A stretch of 64,000 bases of DNA from Ruficoccus amylovorans (GTDB lineage Bacteria > Verrucomicrobiota > Verrucomicrobiia > Opitutales > Cerasicoccaceae). Of the stretch, positions 1-64,000 are shown piece by piece (the stretch's first letter is position 1; the number at the start of each line of letters is the position of its first letter). Position numbers and translations under genes: made by a program. Under the pieces are notes generated by a model. That model did not search any database and was not told the origin of the DNA. It saw nothing but the letters and a program-made list of their open reading frames with translations. The stretch lies in NCBI RefSeq assembly GCF_014230085.1, contig NZ_JACHVB010000012.1, forward strand, positions 1 to 64,000, read 5' to 3'.

Positions 1-52
1 TGGTCGGCCCCCACTTTTCGTACCAGAGCGATGAGACGCTGGCTGGGTAGGA

Positions 53-967
53 TTATGTTGGTTGGGTTATGGTTTGCGGGAGTGCTTGGTGCAGTGAGCC
101 CGTAGGGCGAACGGAGCCAAGCACTGCCTTGGTTTGATGCCAGAGTTTGGCAAAGGCGTCGGGGGATATAAAGCCCAAACGGCTGTGCGGATGCTGGCTG
201 TTGTATTTGCGTCGCCAGTTTTCGATGACGACGCGCGCTTCGGTCAGGGAGAGGAACCACTCCTGCTTGAGGCACTCGTCCTGCAGGCGGTTGTGGAAGC
301 TCTCCACGTGAGGGTTTTGCCAGGGCGAGCCCGGCTCGATGTAGAGGGTTTTGATGCGTTTGGATTCCAGGTAGTCCTTGGTCGCCGTAGCGATAAACTC
401 CGGCCCGTTGTCGGAACGGATGTGCTCGGGAGCACCGTGCTTGGCGATGGCTTTGTCCAAGGCCGCGACGATGTCGGCTGACTTCAGCCCGCGAGCCACC
501 GTCAGGCTGATGCACTGGCGGGTAAACTCGTCGATCAGACTGAGCACCCGCAGAGGCGCTCCATTGTCGGTGCGATCCGCCACGAAGTCCCAACTCCACA
601 CGTGCCGCGGATGCGTCGCCGCGGTCGGGATCTTGCCGGTGGACTTGCCCTGACGCCGTTGCCGGGGGCGCGGCGGCTTCACGCCCAGCCCTTCAGCCCG
701 GCGTACCTTTTGTACCAGCTTGCGGCTGACCTGCCAGCCTTCGTTGGCCAGCAGCGCTCGTACGCGACGATAACCGTAGCGCGGGTTGGTCCGGCTCACC
801 GCGATGATCGCACGCACGAGGCGAACCATCTTGTCGGTGGCGGTTTTAGCCCGGTAGCAGAAGCTCGACCAGTGCAGACGAAGATACCGACAGGCGGCCC
901 GTAACGAGCACGTTCCCGACTCGGCCACCTCGCGCACCGCTTCGCGCTTGTGCCCCGGGCTTACCAT
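53..967 (-). CDS. IS3-family transposase OrfB (DDE integrase domain)
   Basis: Catalytic part of the IS3 transposase, about 304 residues. The N-terminal part is the HTH_21-like region. The rve/DDE core follows, with the first Asp in [10 protein letters not shown], the second in IRSDNGPEF and the Glu in [16 protein letters not shown], the usual IS3 spacing. The frame starts at an ATG inside the A7 run that ends orfA, so it can be made alone or, more likely, as an OrfAB fusion by -1 frameshifting. It looks intact and complete at both ends, so the copy could be active. Its only neighbour in the element is orfA, upstream on the same strand. Confidence 0.95.
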
Positions 968-1227
968 TTTTTTGCGTTTACCTGCTCCAGTACTTTGATG
1001 TTCAAAAGCTGGTCGGCCACCAGTTTCTTCAGCTCGGCGTTCTCGCGCTCAAGCTCCTTCAGACGCTTCACATCGCGCAGCTCCATCTGTCCGTACTTGC
1101 TCTTCCAACGATGGAAGCTCGCTTTGCTCACATTGTGCTCGCGGCAAACATCGTCCACGCTGCGGCCTTCGTCTGCCTCGCGCAGGAGCGCCACGATTTG
1201 CTCTTCGGTGTATCTCTTTCGTTTCAT
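961..1227 (-). CDS. IS3-family transposase OrfA (HTH_Tnp_1)
   Basis: DNA-binding subunit of the IS3 transposase, 88 residues. An HTH_Tnp_1 domain covers roughly residues 1-50 ([17 protein letters not shown], then [16 protein letters not shown]). A leucine-zipper-like coiled coil follows (residues 55-85, [15 protein letters not shown]). The last codons are GCA AAA AAA TGG TAA. The A AAA AAA heptamer is a classical -1 slippery site, and slipping back one base leads straight into the ATG GTA frame of orfB, giving an OrfAB fusion transposase. OrfA alone normally regulates transposition in this family. Confidence 0.93.
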
Positions 1228-1293
1228 ACTTCTGGTCGGGTTCTACCCGCCAGGGTCTCAAACGCAATGGTACGATTCTAGGAGGTCACGCCA

Positions 1294-1771
1294 GTTCGAC
1301 AAGCGCTTCATGTACGAGGAATCGTTCCGCACGCCGCTGGTCGTGCGCTGGCCGGGCGTAGTCCAGCCGGGCAGCATCAACGAGGATCTCGTGCAGAACA
1401 TCGACTTCGCGCCGACCTTTCTGGGCATGGCCGGTCTGCCGACCCCGGCCGACATGCAGGGCGTCAGCCTTGTGCCTCTGCTGGAGGGGAAGACGCCGCA
1501 GGACTGGCGCGATTCCCTCTATTACCATTATTACGAGTATCCCGGCCCCCACAGCGTTCGCCGCCACGAGGGCGTGGCCGACAAACGCTACAAGCTGATC
1601 CATTTCTACGGCCCCGGTATGCCCGATGGCGACGAATGGGAGTTCTACGACTTGGAAACGGACCCCTCCGAAATGCACAATCGCTACGGCGAGGCCGCCT
1701 GCGCCGATCAAATCGCCCGTCTGAAAGAAGAACTGCAACGGCTCCGCAGCCAGTATCAGGTGCCCGACTAA
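1294..1771 (+). pseudogene. Sulfatase, C-terminal fragment interrupted by the IS3 element
   Basis: About 158 residues of the C-terminal half of a type I arylsulfatase. The motifs [46 protein letters not shown] and [14 protein letters not shown] are standard sulfatase C-terminal landmarks. The N-terminal part, including the Cys/Ser-x-Pro-x-Arg site modified to formylglycine, is absent: it would lie left of the insertion sequence, outside the window. The open frame extends back into the IS but that part is not sulfatase. Many Opitutae have large sulfatase sets for sulfated polysaccharides, so this is either host sequence or cargo of the mobile element. It is presumably non-functional. Confidence 0.85.
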
Positions 1772-1774
1772 GAG

Positions 1775-1960
1775 ATGGAACAATGGGAACGTATACGTCG
1801 TCATGTATTCGTGGAAGGCCGTCGCAAACGTTGGGTGATGCGGACCGGGCATTCACAGGGAAGAGAGAGTGAAGAGTCAGAATTTCCCGTACACCTTGAA
1901 AGCTGTCAGAAACAAGATCCTGTCGGTGATGCACTTGCATGTGTACCGGAAAAACCGCTA
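1775..1960 (+). pseudogene. Possible decayed IS21-type istA 5' fragment
   Basis: The ATG at 1775 opens MEQWERIRRHVFVEGRRKRW, which resembles from memory the start of IS21-family IstA proteins (an aromatic-rich EQW-x-IRR followed by VEG and an HTH). After about 24 codons the match is lost. In the +1 frame the words TGIHREE continue the HTH-like pattern, suggesting a frameshift. A stop follows at about 1960. No istB is present: the next gene is a Clp-type ATPase, not IstB. I treat this as a remnant of a second insertion sequence at the edge of the mobile element. The match rests on a short segment, so confidence is low. Confidence 0.3.
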
Positions 1961-1971
1961 GGAGTGGGCTC

Positions 1972-2910
1972 TCAACGGACGCCATGTGCCCGCAAATGAA
2001 GCGCTCCTTTTTGCTCGTCCATCATGAGCGTGCCCGAGGGTGGCTTTATTTTCATGATCTTTTTGATCAGCATGTTTCCAATTAATCGTTCGATACACCG
2101 GCGGAGCGGACGGGCTCCGAATCGAGAGTCAAAGCCTTCGATTAGTATAAATTCCAACACATCCTCATCGAAGGTAATGGTCATTCCCAATTGCCCGCTT
2201 AACCGTTCGACTTCGCGTTCCATCATGAGGCGGGCGATTTTGACCTGAACATCATACTCCAAGCGCTCGAACATAATCATTTCGGTGATGCGTCCGACGA
2301 GTTCGCGGCGGAGCTTTTCCCGGACCAGCGAGAAGACGACGCGCTCGATGGTTTCGGGGGTAGATTTGCGCATTTCCATGGCCTCGGAAGCGCCGATGTT
2401 GGAGGTCAAAACGACGAAGAAATCCCTCAGATTCAAGGTGGTTCCATCCCGCAAGGTTAAGCGCCCGTCTTCCAGGACCTGAAGTAGGATCAAGAGCAGG
2501 TCGGGATGGGCTTTTTCGATCTCGTCGAAAAGAATCGTTCCACCTCGAAGATTCCCCTGTCCATCCCGGTTCAAGTCGAACAATCGGCCCATCTGACCTT
2601 GAGCGTTCGTGCCGTCTCCCAGGAGCACTTCGAGTTGCTCTTTGTTTTGGTATTCGGACATGTCAAAACGGATCAAGCGGTGCTCTCCGGGGAAGAGATA
2701 TTTCGTGAAGCACTTGGTCAGTTCGGTCTTGCCGACGCCGGTCGGGCCGACGAACAAAAATGAGCCCAGCGGGCGGTCCGGATGCGATAATTTTAATGCT
2801 CCTCTTTGCAGGACCGAGCAGGCTTTTTTGATGGCTTTATCTTGTCCTATTATCTGTGAGGTGAGGTGCTCTTCTAGGTGGGCTATTTTCTCAATATAAT
2901 TACTGTCCAT
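1972..2910 (-). CDS. Stand-alone ClpA/ClpB-type AAA+ ATPase (D2 module only)
   Basis: A 312-residue protein that matches only the second AAA+ module of Hsp100/Clp proteins. Visible motifs are Walker A GPTGVGKT (55-62), Walker B TILFDEIEKAHPD (125-137), sensor 1 LTSNIG (around N171), an arginine finger in ELVGRITE (R207), and the C-terminal small domain with sensor 2 GARPLRR (R267). The Clp N domain, D1 module, ClpB middle coiled coil and ClpP-binding loop are all absent, against 750-860 residues for full Clp ATPases. It is divergent from the type IV secretion operon across about 190 bp. It may be an unfoldase or assembly factor tied to the mobile element; the substrate is unknown. Confidence 0.8.
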   Translation of the reverse strand: MDSNYIEKIAHLEEHLTSQIIGQDKAIKKACSVLQRGALKLSHPDRPLGSFLFVGPTGVGKTELTKCFTKYLFPGEHRLIRFDMSEYQNKEQLEVLLGDGTNAQGQMGRLFDLNRDGQGNLRGGTILFDEIEKAHPDLLLILLQVLEDGRLTLRDGTTLNLRDFFVVLTSNIGASEAMEMRKSTPETIERVVFSLVREKLRRELVGRITEMIMFERLEYDVQVKIARLMMEREVERLSGQLGMTITFDEDVLEFILIEGFDSRFGARPLRRCIERLIGNMLIKKIMKIKPPSGTLMMDEQKGALHLRAHGVR

Positions 2911-3101
2911 GGTGACTAATTGTAGGGTTGTTATTGTTAGTGATTTTAAAAAATAGTAAATAGGGAATTGTGGCTCTGGTGCACGTTGACTTTGGTTGGT
3001 AATAGTTGTTTATGTTTAATCGTCAAACGCGGAGGTGGATTGTTTGATTTTTGCGTTTGAATTTAACGAACGATAAACGACTAATTCTAACAAAATGTGA
3101 A

Positions 3102-3374
3102 ATGAATATCCTGAACACGCCACTCGTTCTCGCACAAACTACGCTTACCGATTTGAAGGATATGTTCTCGGTTGCGTTGGGGGTTATCTTCTTCTTCGGA
3201 TTCGTTTACGGGGTCTTCCTGATCTGGCGCGGTGCCCGTAAAATCGCCGATGGGGATTCCGAGGGCTATTCCTCAATCTTTGGTGGGATCATCATCGCAG
3301 GAGCGGGTTTGATCATGTCCTCATTTTTCGTGTTGGCGGGCCTTGGGGACGCGGCGATTGAGCCCTCATTCTAG
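3102..3374 (+). CDS. VirB2/TrbC-like conjugative pilin
   Basis: A 90-residue hydrophobic protein at the head of the type IV secretion operon. I chose the ATG at 3102. An in-frame TTG at 3051 would add 17 residues with no hydrophobic signal. Two membrane segments are visible, around residues 20-43 (FSVALGVIFFFGFVYGVFLI) and 58-82 (SSIFGGIIIAGAGLIMSSFF), with a short charged loop RGARKIADGDSEG between them. Small size, two hairpin-forming TM helices and position directly before VirB3- and VirB4-like genes fit a VirB2/TrbC pilin subunit. Sequence similarity to known pilins is not obvious by eye. Confidence 0.6.
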   Translation: MNILNTPLVLAQTTLTDLKDMFSVALGVIFFFGFVYGVFLIWRGARKIADGDSEGYSSIFGGIIIAGAGLIMSSFFVLAGLGDAAIEPSF

Positions 3375-3419
3375 GGCCTCGCAAGCAACACGATCGTTCA
3401 TTTCAGACTCCATAAGGTG

Positions 3420-3764
3420 ATGGAACAGCTGGAGCGTACCCGCACCCATGCGGCGACCGACGCCAAGGGCCAGGCCTTTGGTCTCTCGGGCAACCTTTTC
3501 CTCTATCCGGTGATCGGTGTGGTGGCCGCGCTGGCCACCGTCATGCTCTGCTTTATGGTGCTTGGTCTGCCCCTGTTGCTCTCGCTCGGGGCGGGCCTGC
3601 CGGTCCTGATCCTGCCGACCTTGTATGTCCTCTTACTGCGGCACAACAAGCCCCGTGGCTATGACCGGGACTGGTTCAGCAACGTCACCTCGGCAGGCTT
3701 TTCCTATGTCAAAGCCGTCCAGCCCCTCAACCCGCGCCACCACAGGGAGGATTGCCATGAGTAG
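3420..3764 (+). CDS. VirB3/TrbD-like inner-membrane protein
   Basis: A 114-residue protein. The ATG at 3420 is preceded by AAGGTG; a GTG one codon upstream is an alternative start. Two adjacent membrane helices (about residues 27-50 and 52-72) form a hydrophobic hairpin near the N terminus, followed by a soluble tail rich in Arg, His and Asp. This is the layout of VirB3/TrbD proteins, which sit in the inner membrane and work with VirB4. The 3' end overlaps the start of the virB4-like gene by 8 nt, so the two are translationally coupled. The assignment rests on topology and position. Confidence 0.6.
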   Translation: MEQLERTRTHAATDAKGQAFGLSGNLFLYPVIGVVAALATVMLCFMVLGLPLLLSLGAGLPVLILPTLYVLLLRHNKPRGYDRDWFSNVTSAGFSYVKAVQPLNPRHHREDCHE

Positions 3765-6399
3765 CGGAGCACCCAACGGTTGGTTCGCGGACGGCATGCT
3801 GATCTTCGGTTCGCTGGAGAGTGGTTGCCACGTGGCGAAAGGTTTCACGGTGGAGACACCGGATTTGCGCGGGGCCAGCGTGGGCGTTCGCAATGAATAC
3901 AAGCGCAAGATTCGGCAGTTACTCAGTTCGCTCGGACCGACCGAGTCCATGCAGGTGCAGTGGACCTGCGGCAATGATTACCGCAAGGCACTGACGCGTT
4001 ACTATCAGGATACCCAGCAGCACTGCCGGGACGACTACGTGAAGGCGGTCCGCAACGAGCGCTTTTCCCGCTACTGGCAACGGATGCTGGAACGCAAGCT
4101 CCGGCGCGAGTACCTGATTGTGTTCCTGTGCACGCGGATGGAAAAGTATTCGGGCAACCTGAAAACCAAGTCCGGTTTGCGGACCTTCTACGAAGCGCAG
4201 CTCGACAGCCTGCGGATTCATTTTCAGGAGCGCGAACACCACATCCAAAGCGTGCTCGGATCAGATACGACCGTCACGCCGATGGACGATGTGGCGCACT
4301 ACGCCACCTGCAAGCGTTTCCTCAATCCGTCGCTTTTGGAAAACATCGACTACGATTATGCCCGCACTTTTGACGAGCGATACACCATTCAGGAAAACTG
4401 CCTGCACTGCGACATCCGGCCCGCCGACAAGGCCGCGCTGGAATTCGACGGATACTATCATTCGGTTTTTACCGTGCAGCGCTGGCCGAGCGAAACGTAT
4501 CCGGGCATCATCCATCACCTGACGAGCCTCCCGTCACTCGACTACCAGATAACGGTCAACCTGAAACCGCTCAATGTGAAGCAGGTTATCCGCAAGGAGG
4601 AAAAAGAGGCCGATCGCTTGAAGAATGAACACCGCCACAAAGGGCGGCAGTCGGACGCCACCGCGATTGCGAAGAAGGAGACAACCATTGATGCACTGGC
4701 GCAGGGCTATACCAAGCCTTTTGCCGTGACCTATATCATCCGCACGTGGGCACGTGATCTCGACACCCTACGGGCCAAGACCGCCGAATTAAAACAGGCG
4801 ATCAGCCAGATGAATGGAGCCGAGATTTACCAGAACACCTTGTTTGCCTCCAGCCGGAAGCTGTTCTTCGCCTCATGGCCGGGCTGGACGGGCTCCAGCT
4901 ACACCCACCGTGACGAATACGCTGAGGACGGTTATCTTGCCGACCTGTTGCCGTTTTCGGCTACGTTTACCGGTTATCTCGAAGAGGCCGAAGCCATCTA
5001 CGACGGCAACCAGCACAACATTGTCGGGATCAATACCTTCATCGGCGGCACGCCGCAGCATACGGTGCTCTTCGGGATCAGCGGCGCGGGCAAGTCGGTC
5101 TTCATGGAGGATTTGCTCACGCAGACCGCGCACCGCTTCGCCTATACGGTCATCATTGAGGAGGGGCTCTCGTATCAGAATTTCACGACATCGCTGGGCG
5201 GGACGCCCATCATCATTGAGCCGGACAGCGATCTGGTCATTAACTACCTCGACACGGTGGGGATGCCCCTGACCCGTCAGCAGGTTTCCTCCGGGGTGGC
5301 GCTGATCTCCCGCATGATCGGCGTGTCCGATTCGCAGGAGCGCCAGCAGGTGCGGCAGGCTCAGATCGGCCACTACATCGACCTGCTTTACCGGGATCAG
5401 TTCGAGTCGTGGAGCAAGCGGCACCGCGAGCAAATGCCCGAGGTCCGCAAGATGGCTTGCGCCACCTACCTGTGGAAACAGGAAAAGATCAAAACGAAAA
5501 CCAGCTTCGTGGAAGCGTTTAGTCTCTTTCGTGAGCTGCTCAAGGCCGAAGATGACGAGGCGTTGGAGTTCTACGACACTATCCCAAGCGAGCGGATTGT
5601 GCAGTTCGCCAAACATGCGGACACCAGCGACTACGTGAAAGATACGGCTTTCGCATACTTCAAGCCGGAGGACTACCCGGTTCATTCTCAACTAATCGAA
5701 CTGATGCGCTTCGGGCGCAGCTCGTATCACCCGAAGGCCGAGATGGATGAACTGGCCACGCTGATGGCGGCATGGACGGGCACTGGCAGCTACGGGAAGC
5801 TTTTCGACGGGACGACCAACATCAACCTGCGCAGCCAGATCGCCCACTTCGAGTTGGGGCAACTGGGCGATGAAGCGGTTGAACTGCGCACAGCGGCGGG
5901 ACTGCTCATTACATCTTTCGCCCGTCAGCACATCATTTCGCTGCCGCGCAAACTGCGCAAGCGGATGATCTTTGAGGAAGTCTCCCGTTTCCTCGATGTG
6001 CCCGGCGGAGAGAAAATTGTCTCTGAAGCCTATGCGCAGCTCCGCAAATTCTCATGCTGGACCTGCTCTATCGTCCAGCAATACGAGCGCTTCAAAAGTT
6101 CGCGGATTCGCGCCGTGGTCATGGGCAACTCCAAGCAGCATCTTTTGATGCGCCAGCTCGACAAGGCCGACATCCAGGAAATCGCCCGTGACACCGGACT
6201 GCCGCAAGCAGTGCAGGAGGCGATCATGGATTACCCGCTTGTTGAGCAGCAGGCCGAGGGGCACAAGTTTTCGTCCATCTGCTATTATGCGCCGGGGGCG
6301 CGTCCGCCCGTGTGCGGGACCGCGCTCAACATTCAGGCGCAGACCTATTACCAGTCCGTTGCTACGGCGGCGGCACAACCGGAGGTTTCCGTTTCATGA
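3757..6399 (+). CDS. VirB4/TrbE-family conjugation ATPase
   Basis: The 880-residue ATPase that powers pilus assembly and substrate transfer at the cytoplasmic base of the type IV secretion channel. The start is the ATG at 3757, with AGGGAGG seven bases upstream; in-frame codons before it run through the virB3-like gene. The N-terminal half holds the CagE/TrbE/VirB region. Walker A is GISGAGKS (440-447) and Walker B is KRMIFEEVSRFL (E740/E741), where a Glu-Glu replaces the more usual Asp-Glu. Late motifs such as SIVQQYERF and VVMGNSKQHLLMRQLDK match the helicase-like C-terminal lobe. It is full length and appears intact. The next gene starts in an ATGA overlap. Confidence 0.93.
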   Translation: MSSGAPNGWFADGMLIFGSLESGCHVAKGFTVETPDLRGASVGVRNEYKRKIRQLLSSLGPTESMQVQWTCGNDYRKALTRYYQDTQQHCRDDYVKAVRNERFSRYWQRMLERKLRREYLIVFLCTRMEKYSGNLKTKSGLRTFYEAQLDSLRIHFQEREHHIQSVLGSDTTVTPMDDVAHYATCKRFLNPSLLENIDYDYARTFDERYTIQENCLHCDIRPADKAALEFDGYYHSVFTVQRWPSETYPGIIHHLTSLPSLDYQITVNLKPLNVKQVIRKEEKEADRLKNEHRHKGRQSDATAIAKKETTIDALAQGYTKPFAVTYIIRTWARDLDTLRAKTAELKQAISQMNGAEIYQNTLFASSRKLFFASWPGWTGSSYTHRDEYAEDGYLADLLPFSATFTGYLEEAEAIYDGNQHNIVGINTFIGGTPQHTVLFGISGAGKSVFMEDLLTQTAHRFAYTVIIEEGLSYQNFTTSLGGTPIIIEPDSDLVINYLDTVGMPLTRQQVSSGVALISRMIGVSDSQERQQVRQAQIGHYIDLLYRDQFESWSKRHREQMPEVRKMACATYLWKQEKIKTKTSFVEAFSLFRELLKAEDDEALEFYDTIPSERIVQFAKHADTSDYVKDTAFAYFKPEDYPVHSQLIELMRFGRSSYHPKAEMDELATLMAAWTGTGSYGKLFDGTTNINLRSQIAHFELGQLGDEAVELRTAAGLLITSFARQHIISLPRKLRKRMIFEEVSRFLDVPGGEKIVSEAYAQLRKFSCWTCSIVQQYERFKSSRIRAVVMGNSKQHLLMRQLDKADIQEIARDTGLPQAVQEAIMDYPLVEQQAEGHKFSSICYYAPGARPPVCGTALNIQAQTYYQSVATAAAQPEVSVS

Positions 6400-6830
6400 T
6401 TACACGCGAGTCATACGCACGAACCATTCTCTTGCTCATGGTGACGGGACTGTTCTCCGGTTGCGCCAGCAATGAAGTCGGTAAGAGTGCCACCGTAGTC
6501 GGCGGTAGCGCCTTGGGCGCAGTCATCGCCAATCAGGCGTCCGATGGGGATGCGGCTTGGACAACGGGCGGGGCCGCAATGGGAGCTGTCGCCGCGTTAG
6601 GGGCTAATGCGATGGCCAAGGAAAACGAGCGTATTGCTTACCGAGATGGCTACGAGGCCGCCCTCAACCAGAGCGTCAAGCAGCAGTATTGGATCATCCA
6701 GAACCGCCAGAAGGAAGACGAATTTAGCGAATCCGAGAACCCGGGCACATTCGTGCCCGTCGTCCTCCCCGCGCAGGAAATAAACGGGGTCATCCAAGAG
6801 GAGCGCGTCATTTACCTCAAAGCCAAGTAA
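6396..6830 (+). CDS. Glycine-zipper lipoprotein of the T4SS operon
   Basis: A 144-residue predicted lipoprotein whose ATG overlaps the virB4 stop codon (ATGA). A hydrophobic signal peptide (ARTILLLMVTGLFSG) ends at a lipobox Cys (GLFSGC). A glycine-zipper region follows (VVGGSALGAVIANQASDGDA, then TGGAAMGAVAALGAN, residues ~30-70), a pattern that inserts into or packs against membranes. The C-terminal half is soluble and charged. Lipoproteins at this position in conjugation operons often stabilise the outer-membrane core (VirB7/TrbH/TraV role), but no family signature allows naming. A second lipoprotein gene ends the same operon. Confidence 0.65.
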   Translation: MITRESYARTILLLMVTGLFSGCASNEVGKSATVVGGSALGAVIANQASDGDAAWTTGGAAMGAVAALGANAMAKENERIAYRDGYEAALNQSVKQQYWIIQNRQKEDEFSESENPGTFVPVVLPAQEINGVIQEERVIYLKAK

Positions 6831-6833
6831 GCC

Positions 6834-7637
6834 ATGAAAGCATCATTCATTTTAATCTGCCTACTGCTTGCGCCTGGCGTGCAGGCGCAGTGGATCGTTT
6901 CCGACCCCGGACACACCGCCCAGACCATCGCGGCGACGTTGCAGGACGCCGCCGAGCACGCCGAGGTCCTGCAAGAGTGGCAACAGCAATACGAGCAGTT
7001 GACGCAACAGATCGAAACCATGACGGAGCAACTGGACGTGCAGACCACAATCAAGGAATGGACGGGCAATCCGGGGACGGTTCTTTTGCCTTCGCTCGAT
7101 GTGCTCGGCGTGGAGGATTTCATGGACGATCTCAACCACGGCATCCCGTGGACGACGATCATCGACGAGGCCAGCGGAACCGAGAGCCTGAATGAAACAC
7201 ACGGAGGGCTTTATGTGCAGGTGAGAACGGAAACCGTGACCGGCGAGTCCGTCACGGTCAAAGACGACACGTTGAAGCCCTATGCTGTCGTGGACGATCA
7301 ATACACCAACTATGTGACAGCCTCCGATGAGATCGACGCCCGCTTAAAGGAGTTGCAGGAGAACCAGACTCTCACGCTGGAAGAGTTGAAAAACGCCACC
7401 ACCGATGCGGAGGTCCAAAAACTCTCGGCCATCGTTAACGCGCAGAACGGGCAGATCGCATTACTCATTTCCGAACGCGAGAAGCAGTACCAGCAATATG
7501 CCGCCTTGAAAGCTCTGAATGAAAACCAGGAAGCTAAGGCCAATGCGGTTTCCGTGCAGGCCCAGTTGAAGGATCAGCACGCTGCCTACCGCTCGCTCTC
7601 GGATTACCTGAAAACTCTGACCAACACGAATCCCTAG
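6834..7637 (+). CDS. VirB5/TrbJ-like periplasmic T4SS protein
   Basis: A 267-residue secreted protein with a clear signal peptide (MKASFILICLLLAPGVQA, cleavage before Gln). The mature start WIVSDPGHTAQTIAATLQDA, followed by a long Gln-rich helix (EVLQEWQQQYEQLTQQIETM), matches the usual opening of TrbJ/VirB5 proteins, which begin with a VxDPxN-type motif and helical bundle and form a minor component at the pilus tip. A second coiled-coil stretch (about residues 170-245) covers the C terminus. It lies three bases after the glycine-zipper lipoprotein gene in the same operon. Overall length fits TrbJ. Confidence 0.65.
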   Translation: MKASFILICLLLAPGVQAQWIVSDPGHTAQTIAATLQDAAEHAEVLQEWQQQYEQLTQQIETMTEQLDVQTTIKEWTGNPGTVLLPSLDVLGVEDFMDDLNHGIPWTTIIDEASGTESLNETHGGLYVQVRTETVTGESVTVKDDTLKPYAVVDDQYTNYVTASDEIDARLKELQENQTLTLEELKNATTDAEVQKLSAIVNAQNGQIALLISEREKQYQQYAALKALNENQEAKANAVSVQAQLKDQHAAYRSLSDYLKTLTNTNP

Positions 7638-7650
7638 AACATCCACCACT

Positions 7651-8115
7651 ATGAAACTGATCTATTTGCCGCTCCTTCTGGCCGTGCTCGCCCTGTGCGT
7701 CTGTTCGGACGCGCCCAATGAAACCACTATCACCGTGCACGAGGACGCCAAACCGGTCCGAACCATTCGCATCATCGTGGAAAAGGGCGACGATGTGGTC
7801 ATCGAGGACCCGTACATCGAAAAAATCGAGGCCTTGTCGGCTGCTTACATGAAAGAGCGCTCACGCTACATTCAGGAGCGCCAAAGTATGACCGACGAGG
7901 AGCGTCGTGCCTTCGGCGATCTGCGTCGAAGTACGCACCAACGTGTGTCCGAACTGCAATCCATGCGAAAGCAATTCATTCTCGCCCAGATGAAGAAATA
8001 CAACGGAGTGAACTTTGTTTTTGAAGACGGCGAGGGCAAGACGCCGGGGGAGTCGACCATGGATTACCTGAAGGGTTTCCACTCAGACCCGAAAGCGAAT
8101 CCTTCCGAGGAATAA
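7651..8115 (+). CDS. Exported small protein of the T4SS operon, function unknown
   Basis: A 154-residue protein not recognised as a known family. The first 20 residues form a hydrophobic signal (IYLPLLLAVLALCVCSD) with a Cys at the likely cleavage point, so it may be a lipoprotein. The mature part is highly charged: a short beta-rich segment (TITVHEDAKPVRTIRIIVEK) then a helical region rich in Arg, Glu and Gln (about residues 55-120). It lies 13 bp after the TrbJ-like gene and 22 bp before the VirB6-like gene, in the place where entry-exclusion proteins such as TrbK or Eex are often found. That role is a positional guess only. Confidence 0.5.
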   Translation: MKLIYLPLLLAVLALCVCSDAPNETTITVHEDAKPVRTIRIIVEKGDDVVIEDPYIEKIEALSAAYMKERSRYIQERQSMTDEERRAFGDLRRSTHQRVSELQSMRKQFILAQMKKYNGVNFVFEDGEGKTPGESTMDYLKGFHSDPKANPSEE

Positions 8116-8137
8116 CCTGCTAAGCTGACACGCTGCC

Positions 8138-9241
8138 ATGAACCTGATTGGTCCCATTACGATGGAAAACTTTGAAAGCTCAATTCTTGAGCTTCAGGGT
8201 ACGCTCCTTTTTGTTGCCTATTTCATTCTCGTAGCAGGGCTGATCGTTCGGATCATGCGCATCTCGGATACCGGTGGCGACATGGTGGCCATGACGAAGG
8301 CCGTTTTTATCGGTTTCTTCCTTGTCGCGCTGATGGCCACAGGCCGCTACTGGTTTAACGCGATTGATCAGGGGATGTATGATGCCGCCGACGTCATCAA
8401 TACCGACTTTGGAAGTGAGCCCTATGCTGTTACGGATGCTCTGATCAAAACCATCGACGAGGATCCCGAGGCCGAAGGGTGGGGCGTCGAGAGGATCGTG
8501 AACTCCGTCTATCTGAGCATCGTTTACGGGATTTCCAAACTGGGCATTACCGTGGCGGCGCTCTTTCAGGTGCCCTTCTACATCCTTCAGTATGTGCTTA
8601 AGTGGCTCGGATTCCTCTTCCTCCCAATTGGGCTAGCACTGTTCATGTTTCCTTCGCTGGCCAATATTGGCGTGAAGCTCATCGCCAATATGCTGGCGGT
8701 GATGGCGTGGCCCATAGGCTTTGCCATCACCAATCTCGCGGCGATGGGACTTGTGGAAGATTTTGCTGATGCCTCCACCTTTTCCGGGAATGACACGGGC
8801 GCCGCGCTCTACATGATGAGCTTCGGCTCGCTTATCATGGGGCTGATCGCTGCGCTGATCCTCGTCATCGGTACGCTGGCCACACCAACGATCATGTTTA
8901 TGATCTTCGCCAGTGGTACTGGTTTGCAGGCCCTCGCGGGATCGGCCCTGCGGACCGCTGCTGTGGCGACTTCTCGGGGAAGTTCTTCGCCCGGTGTCAC
9001 GCTATCCCCCTCCGCCGTCAAGCCCACTCAAGCCACTCCGGTGAGTGCTCCCCAGAGCGACCCTGGACTGAGGCCACCTGTCTCGTCATCGGTTCCCGTT
9101 CCTTCTGGTGCACCGCAAGCTGCCGTACCGGCGATGGATAATCCGCTGTTGCCCGTCAATCCCCATGATCCCTCCGGCAGCCAACTGGCCGCGAAGCTTT
9201 ACGCGCAGGCGTCACCACCCAAACCGCATACGCAGATATGA
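8138..9241 (+). CDS. VirB6/TrbL-like polytopic membrane protein
   Basis: A 367-residue multi-spanning membrane protein that would form the inner-membrane part of the translocation channel. Hydrophobic helices are visible around residues 22-42, 54-72, 125-170 (two), 185-205 and 225-260, with a central periplasmic loop containing AIDQGMYDAADVINTDFGSE. The C-terminal 90 residues are Pro/Ser-rich and soluble, as in TrbL and TrbP relatives. Position between the VirB5- and VirB8-like genes is canonical. Its stop overlaps the next ATG by four bases (ATGA). Confidence 0.75.
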   Translation: MNLIGPITMENFESSILELQGTLLFVAYFILVAGLIVRIMRISDTGGDMVAMTKAVFIGFFLVALMATGRYWFNAIDQGMYDAADVINTDFGSEPYAVTDALIKTIDEDPEAEGWGVERIVNSVYLSIVYGISKLGITVAALFQVPFYILQYVLKWLGFLFLPIGLALFMFPSLANIGVKLIANMLAVMAWPIGFAITNLAAMGLVEDFADASTFSGNDTGAALYMMSFGSLIMGLIAALILVIGTLATPTIMFMIFASGTGLQALAGSALRTAAVATSRGSSSPGVTLSPSAVKPTQATPVSAPQSDPGLRPPVSSSVPVPSGAPQAAVPAMDNPLLPVNPHDPSGSQLAAKLYAQASPPKPHTQI

Positions 9242-9924
9242 GTCACGACGAACACGAGATGCCGGAGCGTTCCTCCGTTGATCCCGCCAAGGCGCGGGCG
9301 CATGGCAAGCAGCTTCGCGCCCGCAACGCCTTCCATCCGTTGAAATTGTTCACGGATAATGCCTGGGCGGCGCGGCTGTGGTTTTTGATCGCGCTCATGC
9401 TGTTGGGGTGGGTGGTGATTCAGCCCTTCTTCATCATCAATGCCTACCGCACCCGCGAGCGCGTGGTTATCATGGATGGGGCGGGAACGTATTCCATCGC
9501 CCCCACGCTCGATTTTGAAGAGGCTACTCACCTGCACGAGGAGTTGGCCCTGTGGGCAACCTACGCGCTCTTTTCGCAGAACCCGAACGGTTTCGATATG
9601 CCCGAGCTTTTGGACAAGCTGTTTCTGAATGACCCGCTTAAAAAAGCCCGGCAGTTACATGCGCGAGCCGAAAAGGAACTGCGCGAAAAGGCCATCCACC
9701 AAAAGGTAGAGGTCTTTGAAATCAAAGTGCTGCAAACGCGGGGCGATCAGGTGTTCACCCAAGTAAAAGGGCAGTTGATCCGCACCGGCAGCTTCGAGGG
9801 AAAAACCTTCGTGGAAGACCCGCAGTTCACGCTCACTCTCGTGATGTATCGCAATCCCAATATGCTTGAAAACAAACGCTACCCGCTGGCCGTGATGTCC
9901 TTTGAGGAAAAAATACTGTTGTAG
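9238..9924 (+). CDS. VirB8/TrbF-like bitopic T4SS assembly protein
   Basis: A 228-residue protein with a basic cytoplasmic N terminus (about 45 residues), a single membrane helix (WFLIALMLLGWVVIQPFFII) and a periplasmic domain of about 160 residues. The order (RTRERVVIMDG, long helices with LHARAEKELREK, then strands VFTQVKGQLIRTGSF and FTLTLVMYRNPN) fits the NTF2-like VirB8/TraE fold that nucleates the secretion channel. It starts in an ATGA overlap with the VirB6-like gene and is followed five bases later by the VirB9-like gene. Primary sequence similarity is weak, so fold and synteny carry the call. Confidence 0.65.
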   Translation: MSHDEHEMPERSSVDPAKARAHGKQLRARNAFHPLKLFTDNAWAARLWFLIALMLLGWVVIQPFFIINAYRTRERVVIMDGAGTYSIAPTLDFEEATHLHEELALWATYALFSQNPNGFDMPELLDKLFLNDPLKKARQLHARAEKELREKAIHQKVEVFEIKVLQTRGDQVFTQVKGQLIRTGSFEGKTFVEDPQFTLTLVMYRNPNMLENKRYPLAVMSFEEKILL

Positions 9925-9928
9925 TCCG

Positions 9929-10819
9929 ATGAAGCTGAACCGCATTGTCATCCTGTATTTCTTGTTGCCTCCTCTTTGCCATGCGGAGGAGGACCGCTAT
10001 AACCGCGAGGTCATCAAGGAGTATGCCTTGAGCCCGCAGACGGTTTACAACATCCCCATCGGCAACACGCCGACCACAGTTACCTTTCCGGGGCCGCTCC
10101 AGTCCATCGACGGGGCCAATGTGGGCAGCGTTCCCAAGGACAACCCACCCGTGCTCTTAAGCTACGTGGCCGGACAGTCTTTCTTTTCCGTACGGGCCAT
10201 GCAGCCCAATGCGCGAGGAGCGCTCAATGTGGTTTATCAGGGGCAGACCTACGCTTTTAATTTCTATCACCACGAGGACGTCGTGCCGTACCGCACGGTG
10301 CGGCTTATGCAGTCCGATGAACTGATGGCGGACAGTGCCGCCTTGGGGCCGGGGGCGATTACCATTCGCCGGACCACGCCGAACGTCCTGCTGGATTTGC
10401 TCGACCGGGCCAAGAGCTATCCGCTGGTCCAGCGGGCCTATCCGGGGATGTTAGATGAGGAGGTTGATTACCGTGTTCCCGAAGGGCTCACGACCGAGTA
10501 CCGCGATTACACGGCGACCATTGAGGAGGTCATGCGGTTTGTCCGCTATGACACCCTCGTATTCAGGATTTCGTTACACAACACCTCGGAAGAGGACATC
10601 TATTATCAGCCGCAGATGCTAGCTATCCGCATCGGCCAGAACCTCTATTATCCATCCATCGCGGACGCTTCCGGTATCATCCCGGCCCAGTCCGACAGCG
10701 TGGCTTACCTGGCCATCACCGGCAAACCCAACGGGGAAGCCGCTCACCTCAGCGTTCACAACCCCTTTCAGGTCATCGTCACTCGGATCACCTACCCGGC
10801 CAAGCTCTTCATTCCTTAA
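9929..10819 (+). CDS. VirB9/TrbG-like outer-membrane core component
   Basis: A 296-residue secreted protein. The ATG at 9929 gives a clean signal peptide (MKLNRIVILYFLLPPLCHA, then EED). The following all-beta region has strands around TVYNIPIGNTPTTVTFPG and FFSVRAMQPNARGALNVVYQ, and resembles the N-terminal half of VirB9/TrbG. The C-terminal half (LVFRISLHNTSEEDIYYQPQ) looks like an immunoglobulin-like beta sandwich. Within the secretion channel this protein joins VirB7-type lipoproteins and VirB10 in the outer-membrane ring. It is located seven bases before the VirB10-like gene. The C-terminal half differs from classical VirB9, so this may be a lineage-specific version. Confidence 0.6.
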   Translation: MKLNRIVILYFLLPPLCHAEEDRYNREVIKEYALSPQTVYNIPIGNTPTTVTFPGPLQSIDGANVGSVPKDNPPVLLSYVAGQSFFSVRAMQPNARGALNVVYQGQTYAFNFYHHEDVVPYRTVRLMQSDELMADSAALGPGAITIRRTTPNVLLDLLDRAKSYPLVQRAYPGMLDEEVDYRVPEGLTTEYRDYTATIEEVMRFVRYDTLVFRISLHNTSEEDIYYQPQMLAIRIGQNLYYPSIADASGIIPAQSDSVAYLAITGKPNGEAAHLSVHNPFQVIVTRITYPAKLFIP

Positions 10820-10826
10820 ACGCACC

Positions 10827-11879
10827 ATGATCAAGTTTCTCAATTCGCCCTTGGGCAATGTCGTGGCCGCCGTGCTGTTCATCGGCGGCATCGGCGGGCT
10901 CGTCGTGTTGCATACGATGGACAAGGGGGAGGCAGACTTCACTACGCCCGAGGAGGCATACGACTATAAGCCCGACGTGTACAAACGCGACATTCCGCGC
11001 TTTAAAATGCCCGGTGCGGTCGTGACTACCAATGAGGAGGAGCTTACCGCAGAAAACGCTGAGAGTCCGGAAGAACCGGAGTCGCCGCTGTCGCGGCCCC
11101 AGCAGGCCCGCCTGAATGAGGAGAAGACTAAGGCCAAAGGCGGACTGCCGCTAAATCTCTTTACCGGCGCGGTTTCAGATCAAGAAGAGGTGGTTTCACC
11201 GGATTACGCCCCTTTCGGGCGGCTCATTCCCTGTGAACTGATCATCACAGTGGAGAGCAGTTCGATGGACACGCCCATTATCGGCCTTGTCACCGAGGAC
11301 GTGGTTCATGCCGGAAAGGTCATCATCCCTGCTGGGGCGGAGGTGCATGGACGGGCCAGTGAGGGGAACACCCGCGACCGCATTTCCGCCACGGGCACCT
11401 GGAATTTTGTCTGGCGCACGCACGAAGCCTTGAACGGAACCGAGTTGACCCTTCAGGGAATTGCGCTCGATCGCGAGTATAATTTCAACACCGGCTTGTG
11501 GGGCTTGCAGGACGGCTCAGCCGGACTCAAGGGCTACCTTATCAAGAGTGACGACTGGAATGAGATCAAGCTATTCGCGGCCACGTTCCTTGCCGCCGCC
11601 ACCCAGGGCTTCAAGCAGTACGACGACTTCATTACGGACACGGGATCAGCGGTGCAGATTGCCGAAAGCTCCGTTGGCAATGCCGCGCTGGATGGGACGA
11701 CCGCCGTCCTCGAAAAATACGCCGAGCAGATTCAGGCGGCCATCGAACGCGACGGCTTCTACATCCGGGTTCCGGCAGGGACGCAGTTTTATGTTTACGT
11801 CACGCAGACCATCGACGCGGCGGAAGGCTCGCGCGGAAACATCAGCAATCATGACATCTGGAATTCGAAAACAAACTGA
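10827..11879 (+). CDS. VirB10/TrbI-like channel scaffold protein
   Basis: A 350-residue protein with one N-terminal membrane helix (VVAAVLFIGGIGGLVVLHTM), a variable Pro/Glu-rich linker (residues ~35-110) and a C-terminal beta-barrel domain. Diagnostic segments are GRLIPCELIITVESSSMDTP, PIIGLVTEDVV, GKVIIPAGAEVHGRA and the closing VPAGTQFYVYVTQTI. All correspond to the VirB10/TrbI/TraB barrel that spans from the inner membrane to the outer-membrane pore. It is complete. Its last 29 bases overlap the start of the following lipoprotein gene in another frame. Confidence 0.85.
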   Translation: MIKFLNSPLGNVVAAVLFIGGIGGLVVLHTMDKGEADFTTPEEAYDYKPDVYKRDIPRFKMPGAVVTTNEEELTAENAESPEEPESPLSRPQQARLNEEKTKAKGGLPLNLFTGAVSDQEEVVSPDYAPFGRLIPCELIITVESSSMDTPIIGLVTEDVVHAGKVIIPAGAEVHGRASEGNTRDRISATGTWNFVWRTHEALNGTELTLQGIALDREYNFNTGLWGLQDGSAGLKGYLIKSDDWNEIKLFAATFLAAATQGFKQYDDFITDTGSAVQIAESSVGNAALDGTTAVLEKYAEQIQAAIERDGFYIRVPAGTQFYVYVTQTIDAAEGSRGNISNHDIWNSKTN

Positions 11880-12378
11880 CTTGCGTAAACGTCTGTCTCG
11901 CTGGAGTGGGGTACTGGCCGCTTCCGGGTTGCTGGCCGGGTGTGCCAGCGAGCCGGTGGAAGAACCGCCGCCCTCCATGCCCGTGCAGGTGTCGGGGACG
12001 GAGCTGGATCCCTATAGCATGGGGAAGATTCGCACCCCCGAATCCGTGCACGCCTACTACCTCGGGCCGTATGTGGACCCGCAGGACTCCGGCGTACGGC
12101 ACGATGCCCATCGCATTGCGCGGGTGGAGCAGCCTGCCCGCTGGAACCTTTCCCCGAGCGCTCCCACGGCGGTTCCGCTGGGGCCGGTCGTGGCCGTGGT
12201 CGACCCGGCGCAGCAGGTGGGGCTTCTTTCCGGCGAGTTGGAGAACAAGATCGCCCAGGCTAACACGCTCATCGCGACCCTGATTGAGCAGAACGATGTT
12301 TTGCAGACGCAGCTTGATGAGCGCGACAAGCAACTGGACGAATTGTCGAAGCGCCTCTCCGAGCTCGAACGCCCATGA
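11851..12378 (+). CDS. T4SS-associated lipoprotein with C-terminal coiled coil
   Basis: A 175-residue protein starting at the ATG at 11851, inside the end of the virB10-like gene. After a basic start (RKQTDLRKRLSRW) comes a signal helix ending in the lipobox LLAGC. The middle part has a run RTPESVHAYYLGPYVDPQDS, a wording I associate with conserved conjugation lipoproteins, though I cannot name the family. The last 50 residues form a heptad coiled coil (ENKIAQANTLIATLIEQNDV and on to the C terminus). It could be the VirB7-type partner of the VirB9 and VirB10 proteins just upstream. It is the last gene before an intergenic hairpin. Confidence 0.6.
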   Translation: MTSGIRKQTDLRKRLSRWSGVLAASGLLAGCASEPVEEPPPSMPVQVSGTELDPYSMGKIRTPESVHAYYLGPYVDPQDSGVRHDAHRIARVEQPARWNLSPSAPTAVPLGPVVAVVDPAQQVGLLSGELENKIAQANTLIATLIEQNDVLQTQLDERDKQLDELSKRLSELERP

Positions 12379-12485
12379 CCCTTTCGATGCATACCTGAAT
12401 CATACACTTCTGGCATCCGGCCAGACCTGCCCGAAGCTGACTGATAGCGGCCCCGCAGGCAGGTTAAGCAAGCGCGGGGTTTTTG
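12375..12485 (+). promoter_or_regulatory. Intergenic attenuator-like hairpin with possible leader peptide
   Basis: Between the lipoprotein gene and the next small gene, CCCCGC (12451-12456) pairs with GCGGGG (12474-12479), followed by TTTTT: a terminator-like hairpin. An alternative pairing exists between ACCTGCC (12425-12431) and GGCAGGT (12458-12464), which would exclude the first. A seven-codon open frame (ATG at 12375 to TGA at 12398, MTLSMHT) overlaps the previous stop codon. The arrangement could be a simple terminator or an attenuator. Nothing further is certain. Confidence 0.4.
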
Positions 12486-12498
12486 AGAAAGAAATCCA

Positions 12499-12870
12499 AT
12501 GTCATTAAAAGAAAGCGTGGAAAAGAAACTCGCCGAAGCCCGCAAGTCGAACGGGCCGAAGCGCAACCCGGAAATCGACGCGATCATCGATCGCTACATG
12601 AAAGAAAACCCCGAACGCGTGGCCTACCTCAAGACGGAGACGAAGGACCAGTTGGTTCGTCGGGCCGTGTTGCGGGAAGCCCTCAAGTCTGACGCTAGCC
12701 AGCGTCTGAGGCTGAAGGAAAGCGAGGCTGTCGGGAAATTCCTGAAGGAGAACCCGGAGATTGCCCAAGATATCGAGAAGCGCATTGCCCGCGTGCCCGA
12801 TGATCGTAAGGAGCAGGCCCGCGTCCGGCTTGGACGGCAGGAAGCGACCAAGTCTGCGCTCAAGATGTGA
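12499..12870 (+). CDS. Small charged helical protein, unknown function
   Basis: A 123-residue soluble protein, very rich in Lys, Arg and Glu and almost entirely helical in character. No membrane segment or known domain is seen. It contains two similar phrases, RYMKENPERVAYLKTET and KFLKENPEIAQDIEKRI, so it may hold an internal repeat of a short helical unit (about residues 35-50 and 75-92). It starts 13 bases after a terminator-like hairpin, and the next gene lies 38 bp downstream. It probably belongs to the mobile element's own functions, such as DNA handling or regulation. I do not recognise the family. Confidence 0.55.
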   Translation: MSLKESVEKKLAEARKSNGPKRNPEIDAIIDRYMKENPERVAYLKTETKDQLVRRAVLREALKSDASQRLRLKESEAVGKFLKENPEIAQDIEKRIARVPDDRKEQARVRLGRQEATKSALKM

Positions 12871-12908
12871 AGAGCGTTCGTCCTAAACTACCAACCCAAG
12901 GTTTAATC

Positions 12909-13187
12909 ATGGAAACGACCACTGAAACCACTTCCGATAAATCCACCGTCTTGAGAATTCCCGCTGAGATCATGGCTACCTTTCAGCGATCCAATGACTT
13001 TTTGACGCGCCGCTACCAGAACGCCGTTCCCAGCCCAGAGGAACTGATCATCTTCTACCTCTCGGGCATTGAGGCCCACGAGGTCGTCGCCGGTCTGGAG
13101 CGTCAGGTGCTCTTGCTCTCCGGCAAACAGCCCCCCGAACAGGACGACCATCTTGTCCAGACCTACCTCGACATGGAGGCCGAGTAG
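12909..13187 (+). CDS. Small acidic protein, unknown function
   Basis: A 92-residue protein starting at the ATG at 12909. Upstream in-frame codons lack a better start. It opens with a Thr-rich segment (ETTTETTSDKSTVLRIP) and continues as amphipathic helices (MATFQRSNDFLTRRYQ, PSPEELIIFYLSGIEAHEVV). The LRIPAEIMATFQRS section has the feel of a short DNA-binding protein of the ribbon-helix-helix or antirepressor kind, but that is speculation. It ends the rightward T4SS-side transcription unit: a strong hairpin with a T tract begins 25 bases after the stop. Confidence 0.5.
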   Translation: METTTETTSDKSTVLRIPAEIMATFQRSNDFLTRRYQNAVPSPEELIIFYLSGIEAHEVVAGLERQVLLLSGKQPPEQDDHLVQTYLDMEAE

Positions 13188-13211
13188 CGGACGCTTAGAT
13201 TATTTTCAAGT

Positions 13212-13249
13212 AAGCCTTGGGTGTAGCCGTTACATCCAAGGCTTTTTTT
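13212..13249 (+). terminator. Rho-independent terminator
   Basis: A 14-bp stem (AAGCCTTGGGTGTA paired with TACATCCAAGGCTT, one G-T pair) with a 5-nt loop and a run of T follows the last rightward gene of the conjugation block. It separates this block from the defence genes, which begin with a gene on the other strand. Confidence 0.9.
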
Positions 13250-13268
13250 GAAGATGGAATGCGTGGGG

Positions 13269-13967
13269 TCAGGGTTTCCAATGCCATGACGACCTATATA
13301 TGGAGATGTTTCTCTGAGACCAGATGCTCTTTTTCCACATCAATTGTTTGGGGTTGCCGCCATATTTTGCGGACTCATGCACCTTGTTAAATACTTCTTC
13401 GGTGATGAATGATGCGTAAGTATCATTACGAAGACCGCATAGTTTTGCCGCATAGTTTGCGGATCGACCTACCCATACTAAATCGTTTGATCCTCGAACG
13501 CCTGTGCGGGCTATGAATAAACTTCCGGTATCGACACCTACCGCTTGTTGTAGTTGGAATGTTGACTTGGGGTAGATTTTTTTTAGGGCTGGATTAATTA
13601 TTTTCGATGATAAATAATTTATTTGAAGGGCGGTTTTAGCCGCTGAGGTATTTTTGGAGTTTCCAATATAAACGGCCATGACTCTGTCACCGTCAAAGGC
13701 TGTAATTACTCCATTATTGTTTTTGATGATGTCGCAAGCTCCTCGTAGATAGGCTTTGTATACTTCGGCAGCAAACCAATCTTTGTACCCGATGACTAGG
13801 CCTGTAGAATCTTCCATGTCGGCGTAGAGTACTGTTGCATCAAGCTCCATGGCGTCGTTCCCGAGTTGGATGTCTTCTGCTTCTGGTACTGATTGGTCTT
13901 TTCGTCGGCTCCATTCCGTTCTTAATATTTGTTCGACCTCGGCTTTGATATCATCGTGTGTTTTCAT
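13269..13967 (-). CDS. Pycsar-type class III nucleotide cyclase (PycC-like)
   Basis: A 232-residue class III cyclase domain with no receiver, membrane or HAMP domains. Metal-binding aspartates sit in VLYADMEDST (D50) and AFDGDRVMAVYIG (D94); the later core reads AVGVDTGSLFIARTGVRG and LVWVGRSANYAAKL. The words DGDRVMAVYIGNSKNTSAA, WVGRSANYAAKL and the closing IYRSSWHWKP are the pattern I know from Pycsar cyclases (PycC), which make cCMP or cUMP on phage infection. The ATG at 13967 is preferred; a TTG three codons upstream is possible. A membrane protein of Pycsar-effector type is divergent from it. The gene is clearly more AT-rich than the conjugation genes. Base specificity cannot be read from sequence by eye. 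Confidence 0.8.
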   Translation of the reverse strand: MKTHDDIKAEVEQILRTEWSRRKDQSVPEAEDIQLGNDAMELDATVLYADMEDSTGLVIGYKDWFAAEVYKAYLRGACDIIKNNNGVITAFDGDRVMAVYIGNSKNTSAAKTALQINYLSSKIINPALKKIYPKSTFQLQQAVGVDTGSLFIARTGVRGSNDLVWVGRSANYAAKLCGLRNDTYASFITEEVFNKVHESAKYGGNPKQLMWKKSIWSQRNISIYRSSWHWKP

Positions 13968-14229
13968 GTCGTACAAAAGGGGGGGGTAACGAATACGGTG
14001 ATCTGTAATGCCATTAGGCGTACAAGTCGTTTGATGCTGTTTATGGGGATGTTGCGAGTCAATGTTGTTATAATCGGATATAAACAGACGAATTATGGAT
14101 GGTATTATCTGTCAGATGACTAGGAGGCGGAACCTGCCGTTTGCATGTCCAAGAGGCTTTTGAAAGCGCTTATGGTTCTTGAGAGATGGGATTGACTTCC
14201 GGAGAGCTAGGGAGCTATTAAAAACAACA

Positions 14230-14793
14230 ATGAATGCGGAAGACGAATTGAAATTGAGTCATGCAAAAGAGTGTTTTGCGAATATGCATTCTATTTCCAG
14301 ATTCATCGATGGAAAGACGGTTGCGCTGACCAGTTTGATTCTTTTGGTTCTTGGTGGCATGGCATTCATTATTAAATTTGTGCTCAAGCTTGAAGAGCCT
14401 AGATTTGAAGGGATTTTTGCTTTGCCATGTGTGGATTTTATTGCACTGGAATTAGCCGTTTTATCCTGTGTGGCTTCCATCTGTTCGATTTTTTTCTGTG
14501 TAGCGACTAATATCGCGCGTCTAAAACTTACATCGAAACATACCGCACTGTTCCCAATTCACGTAGACAGATACGAGAATATTGACCTAGCTTCCTCTGA
14601 GATGTTTGACCTGCTGCAGGGGATGGACGTTAAAAAAATGCTAGAAGAGTATTCAGATCAATTGACCAATTTGGGGCGTATTGTCGCAAGGAAATTCTTT
14701 TGGTACCGTCTAGCAGTTGGGGTGTTCTTTGTTCAAGCAGTATGGGGAGTGGTTGCGTTGGGATTGTTCCTAATGAGTTGCTCGGCGAGATGA
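14230..14793 (+). CDS. Membrane effector of Pycsar type (DUF5706-like)
   Basis: A 187-residue protein from the ATG at 14230; a TTG at 14179 would add 17 residues. Two membrane helices sit near the N terminus (about 31-52 and 68-94), then comes a cytoplasmic region of about 60 residues (ENIDLASSEMFDLLQGMDVK), then a third helix at 160-183. The segment SISRFIDGKTVALTSLILL before TM1 and EEYSDQLTNLGRIVARKFFWYR before TM3 match the layout of Pycsar effectors, where the soluble part binds cCMP or cUMP and the helices depolarise the membrane. It is divergent from the cyclase gene and its last 61 bases overlap the convergent E2-like gene. It could serve either cyclase in this cluster. Confidence 0.65.
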   Translation: MNAEDELKLSHAKECFANMHSISRFIDGKTVALTSLILLVLGGMAFIIKFVLKLEEPRFEGIFALPCVDFIALELAVLSCVASICSIFFCVATNIARLKLTSKHTALFPIHVDRYENIDLASSEMFDLLQGMDVKKMLEEYSDQLTNLGRIVARKFFWYRLAVGVFFVQAVWGVVALGLFLMSCSAR

Positions 14794-15332
14794 CGGCGAA
14801 ATTTCTCTCGCTCTTGATCATACTCTTTGGTGCCCGCCTCGTAGTGGGAGAATTGCTGCCAGGAACTCTGCCATTGTTCGAGGCCCCTCTCGGCACCAAC
14901 CTGATGGTAATAGAGTAGCATACCGACGCTTTGGATGAGCCATGTCGCAAGAGACTCATTACCAGCGTCTCGGCCCAGAATTATGTGGGTTATTTCGCAG
15001 CGGTCAGCCCAACGGTGATCGTGGTCCCAGCACAGATAGCCACCCTTGTTTACGTGCCAGTCTATTTCTCTGCGTACCCATGGCTCATCACAGCGCACAC
15101 TAGGGGTATTCTGTTCCCAGAGGGCATTGGCGCACACGATGATGGGGACTATCGTGTTTTGATGTGAAGGCAGTCGAACCCCTATTGTCGTCGTGTAAGC
15201 CAATGCGCTGTCTGTCCCTTTTATCCGAAACGTATCGACTCCCTGGGCATCTGAGGCGTCATGTGCCCGGAGGGATTTCAAAAACGATTCGGCCCCTGAT
15301 GACGATAGTCTGACTAATTGTTCAACGACCAT
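14733..15332 (-). CDS. E2-like (ubiquitin-conjugating fold) protein, defence-associated
   Basis: A 199-residue protein. The central part looks like a UBC fold: strands around FRIKGTDSALAYTTTIGVRL and TIVPIIVCANA, then DWHVNKGGYLCW, which matches the E2 signature His-x-Asn followed by Gly-x-Leu-Cys. On this reading C101 is the catalytic Cys and H93 the HPN-type His. A Trp-rich helical tail follows (GLEQWQSSWQQFSHYE). Its ATG overlaps the end of the cyclase gene by 11 bases, so the two are co-translated. Type II and type II-short CBASS carry E2-like proteins that modify the CD-NTase; here the partner is a class III cyclase-like protein. No E1 or JAB gene is nearby. Assignment is by motif only. 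Confidence 0.5.
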   Translation of the reverse strand: MVVEQLVRLSSSGAESFLKSLRAHDASDAQGVDTFRIKGTDSALAYTTTIGVRLPSHQNTIVPIIVCANALWEQNTPSVRCDEPWVRREIDWHVNKGGYLCWDHDHRWADRCEITHIILGRDAGNESLATWLIQSVGMLLYYHQVGAERGLEQWQSSWQQFSHYEAGTKEYDQEREKFRRHLAEQLIRNNPNATTPHTA

Positions 15333-16833
15333 AATAAGGACGAGGACGGGCTATGTAAGGCATGCGAGGATGGCATTCGATGGTATTTGCCATTGCCTGA
15401 TCATCGGCTTGATTTGCTGCTTTATCCAACGCTGCCTTCGAGGCACGCTTGAAGTTCGAGATGCCCATAATGGGTTTAAACGCATCAGCCCAATGAGCGT
15501 CGAGTCGTACGACGTCTCGGCTATGAAGAACGGTTTCGAGGGGCTTGCCTCCAATGTCTTGTTCACCCTGTTTTGCGCGCTTGATCGGCCAGCCTCCAGC
15601 AATTCGAAAGGTCCGCCAGCCAACAGTGATAGTCGCCACAAGCATACGGCCATTGCCTTCCTCGGTATCGCCTCCAGCTATCGATGTTAGCCAACGCTTA
15701 TTCTGGGCTTTGTTATGCCAGCGCAGGGCGATACTCGCGGGACGTTCTTTGCCGTCGGCCTCATAGTCCTTCGGTTGAGAGACGACGAGGCGTGAAGCGC
15801 AATCTCCCGCCCATGCGAGTTGGACCAGTTGCCAAGGGCATAGGCTGTCGAAATGAGAAGCATCTTCCATAACCTCAAGGAAGTCTTCTGTAAGTTTGCG
15901 GCAGGCTTCATCGCGGTTTGGGGACGAGAAGGCGGCCTCTACCCCGCGGCTAAATCCGTCCAGATCAGCTCTGAGAGACCATCCCCGGAGGCGGGTGGGA
16001 GAGGAGATTTTACTGCTGCTCGGATCGATGGATTCGTTGATTCTCAACTGAGAGAAATTGATGGATGCCTGCTTTGAGCGAATGGCGGTGGCCAATTTCT
16101 CCTGAAGTTCATACAGATTAGACTCGGCGGTGGTAAATAGACGTATGAATGTTGCTGCGACGTCTATGGGAAGGCTTACCCATTGTCCGTTATGACTGAT
16201 TGAGCGGCCTTTTGCGTATCTCAGAATGGTCGGAGACCACTGCAATATTGCGGTGGGGAAACGGACCGAACTATTGGGGAAAGTAGAAGAGTCGTTTGCG
16301 AATTCCTTGGCTGGCCGGTTTGCTGCCGGTGCTAGGGAAATAATGGAATCGTCAATGTTGCGTTCGGTGTCCACCAGAATGGTCTGACCGAAATCAAAGG
16401 CAAAGCGAACGCTTTTCCAGCTATCTCCGGCGAGTGGTTTTACTCGTTTTTCAATTTCTTCATGCAAGGCGACAGAGTAGGCCAACGCTGTCAGCAAACT
16501 CTGCTCATTCGCCTCACACGGCAAATACAGGTGTAACACCTCGCCTTGGACTTCCAGTAATTCGGCGGCGGATTCTTCGGTTAACGCGTCTGCCACCCTG
16601 GCGAATTGATCGACCACCTGAAGGTAGCTGCGAGTAGCTGCGTCCCGGTCTGCCGCTTCAAGGTCGAGGCGCAGGCTGATTTTTGCGTAGAAGTGAATGC
16701 CAGTGGTGGCTGTGATATTTACGGAAGGTGGAGTAATGCTCTCCACCGCGAACGCGGTTTTGCGTTCCTGGCGAAAGAGCTTGGAGTCAAGCAAGTCTCT
16801 CGCGGAATTTTTAATGATTACAGTTGGGTTCAT
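15322..16833 (-). CDS. Tandem class III cyclase-like protein (C1/C2-like), defence-associated
   Basis: A 503-residue soluble protein with two halves that each resemble a class III cyclase. Half 1 (about 40-190) has GIHFYAKISLRLD, EVQGEVLHLYLP and SLAPAANRPAKEFA; the positions expected for metal aspartates are Lys/Ser and Glu, so it is probably inactive or regulatory. Half 2 (about 280-450) has SLRADLDGFSRGVE (D290, D292) and LAWAGDCASRLVV (D344), both metal positions present, then IAGGWPIKRAKQGEQDIGGK. This recalls the C1/C2 pairing of animal adenylyl cyclases within one chain. The C terminus is a flexible basic tail ending RPYYGR. It forms an operon with the E2-like gene and shares a divergent, operator-bearing promoter with the XRE gene. 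No family name is known to me. Confidence 0.6.
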   Translation of the reverse strand: MNPTVIIKNSARDLLDSKLFRQERKTAFAVESITPPSVNITATTGIHFYAKISLRLDLEAADRDAATRSYLQVVDQFARVADALTEESAAELLEVQGEVLHLYLPCEANEQSLLTALAYSVALHEEIEKRVKPLAGDSWKSVRFAFDFGQTILVDTERNIDDSIISLAPAANRPAKEFANDSSTFPNSSVRFPTAILQWSPTILRYAKGRSISHNGQWVSLPIDVAATFIRLFTTAESNLYELQEKLATAIRSKQASINFSQLRINESIDPSSSKISSPTRLRGWSLRADLDGFSRGVEAAFSSPNRDEACRKLTEDFLEVMEDASHFDSLCPWQLVQLAWAGDCASRLVVSQPKDYEADGKERPASIALRWHNKAQNKRWLTSIAGGDTEEGNGRMLVATITVGWRTFRIAGGWPIKRAKQGEQDIGGKPLETVLHSRDVVRLDAHWADAFKPIMGISNFKRASKAALDKAANQADDQAMANTIECHPRMPYIARPRPYYGR

Positions 16834-16859
16834 GAAAAACCTTTTCGGTATTGCTATTG

Positions 16860-16921
16860 TATACGAATCGTATAGAGTGAATTGTGGAAAGTCAAGGGAT
16901 ATTGTATATTTTTCCTATACG
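16860..16921. promoter_or_regulatory. Divergent promoter with paired operators (XRE control)
   Basis: Two inverted repeats lie between the cyclase/E2 operon and the XRE gene: TATACGAATCGTATA (16860-16874) and GTATA-N7-TATAC (16904-16920), sharing the half-site GTATA/TATAC. The second covers the -10 of a rightward promoter (TTGTGG, 17 bp, TATATT). The first covers the -10 of a leftward promoter (TTGACT at 16895-16890, 17 bp, TACGAT). A single repressor could therefore shut both directions. Confidence 0.6.
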
Positions 16922-16936
16922 TTTCCGTAACTAGCT

Positions 16937-17287
16937 ATGAATGAAGAATTCAAAGACAGACTCAAGGCGCTCAGGGAGCGTCGTCAATTAAGCCAGGCGG
17001 ATGTTGCTGAGAGATCAGGACTGATGCCAGCGGCTATCTCGCATTTTGAAACAGGGAAGCGATCTCCCTCGTTCGATAACCTGCGCAAAATTGCTGACGC
17101 TCTGGATGTGAGCGTTGATTACTTGCTGGGCAGGATCGATGAGGAGCAATATGGAATGGGGAGTGTATCTGCTCCTCGGTCGCGTGAGCTTTTCAGGAAT
17201 GCGGAAAACCTCTCGGATAGCAGCCTCAATTTTCTGAACGAAATGGCTAAAGCCTTAAGTGAGAAGGAAAAAAAGGATTCCAAGTGA
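16937..17287 (+). CDS. XRE-family transcriptional regulator
   Basis: A 116-residue regulator with an HTH_3 domain at residues 5-65 (LKALRERRQLSQADVAERSG, then LMPAAISHFETGKRSPS and LRKIADALDVSVDYLLGR). The C-terminal 45 residues are helical and may carry the cleavage or dimerisation site. The gene overlaps the next one (GTGA), an ImmA/IrrE-type peptidase, the arrangement known from ICEBs1 ImmR/ImmA and many phages, where the peptidase degrades the repressor on DNA damage or infection. The operators upstream suggest it represses itself and the cyclase/E2 operon. Confidence 0.92.
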   Translation: MNEEFKDRLKALRERRQLSQADVAERSGLMPAAISHFETGKRSPSFDNLRKIADALDVSVDYLLGRIDEEQYGMGSVSAPRSRELFRNAENLSDSSLNFLNEMAKALSEKEKKDSK

Positions 17288-18177
17288 AGATAAGCCGATT
17301 GCGCAAGCAACAGATTTGCACGCTAGCCCGTAATGAACTGAAGGCAGGCGGAGCATTGAGCCTGCCAGTCGATCCGATCGCTTTCGCGCAGAACAAAGAT
17401 ATTGTTGTTCAATCTTTCGATCCACCTGAGAAGGATATTTCCGGCTTTCTCATGCAGCTTGGAAATAATTTTGGAATCGGCTATTCGTCTCAGATAAAAA
17501 GCGTTGGATTTCAGCATTTTACTGTCGCTCACGAGCTTGGGCATTACTTGATCGATGGTCATGTCCAAGCCGTATTGGCAGAAGGTAAACATCTATCGCG
17601 TGCCGGATATATTGCAAAAGATCAGTATGAGCGTGAGGCTGATGTTTTCGCGACGGAGTTCCTAATGCCGTGGGCTTTGGTTTCGCCTATCATTGCTGGC
17701 CAAGAGCGAGGAATGGACGCGATCAGGCTTATCGCCGAGCAATGCCAAAGCTCCCTTTTGGCCTCCGCGATCCGTTTCACTGAGATTACCAAAGAATGCG
17801 CCGCTGTGGTCCTCTCTCGTTCAGGAACAATTGACTATATGGTGGCTTCGGACGGGTTTCGCCAAATTCCAGGCATCGATTGGTTGCGCAAAAAAGAAGA
17901 CGTTCCTCCGGATACTCTATCGTATGAAAAATCGTGCGATAGCGATTGGATCGAGACTGCGCAGTCTGAATCAGGCAGGATTGACTTGGTAGAGTGGTTT
18001 CCTGATGTCAGCGGTGTTTATGCGAGCGAGGATGTTGTTGGGCTCGGTCGCTATGGGCGCCTGTTGACTCTTTTGGTTGCAGACTATGACCCGGACGACC
18101 CTGAGGATGACGATGATCCGAGTAGCGGCAGTGAGTATATTGATCGCTGGAGCAGTGGTGTTTTTCGAGGGCGATGA
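17284..18177 (+). CDS. ImmA/IrrE-family metallopeptidase
   Basis: A 297-residue protein starting at a GTG that overlaps the XRE stop codon. The zinc site is HELGH (H83-H87) with the third ligand in EREADVFATEFLMP (about residues 116-129), the canonical IrrE_N/ImmA signature. The C-terminal part holds a further domain of about 120 residues ending in a strongly acidic stretch (DPDDPEDDDDPSSGS), longer than simple ImmA proteins of 120-180 residues. By analogy with ImmA it would cleave the XRE repressor encoded just upstream, releasing transcription of the defence operon and perhaps of the mobile element. Confidence 0.9.
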   Translation: MKISRLRKQQICTLARNELKAGGALSLPVDPIAFAQNKDIVVQSFDPPEKDISGFLMQLGNNFGIGYSSQIKSVGFQHFTVAHELGHYLIDGHVQAVLAEGKHLSRAGYIAKDQYEREADVFATEFLMPWALVSPIIAGQERGMDAIRLIAEQCQSSLLASAIRFTEITKECAAVVLSRSGTIDYMVASDGFRQIPGIDWLRKKEDVPPDTLSYEKSCDSDWIETAQSESGRIDLVEWFPDVSGVYASEDVVGLGRYGRLLTLLVADYDPDDPEDDDDPSSGSEYIDRWSSGVFRGR

Positions 18178-18225
18178 ATGTCTTCTTACAGGATTTATGA
18201 GCCAGGGCGGTTGTGAAAATCTGTA

Positions 18226-19662
18226 ATGTTTATCGATAGACCAGTTGAAGAGAAAGAGCTCCCCCTGCCATGGGTAGACTATGGATTTGGGCCTTGGGTT
18301 ACCTTTCGAGAACGACAGGATTCTGTCGCTTACTTGTGTTCTTGTGCGCGGTCTGCGGCGAAATTTTGGCTCGCTCGTGAATTAGCCAATGGGCAGAGGT
18401 TACTTGCGCCGGGAAATAAGAATTTGCTGTCGCATTTTGCGATAAATCCAGCCGGGCAGGCCATGGCGATTGAAGAATTGGAAGGTAGTGGCTTTTTTCG
18501 AAACGGCATTTGCCATTTATGCACCGGACACGTACCGACTCTTCATACAGGAGGAAACCGCCTGGCAGATACTCGTTATTATCCGTACCTGGATCAAGTT
18601 GGGTATGAATTGGGACTAGTTTCCGAATATGACCCCGAAAAGTTTACCTCCAAGCGTGATTTGAGGGTATATGAACGCCTTAATCAACGCTTGGGGCTGA
18701 AGGGTGATATGCGGCGCGAAGATTTGCTTTGGTTGTGTCTGCGCGGAGCGTTTCCAAACGTTGAAATATTGCGAAACGTTAGGCCGCCAGAGCTTGAGGG
18801 GCTTGAACTGGACTTCTGGTTGCCTGCCCAGTGGGTTGGAATTGAGTATCAAGGCCAACAGCATGCCAAGCCGGTTGATTTTTTTGGTGGAGAGAGCGGT
18901 TATAACGCTTTGGTTGAACGCGATAAGAGAAAAAGAGAGTTATGCGCCAAACACGGTATCTACTTGGAGGAGTTTAATCATGACGACATGCTTACGGAAG
19001 CAAATGTAAAGGAACGTTTATTGCGTTACTGGCATGATCCCAAAGGGATTTCTCCGCCGCGGGGTGCATATTGGATATTGGGCGAGGCCTACCGCCCAAG
19101 TGGAGTTGATTGGGAAAAATTAACCCGCAAGCAGCGTATGGACGTAAAGCGGGAGCTATGGCTGATGCAGGAAATGTCTAGACGTTGCTGGCCTAAGGGA
19201 AAAAAATACAGGACTGCGGCATTGGATGTGGCTAAGAAAGCATCAGTTTTATGGGGAGAGATTCGTGGAATATCCCCAACTTCTATTCAGAATAAATTTA
19301 GATTTTGGCGTAAGAGGGATTATGGGGGTGATTGGAGACATGCCATACGATATGAGAGCTTAATTCAGGATAAAATGTGCGCGTTGCGTGAGCTTGGGAT
19401 TAGCCTTTCACAGACCAAGGCATATTTTAGTATCTACCCAGGAGGGCTTACTGCATGGGCCAAGGCCCATTCTATCGACCAAGCTGAAGCAAGAAAATTG
19501 ACCCATGTACGCGCTCGTATCGATTCTGAAGTTGCACAAGCTTTCAAGTCATCTTTGGAATGTAAAACCAATGAATTACGTGTCGAGGTCAGAAGGCTCG
19601 AGCGGGAGTTGAAAGCACTGAAATCTGATTACCGCAGGGTTCGTGGTGGGATCACTAGTTGA
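18226..19662 (+). CDS. Cys-rich protein with restriction-endonuclease-like core
   Basis: A 478-residue protein not in a family I can name. The N-terminal part has two Cys pairs, CSC (38/40) and CHLC (96/99), which could bind zinc. The middle has a PD-(D/E)xK-like core: D196 in LELDFWLPAQW, E207/Q209 in VGIEYQGQQH, then RDKRKRELCAKHGIYLEEF. This is the E-x-Q form seen in Vsr-like and some homing or defence nucleases. The C-terminal part is Trp- and Arg-rich, ending in a coiled coil (LRVEVRRLERELKALKSDY). It sits in the AT-rich defence block between the ImmA and DUF2513 genes. A nuclease role in defence is inferred. Confidence 0.55.
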   Translation: MFIDRPVEEKELPLPWVDYGFGPWVTFRERQDSVAYLCSCARSAAKFWLARELANGQRLLAPGNKNLLSHFAINPAGQAMAIEELEGSGFFRNGICHLCTGHVPTLHTGGNRLADTRYYPYLDQVGYELGLVSEYDPEKFTSKRDLRVYERLNQRLGLKGDMRREDLLWLCLRGAFPNVEILRNVRPPELEGLELDFWLPAQWVGIEYQGQQHAKPVDFFGGESGYNALVERDKRKRELCAKHGIYLEEFNHDDMLTEANVKERLLRYWHDPKGISPPRGAYWILGEAYRPSGVDWEKLTRKQRMDVKRELWLMQEMSRRCWPKGKKYRTAALDVAKKASVLWGEIRGISPTSIQNKFRFWRKRDYGGDWRHAIRYESLIQDKMCALRELGISLSQTKAYFSIYPGGLTAWAKAHSIDQAEARKLTHVRARIDSEVAQAFKSSLECKTNELRVEVRRLERELKALKSDYRRVRGGITS

Positions 19663-19692
19663 TTGATGTTATTGTTTTTTTAACCTTTTGCC

Positions 19693-20049
19693 ATGAAAAG
19701 AGATTTCGATTTGATCAGAAGTATTATGCTTCAGGTGGAGCAAGCTGACAGTGGAACGGCTTTGGTGGTTTTAGAGGTAGGTCCGGATATACGGGATAGT
19801 GCTGTTGCTGAACATATTGAGCTCATGGTCGAGGCTGATTTGGTTGTGGGCGAGGTATTTTCACGAGATCCTCTGACATTTGCAATTCAACGATTGACGT
19901 GGGGAGGACACGATTTCCTCGAAAATGCCCGTAACGATACGATATGGAAAAAAGTTGTCGCTCAATCTAAGGCCAAAGGGTCCTCAATGACGCTCACGAT
20001 ACTGAATGGATTGTTGTCCCGAGCAGCCGAAAAGTACGCTGGTCTGTAG
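19693..20049 (+). CDS. DUF2513-family protein
   Basis: A 118-residue protein that matches DUF2513 by its opening (MKRDFDLIRSIMLQVEQ) and the motif RLTWGGHDFLENARNDTIWK near residues 75-95. The fold looks like a winged helix: IELMVEADLVVGEVF then a beta hairpin. DUF2513 proteins are small, usually found in prophages, mobile elements and defence islands, and their function is unknown; a regulatory DNA-binding role is often assumed. It lies 30 bp after the nuclease-like gene and is probably co-transcribed. About 390 bp without a gene follows. Confidence 0.8.
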   Translation: MKRDFDLIRSIMLQVEQADSGTALVVLEVGPDIRDSAVAEHIELMVEADLVVGEVFSRDPLTFAIQRLTWGGHDFLENARNDTIWKKVVAQSKAKGSSMTLTILNGLLSRAAEKYAGL

Positions 20050-20193
20050 ACGTTCTGTTTGGCATTTTTTAATGCATGATCCTAACCGTATCTTACGTAA
20101 TGGATACGGATGGCATGAAGAGATGGCTATGGCCATAGGCTATGCCTATATTTCCAGGGGTTAGATAAGGAAATTACGTATCCGCGTGGGGCT

Positions 20194-20410
20194 GAGAACC
20201 TGCTTTCCTGCCCGCAGGAAAGGGGATTATGCCAGCCCTCCGCTCCCAGCCTTCAAGGTCGTATTTTTGCGTTCGCTTGTGCAGCTTCGGCGCGGGCTTC
20301 TCGCTTCCGCTCTCGGCGCAAAAATCTCCACCTTGACGGCGGCCTACGGCCATCGCTTTGGGCACGCTCTCGCTCGCTCGCCGCTTGGCAGGGGAAAGCA
20401 GGTTTTCATG
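20194..20410 (+). repeat. Large imperfect palindrome upstream of ardC
   Basis: The 393-bp gap 20050-20442 holds a nested inverted repeat. The outer arms are AACCTGCTTTCC (20198-20209) and GGAAAGCAGGTT (20394-20405). The inner arms are CCTTCAAGGTCGTATTTTTG (around 20251) and CGCAAAAATCTCCACCTTGA (around 20319). At the left edge a tight 9-bp stem, CTTTCCTGC/GCAGGAAAG (20203-20222), competes with the outer arm. The whole unit could fold into one long hairpin. From memory, similar sequences lie upstream of ardC genes in other mobile elements. A structured leader, single-strand promoter or transfer-origin role is possible. The rest of the gap (20050-20193) shows nothing clear. Confidence 0.55.
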
Positions 20411-20442
20411 CCGAAGACCGTTTAACCCGAAAGGAGCCAACC

Positions 20443-21291
20443 GTGAAGAAATCCGCTTATGACCGTGTGACCGAGCGTATGCTTGAACTCTTGGAGAATG
20501 GGGTTTGCCCGTGGCGCAGACCGTGGAACCGTGTCGGGGGCCGTCCCCGAAACTTTGTCAGTGATCGCCCTTACTCCGGCGTGAACTGGTTTTTGCTGGA
20601 GGCGATGGCCTTTGATCTGCCGTGGTTCATGACCTTTAATCAGGTCAAGGCCAAGGGCGGGAAGATCATCAAGGGCAGCAAGGGCATTCCCGTGGTTTAC
20701 TGGGGAACCTGGGAACGTGAAAACGAGGACAGCGACGACGAAGGTGAAACCCGGAAAATTCCTTTCCTGAAAGCCTATGTGGTTTTTAATGCCTGTCACG
20801 TCGAAGGGGTTGAGTTCCCCGAACTGCCCGAAGTCGAGCCGCTGGACTTTTCGCCCATCGACGCCGCCGAGCGGGTGATTGAAGGCTGGAAGGAAGGCCC
20901 GGAGATTGTGCACGGCTACCAGCACGCCTGCTACATTCCCGCCACCGATGAAATCCAGCTCCCGCCCAAGACGCGTTTTTCGTCCTGTCAGGAATATTAC
21001 GCCACGCTCTTTCATGAGCTAGGCCATAGTTGCGGGGCCAAGCATCGACTGGACCGCAATCTAGAGGGAACTATCGGCGACGCCGACTATTCCCGCGAGG
21101 AACTGATTGCCGAGATGACCGCCGCTTTCCTCTGCGCCCACTGCGGCATTGATAACAGCGTGATCGAGAATTCCGCCGCTTACCTTCAGGGCTGGATTCG
21201 CATCCTGAAAGGTGACAGCAAGCTGGTAGTCACTGCCGCCAGCCAGGCCCAGAAGGCGGCGAATCTGATCTTAGGCGTGACTGGGGAGTGA
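20443..21291 (+). CDS. ardC: ArdC-family antirestriction protein
   Basis: A 282-residue protein that starts at a GTG nine bases after AAGGAG. The N-terminal DUF1738/ArdC ssDNA-binding domain (residues ~5-120) has the typical VTERMLELLENGVCPWRRPW and PYSGVNWFLLEA. The C-terminal MPTase-PolyVal metallopeptidase-like domain carries HELGH (191-195) and the later Glu in REELIAEMTAAF. ArdC protects incoming single-stranded DNA from restriction during conjugation in related plasmids. Length and both domains are complete. It follows a large palindromic region, consistent with early expression upon entry to a new host. Confidence 0.95.
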   Translation: MKKSAYDRVTERMLELLENGVCPWRRPWNRVGGRPRNFVSDRPYSGVNWFLLEAMAFDLPWFMTFNQVKAKGGKIIKGSKGIPVVYWGTWERENEDSDDEGETRKIPFLKAYVVFNACHVEGVEFPELPEVEPLDFSPIDAAERVIEGWKEGPEIVHGYQHACYIPATDEIQLPPKTRFSSCQEYYATLFHELGHSCGAKHRLDRNLEGTIGDADYSREELIAEMTAAFLCAHCGIDNSVIENSAAYLQGWIRILKGDSKLVVTAASQAQKAANLILGVTGE

Positions 21292-21471
21292 TTTGCGGGT
21301 CCGACTTACTGACATGGGGTTATGGCGCACTCAGTGGAATGGCGATACGCCAGCTTTTCAGAAATCGGCTGCCCGCCAGCGGGCAGCCGATTCTCTTTGG
21401 CAGAATAGGGAAGTGCATTGGCTCCCGTCTTCCCTATTCGCGGTTGTTTTTTCTGCTAAACTGACGGCATC

Positions 21472-21819
21472 ATGAGTCAGTCAACCGCCTCTGTTTATCC
21501 GTTCCCGGCCAGCGCAACCCCAGAGCGGGAGCGTCCGGCAGTAGGAGACGCGGTTGTTGCGCAGGAATTGGCGGCATTGCGGAAGGAGTTGGCCGGGCTT
21601 CAGCGGGAATTGCACGAGTTGAATGCCATTCAGTCGCCGTTGGTGGGGATCGAGCGGGTTGCCCTGTATTTTGGCAAATCTCAGGATACGATTCGCCGAT
21701 GGGTCAAGGATCGGGTTATTTCCTGCTACAAAATTCCGAACAACAAAGGATACTCTTTGTTGTTCAGCTTCAAGCAGATCGAAAGCGATCTGGAAGACTA
21801 CCAGCAGGAGCGGTATTAG
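21472..21819 (+). CDS. Excisionase-like helix-turn-helix protein
   Basis: A 115-residue protein. The N-terminal half is a low-complexity and coiled-coil region (ALRKELAGLQRELHELNAIQ). The C-terminal half is a MerR/HTH_17-type winged helix (PLVGIERVALYFGKSQDTIR then RWVKDRVISCYKIPNNKGY). This domain is used by recombination directionality factors (Xis) and plasmid regulators. Being about 1.7 kb from the attachment site it is a reasonable candidate for the element's Xis, but no integrase is visible to pair with it. The 180 bp before it hold no convincing gene. Confidence 0.65.
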   Translation: MSQSTASVYPFPASATPERERPAVGDAVVAQELAALRKELAGLQRELHELNAIQSPLVGIERVALYFGKSQDTIRRWVKDRVISCYKIPNNKGYSLLFSFKQIESDLEDYQQERY

Positions 21820-21914
21820 GCGTGTGGCAGTTTCTAGGGATTTGATCGCTTGAGCCAGTTTGGGGAAATGGGAAGCAGCTTTACTTTTTGGCCAAAAGAT
21901 ATACGGTTTCAGAT

Positions 21915-22145
21915 ATGAGTACGACCACGATGCGCATCACCAGCGAGGCCTTAGCTCTTCCGGAAGACGAGCGGTTGCAGGTGTTTTTGCAGCTCGCATC
22001 AAGCTTGCCGAATGAGAAGGCGCAGCTTGCAGAAAGCGCCCGTCGGGCTAGGGAAATGAGTTCTGGCAAGGTGGTTCCGATGACCGAAGAGGAATTCGGA
22101 GGCAAAATGAACGCGCTCAAAGAGCAATTTCGCAAGCAGGCTTAG
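21915..22145 (+). CDS. Antitoxin of addiction-module component family
   Basis: A 76-residue protein from the ATG at 21915. It resembles the putative addiction module component family (TIGR02574/DUF2281-like): the start RITSEALALPEDERLQVFLQ with the Leu-Pro-x-Glu-Glu/Asp-Arg motif, then a disordered C terminus with MTEEEFGGKMNALKEQ. Such antitoxins pair with ParE/RelE toxins. Its stop codon overlaps the GTG start of the toxin gene by one base, so the pair is translationally coupled. TA pairs commonly stabilise integrated elements. Confidence 0.8.
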   Translation: MSTTTMRITSEALALPEDERLQVFLQLASSLPNEKAQLAESARRAREMSSGKVVPMTEEEFGGKMNALKEQFRKQA

Positions 22146-22447
22146 TGGCCAGAACAGTAGAGTTCCACCCGCTTTTCAGCGAGGATGTTGAAGCGCAGGC
22201 ACGCTACCTGCAAGAGGAAGCCGAGTTGGGAGAAGCCTTTCTCGAAAAGGTGGAGGAAGCGGTTGCTGCGGTCAAAGCCGAGCCGATGCACCATGGGTTC
22301 CTCTATGGCAGCACGCGCCATATCATTTTACGGAAATTCCGCCGCCATATCGTCCATTACGAATACTTTGAGAAGGAGGATTTAATCCGTTTCTACGGAC
22401 TCTTTCACGGTTCTGAAAATCCCGCCCGGTGGTGGTCAAGGCTTTGA
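22145..22447 (+). CDS. RelE/ParE-superfamily toxin
   Basis: A 100-residue ParE/RelE-fold toxin that begins with GTG in TAGTG overlap with the antitoxin. Family features are VEFHPLFSEDVEAQARYL at the start, a long first helix pair, then strands RHIILRKFRRHIVHYEYF and DLIRFYGLFHGSENPARWW, with the RKFRRHIVHYE wording usual for ParE-type toxins. It would either inhibit gyrase (ParE) or cleave mRNA (RelE); the sequence looks more ParE-like. Nine bases after its stop the convergent unknown gene ends. Confidence 0.88.
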   Translation: MARTVEFHPLFSEDVEAQARYLQEEAELGEAFLEKVEEAVAAVKAEPMHHGFLYGSTRHIILRKFRRHIVHYEYFEKEDLIRFYGLFHGSENPARWWSRL

Positions 22448-22456
22448 GCGCACCGT

Positions 22457-23227
22457 CTAGTATTGTTGTCGCTTCCGGGGTGCGCCGGGGGTGGAGTCCA
22501 ATGCAATGCCGACCGAACGGCAGAAATGGCGCAAGGTTTTGGTCGTTGGCATGGCGTTTGCGCCGACTTCGGTTTCGAAATAGCGGACGAATTCGCGCAT
22601 CGGGTATTTGTTTTTCGGATGGTCCAGCACGTAGAGCAGCAGGTGAAATTGCCACCACTGGCCCGGATCGTGGTTCCATTGCCCATTTGCCTGAAATTCT
22701 CCCTCTTCGAGAAATTTCACGGTGTTCGCGATTTGGAGGAAATAGTCTGCTTGGTTCTCTGCGATTGCCTGCCCCCAATAATCGAGTGTCAGTTGCCTTA
22801 GCCAGGTGGGCAGCGGCTTACGGGGGCCGATCATGTGTTTTTTCCAGGCGCGGACCAGCAGATAAAGCCCCAGGTCCCGGTTGCCCGACTTATGTTTCTC
22901 CAGCAAAATGAGCAATTCTTTGCGGCTGAGGCCACCGTGAGATTGGGTTAAACGCCGATCCACCGCAGGTGCGGAAGTCGCACGCCAGTCGGACGGCATT
23001 TCCTCCACCGGTCCCTCGGGCAGGGATGCTGGTATGGCATCCGCTGACATGTTGCCCGGGGTATCCGTTGGCGTGCGCTCGACGAATTGCCTGATGAGCG
23101 TTTGCAAGCCCTTGGAAGATTCCCACAGGCTAAGGAAATCAGAAAAGCCTGCTTCCACTTCTTTGCCCATCGCCTTTTTCAGAAACGCCTCAAGGGGAAT
23201 GATGGGGCTCTTTTCAGGGACGCTCAT
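22457..23227 (-). CDS. Unknown protein at the right end of the mobile element
   Basis: A 256-residue soluble protein I do not recognise. Residues 1-55 are helical, 56-95 a Pro/Ser/Thr-rich linker, and the rest a helical domain with many aromatic residues (KPLPTWLRQLTLDYWGQAI, WNHDPGQWWQFHLLLYVLDH). The end, TKTLRHFCRSVGIALDST followed by PGAPRKRQQY, resembles a DNA-binding helix pair with a basic tail. It is the gene closest to the attachment site, where an integrase often lies, but no tyrosine- or serine-recombinase motifs are present. It may be a regulator or partition-like protein of the element. Confidence 0.5.
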   Translation of the reverse strand: MSVPEKSPIIPLEAFLKKAMGKEVEAGFSDFLSLWESSKGLQTLIRQFVERTPTDTPGNMSADAIPASLPEGPVEEMPSDWRATSAPAVDRRLTQSHGGLSRKELLILLEKHKSGNRDLGLYLLVRAWKKHMIGPRKPLPTWLRQLTLDYWGQAIAENQADYFLQIANTVKFLEEGEFQANGQWNHDPGQWWQFHLLLYVLDHPKNKYPMREFVRYFETEVGANAMPTTKTLRHFCRSVGIALDSTPGAPRKRQQY

Positions 23228-23516
23228 AATCGGCTCAACGGGTATTCCCGAGTCTGTCCGCTTTCCCTTGGTCGGTCAATGCCGTTGCAGTACGTACTGA
23301 GGTAATAAATTGTAAATCGTCTGGGTGTTTTGAAAGGGAGACACTGCCTTTTATCGGGATCATCAATACCTCAAAAAGAATTGCTTTCTGGAAATTTCTA
23401 AAGAGTCAGTAGGAGTCAGTTAAAAAAGCCGTAAAAATCACCCGAAAACCTGACGGTTTTGTTTTTTTAAAACTACATAACTATTTAATTATTAATATAA
23501 TATGAAATACTTACAA
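23228..23516. other. Non-coding arm next to attachment site
   Basis: AT-rich gap with no supported gene. A small hairpin AAAACC-TGAC-GGTTTT followed by GTTTTTTT lies at 23445-23468 and may be a rightward terminator. The octamer GAGTCAGT occurs twice 10 bases apart (23403 and 23413), the type of short direct repeat used as arm-type sites by tyrosine recombinases. Both are suggestive only. Confidence 0.4.
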
Positions 23517-23543
23517 CGGGTTCGAGTCCCGCCCTGAGCACCA
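23517..23543 (+). other. Attachment site: 3' end of a tRNA gene (att)
   Basis: The 27 bases hold the T-arm loop and 3' acceptor strand of a tRNA: CGGG TTCGAGT CCCG, then CCCTGAGC, A and CCA. Upstream sequence is AT-rich and cannot complete the T stem, the anticodon arm or the rest, so this is only the 3' fragment that tyrosine integrases duplicate on insertion. The intact tRNA (5' acceptor expected to be GCTCAGG) should be at the other end of the element, left of this window. No copy is visible elsewhere here. Confidence 0.75.
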
Positions 23544-23752
23544 TTTAAGACACACAGGATAAGAAAAGAGCTTGGCTAGCCGATGGCGAGCGTCGAGGTC
23601 AGCGCATGCAGGGCTGCTACTCGAACCAGTAGGGGGCGTCTGTAGGTCTCGGTTGTAAGTGTTGGAGACATGTCGTATTAGACTGCTGCAGGGATAGAGC
23701 AGCCCGGCTATTTGCGCGCGAGTTCCGGGGGCGGGGGTGCCGGTGTGTCCGC

Positions 23753-24727
<975 letters not shown>

Positions 24728-24806
24728 AGTATTTAGGGTGTCTCTATCGGTTCAGAGGGGAAAGTCTAAAGTACGATTACCGCCGATGCTGGCCGGGGCG
24801 GATTTT

Positions 24807-25964
24807 TTACGCTTTTTCTCCGGCCTCGTAGCGCTCGATCCAGGCGGCTGACCAAGTTTCGTAATCGCCGGCCTCAATGTGTTCGCGGGCCTGGCGCATG
24901 AGGTCGAGGAAGAAGTGGACGTTGTGCAAGGTCAGGAGGGTGTGGCCGGTGATCTCATTGGCCATATTGAGGTGGCGCAGGTAGGCGCGGCTGAAGCGGT
25001 GGCAGGTGTAGTTGTCGAGGCCCTCGACCAGCGGCGCGTGGTCGGCTTTGAAGCGCTCGTTGCGCAGGTTGATCAGTCCGTCAGGCGTAAAGGCGCTGCC
25101 GTGCCGGGCCAGACGGCTGGGCATCACGCAGTCAAACATGTCCGCGCCCAGCGCGATCATTTTCAGCAACTGCGGGGGCGTGCCTACGCCCATGACGTAC
25201 CGGGGCTTGTCGGCGGGCAGGTGGGGGATGGCGGCGGCCACCTGCTTGAGCATTTCCTCCTCCGGCTCGCCCACGCTGACCCCGCCGATGGCGTAGCCGG
25301 GGAAGTCCATCGCGGCCAGCGCCTGGGCGCACTCGGCCCGGTGCTTTTCAAAGACGGAGCCCTGCACGATCCCGAAGGCGTGGTGCCCGCGGGCGAAAAA
25401 GCCGTCGTCAGCCGCAATGTCGCGGAACTGCTTGGCCCAGCGCACCGTGCGTTCAAGTGCCTGGTGGCTGTCTTCCTCGGAGCAGGGCCAGGGCGGACAC
25501 TCGTCCAGCACCATGGCGATGTCGCTGCCGAGCGACTTCTGGATGCGGTAGCAGGTTTCCGGGTTGAGAAAAATTTTGGTCCCGTCGAGGTGGGACTGAA
25601 AGCGGATGCCCTCCTCGGTGATTTGGCGGATCTTGGCCAGGCTGAAGACCTGGAAGCCGCCGCTGTCAGTCAGGATCGGGCCGTCCCAGCCCATGAACTT
25701 GTGCAGCCCGCCGAACGACTCGATCAGCTCCGGGCCGGGTCGGAGGTTGAGGTGGTAGGTGTTGCCCAGAATGATCTGCGCGCCGACCTCCTCTAACTGC
25801 TTGCAGGTCATGGCCTTGACCGTGCCCTGCGTGCCCACGGGCATGAAGATCGGAGTCTGAATCTCGCCGTGACGGGTCTTGAGCACGCCGCGACGCGGGC
25901 CGCCGGGGTGGGGGGCAGGGCTCCCGTCTGTGCCGGGAATTTTCAGTTGGAAGGTCGAATCCAC
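24807..25964 (-). CDS. tgt: tRNA-guanine transglycosylase (zinc site partly lost)
   Basis: A 385-residue TGT that exchanges guanine 34 for a preQ1-type base in GUN-anticodon tRNAs. It starts at GTG. Catalytic motifs are present: [10 protein letters not shown] and [13 protein letters not shown] (nucleophilic Asp), plus substrate motifs GTQGTVKAM and LGNTYHL. The zinc ligands are odd. The usual CDCYTC is LDNYTC (316-321), so the first two Cys are Leu and Asn while the third Cys and the His of TLHN (H347) remain. The residues around the site ([14 protein letters not shown]) are otherwise normal. The zinc normally has a structural role, so the protein may fold without it or use other ligands. It precedes UXS on the same strand. 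Confidence 0.95.
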
Positions 25965-26108
25965 CCGGCCAGCGTGGAAGCTCCCGCCCCGGCGGCAACG
26001 CTTTTTTTACGCGAAAAGGGGCGATTTTCGCACGGCCAACCCATATCTAGTAAGTAGCAGGGGGCGCTTGACTATTTATGGGGGAGCACACAGACTCATT
26101 CTTTGCAG

Positions 26109-26672
26109 ATGATACTGGTCATCGATAACTTCGACTCTTTCACCTACAATCTGGTCCAATACCTGGGCCAGTTGGGGGCGGAACAACGCGTCTATCGCAA
26201 TAACGAGATCACGGTGGCCGAAGCCCTCGCGCTCAAGCCCGAGCGTGTCCTGCTCTCGCCTGGCCCGTGCACTCCTAATGAAGCGGGCGTTACGCTCGAC
26301 ATCATTGAGGCCTTCGCGGGCAAGGTGCCGCTGTTCGGGGTCTGCCTTGGCCACCAGAGCATCGGCCAGTACTTCGGCGGCCGGGTCATCCGCGCCCCGC
26401 GCCTGATGCACGGTAAGACTTCCCCCATCCGCCACCGCGATACGGACGTATTCAAGGGGATGCCGCAGGATTTTGAGGCCACCCGCTACCACTCGCTCGT
26501 GGTCGAGCGCGAAACGCTCCCCGAGTGCCTCGAAGTCACCGCCGAGACTGTCGAGGGCGACATCATGGGCCTGGCCCACAAGGAGTTGCCCGTCTGGGGC
26601 GTGCAGTTCCATCCCGAGTCCTACGCCACCGACTCCGGCCTCAAAATGCTGGACAACTTCCTCAAACTCTAA
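26109..26672 (+). CDS. pabA: Glutamine amidotransferase of anthranilate/ADC synthase
   Basis: A 187-residue class I glutamine amidotransferase that supplies ammonia for 4-amino-4-deoxychorismate (folate) or anthranilate (tryptophan). The ATG at 26109 opens directly with [20 protein letters not shown], the conserved TrpG/PabA start. The catalytic Cys is in [16 protein letters not shown] and the His-Glu pair in [12 protein letters not shown]. No trpE/pabB neighbour is present, so whether it serves folate, tryptophan or both cannot be decided; such proteins are often amphibolic. It is divergent from tgt. Confidence 0.93.
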
Positions 26673-26844
26673 CCGCGCCCGGTTTTCGCCCCGTCCCGAG
26701 AGTCGGATATTTTTTCCCCGCCACGTTCCTTTTCACTGTTCAGGAGTTCTTTCAAAAAGAGTCCCGTCCCGCGTCCCCCCCAACGCTCAAACTTTCAATC
26801 TCGAAACTCTCAAACGGTTACCAACATTCCACCCCCGAAGCAGG

Positions 26845-27303
26845 ATGTATTGCCCAAAATGCGGCCATAAGGACACCAAGGTACTCGACACCCGGATCGG
26901 CAAGAGCAAGCTCTCCATCCGCCGCCGCCGGGAGTGCCTCGGCTGTGGCTACCGCTTCACCACGGTGGAGGAAATCCTGCGCGAGGGCCTCATCGTGATC
27001 AAGCGCGACGGACGTCGGGAGGACTTCGACCGGATGAAGATTCTCGACGGCCTGCGCAAGGCCACCGAAAAGCGCCCCATCCAGGCCGAGCAGATCGAAA
27101 TGATGGTGGCCGAGGTCATGGAGGCGCTCGACAGCGAGTTCGACACCGAAATCCCGACCAAGGCCATCGGCGAGCAGATCATGAACCGACTCAAGGCCAT
27201 CGACTCCATCGCCTACGTCCGCTATGCCAGCGTTTACAAGGACTTTCGCGACATCAACGAGTTCGCCCGCGAAATTAGCTCCCTCAAGCGCACTACGCGC
27301 TGA
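26845..27303 (+). CDS. nrdR: Transcriptional repressor NrdR
   Basis: A 152-residue NrdR, which represses ribonucleotide reductase genes in response to ATP/dATP. The start is the ATG at 26845 giving [18 protein letters not shown] zinc ribbon (C3-x2-C6 and C31-x2-C34, [11 protein letters not shown]) is followed by the ATP-cone (residues ~48-138; [20 protein letters not shown] and [13 protein letters not shown]). Length is standard. It lies 172 bp after pabA with no other gene between. No nrd genes are in the window. Confidence 0.97.
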
Positions 27304-27389
27304 CCGGGCGCTCGCGACAGGCACCGATGGCTCGTTGTGAGTAACTTTCGCTTGTCTGCAGGGATGAGTTTGGCAGTTAGTTAGTGCGC

Positions 27390-27857
27390 ATGCCTACGGA
27401 CAACCTCAGCCAACTGCGTACCCTTAACTCGCTTCTGAGCCTGGCCACCGGCTCGGATCAGGAGTTGGCCCGGCACATTGAGCAGGCAATTGAGTTCAGC
27501 CGCGAGCAGGTGGGGGAGTCTCACCCGGCCCACGAGATGCTGGCCAACTCAGCCCGTCGTCTGCTGGAGCTTCACCTGGACAACCGTGCCACCTGCGGCT
27601 TTCAGCACTGCGACCTGCATGGCCAGGACAACGACCCCCTGTGGATACGCGCGCAAGTGCTCAAATCGTTGCGCAAGCTGGCTGGGTCGCGGGAGGCGAT
27701 TCTGCTCATTTCCGGATTGCCCACGCTTGTTCGCCCGCAGGGGCGGCGCTGGTCTCCGTCCCGCCGCCGGACGTATCAGGAGCTCGTCGGCTACATCCAG
27801 CATCTCGCCGCTGCCCACAGCTCCCCCCGCACCCGGTTGCAGTTGATTTTCCTGTAG
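27390..27857 (+). CDS. Conserved-looking hypothetical protein
   Basis: A 155-residue soluble protein, not recognised. The ATG at 27390 is favoured over a GTG two codons upstream. The first 100 residues are helical (LRTLNSLLSLATGSDQELAR, ARRLLELHLDNRAT). A Cys/His cluster ATCGFQHCDLHGQDND sits near residue 70 and may bind metal. The C-terminal third is Arg-rich (RPQGRRWSPSRRRTYQELVG). It follows nrdR by 86 bp. The 193 bp after it hold no clear gene. Confidence 0.5.
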   Translation: MPTDNLSQLRTLNSLLSLATGSDQELARHIEQAIEFSREQVGESHPAHEMLANSARRLLELHLDNRATCGFQHCDLHGQDNDPLWIRAQVLKSLRKLAGSREAILLISGLPTLVRPQGRRWSPSRRRTYQELVGYIQHLAAAHSSPRTRLQLIFL

Positions 27858-28050
27858 AAGAGGAGGATCTTTCTGACGTAAAATCCGTTTGCAGGTTTAT
27901 AGGGATTTGTAGATTGAGGGAAAATACCGGGACTGGTTGTTTTGCCGTTTCGGAGATATTCTTGCCCACGGGCCGGAAAAAGCGCATTAATCACTTACGT
28001 CTACAAGCCGGAGAAGTTACAACCGCTACGCCTCAACTTTTCTTTTTTCC

Positions 28051-28392
28051 ATGTCCGACAAAACCCTCTTTGAAAAAATCCTAGACCGTGAGATTCCAGC
28101 TAAAATCGCCTACGAGGACGAGCGCTGCCTGGCCATCCACGACATAGATCCGAAGGCCCCGACACACCTCCTGATCATCCCGAAGCGGGTCATCCCCCGT
28201 ATTGCCGAGGCGGGCGAAGCCGACGCCGAATTACTTGGGCACCTGCTCCTGACCGCGAAGAAACTCGGTTCCGAGCACGGGCCGGAGGGCTTCCGCATCG
28301 TCATCAACAACGGTCCCCACGGCGGCGAAACTGTCCCGCACTTGCACGTGCACTTACTCGCAGGACGTCCGCTGGAGTGGCCTCCGGGCTGA
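28051..28392 (+). CDS. HIT-family nucleotide hydrolase (HinT-like)
   Basis: A 113-residue histidine-triad protein of the HINT branch, which hydrolyses adenosine 5'-phosphoramidates and aminoacyl-AMP. The first motif is TLFEKILDREIPAKIAYEDE, followed by LAIHDIDPKAPTHLLIIPKR, RIVINNGPHGGETVPHLHVH and the triad HLHVHLLAGRPLEWPPG at the C terminus. All match HinT and length is normal. It is a single gene flanked by non-coding DNA; the next feature is tRNA-Thr. Confidence 0.95.
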   Translation: MSDKTLFEKILDREIPAKIAYEDERCLAIHDIDPKAPTHLLIIPKRVIPRIAEAGEADAELLGHLLLTAKKLGSEHGPEGFRIVINNGPHGGETVPHLHVHLLAGRPLEWPPG

Positions 28393-28617
28393 GCGGACGT
28401 GTGCGCCTAACCGGCCGAGCCGAGCGCGGGGCGGGTGCTGGAACAGTGGGTTGTCAACGAGAAGGCAAACTGCGAGTCGATGGATTTGATGAGTGTGTTT
28501 GCTTCCGCCTTGACGCCGGTCGGGCCAGACGTAGTATGCGCGATCTGGCAATCGGTGGCCAATGCTGGTGGTCAATGAGACAAGAATTATTTTTCAATTT
28601 GTTTATAATCAACAAGT

Positions 28618-28693
28618 GCCGGGTTAGCTCAGTTGGTAGAGCAACTGATTTGTAATCAGTAGGTCGTCGGTTCGATTCCGTCCCCCGGCTCCA
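28618..28693 (+). tRNA. tRNA-Thr (anticodon TGT)
   Basis: A 76-base cloverleaf including an encoded CCA. The D arm contains TAGCTCAGTTGGTAGAGCA, the anticodon stem ACTGA/TCAGT encloses loop TTTGTAA with anticodon TGT, and the T loop is TTCGATT. The acceptor GCCGGG pairs with CCCGGC. One mismatch each at the base of the acceptor and in the T stem is noted. A -10-like TATAAT lies nine bases upstream (28604-28609). Confidence 0.95.
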
Positions 28694-28697
28694 CTTT

Positions 28698-28735
28698 AAA
28701 TCCCGTAAATTCAACGATTTACGGGATTTTTATTT
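28698..28735 (+). terminator. Rho-independent terminator after tRNA-Thr
   Basis: A perfect 13-bp stem, AAATCCCGTAAAT with ATTTACGGGATTT, 6-nt loop TCAACG, followed by a T-rich run. It starts five bases after the tRNA. Downstream (28736-28955) the only visible structure is the tandem phrase CTGTGCCATT repeated at 28762-28782. Confidence 0.93.
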
Positions 28736-28955
28736 TCCGGGTTTCGAGGCCTTGGAAATCACTGTGCCATTCCTGTGCCATTTTTTATTTCCTCTAAACG
28801 GGCCTTTTGTGGCCAAATGTGGAGGTCATTTCTTTTCGGGCTGCTGAGAAGGCTGCCAAATCGCTGCATTCATGTGTGGTTGAAGTTAGAAATGATATTG
28901 GCTTGGCCGTGCATCTGTGGCACAAGACTAACGACGTCATCCATTACCCCCCGCC

Positions 28956-30122
28956 ATGAGTAAATCGTTCCTCAAAACCCTTGGCGTGTTGGTGCTGCTC
29001 TATGCTATCACCTTCACCGCTCTTCACTTCTATAAGCGATCCATCCCGTCAGCGAATGAAACCACGGAGATGCCGTCCTTGGGGCCGGTGATGGCTGATT
29101 TGAGAGCGCATTATCAATCGGCCAAAAGTATCTCCAAGGAGTACAAGTGGCACATCAAGCGTCTTTGGGATGGTGGGGGACATATCCTCGTTGGGCGGAT
29201 TGAGCCACCGGAAGGCGCGAAGATTGCCCGCATCTTAACCCTGCAAAACGATGGCAGTTTTGCCACGGCGATCTATCCGGGGAGGACGCTTGAACTCTAT
29301 ATTCATGGCTATGAGCCCTTGGTTATCACCCCAAATGAGCCTGTATGGGGTCCGATTTGTGATGTGGGGACTCACACCTTCGAAAAGGCTCCACTCGAAG
29401 ATTTAAGGACGTTGACCGGGAGTGTTCAGGCTGAGCCGATGAAGGGAAAAACGCCCGAGGTTAAGCTTGAGTTGATCGTCCAGAACGAGGCCTATCTCGG
29501 AAGAGACGGGGGCACGTGGCAGCAATGCTTGCGGCCTGTCGTGGAAACGAAGGATATTTCTCCGGGCCAGAGCTTCAGCTTTGAAGGGCTGTCACCCATC
29601 CCCTATGAGCTAAAAATCTCCGCCAAAGGCTATGTCACGCAGACCTTGACGATTCAGCCGGATTTGCGGGGTGTGATCGACTTGGGGGCCATCCAGCTTC
29701 AACGGGCGCAGGTTCTGCGTTTCGATTACATCTCGATGATCGATCTGGATGCGCCGGATACCTGGCCAAGCCCCGAAGATCAGCGAGTGGTTTGTAACAA
29801 CGAGAACAAATTCCTCATCGCAACTGTGGCCGATCGCTATGATTCGAAAAGACAGTTTCGTCTGCCAGTAAGAGATGGTCATACTTATGCACTGCATCCC
29901 CGTTTGCCGTCGGAATATTACCGGCTGGGGCCGGGAAAATTGGAGGATTACATCAAAAAAACAGATTGGATCGAACGCACGCGTTGGGCTGATCTCAGGC
30001 CCAGCGATGTTGCATCCGACGAGATTTTGCTGGAGAGCGGGTATGTCTATTTCTTCAGGAACAGGCGCAGCGATTGCAATTGCCTGTTTGCCGTGACGGA
30101 CATTACCGACGAGTTGGACTAG
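28956..30122 (+). CDS. Membrane-anchored protein of unknown function
   Basis: A 388-residue protein with one N-terminal membrane helix (LKTLGVLVLLYAITFTALHF) that should anchor a large extracytoplasmic part. The body is beta-rich: GHILVGRIEPPEGAKIARI, LELYIHGYEPLVITPNEP and SFSFEGLSPIPYELKISAKG have the appearance of carboxypeptidase-regulatory-like or prealbumin-like beta sandwiches, with two or three copies likely (about residues 75-145, 160-245 and 250-330). No catalytic motif is seen. Ends with a Cys pair (SDCNCLFAV). Isolated gene. Confidence 0.55.
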   Translation: MSKSFLKTLGVLVLLYAITFTALHFYKRSIPSANETTEMPSLGPVMADLRAHYQSAKSISKEYKWHIKRLWDGGGHILVGRIEPPEGAKIARILTLQNDGSFATAIYPGRTLELYIHGYEPLVITPNEPVWGPICDVGTHTFEKAPLEDLRTLTGSVQAEPMKGKTPEVKLELIVQNEAYLGRDGGTWQQCLRPVVETKDISPGQSFSFEGLSPIPYELKISAKGYVTQTLTIQPDLRGVIDLGAIQLQRAQVLRFDYISMIDLDAPDTWPSPEDQRVVCNNENKFLIATVADRYDSKRQFRLPVRDGHTYALHPRLPSEYYRLGPGKLEDYIKKTDWIERTRWADLRPSDVASDEILLESGYVYFFRNRRSDCNCLFAVTDITDELD

Positions 30123-30196
30123 CTTTTGTCTGGGTACTCTATGGCTTTCCGTGATTTTTAATGGACATGGTTTAGGGGCTGATTTAAAGACTGCCC

Positions 30197-30316
30197 ATGC
30201 ATCAAGACGTTTACGATTTGTGGCTGGCCTCTTTACGTGAGGAGGACTGGGTGCTGAAGGACTTGATTCAGATGGGGGACCAGGTTGTCCTGGCCGGGCC
30301 ACCCAAGTCGTTCTGA
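30197..30316 (+). pseudogene. Truncated RecA/RepA-like ATPase start
   Basis: A 39-codon frame, not part of any longer gene. It ends in MGDQVVLAGPPKSF and then a stop. The last words match the Walker A start of AAA_25/RepA-like ATPases (VVLAGPPKSFKS), so this seems to be the first 39 residues of such a gene, cut at the P-loop. Sequence after the stop (30317-30344) does not continue it. It is a remnant of a plasmid- or phage-type gene, or of a deletion. Confidence 0.4.
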
Positions 30317-30344
30317 TGTTATGGGGGCTTGTGCTTCTGTTCTG

Positions 30345-31907
30345 TCACTCGCCGGTTTGCGTATTTTTGACTTTTGGGACGGGATGGATGACTTGCTGTG
30401 CGTCTAGCAGGCGTTTCTTCAGACGTTCGTAGGGGATGTCTTGAAGATCGAATTTGTGTTCGATTGCCAGGCTGGCGGCCTCGACCGCTGATTCTGAGAG
30501 GATCATGAAGACCGGCTCCATGCGGATCGACCCAAAGGCGATATGAGAGGCGGACAAGCAGAAAGGGACCAGCAGGTTGCTGATCTCGCCACGGCTGGGA
30601 ATGATGCTGCGATAAGAGATCGGGTAGGGCGGACCGGAGTGGATCTGCACGTCACCTTCGTTTAATACCTTTCCGTCTATGACGATACGCCGGCAGTTGT
30701 GCGAATCCATCGTGTAGGCGGCCAGGCCGACTGGGTCTTCGACTCGAAGGCGCCCGGTGCAGTGGTGCTCGTTCATGACAAGGTCGCTGACCATGCGCCG
30801 TGCCTCACGGACATAAAGGGAGTGAGAGAAGTTTTCGGTCTCGGGAAACTGGTCCTCCGGCCAGCCGAATTCGCGCAGTTGGCGGCGGAAGTTTTCATCA
30901 ACGCTGGGGTCGGTGGACCAGAACCACAACAGCCCTTTGGTCCACTGGACATGGGACTGGAAAATCTTCTCACGGGTCGCGTAGTCTGCGTCGGGAAAAT
31001 CGTGGTTCATGCCGACATAGTCGGTGGAGATCGCTCCCCAGTTGTTGACGTCGTAGATGCTGTTTATCAACGCATCGAACTTGCGGAGGCTGGGGATGTG
31101 GCCAGCCCGGCAATAGCGGGCGCATAGCTCGTAGTCATCACGGTTGTAGTGTTCGGGTTCGCTGAAGGGAATGCGCCGGGCGGGATCATTGGTCATGCAC
31201 AGCCGGAAGTTGTAGGCCTGCACGCAGCGGTCTCCTGCCCCTTGTTCGTAGGAGCCCTCATTGATGCCGGGAAGCAGTCCGCTGGAGGGGCGCCCCTTGA
31301 TTCTATAGGGATCCACATCGTACTCGAATTGATGTTTCCTCAGCAGTTGTTGGCCGTTCCAGGTTTCTCCATAGACGCTGTTGCTTTCACGTCCAACGGT
31401 ATAGCTCACCCCGGACTGGGCCATGAGGTCGCCTTCGTAGGTGGCGTCGATAAATTGACGGGCTTTTACCTTGATTCCGTTTTCAGTGCTCAGAGAAACA
31501 ATCTTCCCGCCTGCTGTTTCCACCGACTCAAGGAAGCTCTCCAGGTAGCATTCGATCCCTTGTTCATCCAGCCATTCGCGATAGACGGCTTCGGCCGCGC
31601 TTGGCTCGAAGCGCCAGAGTTCTGGTTGGTTGTACTTGAGGCCGATACGGCGGTAGAACTCGCGCGCGAGCCCCCCGATCGCAAACTTATTGCCAATGTC
31701 GGTGTAGCCAAGCCCACCGGCCGTCAAGCCCCCGAGGTGGTAGCCAGGCTCAAGTAGCGCGACACTCAGGCCCTTGCGTTTGGCCGCGATGGCCGCGATT
31801 ATGCCGCCGGAGTTGCCACCGAATATGCAGATGTCAACGTCCAGTGTAAGCGCGTGTCGGTGGTTGGGGGTATGATAATATCTCAGAAGAGTGGAACAGG
31901 TTTCCAT
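30345..31907 (-). CDS. FAD-dependent oxidoreductase (FAD_oxidored family)
   Basis: A 520-residue flavoprotein. The start is placed at the ATG at 31907; the open frame continues 28 codons upstream but would cross the operator and overlap the divergent regulator. The FAD-binding Rossmann motif is DICIFGGNSGGIIAAIAAKR, with GLSVALLEPGYHLGGLTAGG, QFIDATYEGDLMAQSGV and LLVPFCLSASHIAFGSIRME typical of PF12831. This family is frequent in polysaccharide-use loci of Verrucomicrobia, Planctomycetes and Bacteroidetes and is thought to oxidise sugars or their derivatives; the substrate is unknown. No signal peptide, so it is cytoplasmic. It is transcribed divergently from an AraC-type regulator that probably controls it. 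Confidence 0.88.
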   Translation of the reverse strand: METCSTLLRYYHTPNHRHALTLDVDICIFGGNSGGIIAAIAAKRKGLSVALLEPGYHLGGLTAGGLGYTDIGNKFAIGGLAREFYRRIGLKYNQPELWRFEPSAAEAVYREWLDEQGIECYLESFLESVETAGGKIVSLSTENGIKVKARQFIDATYEGDLMAQSGVSYTVGRESNSVYGETWNGQQLLRKHQFEYDVDPYRIKGRPSSGLLPGINEGSYEQGAGDRCVQAYNFRLCMTNDPARRIPFSEPEHYNRDDYELCARYCRAGHIPSLRKFDALINSIYDVNNWGAISTDYVGMNHDFPDADYATREKIFQSHVQWTKGLLWFWSTDPSVDENFRRQLREFGWPEDQFPETENFSHSLYVREARRMVSDLVMNEHHCTGRLRVEDPVGLAAYTMDSHNCRRIVIDGKVLNEGDVQIHSGPPYPISYRSIIPSRGEISNLLVPFCLSASHIAFGSIRMEPVFMILSESAVEAASLAIEHKFDLQDIPYERLKKRLLDAQQVIHPVPKVKNTQTGE

Positions 31908-31950
31908 GGATGATACTCTCTGGGGCGCATAGTGACTAAACAAGAAAATC

Positions 31951-31989
31951 GGATTTACATAATTATGCGTTTGGTTATGATAATTGCTC
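31951..31989. promoter_or_regulatory. 39-nt operator, copy 1
   Basis: A 39-nt segment beginning GGATTTACATAATTATGC in the divergent gap between the oxidoreductase and AraC-type regulator. It contains the palindrome CATAATTATG and two TTATG half-sites 12 bases apart. An almost identical copy (35 of 39) lies at 34281-34319. It ends three bases before the regulator's ATG, fitting autoregulation. Confidence 0.6.
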
Positions 31990-31992
31990 AAT

Positions 31993-32856
31993 ATGCCGAC
32001 TCATGACAGCCCCCGGACATATTTCCGTAATTGGAGAACGCTCGATGCGTATTTGCTTTGGATCTATGAGGGAGAGCCACAAACAGCTGGCCGCTTGCGC
32101 GTCTGGGACCGACACTTCACGGCCTGGCAAGTACTGCGGGGAGAGGTCAAGGTTTCTGCTCATGGCCGCTCATGCCGGGTGACGCCCGGGCAGTGGGTGC
32201 TCATCCCTCCAGTGGAAAACGAACGTCGGTTCAGCGACTCGGCGCGTATCCTTTCACTGCATTTTAGGGCAAGCTGGATCAGCGATTTACCGCTCTTTGA
32301 GTGGGAGGGGCCGCTCGTGCTGGAGGCAGAGGAAACACGTGCCTGGCTACCTCCGACAGTGCCGATGTTAAAGCTGGTTCGTCGCTTTTTTCCTCAGGCT
32401 TATAATAAGCTGCGCGACCAGGATGTGAGCTATGAACAGTATATGGCACTGCAAGGAAATTTCCACCGATGGCTGGGGCTGGTATGGGCGGTCTTGCGGG
32501 CGCGGGGAGTCGTCAGCCACATGCCTGTCCAGGGAGACTCTCGTGCGCTGATCATGAAGCGCTGGATGGATGCGCAGCCAATGGGGGAGCCGGTTCGGAT
32601 GCAGGACCTAGCCGAGCTTGTCGGACTCAGTATCGCCCAGATAAACCGCATCTTTACCCAATCCTACGGGCTGACTCCCAAGCGCTATGCCGAGCGCTTG
32701 CGAATTGATTACGCATTGGCGGCCCTGAGTACTTCGGATTCGCAACTGAAGGAGATTTCCTTCCGCTTGGGCTTCCGGCATCAATCGGAGTTTACGGCGT
32801 GGTTCAAGAAACGTCGTGGTCAGACACCGAGTGAATTTCGGAGCAAATACACCTAG
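31993..32856 (+). CDS. AraC-family regulator
   Basis: A 287-residue AraC regulator. The N-terminal cupin-like sensor (residues ~1-165) includes GRLRVWDRHFTAWQVLRGEV and CRVTPGQWVLIPPVENERRF. The C-terminal HTH_18 domain (190-285) has MQDLAELVGLSIAQINRIFT, the linker TPKRYAERLRIDYALAALST and the second HTH EISFRLGFRHQSEFTAWFKK. Start ATG at 31993. The stop codon TAG lies within the left tip of a MITE-like repeat, so the native C terminus may have been altered slightly. It probably activates the divergent oxidoreductase through the 39-nt operator. Confidence 0.93.
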   Translation: MPTHDSPRTYFRNWRTLDAYLLWIYEGEPQTAGRLRVWDRHFTAWQVLRGEVKVSAHGRSCRVTPGQWVLIPPVENERRFSDSARILSLHFRASWISDLPLFEWEGPLVLEAEETRAWLPPTVPMLKLVRRFFPQAYNKLRDQDVSYEQYMALQGNFHRWLGLVWAVLRARGVVSHMPVQGDSRALIMKRWMDAQPMGEPVRMQDLAELVGLSIAQINRIFTQSYGLTPKRYAERLRIDYALAALSTSDSQLKEISFRLGFRHQSEFTAWFKKRRGQTPSEFRSKYT

Positions 32857-33062
32857 TGTGCGGTTACCGAAGTTTGCTGCATATTTTTTGGGGGCTATGC
32901 GCCCCCAAGCCCCGCAGCAGGCATAGTCTGCACTTTCGATGCTGCCGCATCGCGTCAGGGATTGTTGCTTTTAGCTTGGCTAAAAGCAACAATCCCTGAG
33001 GAACATCCAAACTGGGTTGCACCCCAAAACTTATGCGAGGAACTTAGCTCACAGCACACTAG
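32853..33062. mobile_element. MITE-like palindromic element (about 210 bp)
   Basis: The unit starts CTAGTGTGCGGTTACC and ends with the inverse GCACACTAG. Both ends share CTAGTGTGC, GAAGTTT/TAAGTTC and GCATA followed by TTTTGGGG, giving about 40-bp imperfect terminal inverted repeats. The middle carries a perfect 21-bp stem (32955-32975 with 32979-32999) around TTG and a smaller GGGGGC/GCCCCC hairpin. No gene is inside. It separates two convergent AraC genes and may also serve as a bidirectional terminator. Confidence 0.55.
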
Positions 33063-33091
33063 TCCGCAATTGTTCTCGTCGGGCTTGGGGG

Positions 33092-34048
33092 TCAAGTCCC
33101 GGCGAGGGTCATAAAACCGCTGTTCGAAATGGTCTCGTCTTCGGTTTTTCGGTAATTGCGAGGGGTGTGGCCGGTGAATTCGCGGAAGCGGCGATTGAAA
33201 TTCGAGAGGCTGTTAAACCCGCATTCGAATGCGACTTCGGCGATGGTTTTTTCGGTGCCCAGCAGGCAGGCACAAGCGCGTGTAATGCGCAACTCGTTCA
33301 GGTGATGCTGGAACTTTCGCCCGGTCAGTCGCTGGAAATAGCGGCAAAACGCCTGGGGAGACATCCCAGCCCACTGAGCCACCTGGGCCTGTGTCAGATC
33401 GGGATTGTCAGCTTCTTGTTCCATGCGGCTGAGAACGCCGCGCAGGCGAGGATCGTTCTGCCTGGACCGTCCTCCGCCGACCGGCTGGGGATTCAGTCGG
33501 TATGCGTCCTTGTCGCGGGCCAGATGCTCCAGCAGATCCAGCAGGCGGGCCAGTGGCATGTCGCCGGGGCGATGTTTTTCGATGCGTTGCAAAAGCTCTC
33601 CTCCGGCCTGTGCGATCTCTCCGGTAAAGACATAGCCGCAGCCCGCGCGGGCAAGGAAGTCCCGGATGCGGATGTTTTCCGGCAGGCTCCAGAAGTCTTC
33701 GCCCCACAGTGTCGGGCGGAAATGGAGCACTGTCCATCGGGCGCCATTGCGCTGGTTCGGATGGGAGTTGTAGGCATGTGGCAGGTTCGCCCCCATCAGC
33801 ACGAGTTGCCCTGGTCCATAAGTTGTGAGCGCGTGGCCGGCGTGAAGGATGCCTTGTCCGCGCTCAATCCAGACAAGCTCCACTTCCGGGTGGAAGTGCC
33901 AGTGCGAATCCACGTATCCTTTCGAATAGCTCGTGGCTTTGACGCCCTGTTGTCCTGCCGGAAGTAATTCGAACTGGGGTTTGGGAGATAAACCGGGGGA
34001 TTGCGTTGAGCGGGAGTCGTTCAAGGGCGCTTCAAGTAATCTCGGCAT
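33092..34048 (-). CDS. AraC-family regulator with cupin sensor
   Basis: A 318-residue regulator. The N-terminal cupin is clear: SYSKGYVDSHWHFHPEVELV, GQGILHAGHALTTYGPGQLV and GANLPHAYNSHP, the pattern of sugar-sensing AraC proteins with a His-rich pocket. The C-terminal double HTH (about 215-305) has TQAQVAQWAGMSPQAFCRYF and IAEVAFECGFNSLSNFNRRF followed by REFTGHTPRNYR. It is convergent with the other AraC gene and divergent from the large secreted gene to its right across a 635-bp non-coding region, so it may regulate that gene. Confidence 0.93.
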   Translation of the reverse strand: MPRLLEAPLNDSRSTQSPGLSPKPQFELLPAGQQGVKATSYSKGYVDSHWHFHPEVELVWIERGQGILHAGHALTTYGPGQLVLMGANLPHAYNSHPNQRNGARWTVLHFRPTLWGEDFWSLPENIRIRDFLARAGCGYVFTGEIAQAGGELLQRIEKHRPGDMPLARLLDLLEHLARDKDAYRLNPQPVGGGRSRQNDPRLRGVLSRMEQEADNPDLTQAQVAQWAGMSPQAFCRYFQRLTGRKFQHHLNELRITRACACLLGTEKTIAEVAFECGFNSLSNFNRRFREFTGHTPRNYRKTEDETISNSGFMTLAGT

Positions 34049-34280
34049 GTGAGAACCTGGCTTAGGAGTTAATCTCGATAAATGCGTAGATGTATTTATC
34101 GAAATAAATTTTTTTATACTTATTTATGATCTACGGTCATGACTGACGGGTAAGCGTGTGCATATCAACATGAAGCGAAGATTTACACTGCTTGGGCAGG
34201 GTTGTTTTTGTACTCCTTGGGGTGGGGTGAGATTTCATGTTTCCAGTCTCGGAAAAGCAGAGAAGAGGAACAAGGAAATG

Positions 34281-34319
34281 GGATTTACATAATTATGCTT
34301 TTACTTATGATTATTGCTC
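34281..34319. promoter_or_regulatory. 39-nt operator, copy 2
   Basis: Matches the segment at 31951-31989 at 35 of 39 positions, including GGATTTACATAATTATGC and both TTATG half-sites with the same 12-base spacing. It lies 365 bases before the large secreted gene and 233 bases from the second AraC gene, so one regulator probably controls both loci. Confidence 0.6.
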
Positions 34320-34472
34320 GTCGGAGGCAAAATCGGTCTAAAACCCTCTCAATGCGTATTGAGAGACTCTGAGCTTCTCCAAGTATTCGATGTGGGATCG
34401 AGCAGATATCCTGTAGCGAGAGGGCGCGGTAACGCTTCTTACCCTTTTTTACCTCTTCGCATGCACTTGGCT

Positions 34473-34498
34473 GTTAACTGAGTATCATTCATTTGCAA
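34473..34498 (+). repeat. 26-nt motif, copy 1
   Basis: GTTAACTGAGTATCATTCAT followed by TTGCAA. Shares the framework TAACTG-N2-T-N-(C/T)-CA... TTGCAA and exact length with copies at 44284 and 44412. It lies 185 bases before the start of the large secreted gene. Confidence 0.45.
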
Positions 34499-34683
34499 AC
34501 AGGAGGGAGAAAGTCGGATGCCCTCGTGGTATTATTGGGGCAAATAATGGCGAGTGCTCAATCGACTGTGTAGGCAGGTGATTGTGCCAAGCCGGTTTGT
34601 TCTCGGTCGAAATGTATTAATCGGAGAGGCGGTTTCTTTTCCTGTGGAGCACTTATGGATGTGCTCTGTTGGAGGCGGCCTAA

Positions 34684-37600
34684 ATGTCATCAACTATGCT
34701 TAAGTATTTTCTATGTTTGTTACTTGGTTTGGGCGAATGCTTTGCAGCTCAAACAATCGCTCCTGTGCCTGTCTCAGAGAGCGAGGTATTTTTGCTTGAA
34801 CGTCCGGTCGAGGGAAACTCCTGGACCCTGCCGCAAGTGTGGAAATTCACCCGCGGTGACAACTCCTCCTATGCCGACCCGTCATACAACGATGAAAGTT
34901 GGAGAAGCGTGAACGCCGGAACGACAATCGGCGGCGGTGGTTGGCGATGGTATCGGCTGGCGTTTGAGATGCCACCCGAACTGGAAGGCAAGGATCTGGT
35001 GCTGAGTCTGGGGGCTATTTCAGTAACCGACCGGGTTTATGTGAACGGAGACAATGTCGGCAGTTACGGCGGCACTCCGCCTAATTTCGTACTTGGCGCT
35101 TCCGACGTGAAGCGCCGCTACCCGGTGCCCGCCGGGCACTTCAGGCCGGGACGTAACGTTATCGCTGTACGGGTCTATGCCGGCCACAAGGGTGGGATGT
35201 ATGAAGGGCCTTACACGCTCCAACCCTACGACAGCAGCCAGCTCTATGCAAAAATGTCCTTGAAGGTGCCGGGGGCTGACGCGCTTAAAACCTTGCTCTA
35301 CGATGCTCCCTTCGCACAGCGCTTCGAGCCGTCTGCGGATGTGATTGTCGAACCGTCTTTGACCAGCCTCGGAGAAAACCCTGTCCACGGCGTGCTCTCG
35401 GCTGAGATCGTCAACGCCAGCGGCATCGCGCTGCAGCGTGACCAGATCGCCCTCGAAATAGATCCGAAGCAATGGTGCGCAGCGCGGTTCCAGTTCGTTG
35501 CCCCTGAGCAGGAGGCGGACTATACGTGCCATCTCGCCTACCATGTGGACGGTGAACTCGTGTGGGAGATGAGCCTCCCATTCGAGGTGGGGCCCATTGA
35601 AAGGATTACCTACGAACTGCCGGTGGATGAGGCAATCGGCGCCTACATGGGGCAGGCACTGCCTGTGGTTGTCAACGATACGGCCATGGGGCGCTTCAGT
35701 CCGCGCGAGGTCGATGCCTCGTTCGAACTGTATGACAACCTGAGCGAGACTGACGCCCGAAGCGGCGTTGCCTATTCAGTCCAGATTCAGGATTCCTTAC
35801 AAGAGCCGCGGATATTCCTGGCCAATACCCGTCCGACTCCGGCGGGAGGGGAGCGTGTGCGCAAATTCCACCGGGTAGCCGGACACCGTTATGACGGGTT
35901 GAATGACGCGTGGGTCTATGGGAAGGTCGGGCCGGCTGGATCGAATACGTTGCAGGGTCTTTCCGTCCAGGCGTCTTCGTGGGCAAAGCGGACTTACCGC
36001 TACGATTATTCAGGCGACGTATGGATGGATTTCAGCATCAGCGCGGTCAGCCCTGCCTGGGTCGTCTCCACCAATTCCGACGAGATCGCGGTTTTTGATG
36101 GTATTCAGACGCATGCCGTCGGGTTGCCTCAGTACCTGGCCTATGAAGGGAGGAATGGCGTCAACGTCGTTCCCGCAACGGAGGGCATCCCTGGCGAAGA
36201 CATGACCGCGAACTGGGTATTGGCCTGGTTCAATGGCGGGGCAGGTTGGGATGAGTTTGACACTCCCTGGCTGTTTGTACTGGAGAAGCGGCCAACATCG
36301 GTGAGCACGTCTGCGGGCACGGCTCTGGTTTTTTCCTATGAAACTGCCGCTGGAATCCTGCAAGGGATGCCGCTTTATGGAGTGACCTTGCAGGAGCCTG
36401 CCCGCACGGCTGGATGGAGTGAAGGCTTGCCGCAGGACGTTGTCGAGCGGTGCCAATACTGGTCGCGGGTACTGCTCAATGCGCCCGATCAGGTGCGGCG
36501 CAGCACTTTGGCTGATTTTGCGAATGACGAGTTGATTGTCAAAGACGAGGTCACGCATCTGGAGATCGAGGACGCCTGGGGGACCGAAGGTATGAAGATC
36601 GTTCCCGTCAGCCCGACGCTTGCCTTGTCGAGCAAAGCCGGAAAGATCGACATCGCTGCCGATGCCCCGACGCGTGACCTGGGGATGGCGACGCTGCAGG
36701 GACCGTTTGTCGCCTGGGAGAATCGTGAAATTGGAATCTTTCGGATCAAAGGCCTGCTGAGCTTTATTGATGAACGGCGTGGGAACCTGTCGTTACCTGA
36801 AACTGAAGAGGCTCAAGCGGTGCGTGATGAGCTTAACCATACGGTAGCGGAGGGGCTTCAGGACGAATTGAGCAAGCATCCCTGGAGCACGGAGTTGCGG
36901 CACGGCGGTTTTATTCCGGGTAACCTGCGCGCCTACTATACGAACCTGTTGCTGGCGCTTCCCTACCTGGATGATCCGTTACGCCAGGCAGTGGAAGATG
37001 AAATCCGGACAGAGACGGAGACTTATTTCCTGAGCACGAGTGAGCCGCCTCCTGAGCTTGCTCCGCTGGTGGATGAAGTTTACCGCGACCAGCCACTGAT
37101 CGTGGAGGTATACAATCCGGATAATGATCTCTACATCGGTCTCTCGCCTTATGGGGTGACGCGCTTTGGCGTCGATCAGGTCTACTTCGGGTCAGTGACC
37201 GTTTACATGGTCTGGAATTACGCGGATACCTTTCAGCGTTATGATTGGCTGTGGAATAACTACGAGACGATCCAGCTGCTTATGAACGCTCCGCGCAACA
37301 GCCATGACTGGGCGACGGGGATGAGCTGGGACAGCTTTGGCGGGCTGAGAGTCGGCAACGGTAATCAGGAAAGCAATGGCATTTATGCGGCCATGGTGGC
37401 GATGGTGCGTATCGCCCGGCAATTCAATGACGCGCAGACCATGCAGGGCTCGGCCTACTACGCCCTGATGGCGATCACAGGGATGCAGGCCCAGCTTTAC
37501 GCCAGTGACTATCTGAGACAAAACCGGCCCTGGCTCCATGACCACAGCCGTTCTTACCAGATCGAATATGCCCAGCGTGTTCGCGGGAACTACTTTACGG

Positions 37601-37971
37601 AGTTCAATGAGTTCGGCGGCATGTCTCAGGCCATTATCAGCAATGGCAACGTTGCCAGCCAACCCGAGAATCTGTCTGGAAGCAGTCCCGGTGGCCTGGT
37701 CGAGAATCCGCTGCCTGAGGTGATGCGCCTGTACCATGACCTCTGGCCGGACTTCATCAACGATTTCTACGATCCCAAGTATGACCAGGCCATCAATGTA
37801 GATCGCCGATTAGACTCACGAGTCTCTGTGGACACGTTCGTTTATCAGGTCGAGTCATATCCGCAACCGGTGAGCGAGATATTCGAAGCGCGCCGGGATG
37901 GCGACTACAACTGGTGGATTCGAATGACTGACCGGCGAGCCTTCCTCGATTTCCTGAGCATGCAACCCTAG
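34684..37971 (+). CDS. Large secreted sugar-binding/hydrolase-like protein (DUF5695-like)
   Basis: A 1095-residue secreted protein. A signal peptide (MLKYFLCLLLGLGECFA) leads into a beta-galactosidase-type jelly-roll domain (about 40-190): WKFTRGDNSSYADPSYND, WRWYRLAFEMPPELEG and RVYVNGDNVGSYGG are the usual GH2 sugar-binding-domain words. The middle is beta-rich. The last 300 residues (NSHDWATGMSWDSFGGLRVG, MVAMVRIARQFNDAQTMQGS) look like an (alpha/alpha) toroid. The order and length recall DUF5695 proteins of polysaccharide loci. No catalytic pair can be named. It is preceded by two shared motifs and followed by a PEP-CTERM gene. Confidence 0.6.
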   Translation: MSSTMLKYFLCLLLGLGECFAAQTIAPVPVSESEVFLLERPVEGNSWTLPQVWKFTRGDNSSYADPSYNDESWRSVNAGTTIGGGGWRWYRLAFEMPPELEGKDLVLSLGAISVTDRVYVNGDNVGSYGGTPPNFVLGASDVKRRYPVPAGHFRPGRNVIAVRVYAGHKGGMYEGPYTLQPYDSSQLYAKMSLKVPGADALKTLLYDAPFAQRFEPSADVIVEPSLTSLGENPVHGVLSAEIVNASGIALQRDQIALEIDPKQWCAARFQFVAPEQEADYTCHLAYHVDGELVWEMSLPFEVGPIERITYELPVDEAIGAYMGQALPVVVNDTAMGRFSPREVDASFELYDNLSETDARSGVAYSVQIQDSLQEPRIFLANTRPTPAGGERVRKFHRVAGHRYDGLNDAWVYGKVGPAGSNTLQGLSVQASSWAKRTYRYDYSGDVWMDFSISAVSPAWVVSTNSDEIAVFDGIQTHAVGLPQYLAYEGRNGVNVVPATEGIPGEDMTANWVLAWFNGGAGWDEFDTPWLFVLEKRPTSVSTSAGTALVFSYETAAGILQGMPLYGVTLQEPARTAGWSEGLPQDVVERCQYWSRVLLNAPDQVRRSTLADFANDELIVKDEVTHLEIEDAWGTEGMKIVPVSPTLALSSKAGKIDIAADAPTRDLGMATLQGPFVAWENREIGIFRIKGLLSFIDERRGNLSLPETEEAQAVRDELNHTVAEGLQDELSKHPWSTELRHGGFIPGNLRAYYTNLLLALPYLDDPLRQAVEDEIRTETETYFLSTSEPPPELAPLVDEVYRDQPLIVEVYNPDNDLYIGLSPYGVTRFGVDQVYFGSVTVYMVWNYADTFQRYDWLWNNYETIQLLMNAPRNSHDWATGMSWDSFGGLRVGNGNQESNGIYAAMVAMVRIARQFNDAQTMQGSAYYALMAITGMQAQLYASDYLRQNRPWLHDHSRSYQIEYAQRVRGNYFTEFNEFGGMSQAIISNGNVASQPENLSGSSPGGLVENPLPEVMRLYHDLWPDFINDFYDPKYDQAINVDRRLDSRVSVDTFVYQVESYPQPVSEIFEARRDGDYNWWIRMTDRRAFLDFLSMQP

Positions 37972-38039
37972 GGCAATGTTCGTCCTGGGCCTGCTTTCAT
38001 CCCTCGAAAACTCACACACATCAAAAACTAAAAACAGCT

Positions 38040-38777
38040 ATGATCTCCAAAGTATCAAATCTATCCATGATCGCCCTGGCTTCGCTCTCGTTGGCGGCGA
38101 CCTCGGCATCAGCGGTCACTGTTTCTCTCAGCGCGAATGCGCCCACTGAAGATATCTTCAAGTCTCAAGTGGCGCCTGGCTCCTACGGATATGTAAGTGC
38201 ATACAACTACACGACGACTCCCTCAAGCGGTTATTACGAGACAAGTGTCGGCCAGGGCTTTTCAACCGTCGGTGCCGAAAGCCAGATGGCACTTGAGGCC
38301 GTCACGTTTCTGATCGGTGGCTTCGATAGCGGTGTGCAGGGCAAGGATTTTGCCATTAACGTGTATTTGTGCACGGAGGGCGAAGATGGCCCGCTGTCCC
38401 TGATTTCCAGTCAGGCCGGGGAGTTGCCGGCATCGTTGAGCAAGAACTACATCACGTTCGCTCTCGATGAATCCGTCGTCCTGGATATGGACAAGTACTA
38501 CATGGTCGAGTTCGCCTTCACGGAGCCCACTGGGACAGGGGAATCCGGCGATAAGGCCTCCCTGCGACCATACACGATTGGTGCCGGAGTTGATAATACG
38601 GTGGGCGGAAAACGCTGGCTGATCCGCGATGACACGGAGCAGACACAGAGCTCCAACGGCCTGGTTACTTATATTGCAGCGACTCCGATTCCTGAGGCCT
38701 CCTCCTTTGGCGCTGTCGGCGGGATTGTCGCCATCGCACTATTACTGCTGAGAAAGCGCCTTATTCGCAAAGGATGA
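38040..38777 (+). CDS. PEP-CTERM-sorted exported protein
   Basis: A 245-residue exported protein. It has a signal peptide (MIALASLSLAATSASA) and a C-terminal sorting signal with PIPEASSFGAVGGIVAIALL then LLRKRLIRKG, the three-part PEP-CTERM layout of motif, hydrophobic helix and basic end used by exosortase. The body is beta-rich with a conserved-looking choice-of-anchor type pattern (FSTVGAESQMALEAVTFLIG, DFAINVYLCTEGEDGP, YYMVEFAFTEPT). It lies 68 bp after the large secreted protein, so may be co-expressed. No exosortase gene is in the window. Confidence 0.9.
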   Translation: MISKVSNLSMIALASLSLAATSASAVTVSLSANAPTEDIFKSQVAPGSYGYVSAYNYTTTPSSGYYETSVGQGFSTVGAESQMALEAVTFLIGGFDSGVQGKDFAINVYLCTEGEDGPLSLISSQAGELPASLSKNYITFALDESVVLDMDKYYMVEFAFTEPTGTGESGDKASLRPYTIGAGVDNTVGGKRWLIRDDTEQTQSSNGLVTYIAATPIPEASSFGAVGGIVAIALLLLRKRLIRKG

Positions 38778-38792
38778 TACGCTGTCTTCAGA

Positions 38793-38825
38793 CTTTCCCG
38801 GCGGGTAAGCCGCCCGCCGGGAAAG
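38793..38825. terminator. Hairpin terminator candidate
   Basis: A perfect 13-bp stem, CTTTCCCGGCGGG with CCCGCCGGGAAAG, with a 7-nt loop, 15 bases after the PEP-CTERM gene. There is no strong T tract, so termination efficiency is uncertain. The rest of the gap to 39072 shows nothing else. Confidence 0.6.
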
Positions 38826-39072
38826 GATGGAGGTGAAGCATTGTCTGACGCCTTCCTCAACTGGAGCATGAGTATCCGGCGGGGAAAGTGAACAGACGAT
38901 TTGTCTCAAGCTTGCTGCCAGGTGATGTAGGAGCTTGTACCGTAAGACACTTTTCTCATGCCCTCACATGGGGCGGAGTCGTGGCATGCTTTTGTAAACC
39001 TGTGTGGCATGTTCTGGCAGCAGAATACGAGCTCCTCTTGGAGGAAGGCTCTACGGCCTAATTTATTTCTAC

Positions 39073-39813
39073 ATGAAGACATTCACAGAATCCCATTTGC
39101 CGGGTCCGCCATCGGCGCCAGTGAGAATTGGTGTCATCGGTGCCTCGACGGTGCAAACTTACAGTCTCGATGGTGCCCGTCGAGGATGGGGCCAGATGCT
39201 GGAGGAGTTTTTGGCTCCGGGTGTCATTGTGCACAATGAAGCCCGCGCCGGGACCAGTACCAAGTCTTTTCCGCCTGAGCGCTGGCAGCGGATTCTGGAG
39301 GGGCGGCCGGATTTTATACTCATGCACTTTGCCCATAACGATTCGAAGGACTACGATCCGGAGCGCTATACCGAGCCGCAGACGAGCTATCGGAAGTATC
39401 TGCGCCAATACGTCGATGAGGCCCGTGAGATAGGGGCTGTGCCCATTTTTGTTACGCCCAATCATCGCCGCACCTTCGTGAATGGAGTGCTGACTCACGA
39501 GCTTCAACCCTATGCGGATGCCATGAAGGACGAGGGGATGGAGTCCGGCGTCCCTGTCATCGACCTGCATGCGGCCAGCGGTGCGATGTATTCACGGTTG
39601 GGAGAGGAGGCGAGCACCGCATATACTCTGAACAAACTGGATAGTGAAGATCGCCCCGGACAGGGCGACAGGACGCACTTTACCGTTGTCGGTGCCCGTG
39701 CCATGGCGCAGTTGGTCGTGTCTGAGTTTCCACGAATAGATCCGCGTCTTCGCGAGGTCGCATTCGCAGCAAAAGGACTGGCGGACATGACTTGCCGCAC
39801 CGTTTCCTGCTAA
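39073..39813 (+). CDS. SGNH hydrolase, rhamnogalacturonan-acetylesterase-like
   Basis: A 246-residue esterase of the SGNH fold (CE12-like) that would remove acetyl groups from pectin-type glycans. Block I is IGVIGASTVQTY with Ala in place of the Asp of GDS, leaving the nucleophile S25. Block II is the Gly in EARAGTSTKSF, block III FAHND (Asn), and block V GDRTHFT (Asp and His). No signal peptide is evident with the ATG at 39073; an upstream extension to 39004 is possible. A symporter gene follows after 20 bp. Confidence 0.75.
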   Translation: MKTFTESHLPGPPSAPVRIGVIGASTVQTYSLDGARRGWGQMLEEFLAPGVIVHNEARAGTSTKSFPPERWQRILEGRPDFILMHFAHNDSKDYDPERYTEPQTSYRKYLRQYVDEAREIGAVPIFVTPNHRRTFVNGVLTHELQPYADAMKDEGMESGVPVIDLHAASGAMYSRLGEEASTAYTLNKLDSEDRPGQGDRTHFTVVGARAMAQLVVSEFPRIDPRLREVAFAAKGLADMTCRTVSC

Positions 39814-39833
39814 CCATTTGCGATGGGCGCTAT

Positions 39834-41876
39834 ATGAATATGCAAACCCTTGATTGGGTGATCCTGACGGGAGCACTCATGGTGTTGCTCGTTATCTGCT
39901 GGTGGGCCTCCCGTCTGACCAAAAGCGTGGCTGACTTTTTGGCGGCAAACCGTCTGGCGGGCCGCTACCTGCTGGCGGTGGGGCAGGGAATGGCGGGACT
40001 GGGAGCCATTACGATAGCCGCGAACTTTGAGAAGTTCTACCAGGCGGGCTTTGGCGCGACCTGGTGGGTACAACTCGTGATCCCCATCGGCCTGATTATT
40101 ACACTCTCCGGTTTTGTCATCTATCGCTACCGAGAGACGCGTGCGATGACGATGGCGCAGTTTTTCGAGATGCGTTACAGTAAGCGTTTCCGTGTCTTTG
40201 CCGGGGTGCTTGCCTGGTCTTCGGGGATTTTGAACTATGGTATCTTTCCCGCGGTCAGCGCCCGCTTTCTGATTTATTTCACCGGGCTCCCGCAGCAGGT
40301 CGAACTGGTCGGGTTCAGCGTGCCGACCGTTGCGCTGGTGATGCTGCTATTGCTGACTGTAGCAGTGTTGATGGCTGTGCTTGGAGGCCAGATATCCATC
40401 ATGGTGACGGACATGGTGCAGGGGCAGTTCGTTATCCTGGTCATGCTGATTATCCTTACGATTCTGTTTTTCCACATGTCATGGTCCGACGTGATTGCGG
40501 GGCTTCACCAGTCGCCGGAAGGGCAATCGAAGATCAACCCTTTTGATCAGGGAAACCTTCCCGACTTTAATATTTGGTATTTCCTAATGATGGGAGTGCT
40601 GAATGTTTACGGCACCCGCGCCTGGCAAGGCTCGCAAGGCTACAACGCCGCTGCCCGTACGCCCCACGAAGCGCGGATGGCTGGGATTTTGGGAGACTTC
40701 CGGGGCATGATTACCAGCCTCGCGATTGTGATGGTGCCCATTTATGTTTTCGCCTATCTGCACCTGCCTCAGTTTGCCGGAGACGCCACGCTGATCCACG
40801 ACCAGCTTGACCAGATCGCTAATCCGCAGATTCAAAAGCAAATGCTGGTGCCGGTTGCCCTGGGCGCGATTTTACCCGCCGGGATCATGGGGTTGTTCGC
40901 CGCTGTCGTTATCCTGGCCGCTGTCTCTACCGACAATACCTACCTGCACTCCTGGGGTAGCATTTTTATCCAGGACGTGCTCCAGCCGCTGCGCAAGAAG
41001 CCCTTGTCTTCACGGTGGCATATGTGGGCACTGCGGTTGTCAATTATCGGGGTTGCTGTGTTTGCTTTTATCTGGGGCATGGTTTTCCCCATGCATGAGT
41101 ACATCTATATGTACTTCCAGATCACCGGAGCCATTTACATGGGAGGAGCCGGGGCAGTCATTATCGGGGGCCTGTACTGGAAACGGGGGACGGCGGGAGG
41201 AGCCTGGGCCGCGATGATTTGCGGCTCCGTGGTCGCGGTCGGCGGTATCTTTGTGCGGAATATTTTCTGGCCGTACCTGCTGCCACGGTTTCGTGAGTCG
41301 GATGCCTGGAGCGAGTTCCTGCTCGGCCTGCCGGAAAAATTTCCTCTCAACGGCATGCAGATGTCGTTTATCGCGGCTGTCGTGGCGATCTTGGCTTATG
41401 TGATTTGCTCGCTGCTTTCGCGCCGTCCTCCGGCCGATATGGATCGGCTCCTGCATCGGGGAAAATATGCGGTCAAGGCGGACGTGGCGTCCGGTGCCGT
41501 GCCCGCCCCGCTGGACCAGCCGAGACCCCGCCGCACGCTGGCACAACGCCTGGGCATCGGGCCGGAGTTCACACGCGGAGACAAAATCATCTATGTGCTC
41601 AAGCTCACTTGGGCGATGTTCTTTGTACTGGTTTTTGCCGTCGGGACGATCATCCATCTCTTTGTACCGATCCCGGACTCGGTCTGGGAAAAATGGTGGG
41701 GTTTCAAAGTCGGACTGACCTACTGCGTAGGCATCATCACCGTGATTTGGTTTCTCTGGGGAGGCTTTCGGGATCTTGGAATCATGGCTCGGGCTTTGCG
41801 AAGCCTTCAGCGCGACGAGTCCGATGACGGGACCGTGAGCGACGATGAGCACGTCCAAAAAGAGAGCGGGGCCTGA
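39834..41876 (+). CDS. Sodium:solute symporter (SSS family)
   Basis: A 680-residue membrane transporter. The ATG at 39834 (MNMQTLDWVILTGALMVLLV) is preferred. SSF-family features include RLTKSVADFLAANRLAGRYL, GMAGLGAITIAANFEKFYQA, GQISIMVTDMVQGQFVILVM and the Na+-site region ILPAGIMGLFAAVVILAAVS. About 13-15 helices plus a long C-terminal extension (residues ~545-680 with two extra helices) are visible, as in transporters of glycan-use loci. The substrate is probably a mono- or oligosaccharide made by the neighbouring enzymes. It shares an operon with the esterase upstream and the six-hairpin protein downstream. Confidence 0.9.
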   Translation: MNMQTLDWVILTGALMVLLVICWWASRLTKSVADFLAANRLAGRYLLAVGQGMAGLGAITIAANFEKFYQAGFGATWWVQLVIPIGLIITLSGFVIYRYRETRAMTMAQFFEMRYSKRFRVFAGVLAWSSGILNYGIFPAVSARFLIYFTGLPQQVELVGFSVPTVALVMLLLLTVAVLMAVLGGQISIMVTDMVQGQFVILVMLIILTILFFHMSWSDVIAGLHQSPEGQSKINPFDQGNLPDFNIWYFLMMGVLNVYGTRAWQGSQGYNAAARTPHEARMAGILGDFRGMITSLAIVMVPIYVFAYLHLPQFAGDATLIHDQLDQIANPQIQKQMLVPVALGAILPAGIMGLFAAVVILAAVSTDNTYLHSWGSIFIQDVLQPLRKKPLSSRWHMWALRLSIIGVAVFAFIWGMVFPMHEYIYMYFQITGAIYMGGAGAVIIGGLYWKRGTAGGAWAAMICGSVVAVGGIFVRNIFWPYLLPRFRESDAWSEFLLGLPEKFPLNGMQMSFIAAVVAILAYVICSLLSRRPPADMDRLLHRGKYAVKADVASGAVPAPLDQPRPRRTLAQRLGIGPEFTRGDKIIYVLKLTWAMFFVLVFAVGTIIHLFVPIPDSVWEKWWGFKVGLTYCVGIITVIWFLWGGFRDLGIMARALRSLQRDESDDGTVSDDEHVQKESGA

Positions 41877-41961
41877 TATGGAGATAAATATCCGGATCGG
41901 CCTGGCGTTTTCGTTCCGACCCGAAGTTCGGCAACGGACAGAACAAAATAAAGGCAGATAA

Positions 41962-43260
41962 ATGAACCATATGACACGTGATAATGACGGCCTGGGCCGC
42001 AGCCCTGTGGCGACATGCGAACCGTTGATGGGGAAGACAAAGCTCTCGGAGTTAATCACACGGGAGCGTGTGTTGCGTTCGATGCAGGGAGTTGCTGACT
42101 GGATTGAAACTTCGACACAGGCCGATCCGGTTGAAGGCAAGTGTTACCGCATGGCGGTTTATGATGTCGCTGGGGGTGTGACGTGGATGTATCCGAACAG
42201 CAATACAGCGGAAACTATCTCCGCCTGGCTGGATATGGGAGACGCATTGGGGAGGCCCGAGTTTACAGCGAAGGCCGTGGAGTATGCCAACGCACTGATC
42301 GAGAACCACGAGTACGGACTCTATGCAGGGCCGGCTTCCGAGGCTGAAGGGCTCATGTGGTACTGGACGGATGTGGGCTCGTACAGCACGCTTTACTCCA
42401 TGCGGATACCGCGGGCCTTCATGCGGTTATACGACATAACTGGAGACCAGCGTCTGTTAGACAAATGTAAGGCTATCGGACATACATTGGCCAGAGAGCA
42501 GCTTGCCAACGGTTTGATCGGCGGCGGATGGTCACCGAAAAAAGGCTGGGAAGAGGCCAATGACCGTATCGGCAGCCGTTATGCCTACATCCTCGCTACC
42601 TTTGCCAACCTTTATAAGCTCACATCCGAGAAGTCTTACCGACAGGCCTATGAGCGTGCGGTGGAGGGGGTGCTGAGAATGCAGCTCGATGATGGCTCAT
42701 TTTACCAACTGTACGATATCGAGACTTTGGGGGTCACTCGTGCCGGGCGCTCGGTCAAGTGCATGTTTTTTGCCTACATTTTCAACGCGCTGGCCGAGGC
42801 GTATGAGATTATGAGAGATCCTCGCCTGCTGGAGTGCGCGACGAAGCTGGGCGATTACATTGTCAGGGTCTATTATTGCTACGGTGCGCTCCCGTATTGT
42901 GTGGGGCCGGACATCCTTCCTTCCGATCTGCCGGAGATGCACATGTCAACCTATGAGTGCGCCAACGGTATGCTGTGGCTCTATCGGCATGTGCGTGATG
43001 AGCGCTTTAAAGACATCGGGTTGCGCTTATGGATGTCGGCCTGTCTCAATCAGGCAGATACCCCGGATAACAAGGCGCTTCACGGTGCTATCCTGATTGG
43101 CTCCGATCCGACTTGCTCCACCTCTATCGAGGGTATTCCGGAAAACCGAAAGCATCTGCTGTACGATCCTCGCCGGGCTGCCAAATGTGTGCTGTGGGGA
43201 ATGGTGAACCATGTCTTCGCCGGCAAGCAGATATTGGAGTCGCCCTGGCTGGAGGATTAA
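41962..43260 (+). CDS. Six-hairpin-glycosidase-like protein
   Basis: A 432-residue protein without a signal peptide. Helical repeat words such as NTAETISAWLDMGDALGRPE, PRAFMRLYDITGDQRLLDKC and ATFANLYKLTSEKSYRQAYE indicate an (alpha/alpha)6 barrel, the fold of GH88, GH105, GH127-like enzymes and of epimerases. Aromatic and acidic residues cluster at MYPNSNTAETISAW and MWYWTDVGSYS. I cannot place it in a numbered family. It follows the symporter by 85 bp and probably acts on the imported sugar in the cytoplasm. Confidence 0.7.
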   Translation: MNHMTRDNDGLGRSPVATCEPLMGKTKLSELITRERVLRSMQGVADWIETSTQADPVEGKCYRMAVYDVAGGVTWMYPNSNTAETISAWLDMGDALGRPEFTAKAVEYANALIENHEYGLYAGPASEAEGLMWYWTDVGSYSTLYSMRIPRAFMRLYDITGDQRLLDKCKAIGHTLAREQLANGLIGGGWSPKKGWEEANDRIGSRYAYILATFANLYKLTSEKSYRQAYERAVEGVLRMQLDDGSFYQLYDIETLGVTRAGRSVKCMFFAYIFNALAEAYEIMRDPRLLECATKLGDYIVRVYYCYGALPYCVGPDILPSDLPEMHMSTYECANGMLWLYRHVRDERFKDIGLRLWMSACLNQADTPDNKALHGAILIGSDPTCSTSIEGIPENRKHLLYDPRRAAKCVLWGMVNHVFAGKQILESPWLED

Positions 43261-43341
43261 GCTTTGTTGGCTGAGCCTGGAACGAGTCGGTGGTACTGGA
43301 TTAATAGCTGGCGCGCCGACTCGCAATGGTTGAGCAGCGGC

Positions 43342-44184
43342 TTACGGAGCAGCGGGGAAATCAGGGTCGTTCTCCTGGACCAGCTCCCGGTAAACCTCTG
43401 CGTATCGTTGTCCGAACTCTCGCTGTGACGCTGCGTCGAAGTGGAGGTTATCGGGCTTGCTCGTCAAGCCCTCGCTCGATACGAACCCGACGAGTTGCAC
43501 CTCCTTCGCGATCTCACGATGAGCCCGGTCTATGTGCTGGCGTTCTTCTGTCCAGCGGCGTTGTGGAAAATGGCCTAACTGGCCAATGATAAAAGGTAAC
43601 TGCGGGTCGTTAAACTCTGTCCGGAAACGCTCAATCAGCACCTCCAGCCGGTGCTTGTAGAGGGGGGAGAGTTCAGGTGTGGAGTCGGCCTCGCCCTGGT
43701 GCCAGAGTATGCCTTTGAGGGTGCCGTCTTTCATGGCAAGGCGGGTACGGGAGAGTGCGTCGTCAAAGGGGTGGCTTTGGGTTTGGTCGAAATAGGCCCC
43801 CGGGGCCCAATGCGTGATAGACGAACCGCCGCACGCACTGGGGATAAGGCCGATGGTGATTGTTTCGTCATCGGCCGCGATTGACATGGCAAAAGTGCGG
43901 CCAGGCCCGACGCCGGTTCCGCTTTTGTCGTAATGGACCGGTTCAGTGGCGGCGACCCACTGGCCTTCCTGATTCAGCATGAGAACACGCGGATGCGGGA
44001 TTTTGTCCTGCTCTTCCACAACCCCTCGTCCTGACATATTGGATTGTCCAGCCAGCAGATAGAGGTGGAAGTTCTCTTTGGGGGGCAACGGTGTCCGGTC
44101 GCTATCTGCTTGAGATACGCTGATGCATATCGGTAACAGGGATATCTCGAAGAGATAAAGTACGATTTTTTTAATACGAAGCAT
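43342..44184 (-). CDS. SASA-domain carbohydrate acetylesterase
   Basis: A 280-residue exported esterase of the sialate O-acetylesterase (SASA, PF03629; CE6-like) family. The signal peptide is about residues 1-26. The nucleophile motif is LLAGQSNMSG (S48). Further conserved pieces are IPSACGGSSITHW, ILWHQGEADS and the catalytic Asp/His near PDNLHFDAAS. It would deacetylate side chains of plant or algal polysaccharides. It is convergent with the six-hairpin gene; upstream is a 421-bp region with repeated motifs. Confidence 0.9.
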   Translation of the reverse strand: MLRIKKIVLYLFEISLLPICISVSQADSDRTPLPPKENFHLYLLAGQSNMSGRGVVEEQDKIPHPRVLMLNQEGQWVAATEPVHYDKSGTGVGPGRTFAMSIAADDETITIGLIPSACGGSSITHWAPGAYFDQTQSHPFDDALSRTRLAMKDGTLKGILWHQGEADSTPELSPLYKHRLEVLIERFRTEFNDPQLPFIIGQLGHFPQRRWTEERQHIDRAHREIAKEVQLVGFVSSEGLTSKPDNLHFDAASQREFGQRYAEVYRELVQENDPDFPAAP

Positions 44185-44283
44185 GGTACTGAATGGATGA
44201 AAATGGTCTTAGAACCAATGCAAATGCCTGATTGCAGGGGGTAGTCGTTTCGCGTTCGCTATTCAAACCCTGACTGCCTTTGG

Positions 44284-44309
44284 GCTAACTGCGTGCCAGA
44301 AATTTGCAA
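44284..44309 (+). repeat. 26-nt motif, copy 2
   Basis: GCTAACTGCGTGCCAGAAAT followed by TTGCAA. Same length and framework as the copies at 34473 and 44412. It lies about 100 bases upstream of the SASA esterase start (other strand) and 297 bases before the prepilin-like gene. Confidence 0.4.
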
Positions 44310-44411
44310 TCAGGTGGAAGAATGGGACCTGATGCTTCTGTTAAATGAGGGCCAGAGGCGAGGATACTGGCTTATACTTCTCAGCTGTTGCCGACTAATT
44401 GCCCGCGAGCG

Positions 44412-44437
44412 GTTAACTGAATACCACAATATTGCAA
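44412..44437 (+). repeat. 26-nt motif, copy 3
   Basis: GTTAACTGAATACCACAATA followed by TTGCAA, 168 bases before the prepilin-like gene start. This spacing is close to that of copy 1 before the large secreted gene (185). GGGAGA and AATGCC follow as in copy 1. Confidence 0.45.
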
Positions 44438-44605
44438 GCTGATGGGAGATTTTAATGCCGCTATTGTGCTATCCTAATGGCAGAAAGCTAATGATCGTTC
44501 TAATCAAGAGTATCCCGGAGCGGCCATCCCATCTCGGTGAGTCGTCAGGGCAGTCTCGGTTCTGGATCGAATATTACTGGCGCGACTCTGTAATTCTTGA
44601 AAAAA

Positions 44606-47600
44606 ATGGGATCTTTGGTTCCCGGGACATTGCCCATGCAGCAAAATAAATTAGCTCCGAATCAGCTCTGCGCACAGGAAAGAATCGTCTCCGCGAAGCC
44701 TGATTGTCATGGCTTTGCCCTTGTTATCGCGTTGATGCTGATGGCGTTTATCTTCCTGCTGCTATCGAGTCTGGGCTCTCTGACGATCGTGGAGGTGTCC
44801 GGAAGTGTCGTGCACAAGGATCTGGAAAAGGCGAGGCAGAATGCCCTTTTCGGAATGAGCGTTGCGCTTGGCGAGCTACAGTCCGCGCTGGGGCCGGACC
44901 AACGAGTGAATGCCACGGCGGCTCTGGATACTCAGAGCGAGGAAGATCGCAAGCAATGGCTGGGCGTCTATAAAAGCTGGACAGACCAGAGCACGACCCG
45001 GCCCGCGCAGCCCGAGTTTGTGCGCTGGATGGTTTCCGGCGATGCAACCGCGCTCAAACAGCATAACACTGCCCGGGAAGGGGAAATCGGGACGCCTTAT
45101 CTTGGCTTAATCCGTGGCAGCACCGATTTTCAGGTCGAGGCGGGGTTGGTCGAGATCGAACAGGATGATGGGGGAGGTGCCTATGCCTGGTGGATCGGGG
45201 ACGAAAATGCCAAGGCCCGCGTTCACACCGATACCAGAGGAGGGAATGATATAACCCAGTGGGTTGAGCGTGCGCAGGGAGCTGCTGGGGCGAATACACA
45301 GGCCTTGGCCTATATGAGCGGGGTTGATTCAGGTGACAATCGGTTGGGCATGGCGTTGCCCCGTGGTTCGCTCGAATTGTTTGGGGCCACTTCTGGCCAA
45401 GAGGAGTCTTTAATGCGTTCGCTGACACCGTACTCGTACGGGTTGTTGACGAACGTGCGGAGCGGAGGGTTGCGCAAGGATTTATCTTTTTATTTGGAAA
45501 CCTCGATGGAGGACCGGCCACAGGACCCCCTCTACACACTTGATGGGCGTAACGGCGTGCACTTTGGCGAGTTGTGGGCCTATTATAACCTGTGGCGTCA
45601 ACTGGATTTTACCGGAGCGCTCACTCACCCGGACGGCGGAGCGCTTTCTTCCGCGGTCCCGGTGCTGACGGGAGATGCGGATCCGTCTGTCGAGCGTGTC
45701 AGCCCGTTCGGGGTTTATGGGCGCCCTTTGCTGGCCCGGGTCTCGTGGATGATCTCCCTCCAGAGTAATCCGGACATGGATACCGTGGTCGATGGAAGAC
45801 CCACGGAATATCAGATGGAGGTTGTGCTCGATCCTATTGTCACGTTGTGGAATCCCTACGATGTTTCCCTGAATGTCCCCGCCGGCTCATACGTCCGGTT
45901 GCGGCTGGATGGGTTGCCCTATATTGCGGAAGTTTTTGCCGATGGGGTCAGCATTAATCCGGGAGGATCGCCCTTTGTCGGTTCGAGCAGTCTGTTGCAG
46001 GGAGCGGATATTGAACTGCTGATAGGAAACCAGGCCGGCTCGGAGCTGAGGATGCGTCCGGGGGAAGTTTTAATGTATTCTATTGCTGGTTCCACCTCGT
46101 ACAGCGTCTCGGCCAAGGCGAATCTGGCCATAGAGGCACAGTTGGGGTGGAGTCGGGGGGGCGGCATTATCGCTCCGGTTGGCGCGAATGTGAGTGAAGA
46201 TGCTCTGATGAGCATTGAACTGCGGGCGGACCCCAATGGGCGTGCTGTGGCGCAGTGGGAGCTGATTAATTTCGAGGAGCGCATCGGCCGCATCGGCGGC
46301 GCGATCTCAGGTGGCTTCAGTCTTGATCGCTATGGCTGGCATGGAAATTCCATGGTACCCTCAGACTATCCGGATATTTTTACGGATATCCCTGAGATCA
46401 CTCTGGGAACGGCGGCAGACCTTTCGAAAAGCGGGGGTGGCGGTTCGGCCGGAGCAATCGGAAAGTTTCCGGTTGCGGTGTTCAGCATCGGCTTGAGGAC
46501 TGAAGAGGGGAGCGCCATCCCAGGCCGTTTCCTCTCCCGGGCGACACGCGCGGCAGGCGGATTTGACTTGCAGGATCTTTCGGCTGAAACACTCGCTTCC
46601 CAGGGGATCGACATACAAATGCGCGCGATGAGCAGCATTACCGACAATCCCGGCTTCGATGTTTTCAACGGCAAGGCTTACTTTGGGGGGAGCTACATGG
46701 CCACATCCGGCAATAGTTACCTGATTACTCAATCGATCCCCCGGACGCCTGTTTACTCGCTGGCGGCCTTCCAGCATGCCACGGCAGGCGGTCTGTCGGG
46801 ACTGCGCTGGGATATTCCGACGAATATTAATACGGACTTTCATAAGCGAAAAATTGAGCCCGCGGTGGCGCAGATCGTCGGGAACTCGCATGCGCTGCCT
46901 ATCTTTGCGCCGAACCAGACAACCGGCACGACCAACGATGGACATCCGGCGATCGATCATTCCTATTACGCCAACCAGGCGTTGTGGGATGACTGGTTCC
47001 TGTCCTCCATTTCCCCCCGGCAGTCTGCCGCTTACCGTGACGCTGGAATCGACCAGACTCAGGCGGCTGTCTTCGATGCCTTCGTGGGAGACGAAACACC
47101 TCTGCCCAACAAGCGGATGAAGCTTCACTATTCAGGAGATGCGGATGACTTACGGACGTCGCTTTTTCAGGAGAATGGTAATCCGCGGCCAGAGGCCTAC
47201 ACCCTGGCCGCGGAGTCCCTTATGGTTGAGGGCATGTTCAACGTGAACTCTACCGATGTGGACGCCTGGACGGCGATTCTGTCCTCACTCCGCTCAGAGC
47301 CGGTTGCCGTATTAGATTTGTCAGGAAGCTTGGATTGGGACGATGAGGAGGACTATACGGCTATTCCGGGGCTGATGCTTCCGGCCAGTGGCAGGCTCGA
47401 GGATGGAGATCTGGGCAACGCGGCCCGACCGGAGCAATGGCTTGGTTACCGCTCCTTTACGGATGAGAATATCCGTGAGCTGGCGGAGGCTATCGTGGCA
47501 CAGGTTCGGTTACGGGGGCCTTTCCTGTCTATCGCTGACTTCGTTAATCGCCGGGTTGGTGCCGATGAGGACCTGGCTAAGAGCGGTGCTCTCCAGGCAG

Positions 47601-48001
47601 CACTGGATGAAGTCATTAACGAAACTCTGATGCAAGGGAGCCGTAAAGTCGCTCTTGGCGACGTGCCGGGAAGCCTGCCATTCCGCCAAGCCGAGGTGGG
47701 GGCACGCTCGACCGGAAGTGCCGCTTACGTCGATCAGGCCGACCTGTTGACAATTCTAGGGCCGGGGTTGAATGTACGCTCAGACACATTCACGATCCGA
47801 AGCTATGGTGAAGTGAACGACAACTTCGGGAACCGGGTGGCGTCTGTGCGATGCGAAGCCGTGGTGCAACGCGTGCCAGAATATGTAGATTCGGCGGAGG
47901 AACCGCGTCTGGCTTACGACCAACTGAATAATACCAATAAGCTTTTCGGCCGCCAGTTTAAGGTCGTTTCTTTTCGCTGGCTCGATGAAGATGAAATCTA
48001 A
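44606..48001 (+). CDS. Verru_Chthon cassette A-like prepilin/PilX-like protein
   Basis: A 1131-residue exported protein. A type IV prepilin-like start is present after about 30 residues: HGFALVIALMLMAFIFLLLS, Gly before the hydrophobic helix, then EKARQNALFGMSVALGELQS. This matches the Verru_Chthon cassette protein A / PilX type, which occurs in Verrucomicrobia. The long body is beta-rich with many Asp and Gly (FEERIGRIGGAISGGFSLDR, YSGDADDLRTSLFQENGNPR) and ends with LSIADFVNRRVG-type segments resembling GspK-like helical ends. Cassette partners B, C and D, normally adjacent, are missing; a single secreted partner follows 12 bp downstream. ATG at 44606 or 44636. Confidence 0.7.
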   Translation: MGSLVPGTLPMQQNKLAPNQLCAQERIVSAKPDCHGFALVIALMLMAFIFLLLSSLGSLTIVEVSGSVVHKDLEKARQNALFGMSVALGELQSALGPDQRVNATAALDTQSEEDRKQWLGVYKSWTDQSTTRPAQPEFVRWMVSGDATALKQHNTAREGEIGTPYLGLIRGSTDFQVEAGLVEIEQDDGGGAYAWWIGDENAKARVHTDTRGGNDITQWVERAQGAAGANTQALAYMSGVDSGDNRLGMALPRGSLELFGATSGQEESLMRSLTPYSYGLLTNVRSGGLRKDLSFYLETSMEDRPQDPLYTLDGRNGVHFGELWAYYNLWRQLDFTGALTHPDGGALSSAVPVLTGDADPSVERVSPFGVYGRPLLARVSWMISLQSNPDMDTVVDGRPTEYQMEVVLDPIVTLWNPYDVSLNVPAGSYVRLRLDGLPYIAEVFADGVSINPGGSPFVGSSSLLQGADIELLIGNQAGSELRMRPGEVLMYSIAGSTSYSVSAKANLAIEAQLGWSRGGGIIAPVGANVSEDALMSIELRADPNGRAVAQWELINFEERIGRIGGAISGGFSLDRYGWHGNSMVPSDYPDIFTDIPEITLGTAADLSKSGGGGSAGAIGKFPVAVFSIGLRTEEGSAIPGRFLSRATRAAGGFDLQDLSAETLASQGIDIQMRAMSSITDNPGFDVFNGKAYFGGSYMATSGNSYLITQSIPRTPVYSLAAFQHATAGGLSGLRWDIPTNINTDFHKRKIEPAVAQIVGNSHALPIFAPNQTTGTTNDGHPAIDHSYYANQALWDDWFLSSISPRQSAAYRDAGIDQTQAAVFDAFVGDETPLPNKRMKLHYSGDADDLRTSLFQENGNPRPEAYTLAAESLMVEGMFNVNSTDVDAWTAILSSLRSEPVAVLDLSGSLDWDDEEDYTAIPGLMLPASGRLEDGDLGNAARPEQWLGYRSFTDENIRELAEAIVAQVRLRGPFLSIADFVNRRVGADEDLAKSGALQAALDEVINETLMQGSRKVALGDVPGSLPFRQAEVGARSTGSAAYVDQADLLTILGPGLNVRSDTFTIRSYGEVNDNFGNRVASVRCEAVVQRVPEYVDSAEEPRLAYDQLNNTNKLFGRQFKVVSFRWLDEDEI

Positions 48002-48013
48002 GCTCTTAAGCGC

Positions 48014-48757
48014 ATGAATAATATGTACGCACGATCCAGTGCGATGGATATACGAGTGGTTTTATTCGTGATCGTGTCGCTGGTATTGGCGTGTCTGAGA
48101 AGCGCCGCGGAGGCGGAGGAGACACGGGCAGGGGATAAGGTCGCCGAGCTTCCGTACCAGATCCGTTTTGCCTCGTTCGCTCCACTCGGGGCGAACCGCC
48201 AATTTCTCCTGACCGGAAGTGAGGATTGGCGGTCAGAGCCGTTCGCCATTCCCAGTAACAGCTTTAGCCGGAAGGTCGGAGTGCCAGCGCGTGAGCTTGC
48301 TCTCGGGATGATCGATGACACCGGCTCTCCAGTCCTGATCGGTCACCTGAGCCTGCCGGAGGAAGGAAACCTCTTTCTGGTTTTGCTCCTGCCAGAAGCT
48401 TCGGATCGAAATCCATTCCGCCTCGTGGCTATTCGCGCGGATGACCCTTCATTCAAAACTGGAGATGTGCAGTTCTTCAACCTCAGCGATGACGCTGTGG
48501 GCGTGAAGCTTCAGGAAAAAAAGGTCCTGCTCAAACCTCGCAGTTTCCAAAAGATTTCCCCTCCTGAGATGGCAGAAGATGTTTTCAGCTATCAGGTGGA
48601 GTTTTATACACAGGATGATGAGCGCACCTATCTCTTTGCCTCTACGCAATGGCCGCGACAGAATCGGGTCCGCACCTACCTGTTCACTTTTAAATCACCC
48701 GAGACCGGACGCATGAGCTACCGTGCGATTGACGAGTTTCCCTCGTGGATGAAGTAA
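48014..48757 (+). CDS. Exported protein of unknown function, partner of the prepilin-like gene
   Basis: A 247-residue exported protein with a signal peptide (VVLFVIVSLVLACLRSAAEA). The mature part is beta-rich: ELPYQIRFASFAPLGANRQF, NLFLVLLLPEASDRNPFRLV and YLFASTQWPRQNRVRTYLFT. No known domain is visible. It lies 12 bp after the large prepilin-like gene and ends at a strong bidirectional terminator, so the two form an operon. In Verru_Chthon loci a similar-sized secreted protein often follows protein A, so a joint surface structure is plausible. Confidence 0.6.
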   Translation: MNNMYARSSAMDIRVVLFVIVSLVLACLRSAAEAEETRAGDKVAELPYQIRFASFAPLGANRQFLLTGSEDWRSEPFAIPSNSFSRKVGVPARELALGMIDDTGSPVLIGHLSLPEEGNLFLVLLLPEASDRNPFRLVAIRADDPSFKTGDVQFFNLSDDAVGVKLQEKKVLLKPRSFQKISPPEMAEDVFSYQVEFYTQDDERTYLFASTQWPRQNRVRTYLFTFKSPETGRMSYRAIDEFPSWMK

Positions 48758-48844
48758 CAGGCTGGGCAGTGTGAATCGTATGATGCTGGCTTCAATAGGT
48801 GAGCGCCACCGCCGGCTTTTAAACAAGTCAGCCCGGGGAATTAA

Positions 48845-48878
48845 AAAAGCGCCGCCGTCATCAGACGGCGGCGCTTTT
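48845..48878. terminator. Bidirectional terminator
   Basis: A perfect 15-bp stem AAAAGCGCCGCCGTC / GACGGCGGCGCTTTT with loop ATCA lies between convergent genes. The A run on one side and T run on the other allow it to stop transcription from both directions. Confidence 0.95.
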
Positions 48879-48905
48879 CGATAAATGAATTCAGCGCGCA
48901 GGCTC

Positions 48906-49697
48906 TTACTGGTTTTCCAGCATGAGGGCGGAGATGCTCGGCTCCATGGCTTCGGCCCAGATCTGGTAACCCTTCTCGCGGGGGTGGAGCAGGTCGGGCA
49001 TGACTTCACGGGGCAGTACGCCGTTTTCGTCGAGGAAGGCGTCGTTGATGTCGAGGAAGAAGATCATCTTGTCGTCGGCCAGTTGGGAAACCAGTTCGCT
49101 GGCTTTGGCATTCTTGGCCCACATCTCATTGTAAGAAGCGCCCTTGGTTTCATCCTTGCGTTGGGCGGCATCTCCACGGGGGAAGATGGCGAGGATGAGC
49201 ACCTTCGTGTCGGGCAGTTCGGTACGAAGGGTGCAGACGATAGCCTTGATGCCGTCAGCGATTTGTTCGGCGGAGTATTGGTTGCCGCCGGAGTTGTTGG
49301 TTCCGATCATGAGGACGGCCAGCTTCGGGTCGATGTTGTCGATTTCACCGTTTTGCAGGCGCCACAGAACGTGCTCGGTGCGGTCACCGCTGAAGCCCAT
49401 GTTGACAGCGTTGCGCGGGGCGTAGTATTCGTCCCAGGTCGCCTTGCCGGACTTTTCCCAGCCGTGTGTGATCGAGTCCCCGATCATGATCAGGTCCACA
49501 TCGCCCTCGGCGACACGCTCCAACACGGCCTCGTGCCGGGGCATCCACCAACTGACGTCCGGGCGACCGACGGGAGTGACGGCCGTATGCGAGCCGATCT
49601 CCACGGCGCAGGGGTCAGACTGCCCCAGGGAAAGTCCGCTGCCAGCCGACAGCAGAGAGAGAGACAGGATAAACGATTTGAGTAGTTTTCTCTTCAT
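48906..49697 (-). CDS. SGNH/GDSL esterase (PAF-acetylhydrolase-like)
   Basis: A 263-residue exported SGNH hydrolase. After a signal peptide (FILSLSLLSAGSGLSLG) come block I IMIGDSITHGWE (S75), block II NMGFSGDRTEHVLWRL, block III MIGTNNSGG and block V MPDLLHPREKGYQIW (Asp and His). This is the pattern of GDSL esterases related to PAF acetylhydrolase beta/gamma subunits, frequent in polysaccharide-degrading bacteria as carbohydrate deacetylases. Length is standard. Confidence 0.93.
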   Translation of the reverse strand: MKRKLLKSFILSLSLLSAGSGLSLGQSDPCAVEIGSHTAVTPVGRPDVSWWMPRHEAVLERVAEGDVDLIMIGDSITHGWEKSGKATWDEYYAPRNAVNMGFSGDRTEHVLWRLQNGEIDNIDPKLAVLMIGTNNSGGNQYSAEQIADGIKAIVCTLRTELPDTKVLILAIFPRGDAAQRKDETKGASYNEMWAKNAKASELVSQLADDKMIFFLDINDAFLDENGVLPREVMPDLLHPREKGYQIWAEAMEPSISALMLENQ

Positions 49698-49853
49698 GAT
49701 GGTTCAGGATAAAGCATCGCAGGCTGCTTCTTGAGCAAGTGCCTTTTCTAGGCAGTTTTGACGTTTTGCCCGCCAGAGCAAGAGGAAGATTCAGACGGAC
49801 AGCGAATAAAACCGGTAATCTCGGGTACGGGGGCGATTTTACGGGCGACGAAC

Positions 49854-51044
49854 TTAATCTCCAGCGCCAGGTGCTTCGTCGGTACGAAAATTTTCGACCC
49901 GGTGAAAGGTCAGGTAGTTGGCGTCGTGGTAGTTGTTGGCGCCGCCCTCGCCATCATCGTAGGCGGTGCGGGAGACTCCGATAATATCGTCACCGTCGAA
50001 CTGCCAATCCCAATACTGGAAGCCGTGCCAGTACACATCCGGGTGATAGAGTAAGGTCCGGCGCACCGTCCAGTGTTTGAGGTCAGGGGAGGAGATAAGC
50101 GCAGCGGTGTTGCGGATCCAGCCCGGATGAAGCGTCTTGAAACGGTCCAGGGGGCGGATGTAGTTCGTGATCGACCAGTAATGCTCGCTCTTGGGGTCGT
50201 AGCGAATGGTGAATTTCTTGGCCCCGCCCGGGAAGTCGATGTAGCCGTCCTTGGGGTTAAAACTGGACCATGTACCGTCCGGGGAAACCTCAATGACGGT
50301 GGCGATGCCGGTTTGCCGGGCCAGCCGAAGGATATTGAGCATTTTCCCATCGGGGGTTGGGACGGCGTTGCCCTCCAGCCAGCCCATACCCCGCCAGCGG
50401 TCCTGGTTGTAGGAAAGGCGATTGGAAGAAGTCCAATTAGCGGCCTGGAGCAGGTCGGCATCTGTCGGGACAGACATCATAAACGCCCGGAATTTCTCGG
50501 CCCACTCGCCGTCGTCCTCGACCGATTCCATCGCGTGCCAGAGTCGTTCGTCGTGTTCAGTGACGGGCCCCGGCGCACAGTGGAACTTTCCCCGCAACAA
50601 TAGTCCCGAGGTTTCGTCAACCGGGTCGGTCCAGCTCTCGCCACCGTCTGCCGAATGCCGGATGACCACGCCTTGAGGGTTGCGGCCCAGGAGGTAGAGC
50701 TGGTCCCTGTGGACGAAGAGCACCGACCAGGTCTGAGCGACTTCGGTGAGGTAGGTCCAGGTTTCCCCGCGGTCATCGCTGCGGTAGATGAGAGTCCTCG
50801 GCCCCTTGTTGCCGGCCCCGAAAAAATCATGGCTGGCTACATAACGACCGTCCGGCAGTATCGCGATGGACGGGCTGCCAATGTACTTTTCAGACGAGGC
50901 GGGGGAATGCACGATGACGACACCGGGCACGTGCTCGCTGGCCGGTTGGCATGATCCGGTGACAAAGAGAACCAGCAGGAGAGCAGCCAGTGGCACGAAC
51001 CACTTCCAACTGCGCAGGCCAAGGCGGGGGCAGGTATTTTTCAT
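49854..51044 (-). CDS. BNR-repeat sialidase-like lipoprotein
   Basis: A 396-residue lipoprotein: signal helix WFVPLAALLLVLFVTGSC with a lipobox Cys. The body is a six-bladed sialidase-like propeller with Asp-boxes YRSDDRGETW and RHSADGGESW. Other blades include IAILPDGRYVASHDFFG, LGRNPQGVVI, NAVPTPDGKMLNI and LISSPDLKHWTVRRTLLYHP. The catalytic Arg triad and Tyr of true sialidases are not obvious, so the substrate may be another acidic sugar. Isolated gene. The upstream 272 bp (51045-51316) has no clear gene. Confidence 0.8.
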   Translation of the reverse strand: MKNTCPRLGLRSWKWFVPLAALLLVLFVTGSCQPASEHVPGVVIVHSPASSEKYIGSPSIAILPDGRYVASHDFFGAGNKGPRTLIYRSDDRGETWTYLTEVAQTWSVLFVHRDQLYLLGRNPQGVVIRHSADGGESWTDPVDETSGLLLRGKFHCAPGPVTEHDERLWHAMESVEDDGEWAEKFRAFMMSVPTDADLLQAANWTSSNRLSYNQDRWRGMGWLEGNAVPTPDGKMLNILRLARQTGIATVIEVSPDGTWSSFNPKDGYIDFPGGAKKFTIRYDPKSEHYWSITNYIRPLDRFKTLHPGWIRNTAALISSPDLKHWTVRRTLLYHPDVYWHGFQYWDWQFDGDDIIGVSRTAYDDGEGGANNYHDANYLTFHRVENFRTDEAPGAGD

Positions 51045-51316
51045 AGGGGAGACAGGTCAGAAAGCCTGCCCGCGTCCATCCCGGCGGTCAAAACAAGAAT
51101 CCTCGTGCGAGGCTGCGAGTATAGAAAAACGCTCGAATACGGGTTTGAAATAGTTTTGAGACGGAACTGTGTTTCGTCGCAAGAACGGTCAGCTACAAGC
51201 CCGGAGGGAATCGGCCTAACTGGCGGTTGCTAAGTTCAGCCTCCAACCATTAACAATCAGCCATTTAACCATTCAATCATGTGGCTGTCATATTTCCTGA
51301 ACCGACCGAAGGTCTG

Positions 51317-52054
51317 CTAACGCATGTCCCAGATTTTGCCGAAAACCTTCTGGCTGATCCAGCCCTGATCGCCCGTTGGGGTGACGACGTAGGCGTACTC
51401 GCCGTGGATCTGCTTGACGGTGGCGCTGGTGCCAGCGTGCAGAAAGGTCTTGGCCGGGCTGGTCGAGGTGGGGGCGAGCTGGAGCGGCGCATCGTCGGCC
51501 AGGACAATGCCCTCCGCGCTCATGAAGTGGTAGCCGGTCAGGCCGGCCACGCCCGCGCCGCCGCCGAGGATGCAGAGGGCAAGCAGCAGGGCGCGCCACG
51601 GGCTGCGCCAGCCGTAGAGCGGCGGCAGGATGATGAGAAAGGCCGCGCCCCAGAAGCCCGCGACCGCGAGCCAGGTCCAACAGTTGACCGACGTGCTCTG
51701 CGCGTAGGTCTCGTACCAGACGCGTTCCGGCGGGTCCACCTGGGCGGCGTCCTGGGCGAGTTTGAGGTTGGCCTGCGCGTCGGCGTTGTCGGGAGAGAGG
51801 ACGAGGCAGCGCTGGTATTGGAGAATCGCTTGCCCGTACTGGCCGCTGAGGTAGTAGGCGTTGCCAAGGTTGTAGTAAACGGTGGCCGAAGGGCTTTCCT
51901 CCAGCAGTTGCGTGTAGCCATTGATGGCCTGCTCGTACTGGCCGTCGTCGTAAGCCTGGTTGGCGGCGACAAAGCGTTCGTCGAGCGAACCTTCGGCGGC
52001 TTGCAGGCCGAGGGTGGAAACCAGCAGGCAAAGGATTAGCAGGGCGCGTTTCAT
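51317..52054 (-). CDS. batE: BatE-like TPR and SH3 protein
   Basis: A 245-residue exported protein closing the Bat operon. After the signal peptide (RALLILCLLVSTLGLQAAEG) there are three TPR units (about 27-125, e.g. VYYNLGNAYYLSGQYGQAIL), two membrane helices (WTWLAVAGFWGAAFLIILPP, ALLLALCILGGGAGVAGLTG) and a C-terminal SH3b-like domain (TSATVKQIHGEYAYVVTPTG). This layout is that of BatE. Its start overlaps the batD stop by four bases. Bat proteins were linked to aerotolerance in Bacteroides and to envelope stress in other bacteria. Confidence 0.85.
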   Translation of the reverse strand: MKRALLILCLLVSTLGLQAAEGSLDERFVAANQAYDDGQYEQAINGYTQLLEESPSATVYYNLGNAYYLSGQYGQAILQYQRCLVLSPDNADAQANLKLAQDAAQVDPPERVWYETYAQSTSVNCWTWLAVAGFWGAAFLIILPPLYGWRSPWRALLLALCILGGGAGVAGLTGYHFMSAEGIVLADDAPLQLAPTSTSPAKTFLHAGTSATVKQIHGEYAYVVTPTGDQGWISQKVFGKIWDMR

Positions 52055-53871
52055 GAGAGTTTCATCAGTTGCGTGGCGAGGGTTTCCAGGCGGGACATTT
52101 CGCGGGGCAGGTCGATGTCGGCCCGCTTGAGTCCGCCGAACTTGAGCGCGTCCCCGGCGTGGAGGAAGTCCTGCGTCTGTTTGCGGATGGCCGGATCGAC
52201 GGAGCGTGCAGTCAGCAGGGCGTCGATCTCGTCGGCCAGCAGGGCCTCGGAGGTCTGGTCAACGAGCCTTCCGACCGCGCACTGGATGACGCGCTGGGCC
52301 TCGGCGTAAAAGGCGGCGTGATCGCCCGAGGTGGCGGCTTTGCGGGCGGCGGCCAGACGGGGCTTCAGAAGCTTGCGGGCGCGGACTTCGCGGGCGTAGC
52401 GTGGGTCGGTGAGCAAGCGGTTGTGGCGGCGGCGGGTCAGGGCCAGACCGACCAGCACGCCCAGCGGAACGACTTGCGCCCCAAGGAACCACGGCGAGAG
52501 AAAAAGCGGGCGCATGGACTGCCCCCAGGCGGTCACGGTGGTCTTGATCGGCAACAGCTCGGGGTGACGCGAAGCGGTGCTTGTAGCGGGCTGATTGGCG
52601 GTCGTGGGGGGAGGGATGTTCGGGCGCTGGCCGGGCGGGGGAGGGGTGATCGTGACCGGGCGCGGCGGGAGCTTCAGCTCGACGTATTTTTCGGTGTCGG
52701 GATTGAAATAGTTGAACGTCACTTCCGGTGTTTCGGTTACGGACTCGTCGCGCGGGATGATGACGTAGTTGTAGGTCATGCGGCCCTGATAGCGGTAGCG
52801 GTCTGTGGGGGCAAAGGTTTCCTCCGGGTTATAGACGCGCCAGCCCTGCGAGTCCGCCGCCACTGGCGGCGAGAAGCGATCGAAGTTACCCGAGCCTTCG
52901 ATGTTGAAGCTCAGGGTCATGGGTTCGCCGACCTGGGCCTTGGTCGGATCGACCGTGGGCTGGCTGGTGCGGAAAATCCCGACCGCCCCGCTGAAATCTG
53001 CCGGTCGCCCTTCTGCGGGCAGGTCGAGCACTTTGAGATCTTCGTCCTGATTGGTATAGAGGGAGACCTTTTGCACGTCGCGCATGCCGATGCGGTTGAA
53101 GATGCTCTCAAACGGATCACGCGAACGGCCTCGGTTCTGTTCGGGAGCATAGGCGTAGACATCCTCCTGAAAGACCAGCGGGTAGTCCCCTGCCTTGTAC
53201 GGGGTAACGACGGCCTGCCACACGACCTCCTGGTAAATCTCGCCGTTGCGCTCGACTTGCCGCTGGGCCGGGTCGGAGAAATCGCTCACCGCGAAGGCGT
53301 CGCCGATCTTGACCGGCACCTCGCTGCCCAGGTGGGAGACCTGGATGTCGCGGCGGATGTAGAGCCGGATCTGGACGGGGAGGGACTCGCCGACGTAGAT
53401 CTTGTCGCGGGGAAGGATAAGCTCCATCTGCATGGACTGCCCGGCGGCGGCGACGGCGGCCTGCGAGCGGGCCAGCACCTTGAGGGTGGCGGCTGGCACG
53501 GTATAGCTCTTGCCGTCGAGCGTGATGGGAAAGGCGGGCAGGGTGAACTCGCCCGCCTCGTCCGCGCGGACGCGGAACTGATGCGAGACGCTGACCATCG
53601 TCTGGGAGTTGATGATGCTTACGTTCTGGCTCGGCCCGAGGTAGGAAACCTGCAAGCCGGGTATGCCCCGTATCGCGCTGAAGTCGATGTCGAAACCGCG
53701 AAACGCCATCACATTGCGCCCGCTTTCCTGCTTCGAGACGGTGAAGCGGTAAATGCCGGTTTCACCCGCGTGCATGATCGAGGGCTCGAACGAACTCTCC
53801 ACGCGCACATCCTGCGCGGACAGTGCGCCGCACAGGAAGATGCTCAGAAATATGCCAGTAAGAAAGCGCAT
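52051..53871 (-). CDS. batD: BatD-like protein
   Basis: A 606-residue protein. The ATG at 53871 gives a signal peptide (MRFLTGIFLSIFLCGALSAQ). The N-terminal 430 residues are repeated Ig-like beta domains (VRVESSFEPSIMHAGETGIY, MQMELILPRDKIYVGESLPV, TKAQVGEPMTLSFNIEGSGN). A Pro-rich linker PPPPGQRPNIPPPTTAN leads to a membrane helix (about 480-500) and a cytoplasmic helical tail. This is the BatD/BatD-like architecture. Overlaps of four bases with batE and a 4-bp gap to batB/C show one operon. Confidence 0.9.
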   Translation of the reverse strand: MRFLTGIFLSIFLCGALSAQDVRVESSFEPSIMHAGETGIYRFTVSKQESGRNVMAFRGFDIDFSAIRGIPGLQVSYLGPSQNVSIINSQTMVSVSHQFRVRADEAGEFTLPAFPITLDGKSYTVPAATLKVLARSQAAVAAAGQSMQMELILPRDKIYVGESLPVQIRLYIRRDIQVSHLGSEVPVKIGDAFAVSDFSDPAQRQVERNGEIYQEVVWQAVVTPYKAGDYPLVFQEDVYAYAPEQNRGRSRDPFESIFNRIGMRDVQKVSLYTNQDEDLKVLDLPAEGRPADFSGAVGIFRTSQPTVDPTKAQVGEPMTLSFNIEGSGNFDRFSPPVAADSQGWRVYNPEETFAPTDRYRYQGRMTYNYVIIPRDESVTETPEVTFNYFNPDTEKYVELKLPPRPVTITPPPPGQRPNIPPPTTANQPATSTASRHPELLPIKTTVTAWGQSMRPLFLSPWFLGAQVVPLGVLVGLALTRRRHNRLLTDPRYAREVRARKLLKPRLAAARKAATSGDHAAFYAEAQRVIQCAVGRLVDQTSEALLADEIDALLTARSVDPAIRKQTQDFLHAGDALKFGGLKRADIDLPREMSRLETLATQLMKLS

Positions 53872-53875
53872 GGTC

Positions 53876-56689
53876 CTACCAATCCTTACGTTTGCCCTCG
53901 TCGTCCACATTGTATTGGCGTGGGACATACAGGGAGGGCAGTTTTTTATCATCTTTTTTCAAAGCGTCAAGGAGGAGACGGGCCTCCTCGCGGGTCATCA
54001 CGCCGGGGACACGGCGCACATCCTTTTCCTCGCCGGTGGCCTCGCCTGCGGCGGCAGCGGCGGCGGCTTTTTCATCCCCGCCTTTCTCCCCGGCCTGGGC
54101 GGCGGACTGCTCCTGCGCGACCTGCTCGGAAAGCTCCTGAAGCTGCTCCTCGCTCAAGCCGGATTCGCTGGGGCCTTTTTCGTCCTGCGGTTGCTGGCCG
54201 GACTCGGAACCCTGCTGGTCCTGGCCGGGCTGTTCCTGCTCGGGGCTTTGGGGCTGCTGCTCGTCCTTGCCTTGCGCGGACTCGTCCTCGCCGGGTTCTT
54301 CGCCCTTGTCTTCGTTTTGCTCAGACTGGTCTTCACCGGCTGATTGCTCGTCCGGCTTTTGCGAGTCCTGCTGGTCGGGCTGTTCCTCGTCGCCCGACTG
54401 CTGCTGCTCGGCGGACTGGTCCTGCTCAGACTTTTCGTTCTGCTGTTGCTGGTCGTCCTGGCCGGATTGCTGGTCCTGATTTTGGTTCTGGGAATTCTGT
54501 TGGTCCTGCTGACCGCTGTTTTGCTGGTTTTGCTGGGACTGATCCTGATTCTGCTGCTGGCTGGAGTCGGAGTTGGACTGCTGGTTGTTCTGCTGGTCCT
54601 GTTGTTGCTGATTGTCGTTCTGCTGCTGTTGATCCTGACTCTGCTGCTGGTCGTTTTGTTGCTGGTCCTGATTCTGTTGATCCTGGTTTTGCTGGTCTTG
54701 GTTCTGGTCCTGCTGGTCCTGTTCGAGCAGCTTTTTCAACTCTTCGATCATCATGTCGAGGACTTCGGTGTTCTCGGCGTGGCGCTCGGCGGCTTTGGTA
54801 AACTCCTCGTTGTGGGCCTGCTGCTGGGTGAGCTTGCGCTCGACAAGCTGGCGGTTATGGCTCGCGTCGGTGCTGTCGGGGGCCAGTTCGAGCGAACTGC
54901 GGTACTCGTCCAGCGCCTGCTGCCAGAAGTTAGTGCTGCTCTCACCCGCAGTGGCTGCCAATTGGCTCTGCTCCTGCGCGGCGGTGGTCGCCTGCTTGGC
55001 CTGCTCGGCTTGCTGGATGGCCTGCTGGATCTCCTGCTGCGGGACGGCGGACTGCTGGGTTTGCTCGTTGCGGAGGGCGGCGGGCACGCGGTTGGGTTCG
55101 GCGCGCTTGAGGATGTCGTTGCCGGTGTCGAGCGCCTGTTGGGTCTGGGCGAAGGCGGTTTCGTTGGCTTGCTGGATCTCGGGGGCTGGCGCGGTGTCGG
55201 CCAGCGCGGCCTTGCCGAGCTGGTAGCTGGAGTTGCCCAGGTTGTAGAAAGCGTCGGCCTGGAGCTTGAGATCGAGCGCGGCCAGTGCCTGTTCGTAAGC
55301 CTGGCGGGCGGCCTCGTACTGGCCCTGGGCGTAAAGGCTGTTGCCGAGGTTGTAGCGGGTCTCGGTGTCGGTGGGGTTCGCCTCCAGTGCCTGGGCGTAG
55401 AGCTGGGCGGCAGCGGCGTAGTTGCCGGACCGATACAGTTTGGCCGGGTTGGCGTTGGGCGGGATGACGACCGGTGGCGGCGTTTCCGCTTCGGGAGTGT
55501 CAGGCTCGTCCTGCCCGACGGGAATTTTTTGCCCCGGTGCCGGTTGCGCCGGAATGGGGGCCGGGGCGACCGCCGGGTTTCCGCTCTGCGCCTGCGCGGA
55601 CGAGGGCAGTATCCACGCCGCCACTACAAAAAACACGGCGAGGGTGGCGGCCTGCTTGAGGCCGGCGAGTTTGCGGGCGCGCTGGCGCAGGAAAAGGCGG
55701 CGCGTACCCACGAGTGGCTCCCACGCGAGCAGGAAGATGGCCAGCCCGAGCGGCCACTGGAAACGCTCCAGCCCGATGCGCTGGCGGTGACTGCCGAGAT
55801 CCTGGTCGGGGATGGACTTGAGCCCGGCCTCGTAAACCTGCTCCAACCCGTAGCCGGATGTGCCCAGCGGCACGTAGAAGCCGCCCGTGGCCTGGGCGAT
55901 TTCCTTGAGGGTTTCCTCGTCGAGGTGGGTGGTGACGGGCTTGCCGTCGCTGTCGCGCAGGTACTCGACCTGGCCGTTGGCACCGCGGATGGGGATGAGC
56001 TCACCCTCGGGCGTGCCGACGCCGACGGTGTAAATGGTCATGCCGTCTTTGGCCAGTTGGCGGGCTTTGTCCACCCCGCTTTGCTCCAGGTCTTCGCCGT
56101 CGGTGATGAGCACGACGACTTTGTGGTTGTTGTTCGCGCTGAAAGCATTTTCGGCCTCGGCCAAGGCGCGGGCGATGTCGGTCCCGCCGTGGGAAATGAC
56201 GTTGGTGTCCACGGCCTTGAGCGACATATCGAAGGCGTCGTAGTCGAGCGTAAGCGGGCACTGCAGGAAGGCGTTCCCGGCGAAGGCAACGAGCCCGACG
56301 CGGTCGCCCTGGATTTTTTCCACAAAGTCGAGGATGGCGAACTTGGCGCGTTCGAGGCGGTTGGGGCGGATGTCCTGGGCGAGCATGCTCTTGGAGGAGT
56401 CGAGTACGAAGAGCACGTCGATGCCGCGGGCGGGCGTTTCGCGCCAGGTGAAGCCGTACTGCGGGCGGGCCAGCGCGAGCAGGACGAGCGCAACCCCGGC
56501 GGCGATGAGCAGGTGCTTGAAGCGGCGGCGGCCCGAGCTGAACGAGCGCAGCAGGCCGCCAAGAAGCCGGTCGGCGGCGAAGGTGCTCAACTGCCGTCGG
56601 CGGGCGCGGGCGGAGAGGTGGAAGATAGCCCACAGCACAAGCAGCGCGGCGGGGATGACGTAAAGCCAGACTGGAGTGAGGAAGGTCAC
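53876..56689 (-). CDS. BatB-BatC fusion: VWA domain, TPR repeats and Gln-rich tail
   Basis: A 937-residue protein that joins two Bat genes. Residues 1-330 are BatB: two N-terminal membrane helices, then a von Willebrand A domain with MIDAS FVLDSSKSM (D97/S99/S101) and a third membrane helix near 308. A second exported-like helix (AATLAVFFVVAAWILPSSAQ, about 355) is followed by BatC-like TPRs (410-560; NYAAAAQLYAQALEANPTDT, YNLGNSSYQLGK). Residues 650-890 are extremely Gln-, Asp-, Asn- and Glu-rich with QDQQNQDQQ repeats. The end has a short conserved piece GVMTREEARLLLDALKKDDK, the usual BatC tail. In many bacteria batB and batC are separate. Confidence 0.88.
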   Translation of the reverse strand: MTFLTPVWLYVIPAALLVLWAIFHLSARARRRQLSTFAADRLLGGLLRSFSSGRRRFKHLLIAAGVALVLLALARPQYGFTWRETPARGIDVLFVLDSSKSMLAQDIRPNRLERAKFAILDFVEKIQGDRVGLVAFAGNAFLQCPLTLDYDAFDMSLKAVDTNVISHGGTDIARALAEAENAFSANNNHKVVVLITDGEDLEQSGVDKARQLAKDGMTIYTVGVGTPEGELIPIRGANGQVEYLRDSDGKPVTTHLDEETLKEIAQATGGFYVPLGTSGYGLEQVYEAGLKSIPDQDLGSHRQRIGLERFQWPLGLAIFLLAWEPLVGTRRLFLRQRARKLAGLKQAATLAVFFVVAAWILPSSAQAQSGNPAVAPAPIPAQPAPGQKIPVGQDEPDTPEAETPPPVVIPPNANPAKLYRSGNYAAAAQLYAQALEANPTDTETRYNLGNSLYAQGQYEAARQAYEQALAALDLKLQADAFYNLGNSSYQLGKAALADTAPAPEIQQANETAFAQTQQALDTGNDILKRAEPNRVPAALRNEQTQQSAVPQQEIQQAIQQAEQAKQATTAAQEQSQLAATAGESSTNFWQQALDEYRSSLELAPDSTDASHNRQLVERKLTQQQAHNEEFTKAAERHAENTEVLDMMIEELKKLLEQDQQDQNQDQQNQDQQNQDQQQNDQQQSQDQQQQNDNQQQQDQQNNQQSNSDSSQQQNQDQSQQNQQNSGQQDQQNSQNQNQDQQSGQDDQQQQNEKSEQDQSAEQQQSGDEEQPDQQDSQKPDEQSAGEDQSEQNEDKGEEPGEDESAQGKDEQQPQSPEQEQPGQDQQGSESGQQPQDEKGPSESGLSEEQLQELSEQVAQEQSAAQAGEKGGDEKAAAAAAAGEATGEEKDVRRVPGVMTREEARLLLDALKKDDKKLPSLYVPRQYNVDDEGKRKDW

Positions 56690-57720
56690 GGGATGCGCTT
56701 GAAACGGGTGTTGGCCAGCAGTTGCTCCAGCCCGATCAGCCCCAGGGCGAGGCAGGCGGGCCAGAGGAACAACTCCTCGTAGGTGGAGTAGTGCTTGAGC
56801 TTGACCTTGGTTTTTTCGAGTTGGTCGATCTCGTCGTAAATTTTCGCCAGCTCATCCTTGTTGGTGGCGTGGTAGAACTTGCCCCCGGTCACGTCGGCCA
56901 CCTCCTGAAGCATCTTGTCGTCGATCTCGCTGCGCATCAGGTCGTAAACAATGCGCCCGGAGCGGTCGCGCAGGTACTCGCCATTGGCGTTGAGCCGGGG
57001 CATGGGTACGTTGCCGATGGAACCGGCGGCGATGGTATAGAACTTGATCCCGAAGGCCTTGGCGGCTTCGGCGGCGGCTACGGGCGGGACTTTGTTCACG
57101 TTGTCCTCGCCGTCAGTCAGGAGGATGACGATGCGGCTCTTGGCCTGGAGGTCACGCAGGCGGTTACTGGCCATGCCGATGGCCGGGCCGATGGCGGTGG
57201 CGGTCTCGTCGATGCGGCCGATTTTTAAGTTGTCCACCAGCTTGAGCAGCCACTCGTGGTTGAGGGTGAGCGGGCTGACCAGGAACGGCTCCTTGGCGAA
57301 GGCGATCATGCCGATGCGGTCGTTGGGGCGCTCCTCGATGAAGTTGGAAATCGTGCGCTTGACGATATCGAGGCGGTTGGCCAGGTCGTCCTGCGTGGCG
57401 AAGTCGAGCGCCCGCATCGACCCCGAAACGTCCACTGCCAGGATGATGTCGATGCCGCTGGACTCGATCTCCGAGTGCCCCTTGCCCAACTGCGGGCGGG
57501 CGATGGCGACGATGAGCGCGGCCAGCGCCAGCAGGCGCAGGAAAAACAAAAACGCCCCGGCGCGGGTGCGGATCTTGCCGCTGACGGCGCGGGCCAGCGC
57601 GACGCTGGAGAAGGTCATGGCCGCGTTGCGCCCCGAGCGCCCGCGCAGGAGGATCAGCACCGGCAGCAGGGCGAGCAGCCAGAGCAGTTCCGGGTTGTGA
57701 AACTGGAGCGAGGTACTCAT
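56686..57720 (-). CDS. batA: BatA: VWA-domain membrane protein
   Basis: A 344-residue BatA with N-terminal BatA motif (FHNPELLWLLALLPVLILL), a second helix (LFFLRLLALAALIVAIARPQ), a VWA domain with complete MIDAS AVDVSGSM (D97/S99/S101) and the later Thr and Asp (VILLTDGEDN), and a C-terminal membrane helix (LFLWPACLALGLIGLEQLLA). It is anchored in the inner membrane with the VWA domain in the periplasm or cytoplasm depending on species. ATGA overlaps at both ends. MoxR/Bat complexes probably act as metal-dependent chaperone-like assemblies. Confidence 0.95.
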   Translation of the reverse strand: MSTSLQFHNPELLWLLALLPVLILLRGRSGRNAAMTFSSVALARAVSGKIRTRAGAFLFFLRLLALAALIVAIARPQLGKGHSEIESSGIDIILAVDVSGSMRALDFATQDDLANRLDIVKRTISNFIEERPNDRIGMIAFAKEPFLVSPLTLNHEWLLKLVDNLKIGRIDETATAIGPAIGMASNRLRDLQAKSRIVILLTDGEDNVNKVPPVAAAEAAKAFGIKFYTIAAGSIGNVPMPRLNANGEYLRDRSGRIVYDLMRSEIDDKMLQEVADVTGGKFYHATNKDELAKIYDEIDQLEKTKVKLKHYSTYEELFLWPACLALGLIGLEQLLANTRFKRIP

Positions 57721-58397
57721 GACTTGGTCGGGGCCGAGGAGCGGATTTTCGGCGGCACGGCGGGTGCGTTGAGCTGGCGCATCGCGCCCTCGACTTCACT
57801 CCGCTCGTCAATCGGCGCGTTGTCGGCCTGCTGCTCGCGCTTGTCGGTTTGTTCGATAAAGGTCTGGGCCGTGGCCAGCAGGCGTTCGCGCTCGTCCGGC
57901 CCGAAGGCGTGGCGGGCGAACTTGGCCAGGTCGCACAGTTGCAGGAACTGCCCCAGCGACACCAGCGCCTCCGGCGAAAGCCGCGGGCTGCGGTGGGCGG
58001 TGTCGAGAAACTCTTCCGTCGTCTGCTCGGGGGCGCGCAGGCCCAGCGCCCGTTCCAGATAGCCGCGCAGGGCGTCGGAGACGGCGAAGGAAAAACGCTT
58101 GTCGGCCTGTGGCTGGCCGTCGTCGAGGATCGCGCGGGCCTCGGCTACCTGCTTGAGCGCCAGTTGGCGCGGGGTGAGCGGCCGGGGGCGGTTCAGGCGC
58201 TTGACCAACGCGCGTATCAGCAAAACCACTACAACTGCCGCGACCACGGCGGTGGGCACGAGCCAGGGCCAGTTCGCCTCCCAGAAGGTGTCACCGGCCA
58301 GGCCGCGAATGTCCATGATGTCGTCCTCCTGGGCATGCAACTGCACGGCGGCCAGCAGTGTGCCTGTCATGAAAATCTGGATACGGGAAAAAATCAT
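57717..58397 (-). CDS. DUF4381-family protein of the Bat operon
   Basis: A 226-residue protein with a short signal-like segment, one strong membrane helix (WLVPTAVVAAVVVVLLIRAL, about 46-66) and a cytoplasmic helical domain (PLTPRQLALKQVAEARAILD, FSFAVSDALRGYLERALGLR, QFLQLCDLAKFARHAFGPDE). This is the arrangement of DUF4381 proteins, which always lie between DUF58 and batA in moxR operons. Function is unknown; presumably it belongs to the same complex. It overlaps by four bases with each neighbour. Confidence 0.85.
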   Translation of the reverse strand: MIFSRIQIFMTGTLLAAVQLHAQEDDIMDIRGLAGDTFWEANWPWLVPTAVVAAVVVVLLIRALVKRLNRPRPLTPRQLALKQVAEARAILDDGQPQADKRFSFAVSDALRGYLERALGLRAPEQTTEEFLDTAHRSPRLSPEALVSLGQFLQLCDLAKFARHAFGPDERERLLATAQTFIEQTDKREQQADNAPIDERSEVEGAMRQLNAPAVPPKIRSSAPTKS

Positions 58398-59323
58398 CGG
58401 CGCTTGCTCCGGTTGGAAAAATACTGCCGCAGGCGGGTGATGTACGGCTCGGTCGTGCTGACGGGGATGACGCCCACACCGGACTGGCGCAGGCCACGCT
58501 GGAGCAGGTCCACGCGGCGCTCGTTCTCCCGCTTGTAGAGGGCGCGGAGCTGGCGGCTGGAGGTATCGACCTCGACGACCTGCCCGGTCTCGGCGTCCTC
58601 CAGGGTGACGATCCCGATGTCGGGCAGCTCGGCCTCACGCGGGTCAGCCATGACGATGGCGGTGAGGTCGTGGCGCTTGTTGGTCAGCGTGAGGGTGCGG
58701 AAAACGGCGTCACCGTGCCGGTCAGCCGGATCGGGGAGGCGACCATCGGGGCCTTGCAGGAAGTCCGTCACGAGAAAGGCCACGGCGCGGCGCTTGAGCA
58801 TGCGGTTCATGGTGTCGAGCGCGTTGACGATGTCCGTACCCGTGCTCTGCGGCTCGAAGTAAAGAATCTCGCGGATGACGCGCAGGACGTGCTGGCGTCC
58901 CTTTTTCGGTAAAACGACGGCCTCGACCTGGTCGGTGAAGAGGATCAGCCCGACCTTGTCGTTGTTGCGCACGGCGGAAAAGGCGAGCACGCTGGCGATC
59001 TCGGCGGCGCGCTCACGCTTGGACTCCTCGGCGGAGCCGAAGCCCCCTGAGGCCGAGAGGTCCACCAGAAGCATGATGGTCAGCTCGCGCTCCTCGCGGA
59101 ATTTCTTGATAAAGGGCCGGTCCATCTTGGCCGTGACGTTCCAGTCGATGGAGCGCACGTCGTCACCGGGGGTGTACTCGCGGACTTCCTCGAAGTCCAT
59201 CCCCTGGCCCTTGAAAATGCTGTGGTAAGCCCCGGCGAGCGCGTCCGTCACCAAGCGATTGGTGCGGATCTCGACCTGCCGGACTTTTTTGAGGATTTCG
59301 CGGGTTCTGTCGGTTGACTGCAT
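58394..59323 (-). CDS. DUF58 (VWA-like) protein of the MoxR operon
   Basis: A 309-residue cytoplasmic protein. The DUF58 signature is DFEEVREYTPGDDVRSIDWN followed by a VWA-like part: IMLLVDLSASGGFGS, LAFSAVRNNDKVGLILFTDQ and AFLVTDFLQG. Such proteins are partners of MoxR ATPases. The start is taken at the ATG at 59323; a TTG three codons upstream gives a slightly longer protein. It is followed by DUF4381 in an ATGA overlap and lies 80 bp after moxR. Confidence 0.92.
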   Translation of the reverse strand: MQSTDRTREILKKVRQVEIRTNRLVTDALAGAYHSIFKGQGMDFEEVREYTPGDDVRSIDWNVTAKMDRPFIKKFREERELTIMLLVDLSASGGFGSAEESKRERAAEIASVLAFSAVRNNDKVGLILFTDQVEAVVLPKKGRQHVLRVIREILYFEPQSTGTDIVNALDTMNRMLKRRAVAFLVTDFLQGPDGRLPDPADRHGDAVFRTLTLTNKRHDLTAIVMADPREAELPDIGIVTLEDAETGQVVEVDTSSRQLRALYKRENERRVDLLQRGLRQSGVGVIPVSTTEPYITRLRQYFSNRSKRR

Positions 59324-59403
59324 GGCGATCAATAGCGGATGAAGGTGCCGGGCCGCAGGGTGCGTTCAGCGCCTTATTGCATCAAAAGCACCCCAATACG
59401 GGG

Positions 59404-60393
59404 TCAGGGAACCGGGACGGTCTCGAAAATCTTCGCGACGATGTCCTCGCTGGTCAGGTCTTCGGCCTCGGCCTCGTAGGTCGGGATGACGCGGTGGCGG
59501 AGCACGTCCATGCCGATGGTCTTCACGTCCTGCGGGGTGATGTAGCCGCGCCCTTGCAGGAAGGCCCACGCCTTCGCCGCCAGGGTCAGCGCGATGGTGG
59601 CGCGGGGGCTGCCCCCGAACTGCACGAAGTGGTCCATCTGGAGCCCGTGCTGGCTGGGCTTGCGGGTGGCGAAAACGATATCGACGATGTAGTCCTTGAC
59701 CTTGTCATCGACGTAAATGCCGTCCACCACCTGACGGGCGGCGAGAATGTCGGCGGGGCGGATGACCGGGTTGACCTCCATCTTGGGGGCGGTCGAGGCC
59801 ATGCGCTCAAGGATGGCGCGCTCCTCCTCGCGGGTCGGGTAACCGACCTTGAGCTTTAACATGAAGCGGTCCACCTGCGCCTCGGGCAGTGGGTAGGTGC
59901 CCTCCTGGTCGATCGGGTTTTCCGTGGCCAGCACGAGGAAGGGAGAGGGCAGGGGGTACGTCTCGTCGCCGAGCGTGACCTGGCGCTCCTGCATCGCCTC
60001 CAGCAGCGCGGACTGGACCTTGGCCGGGGCGCGGTTGATTTCGTCCGCCAGCACGAGGTTGGCGAAGACCGGGCCCTTGCGGGTGTAGAACTCCGCCGTC
60101 TGCGGGTTGTAAATGAGGGTGCCGATGATGTCGGCCGGGAGCAGGTCGGGCGTGAACTGGAGCCGGGAGAAGTCAGCGTCAATGGCACTGGCGAGGGTTC
60201 GCACGGACAAAGTCTTGGCCAGGCCGGGGACGCCTTCGAGCAGGACGTGGCCGTTGGCCAGCAGGCCGACCAGAAGGCGCTCTACCAGGTAATCCTGGCC
60301 GATGATGACTTTGCTGATTTCCTGGCGAAGGGCCGGCACCCAGGCCGCTGCCTCCTTCACCTTTTCGTTCATTTCGGGGAGTGTCGCAGTCAT
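59404..60393 (-). CDS. MoxR-family AAA+ ATPase
   Basis: A 329-residue AAA+ ATPase of the MoxR APE2220/RavA superclass. The ATG at 60393 is used; further upstream codons give an unrelated sequence. Walker A is GVPGLAKT (54-61), Walker B LVLADEINRAPAKVQSALLE, sensor 1 LATENPIDQEGTYPLPEAQ and sensor 2 region FGGSPRATIALTLAAKAWAF. It is the first gene of the seven-gene operon with the DUF58, DUF4381 and Bat proteins, and probably remodels one of the VWA proteins. The gap to glnA upstream (60394-60631) has no evident gene. Confidence 0.95.
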   Translation of the reverse strand: MTATLPEMNEKVKEAAAWVPALRQEISKVIIGQDYLVERLLVGLLANGHVLLEGVPGLAKTLSVRTLASAIDADFSRLQFTPDLLPADIIGTLIYNPQTAEFYTRKGPVFANLVLADEINRAPAKVQSALLEAMQERQVTLGDETYPLPSPFLVLATENPIDQEGTYPLPEAQVDRFMLKLKVGYPTREEERAILERMASTAPKMEVNPVIRPADILAARQVVDGIYVDDKVKDYIVDIVFATRKPSQHGLQMDHFVQFGGSPRATIALTLAAKAWAFLQGRGYITPQDVKTIGMDVLRHRVIPTYEAEAEDLTSEDIVAKIFETVPVP

Positions 60394-60631
60394 GGTTCTA
60401 TTACTGATAACCGATAGGCTTAGAAGACCGTCAAATGCAGGCAAAGTTTCTTTTTTTGAAAGAAAATTTACCCGCCAAAACGGGCCTAATCCGGTGAGAG
60501 TACACCGGATATAAAATATTCCCGTCCCCTCGCGCAAATGAATTTTTATACGGGACAGGGGCCTTGCGGACTTTGAGGACGAGGGGGCGGGATGGCGTCT
60601 GGACGAATCCCGGTGCGTCCCCAACGTATGC

Positions 60632-62041
60632 TCACGCGTCGAAGTAGAGCGAGTACTCGTGCGGGTGGGGGCGGAGGCGGATCTCGTTGTACTCGGCCAT
60701 CTTGAGCTTGATGTAGTTGTTGATGAAGTCCTCGGTGAAGACTTCGCCCTTCAGCAGAAACTCGTGGTCGGCCTTGAGGGCTTCGAGCGCGCCGCGCAGG
60801 CTGTCGGGGACGTAGCTGAGCTTGGCGGCCTCCTCGGGCGGGAGGTCGTAGAGGTTTTTGTCCACCGGCGAGCCGGGGTCGATTTTGTTTTCGATGCCGT
60901 CGAGTCCGGCCATGAGGAGCGCGGCGAAGGCCAGGTACGGGTTGGCCGAGGGGTCCGGGCAGCGGAATTCGACCCGGGTGGCCTTCGGGCTGGCATTGTA
61001 CATCGGGATGCGGCAGATGGCCGAGCGGTTACGGGCCGAGTAGGCGAGCGTGACCGGGGCCTCGTAACCGGGGACAAGGCGCTTGTAGGAGTTGTTCGTC
61101 GGGTTGCAGAACGCGCACAGCGCGGGGGCGTGCTTGAGCAGCCCACCGATGTACCACAGGCCCATCTGGGAGAGGTTGGCGTAGCCGTCCCCGGCCATCA
61201 GCGGCTTGTTTTTCTTCCACAGCGACTGGTGCGTATGCATGCCCGAGCCGTTGTCACCGAAGAGCGGTTTGGGCATGAAAGTGGCGGTCTTGCCCGCGCG
61301 GTAGGCGACGTTTTTGACCACGTATTTATAAATGCACATCTGGTCGGCCATCTTCAGCAGCGTGTCGAAGCGCAGGTCGATCTCGCATTGGCCGCCGGTG
61401 GCGACTTCGTGGTGCTGGGCCTCGACGGTGAGCCCGAGGTCCTGCATGGTCAGGACCATCTCGTTGCGCAGGTCCATGTGCTTGTCGGCTGGGGGGACGG
61501 GCAGGTAGCCCTCCTTGTGGCGGATTTTGTAAGCCTGGTTCGGGAACTCCTCGCGCCCGGTGTTCCAGATGCCCTCGGAGGAATCCACGGCGTAGAAGGA
61601 CTCGTTGGCACCGCTCTGGTAGCGCACGTCCTCGAAAATGAAAAACTCGGCCTCGGGGCCGAAGTAGGCCGCGTCGGCGAAGCCGGTGGCTTTCAGGTAC
61701 TCTTCGGCCTTTTTGGCCACGCCCCGGGGGGAGCGGCTGTAGGGCTCGCGGGTGATCGGGTCCTCGATGTCGCAGATGAGCCCGAGGGTGGGCACCTCGA
61801 CGAAGGGGTCGATGAAGGCCGTGCGCGGGTCGGGCATGACGAGCATGTCGGAGGCCTCAATGCTCTGCCAGCCGCGGATGGACGAGCCGTCGAAGCCGAG
61901 GCCATCCTCGAAGAGCTCTTCGTTCAGCGCGGTAAAGGGGATGGCAAAATGCTGCCAGCTCCCGTGGATGTCACAAAATTTCAGGTCGATGATTTTGACG
62001 TCCTTGGCTTTGGCCAGGGCGAGAACTTCCTTCGGAGTCAT
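60632..62041 (-). CDS. glnA: Glutamine synthetase, type I
   Basis: A 469-residue GSI that makes glutamine from glutamate, ammonium and ATP. It has the N-terminal beta-grasp ([20 protein letters not shown]), the catalytic motifs [55 protein letters not shown] and [10 protein letters not shown], and the adenylylation-type site [10 protein letters not shown] with Tyr. Length equals GSI-beta (about 470). Regulated by adenylylation if a GlnE is present; no glnB, glnE or amtB is nearby. It is divergent from the polymer-ligase gene across 273 bp of non-coding DNA, in which I see nothing specific. Confidence 0.97.
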
Positions 62042-62314
62042 GATCGCGAATGGGTTAAAAGGTTCGGCGAAGGGCTCCTTTGACAGCCAGGGCGGCCCCG
62101 TTGTTCGCCACTGGGGGAATCATTCCCGCCAGAGCAAGGGCTTTTCAAGCCTTTTCGCTCCGTTTGGGGCGTACGGTTGGGGGCAGCGTGGCGGATTTCA
62201 GGGGCCAGGCGCGGGGGCGGAACCCGGTCGCGCGGCAAGTTTAGGTTTGCCGGTAGGGAATAAAAACCGTTAGAGGATGCCGCTTTTAAAGCCTGACATG
62301 GCTTGCTCGCACTT

Positions 62315-64000
62315 ATGCCGCGCCCAAAGAATAGAACTTTGCAGTTCCGGGTCTTCCTGATCGGGGAACTCACGCTTTCCAATCTGCTCGACTGGCTCAT
62401 CACCCTGACCCTGGGCGGGATATTGTGCTTCAATATCTGGCAATTGGGCGGGGTGCGCGCCGAGACGCAGTTGATGACGGCGTGGATGTGCGGCGGGCTG
62501 TTGCTGTTGCATGGCCTGTGGTTCGCGATGAGTGCGCGGGAGGGCGTTTATATGCTCCAGCGCAGCGCCCTTCTGCTGGTGCCCTTTGTGGCCTACGCCC
62601 TGGTACAATGGCTGCTGCTTTCCCCTGTGCCGTGGGAGGCTAGGCGGGATTTTATCGTCATTCTGGAGGGATTCATCGTGTTCTGGGTGGCGGTGCACAA
62701 CCTGCGCAAGCGTGAACAGGTGTGGCTGTTGCTGGCGATCATCTGCTTCTTCGGCGCTCTGATGATCATGCCCGCGTTTAACCAGAGCATGCGGCGTCCG
62801 GACTGGTCTCCGGCTATCGTGAACCCGATGGACGGGCGCTCCTACGGGGTGAAGCTATCGGCGGCCTTCGCGGGGAAAGCCGCGGGCAGCATGGGCTCGC
62901 CGGCGGCTTTTGCCGGGTTGATGTTGCTGATTATAAGCCCCTTGCTGGTGGGGGCTTTTGGCCGACGCCTGAATCCGCCTGTCCGGTTCTTCTGCTTTTT
63001 CCTCGCCTTGTTGGCGATGTACGCGCTGGTCCTGACGCAAAGTCTCCCGGCCATCCTGGCCATGACCTGCGGGCTGCTGATGTGCCCGTTTCTGCTGGCT
63101 ACGCGCCCGAAGTGGAAGCTGTACTCCTTTCTGTGCGCGCTCCTGGTCCCGGTGGCGGGGATTGGATATCTGTATTTCACCCAGTCCGGATTTAAGGACA
63201 GTCTGGTCGGGCTGCTCGACGGGACGGTGAGCGATCCGCGTCCGGTGCTCTGGCTGGTCGGGATTAAGAACTTCCTGGCCGACCCGATCCTGGGCCAGGG
63301 GATGAGCGCCTATGCCTGGTTCTTTGAACTGCACCGTCCGGCGGGTTTTAACTACAACCCGCTCTACGCCCACAACGCCTATGTCAACTTTATCAGCGAC
63401 TTCGGGTTGATCGGGGTGGTGTGCGCGGCTCCGGTCGTGTGGATGGTGGTCCGCTCCTGCCGGGCACTGGCCGCGCAGCCTCAGTTTGTGCTGCTCGAAC
63501 ACCCGAACAAGCGCAAGGTTTCCCCGCATCGGCGGATGTTTCTGACCGCGACCCTGATGGCGCTTTTCGCCTTTGCGGTGCAGCTCTTTTTCGAGTTTAA
63601 CCTGCGGGTACCGGCTCTGCTGTTCATCGCCGCCATCTACCTGGCGATCATGGTGAAGTGCCAGCCAGCCGATGTTTACAAGTTCAAGGCCGGGCCACTG
63701 ACCGGCTTGCTCTGCCTCGGCACAGCGCTGGTGGCGACGGTTTTCCTGTTGAGTATTTCCAGCCAGTACCTGCTGGCGCAGGCCTATGGCTTTGAAAGTG
63801 AACGTCTGCTGGAAAAAATGGCCGACAACCTGCGCGAACGGCAGACCCCGGACCCGATTCTGGCCGAGGACACGCTGATTATCGCCCGGCGCGCGGTTGA
63901 GAGCGACCCCGACAATCCGCGGTTGTTGACGGACCTGGCACGTGCCTTCCTCAGCCAGAGCTACGTCTATCCCTCGCGGCACGCGGAATTCGGAGCCTTA
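62315..64000 (+). CDS. O-antigen ligase/Wzy-like membrane protein (3' end outside window)
   Basis: An open frame from the ATG at 62315 runs to the window edge (562 codons) with no stop, so it is partial. At least ten hydrophobic helices are visible, the first after MPRPKNRTLQFRVFLIGELT. The Wzy_C/WaaL signature is present: DPRPVLWLVGIKNFLADPIL, GQGMSAYAWFFELHRP, YAHNAYVNFISDFGLIGVVC. The C-terminal visible part is soluble and helix-rich (RRAVESDPDNPRLLTDLARA), probably a TPR region, as in large O-antigen ligase-like proteins of this phylum. Partner is unknown; it may act in surface polysaccharide assembly. On the other strand a long open frame also exists but is only a shadow. Confidence 0.85.
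   Translation, partial: MPRPKNRTLQFRVFLIGELTLSNLLDWLITLTLGGILCFNIWQLGGVRAETQLMTAWMCGGLLLLHGLWFAMSAREGVYMLQRSALLLVPFVAYALVQWLLLSPVPWEARRDFIVILEGFIVFWVAVHNLRKREQVWLLLAIICFFGALMIMPAFNQSMRRPDWSPAIVNPMDGRSYGVKLSAAFAGKAAGSMGSPAAFAGLMLLIISPLLVGAFGRRLNPPVRFFCFFLALLAMYALVLTQSLPAILAMTCGLLMCPFLLATRPKWKLYSFLCALLVPVAGIGYLYFTQSGFKDSLVGLLDGTVSDPRPVLWLVGIKNFLADPILGQGMSAYAWFFELHRPAGFNYNPLYAHNAYVNFISDFGLIGVVCAAPVVWMVVRSCRALAAQPQFVLLEHPNKRKVSPHRRMFLTATLMALFAFAVQLFFEFNLRVPALLFIAAIYLAIMVKCQPADVYKFKAGPLTGLLCLGTALVATVFLLSISSQYLLAQAYGFESERLLEKMADNLRERQTPDPILAEDTLIIARRAVESDPDNPRLLTDLARAFLSQSYVYPSRHAEFGAL

Follow-up and report, generated by a model that had tools for sequence, protein, structure and literature searches.

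A conserved nested hairpin in front of ardC and other establishment genes of Verrucomicrobiota ICEs is a candidate single-strand promoter

A long palindrome directly in front of ardC on a conjugative element raises the question of whether it serves expression of this anti-restriction gene from entering single-stranded DNA, DNA transfer itself, or some other function. Such a palindrome is found in the stretch analyzed here (the window), the first 64,000 nucleotides of contig NZ_JACHVB010000012.1 of Ruficoccus amylovorans, in which secretion genes of an ICE at 3.6-11.9 kb are followed by other genes and then by ardC. The original prediction, made from the letters of the DNA, had described nested outer and inner arms and a competing 9-bp hairpin, and had proposed either a promoter active on single-stranded DNA or a part of oriT. 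The outer arms (20193-20208 and 20393-20408) are 16 nt long with a complementarity of 94%, the inner arms (20249-20268 and 20321-20340) show a complementarity of 75%, and a perfect 9-mer (20263-20271 with 20317-20325) belongs to the inner stem. In the competing hairpin (20203-20211 with 20214-20222) 9 of 9 positions are paired around a loop of 2 nt. The GTG start codon of ardC at 20443 lies about 38 nt past the outer arm. In the following, the 5' arm of the outer stem is called A, its distal partner C and its alternative local partner B (Table 1).

Table 1. Positions of the nested hairpin, its parts and the neighboring genes in the window.
Feature	Positions	Strand	Basis or remark
Whole conserved element (nested hairpin)	20197-20405	none	Homology with relatives begins and stops near the outer stem
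Segment A, 5' arm of the outer stem	20198-20212	+	Partner 20387-20404; both-sided changes in 5 of 14 pairs
Segment C, 3' arm of the outer stem	20387-20404	+	Overlaps the conserved CGCTCGCCGCTTGGCAGG motif (20375-20392)
Segment B, local alternative to C as partner of A	20214-20222	+	Forms the competing hairpin 20203-20222
Second stem, GCCC	20235-20238	+	Partner GGGC at 20360-20363; both-sided changes in 2 of 4 pairs
Inner stem, 5' arm	20249-20271	+	Partner 20317-20340
Inner stem, 3' arm, includes CTCCACCTTGAC	20317-20340	+	Arm pairing and covariation
Proposed -35 box TTGAAG, within the inner stem	20251-20256	-	Minus-strand profile
Proposed -10 box CATAAT, TGn before it, 19-nt spacer	20226-20231	-	Minus-strand profile
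Ribosome-binding site AAAGGAG	20430-20436	+	Read from the sequence
ardC, served by the window copy	20443-21291	+	Pfam ArdcN 9.3e-33, MPTase-PolyVal 5.9e-40
Type IV secretion genes of the ICE that carries the element: TraG P-loop ATPase, DUF4141, TrbI/VirB10	3625-11879	+	Gene matches

Copies of the element were sought by a DNA search of 54 genomes, that of R. amylovorans included, and with a covariance model built on 15 sequences, which matched the window copy at 20197-20421. The search led to 18 full-length copies of about 205 bp each in 10 genomes: 15 were located in seven of ten genomes of the same family, a second family contributed two (2 of 43 genomes) and a third family one (1 of 200 genomes). 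In a sample of the phylum, 6 of 387 genomes were positive, one of them by a partial match only. Up to four copies occur per genome, and the R. amylovorans genome holds a second copy, likewise upstream of ardC. The copies of genomes G001 and G003 were identical, which leaves 17 distinct copies and, with the exception of this pair, upstream homology ends near the outer stem.

Three sequences from Acidobacteria (L021-L023), also situated upstream of ardC, possess an outer stem of 12 bp (perfect in two of them), a second possible partner of the outer arm, and the loop motifs GCTTGTGCAGC and GCTTCCGCG in common with the Verrucomicrobiota element. These shared motifs suggest that the Acidobacteria and Verrucomicrobiota elements are related. 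Several other matches were not counted. The short-motif matches L102, L103 and L110 had no outer stem when inspected by eye; around CGCTCGCCGC they display a shorter block, CTCAAGGTAGT..CTCCACCTTGACC..CGCTCGCCGCTTGGCAGG, which lacks the outer stem and occurs in another family (G684, G676). The distant matches L100 and L101, the former without the 5' half, were also left out. L108, L090 and a 22-base match in G013 were treated as chance matches. Among viral contigs, the CGCTCGCCGC pattern matched once and the loop pattern nine times, and these matches were taken as chance since by eye no such element was seen in their sequences.

When both polarities of the window copy alone were folded, a z score of -2.13 was obtained for the minus strand (4 of 200 shuffles equally good) and of -0.97 for the plus strand (36 of 200), so that this copy by itself folds better than chance by a modest margin, and it is because of the comparative evidence across copies that the structure exceeds chance. 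In the 15-copy alignment, 93.8% of the stem cells were paired and 17 of 36 pairs had changed on both sides, compared to 6.1 on average in 500 shuffles, none of which matched this covariation, and to 3-8 in slid registers; each of the five helices holds at least one such pair. For the outer stem (A:C) the copies' own pairs beat swapped ones, with 0 of 5,000 permutations as good among 17 copies, and the same result (0 of 5,000; 17 copies) was obtained for the competing hairpin (A:B). Arm A thus coevolves with each of its two partners, C and B. Both predicted structures are therefore borne out: the arms of the nested palindrome lie where they were expected, an alignment of copies upstream of ardC and of other genes reveals stems that are conserved and covary through compensatory changes, and the competing hairpin is present and covaries across copies. 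In the inner stem, no double change was seen in the 15-copy alignment at the pairs forming TTGAC, several neighboring pairs having one, so that the sequence itself may be constrained there, too.

With DNA parameters, the minus fold was more stable than the plus fold in 16 of 17 copies, and in 13 of 17 after correction for composition, a correction under which it was not favored in the remaining four copies nor in two of the three Acidobacteria elements. In the case of F Frpo1 and Frpo2, the minus strand is likewise the better folder. Wobble pairs were also considered as a strand test and amounted to 20 G-U versus 10 A-C, one ambiguous pair contributing 10 of the G-U; by stem, the outer one had 18 G-U versus 2 A-C and the inner one 7 A-C versus 1 G-U. 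With no clear preference for either strand, strand inference from wobble pairs was dropped. Upstream regions of ardC in general had z scores below -2 in 12 of 31 cases, compared to 6 of 62 random windows and 15 of 60 upstream regions of other genes. The excess over the latter control is small, and a claim of structured ardC leaders across all phyla was not pressed; the Acidobacteria case stands independently of such a claim, as it has its own alignment. An ardC of Sphingomonas (L030 2740-2990) has a nested palindrome of its own (arms of 13 bp, 55 nt upstream of the start) and one relative of 73% on the Novosphingobium plasmid NZ_CP017076.1 (907626-907825).

The genes behind the copies were then compared. 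In 17 of the 18 copies, G2c being the exception, a start codon is located 33-41 nt past the last outer-stem position of the model, where the counted start is an internal ATG of a longer frame in G2a, G2d and G7b, opens a frame of only 49 codons in G41, and where the drawn stem of G7b ends some bases earlier than the model position. The gene behind the element is ardC in six copies (ArdcN matched in 6 of 6), ardA in two (PF07275 matched in both) and a DUF3560 gene in three, of which two were scanned and matched and the third (G003) was assigned by the sequence it shares with the G001 gene. Three further copies precede a small gene with the signature MKPN-YYRRPD, for which no Pfam match was found, and four copies precede other genes. 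Judged by location, the element has the anti-restriction genes ardC and ardA as well as the DUF3560 gene directly downstream.

A promoter scan with a tool that allows spacings of 16-18 nt found no site. By eye, the minus strand displays the pattern TTGACR, 19 nt, TGn, CAnnAT. Both strands of the 17-copy alignment were scored with a promoter profile and spacers of 15-20 nt after this site had been seen. Using assumed weights and column shuffles that do not preserve dinucleotides, the minus-strand site ranked first with a mean of 7.13 bits over 17 copies (runner-up 2.96), a value reached by 0 of 150 column-shuffled alignments (maximum 5.85). The -35 box reads TTGACA or TTGACG in 10 of 17 copies, TGG stands before the -10 box in 15 of 17, and A at position 2 and T at position 6 of the -10 box are present in all 17. 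The spacer measures 19 nt in 14 of 17 copies, longer than the 17 nt that is usual, and no copy has T at position 1 of the -10 box. Over 17 minus-strand folds, the -35 box had a mean unpaired probability of 0.18 and the -10 box one of 0.57 (mean percentile 0.78; 0.91 in the window copy), the -10 site being open to a similar degree in plus-strand folds (0.52). In double-stranded DNA the site faces away from ardC, and it would face ardC in the folded minus strand alone.

In sequences outside the alignment, the same site ranked best in all three Acidobacteria elements (TTTACA-19-TATGTT or TATCCT) and in L101 (TTGACG-18-TATGGT). At the expected place, L100 has no high-ranking site and L102, L103 and L110 lack the minus-strand site; in the shorter block of L102 the plus strand holds the top-scoring site. 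When applied to 11 Frpo-family sequences, the linear promoter profile placed the best site outside the Frpo stem, and the method is thus unvalidated.

Which strand enters the recipient was approached through the relaxase. TrwC (MOBF) relaxase genes are present in nine of the 10 genomes with the element, none being found in G777. On all seven contigs that carry both, the relaxase gene is divergent from the gene behind the element, although these genomes are related and not independent. Upstream of 11 of 14 relaxase genes, a hairpin CCTTA/TAAGG is followed by GTAAGGCGT on the relaxase-sense strand, L144 having GTAAAGCGT in its place. This hairpin-plus-nic motif is present in 11 of 11 members of the main relaxase clade and on six of the seven element contigs; the divergent relaxases L141-L143 are without it, and L142 shares its contig with copy G5c. 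As background, the nic-like pattern gave eight matches in 278 kb, three of which are the relaxase-upstream sites themselves. The motif was matched to what we take to be the letter forms of the R388 and F nic sites. At MOBF nic sites as described in the literature, a hairpin lies nine bases before the cut, and GTGT in most cases, or GTCT in R388, stands just before the cut (PMC4176350). With this layout, the nic-like motif indicates that the transferred strand would run through the relaxase gene and would be the template strand of ardC or whichever gene lies behind the element. The opposite polarity, which had first been read from the relaxase upstream region, was withdrawn after the relaxase-sense hairpin and GTAAGGCGT had been found in all 11 main-clade members. 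With the motif-derived polarity the relaxase gene would be the first to enter. This order is unusual and seems to have a precedent in ICEBs1, whose sso1 is described as following the relaxase gene directly and as lying downstream of oriT too (PMC4595007), a position from which we infer that the ICEBs1 relaxase gene enters early. Conserved candidate oriT regions upstream of relaxases L131-L140 and L144 (for example L118 at about 15.86 kb, minus strand) also contain the inverted repeats AATNGGGNAA/TTNCCCNATT and AAACGC/GCGTTT, which flank the CCTTA hairpin and the nic-like motif.

Both ends could be proposed for one ICE only, on G005:C12, where a 27-bp repeat at 30,598 and 83,683 was taken to mark the ends of a 53-kb ICE. 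Its nic-like motif lies near 73.8 kb, two elements follow at about 13 and 19 kb from nic, and the secretion genes come later. The repeat resembles a tRNA 3' end by eye; in both stretches with the repeat ARAGORN found no tRNA, and the adjoining integrase-like gene matched Phage_int_SAM_1 below the curated cut-off only. No attachment repeat was found in the G001 stretches searched, and no second tRNA-Phe 3' end in the searched stretches of G001, G003, G007, G041, G002 and G005. A tRNA-Phe is located just past the genes behind the element in G001, G007 and G003 (L119 16966-17041, L123 5620-5695 and L064 3133-3208) and is a likely integration site in these three genomes.

On balance, we lean somewhat towards the view that the element is a Frpo-like single-strand promoter of an ICE establishment regulon. 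During conjugation, the minus strand of the window, which is the ardC template if the nic-like motif is read correctly, would be transferred. On entry this strand, whose stems are conserved, would fold into the nested hairpin, and the fold is predicted to offer the -35 box in a double-stranded stem and the -10 box in a partly unpaired stretch. Host RNA polymerase would initiate at these boxes and, leaving the hairpin at its base, transcribe ardC, ardA or a further establishment gene. Once the second strand had been made, the hairpin would be lost and the boxes would face away from the gene, so that expression would be brief. Speculatively, the A:B hairpin would unpair the stem at its base and may aid melting or switching off. 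The predicted single-strand promoter for ardC is thus partly upheld, in silico, as far as the conserved stems, the anti-restriction genes downstream and the fitting orientation of the sigma70-like site are concerned, in an element that is not homologous to Frpo. We entertain more tentatively, as possible but on the doubtful side, that the element represents a second, independently evolved class of single-strand promoters which spans at least two phyla (Verrucomicrobiota and Acidobacteriota), carries its own A:B / A:C switch and would flag establishment regulons beyond the enterobacteria. The element would allow a direct test of whether early expression from single-stranded DNA is general in conjugation, and might serve as a marker for finding unknown establishment and anti-defense genes, the DUF3560 gene and the small MKPN-YYRRPD gene behind several copies being examples.

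Experimentally studied single-strand promoters are described from the enterobacterial plasmids F and ColIb-P9 (PMC11541004, PMC9849209), and in an insect metagenome and in Streptococcus islands candidates have been sought via fold and consensus boxes, as one of these reports describes (PMC11541004). Like Frpo1 and Frpo2 of F and ssi of ColIb-P9, the element is a long imperfect hairpin before leading-region or anti-restriction genes and occurs in several copies per element; its transferred strand, as deduced here, would be the template and folds somewhat better, and promoter boxes may form in its fold. It differs from Frpo and ssi in its hosts, which are Verrucomicrobiota, with a related form in Acidobacteriota, and in its 19-nt spacer and A:B / A:C switch. 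A comparison of the element with a plasmid collection of 72,556 records gave no match, and Frpo2 matches at least 5,000 records of the same collection. The element does not appear to be homologous to Frpo, with which it would share a logic without sequence kinship. The closest look-alike is EGeRS1 of the pLS20 family, described as a conserved block rich in inverted repeats, 420-750 bp long compared to about 205 bp here, that likewise lies directly before the ribosome-binding site of ardC and of other establishment operons (PMC8708921). Between the 17 copies and the 39-57 kb region of pLS20, the longest match was 16 nt and the best E value 0.012, and no convincing similarity, nor an identity of >60%, was obtained. 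The EGeRS1 authors give the transferred strand as the non-template strand, a polarity opposite to the motif-based one of the element, and state that no sigmaA promoter was found (PMC8708921). Like sso1 of ICEBs1, the element would be a single-strand signal on an ICE, sso1 being described as a second-strand origin and not as a promoter (PMC4595007). In a literature search with most subscription papers and bioRxiv outside its reach, no report of the element was found.

The near-constant distance to the start codon and the mutually exclusive pair A:B / A:C, typical of attenuators, would also be expected of a cis-acting RNA leader, in which a read-through transcript folds and the switch attenuates or gates ardC. 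The G-U excess in the outer stem agrees with such a leader, and so does EGeRS1-B, which is described as stopping read-through in native, not in reverse, orientation (PMC8708921). Nevertheless, we consider the RNA leader unlikely: it is the minus rather than the plus strand that folds better in nearly all copies with DNA parameters, the inner stem has an excess of A-C, Rfam has no family at gathering score within the element, the A:B hairpin of the window copy has no T-run after it, and a leader would leave the sigma70-like site that is conserved on the minus strand without a role. This site might instead be an ordinary promoter in double-stranded DNA for an antisense or upstream transcript; it would then transcribe into unconserved DNA, for upstream homology ends near the outer stem (G001/G003 aside) and the ORFs there are differing genes in both directions, so that nothing conserved would be transcribed, and the covarying stems would be left unexplained. 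We judge this decidedly improbable in spite of the conservation of the site.

Frpo itself is said, by the title of the 1997 work of Masai and Arai, to act in both transcription and priming. A single-strand initiation site that primes second-strand synthesis, and whose position before genes is incidental, is accordingly conceivable, also because ICEBs1 has an sso (PMC4595007). The tight spacing to the start codon in 17 of 18 copies and the recurrence of the element within a genome, every time with a gene of its own behind it, make incidental placement quite improbable, and priming may be an added function of a single-strand promoter rather than its rival. A dyad structure on a conjugative element also recalls oriT or another recombination site, and oriT had been the second proposal of the original prediction. 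That proposal has been abandoned as hardly credible: up to four copies occur per genome, copies lie 5.7 kb apart within the proposed ends of one ICE, they sit before genes, and the nic-like motif is instead found upstream of the relaxase gene.

Further genes were recognized in the window. A transposase with an integrase core domain lies at the start of the contig (53-967), and an AAA-type ATPase gene was identified by eye at 1972-2910 (GQDKAIKKACSVLQRGALKLS), relatives of which adjoin the secretion genes in G001, G002 and G005. After ardC, two small adjacent ORFs follow at 21888-22447. The first matches an addiction-module antitoxin family slightly below the cut-off, the second matches ParE_toxin above it, and the two likely form a toxin-antitoxin pair.
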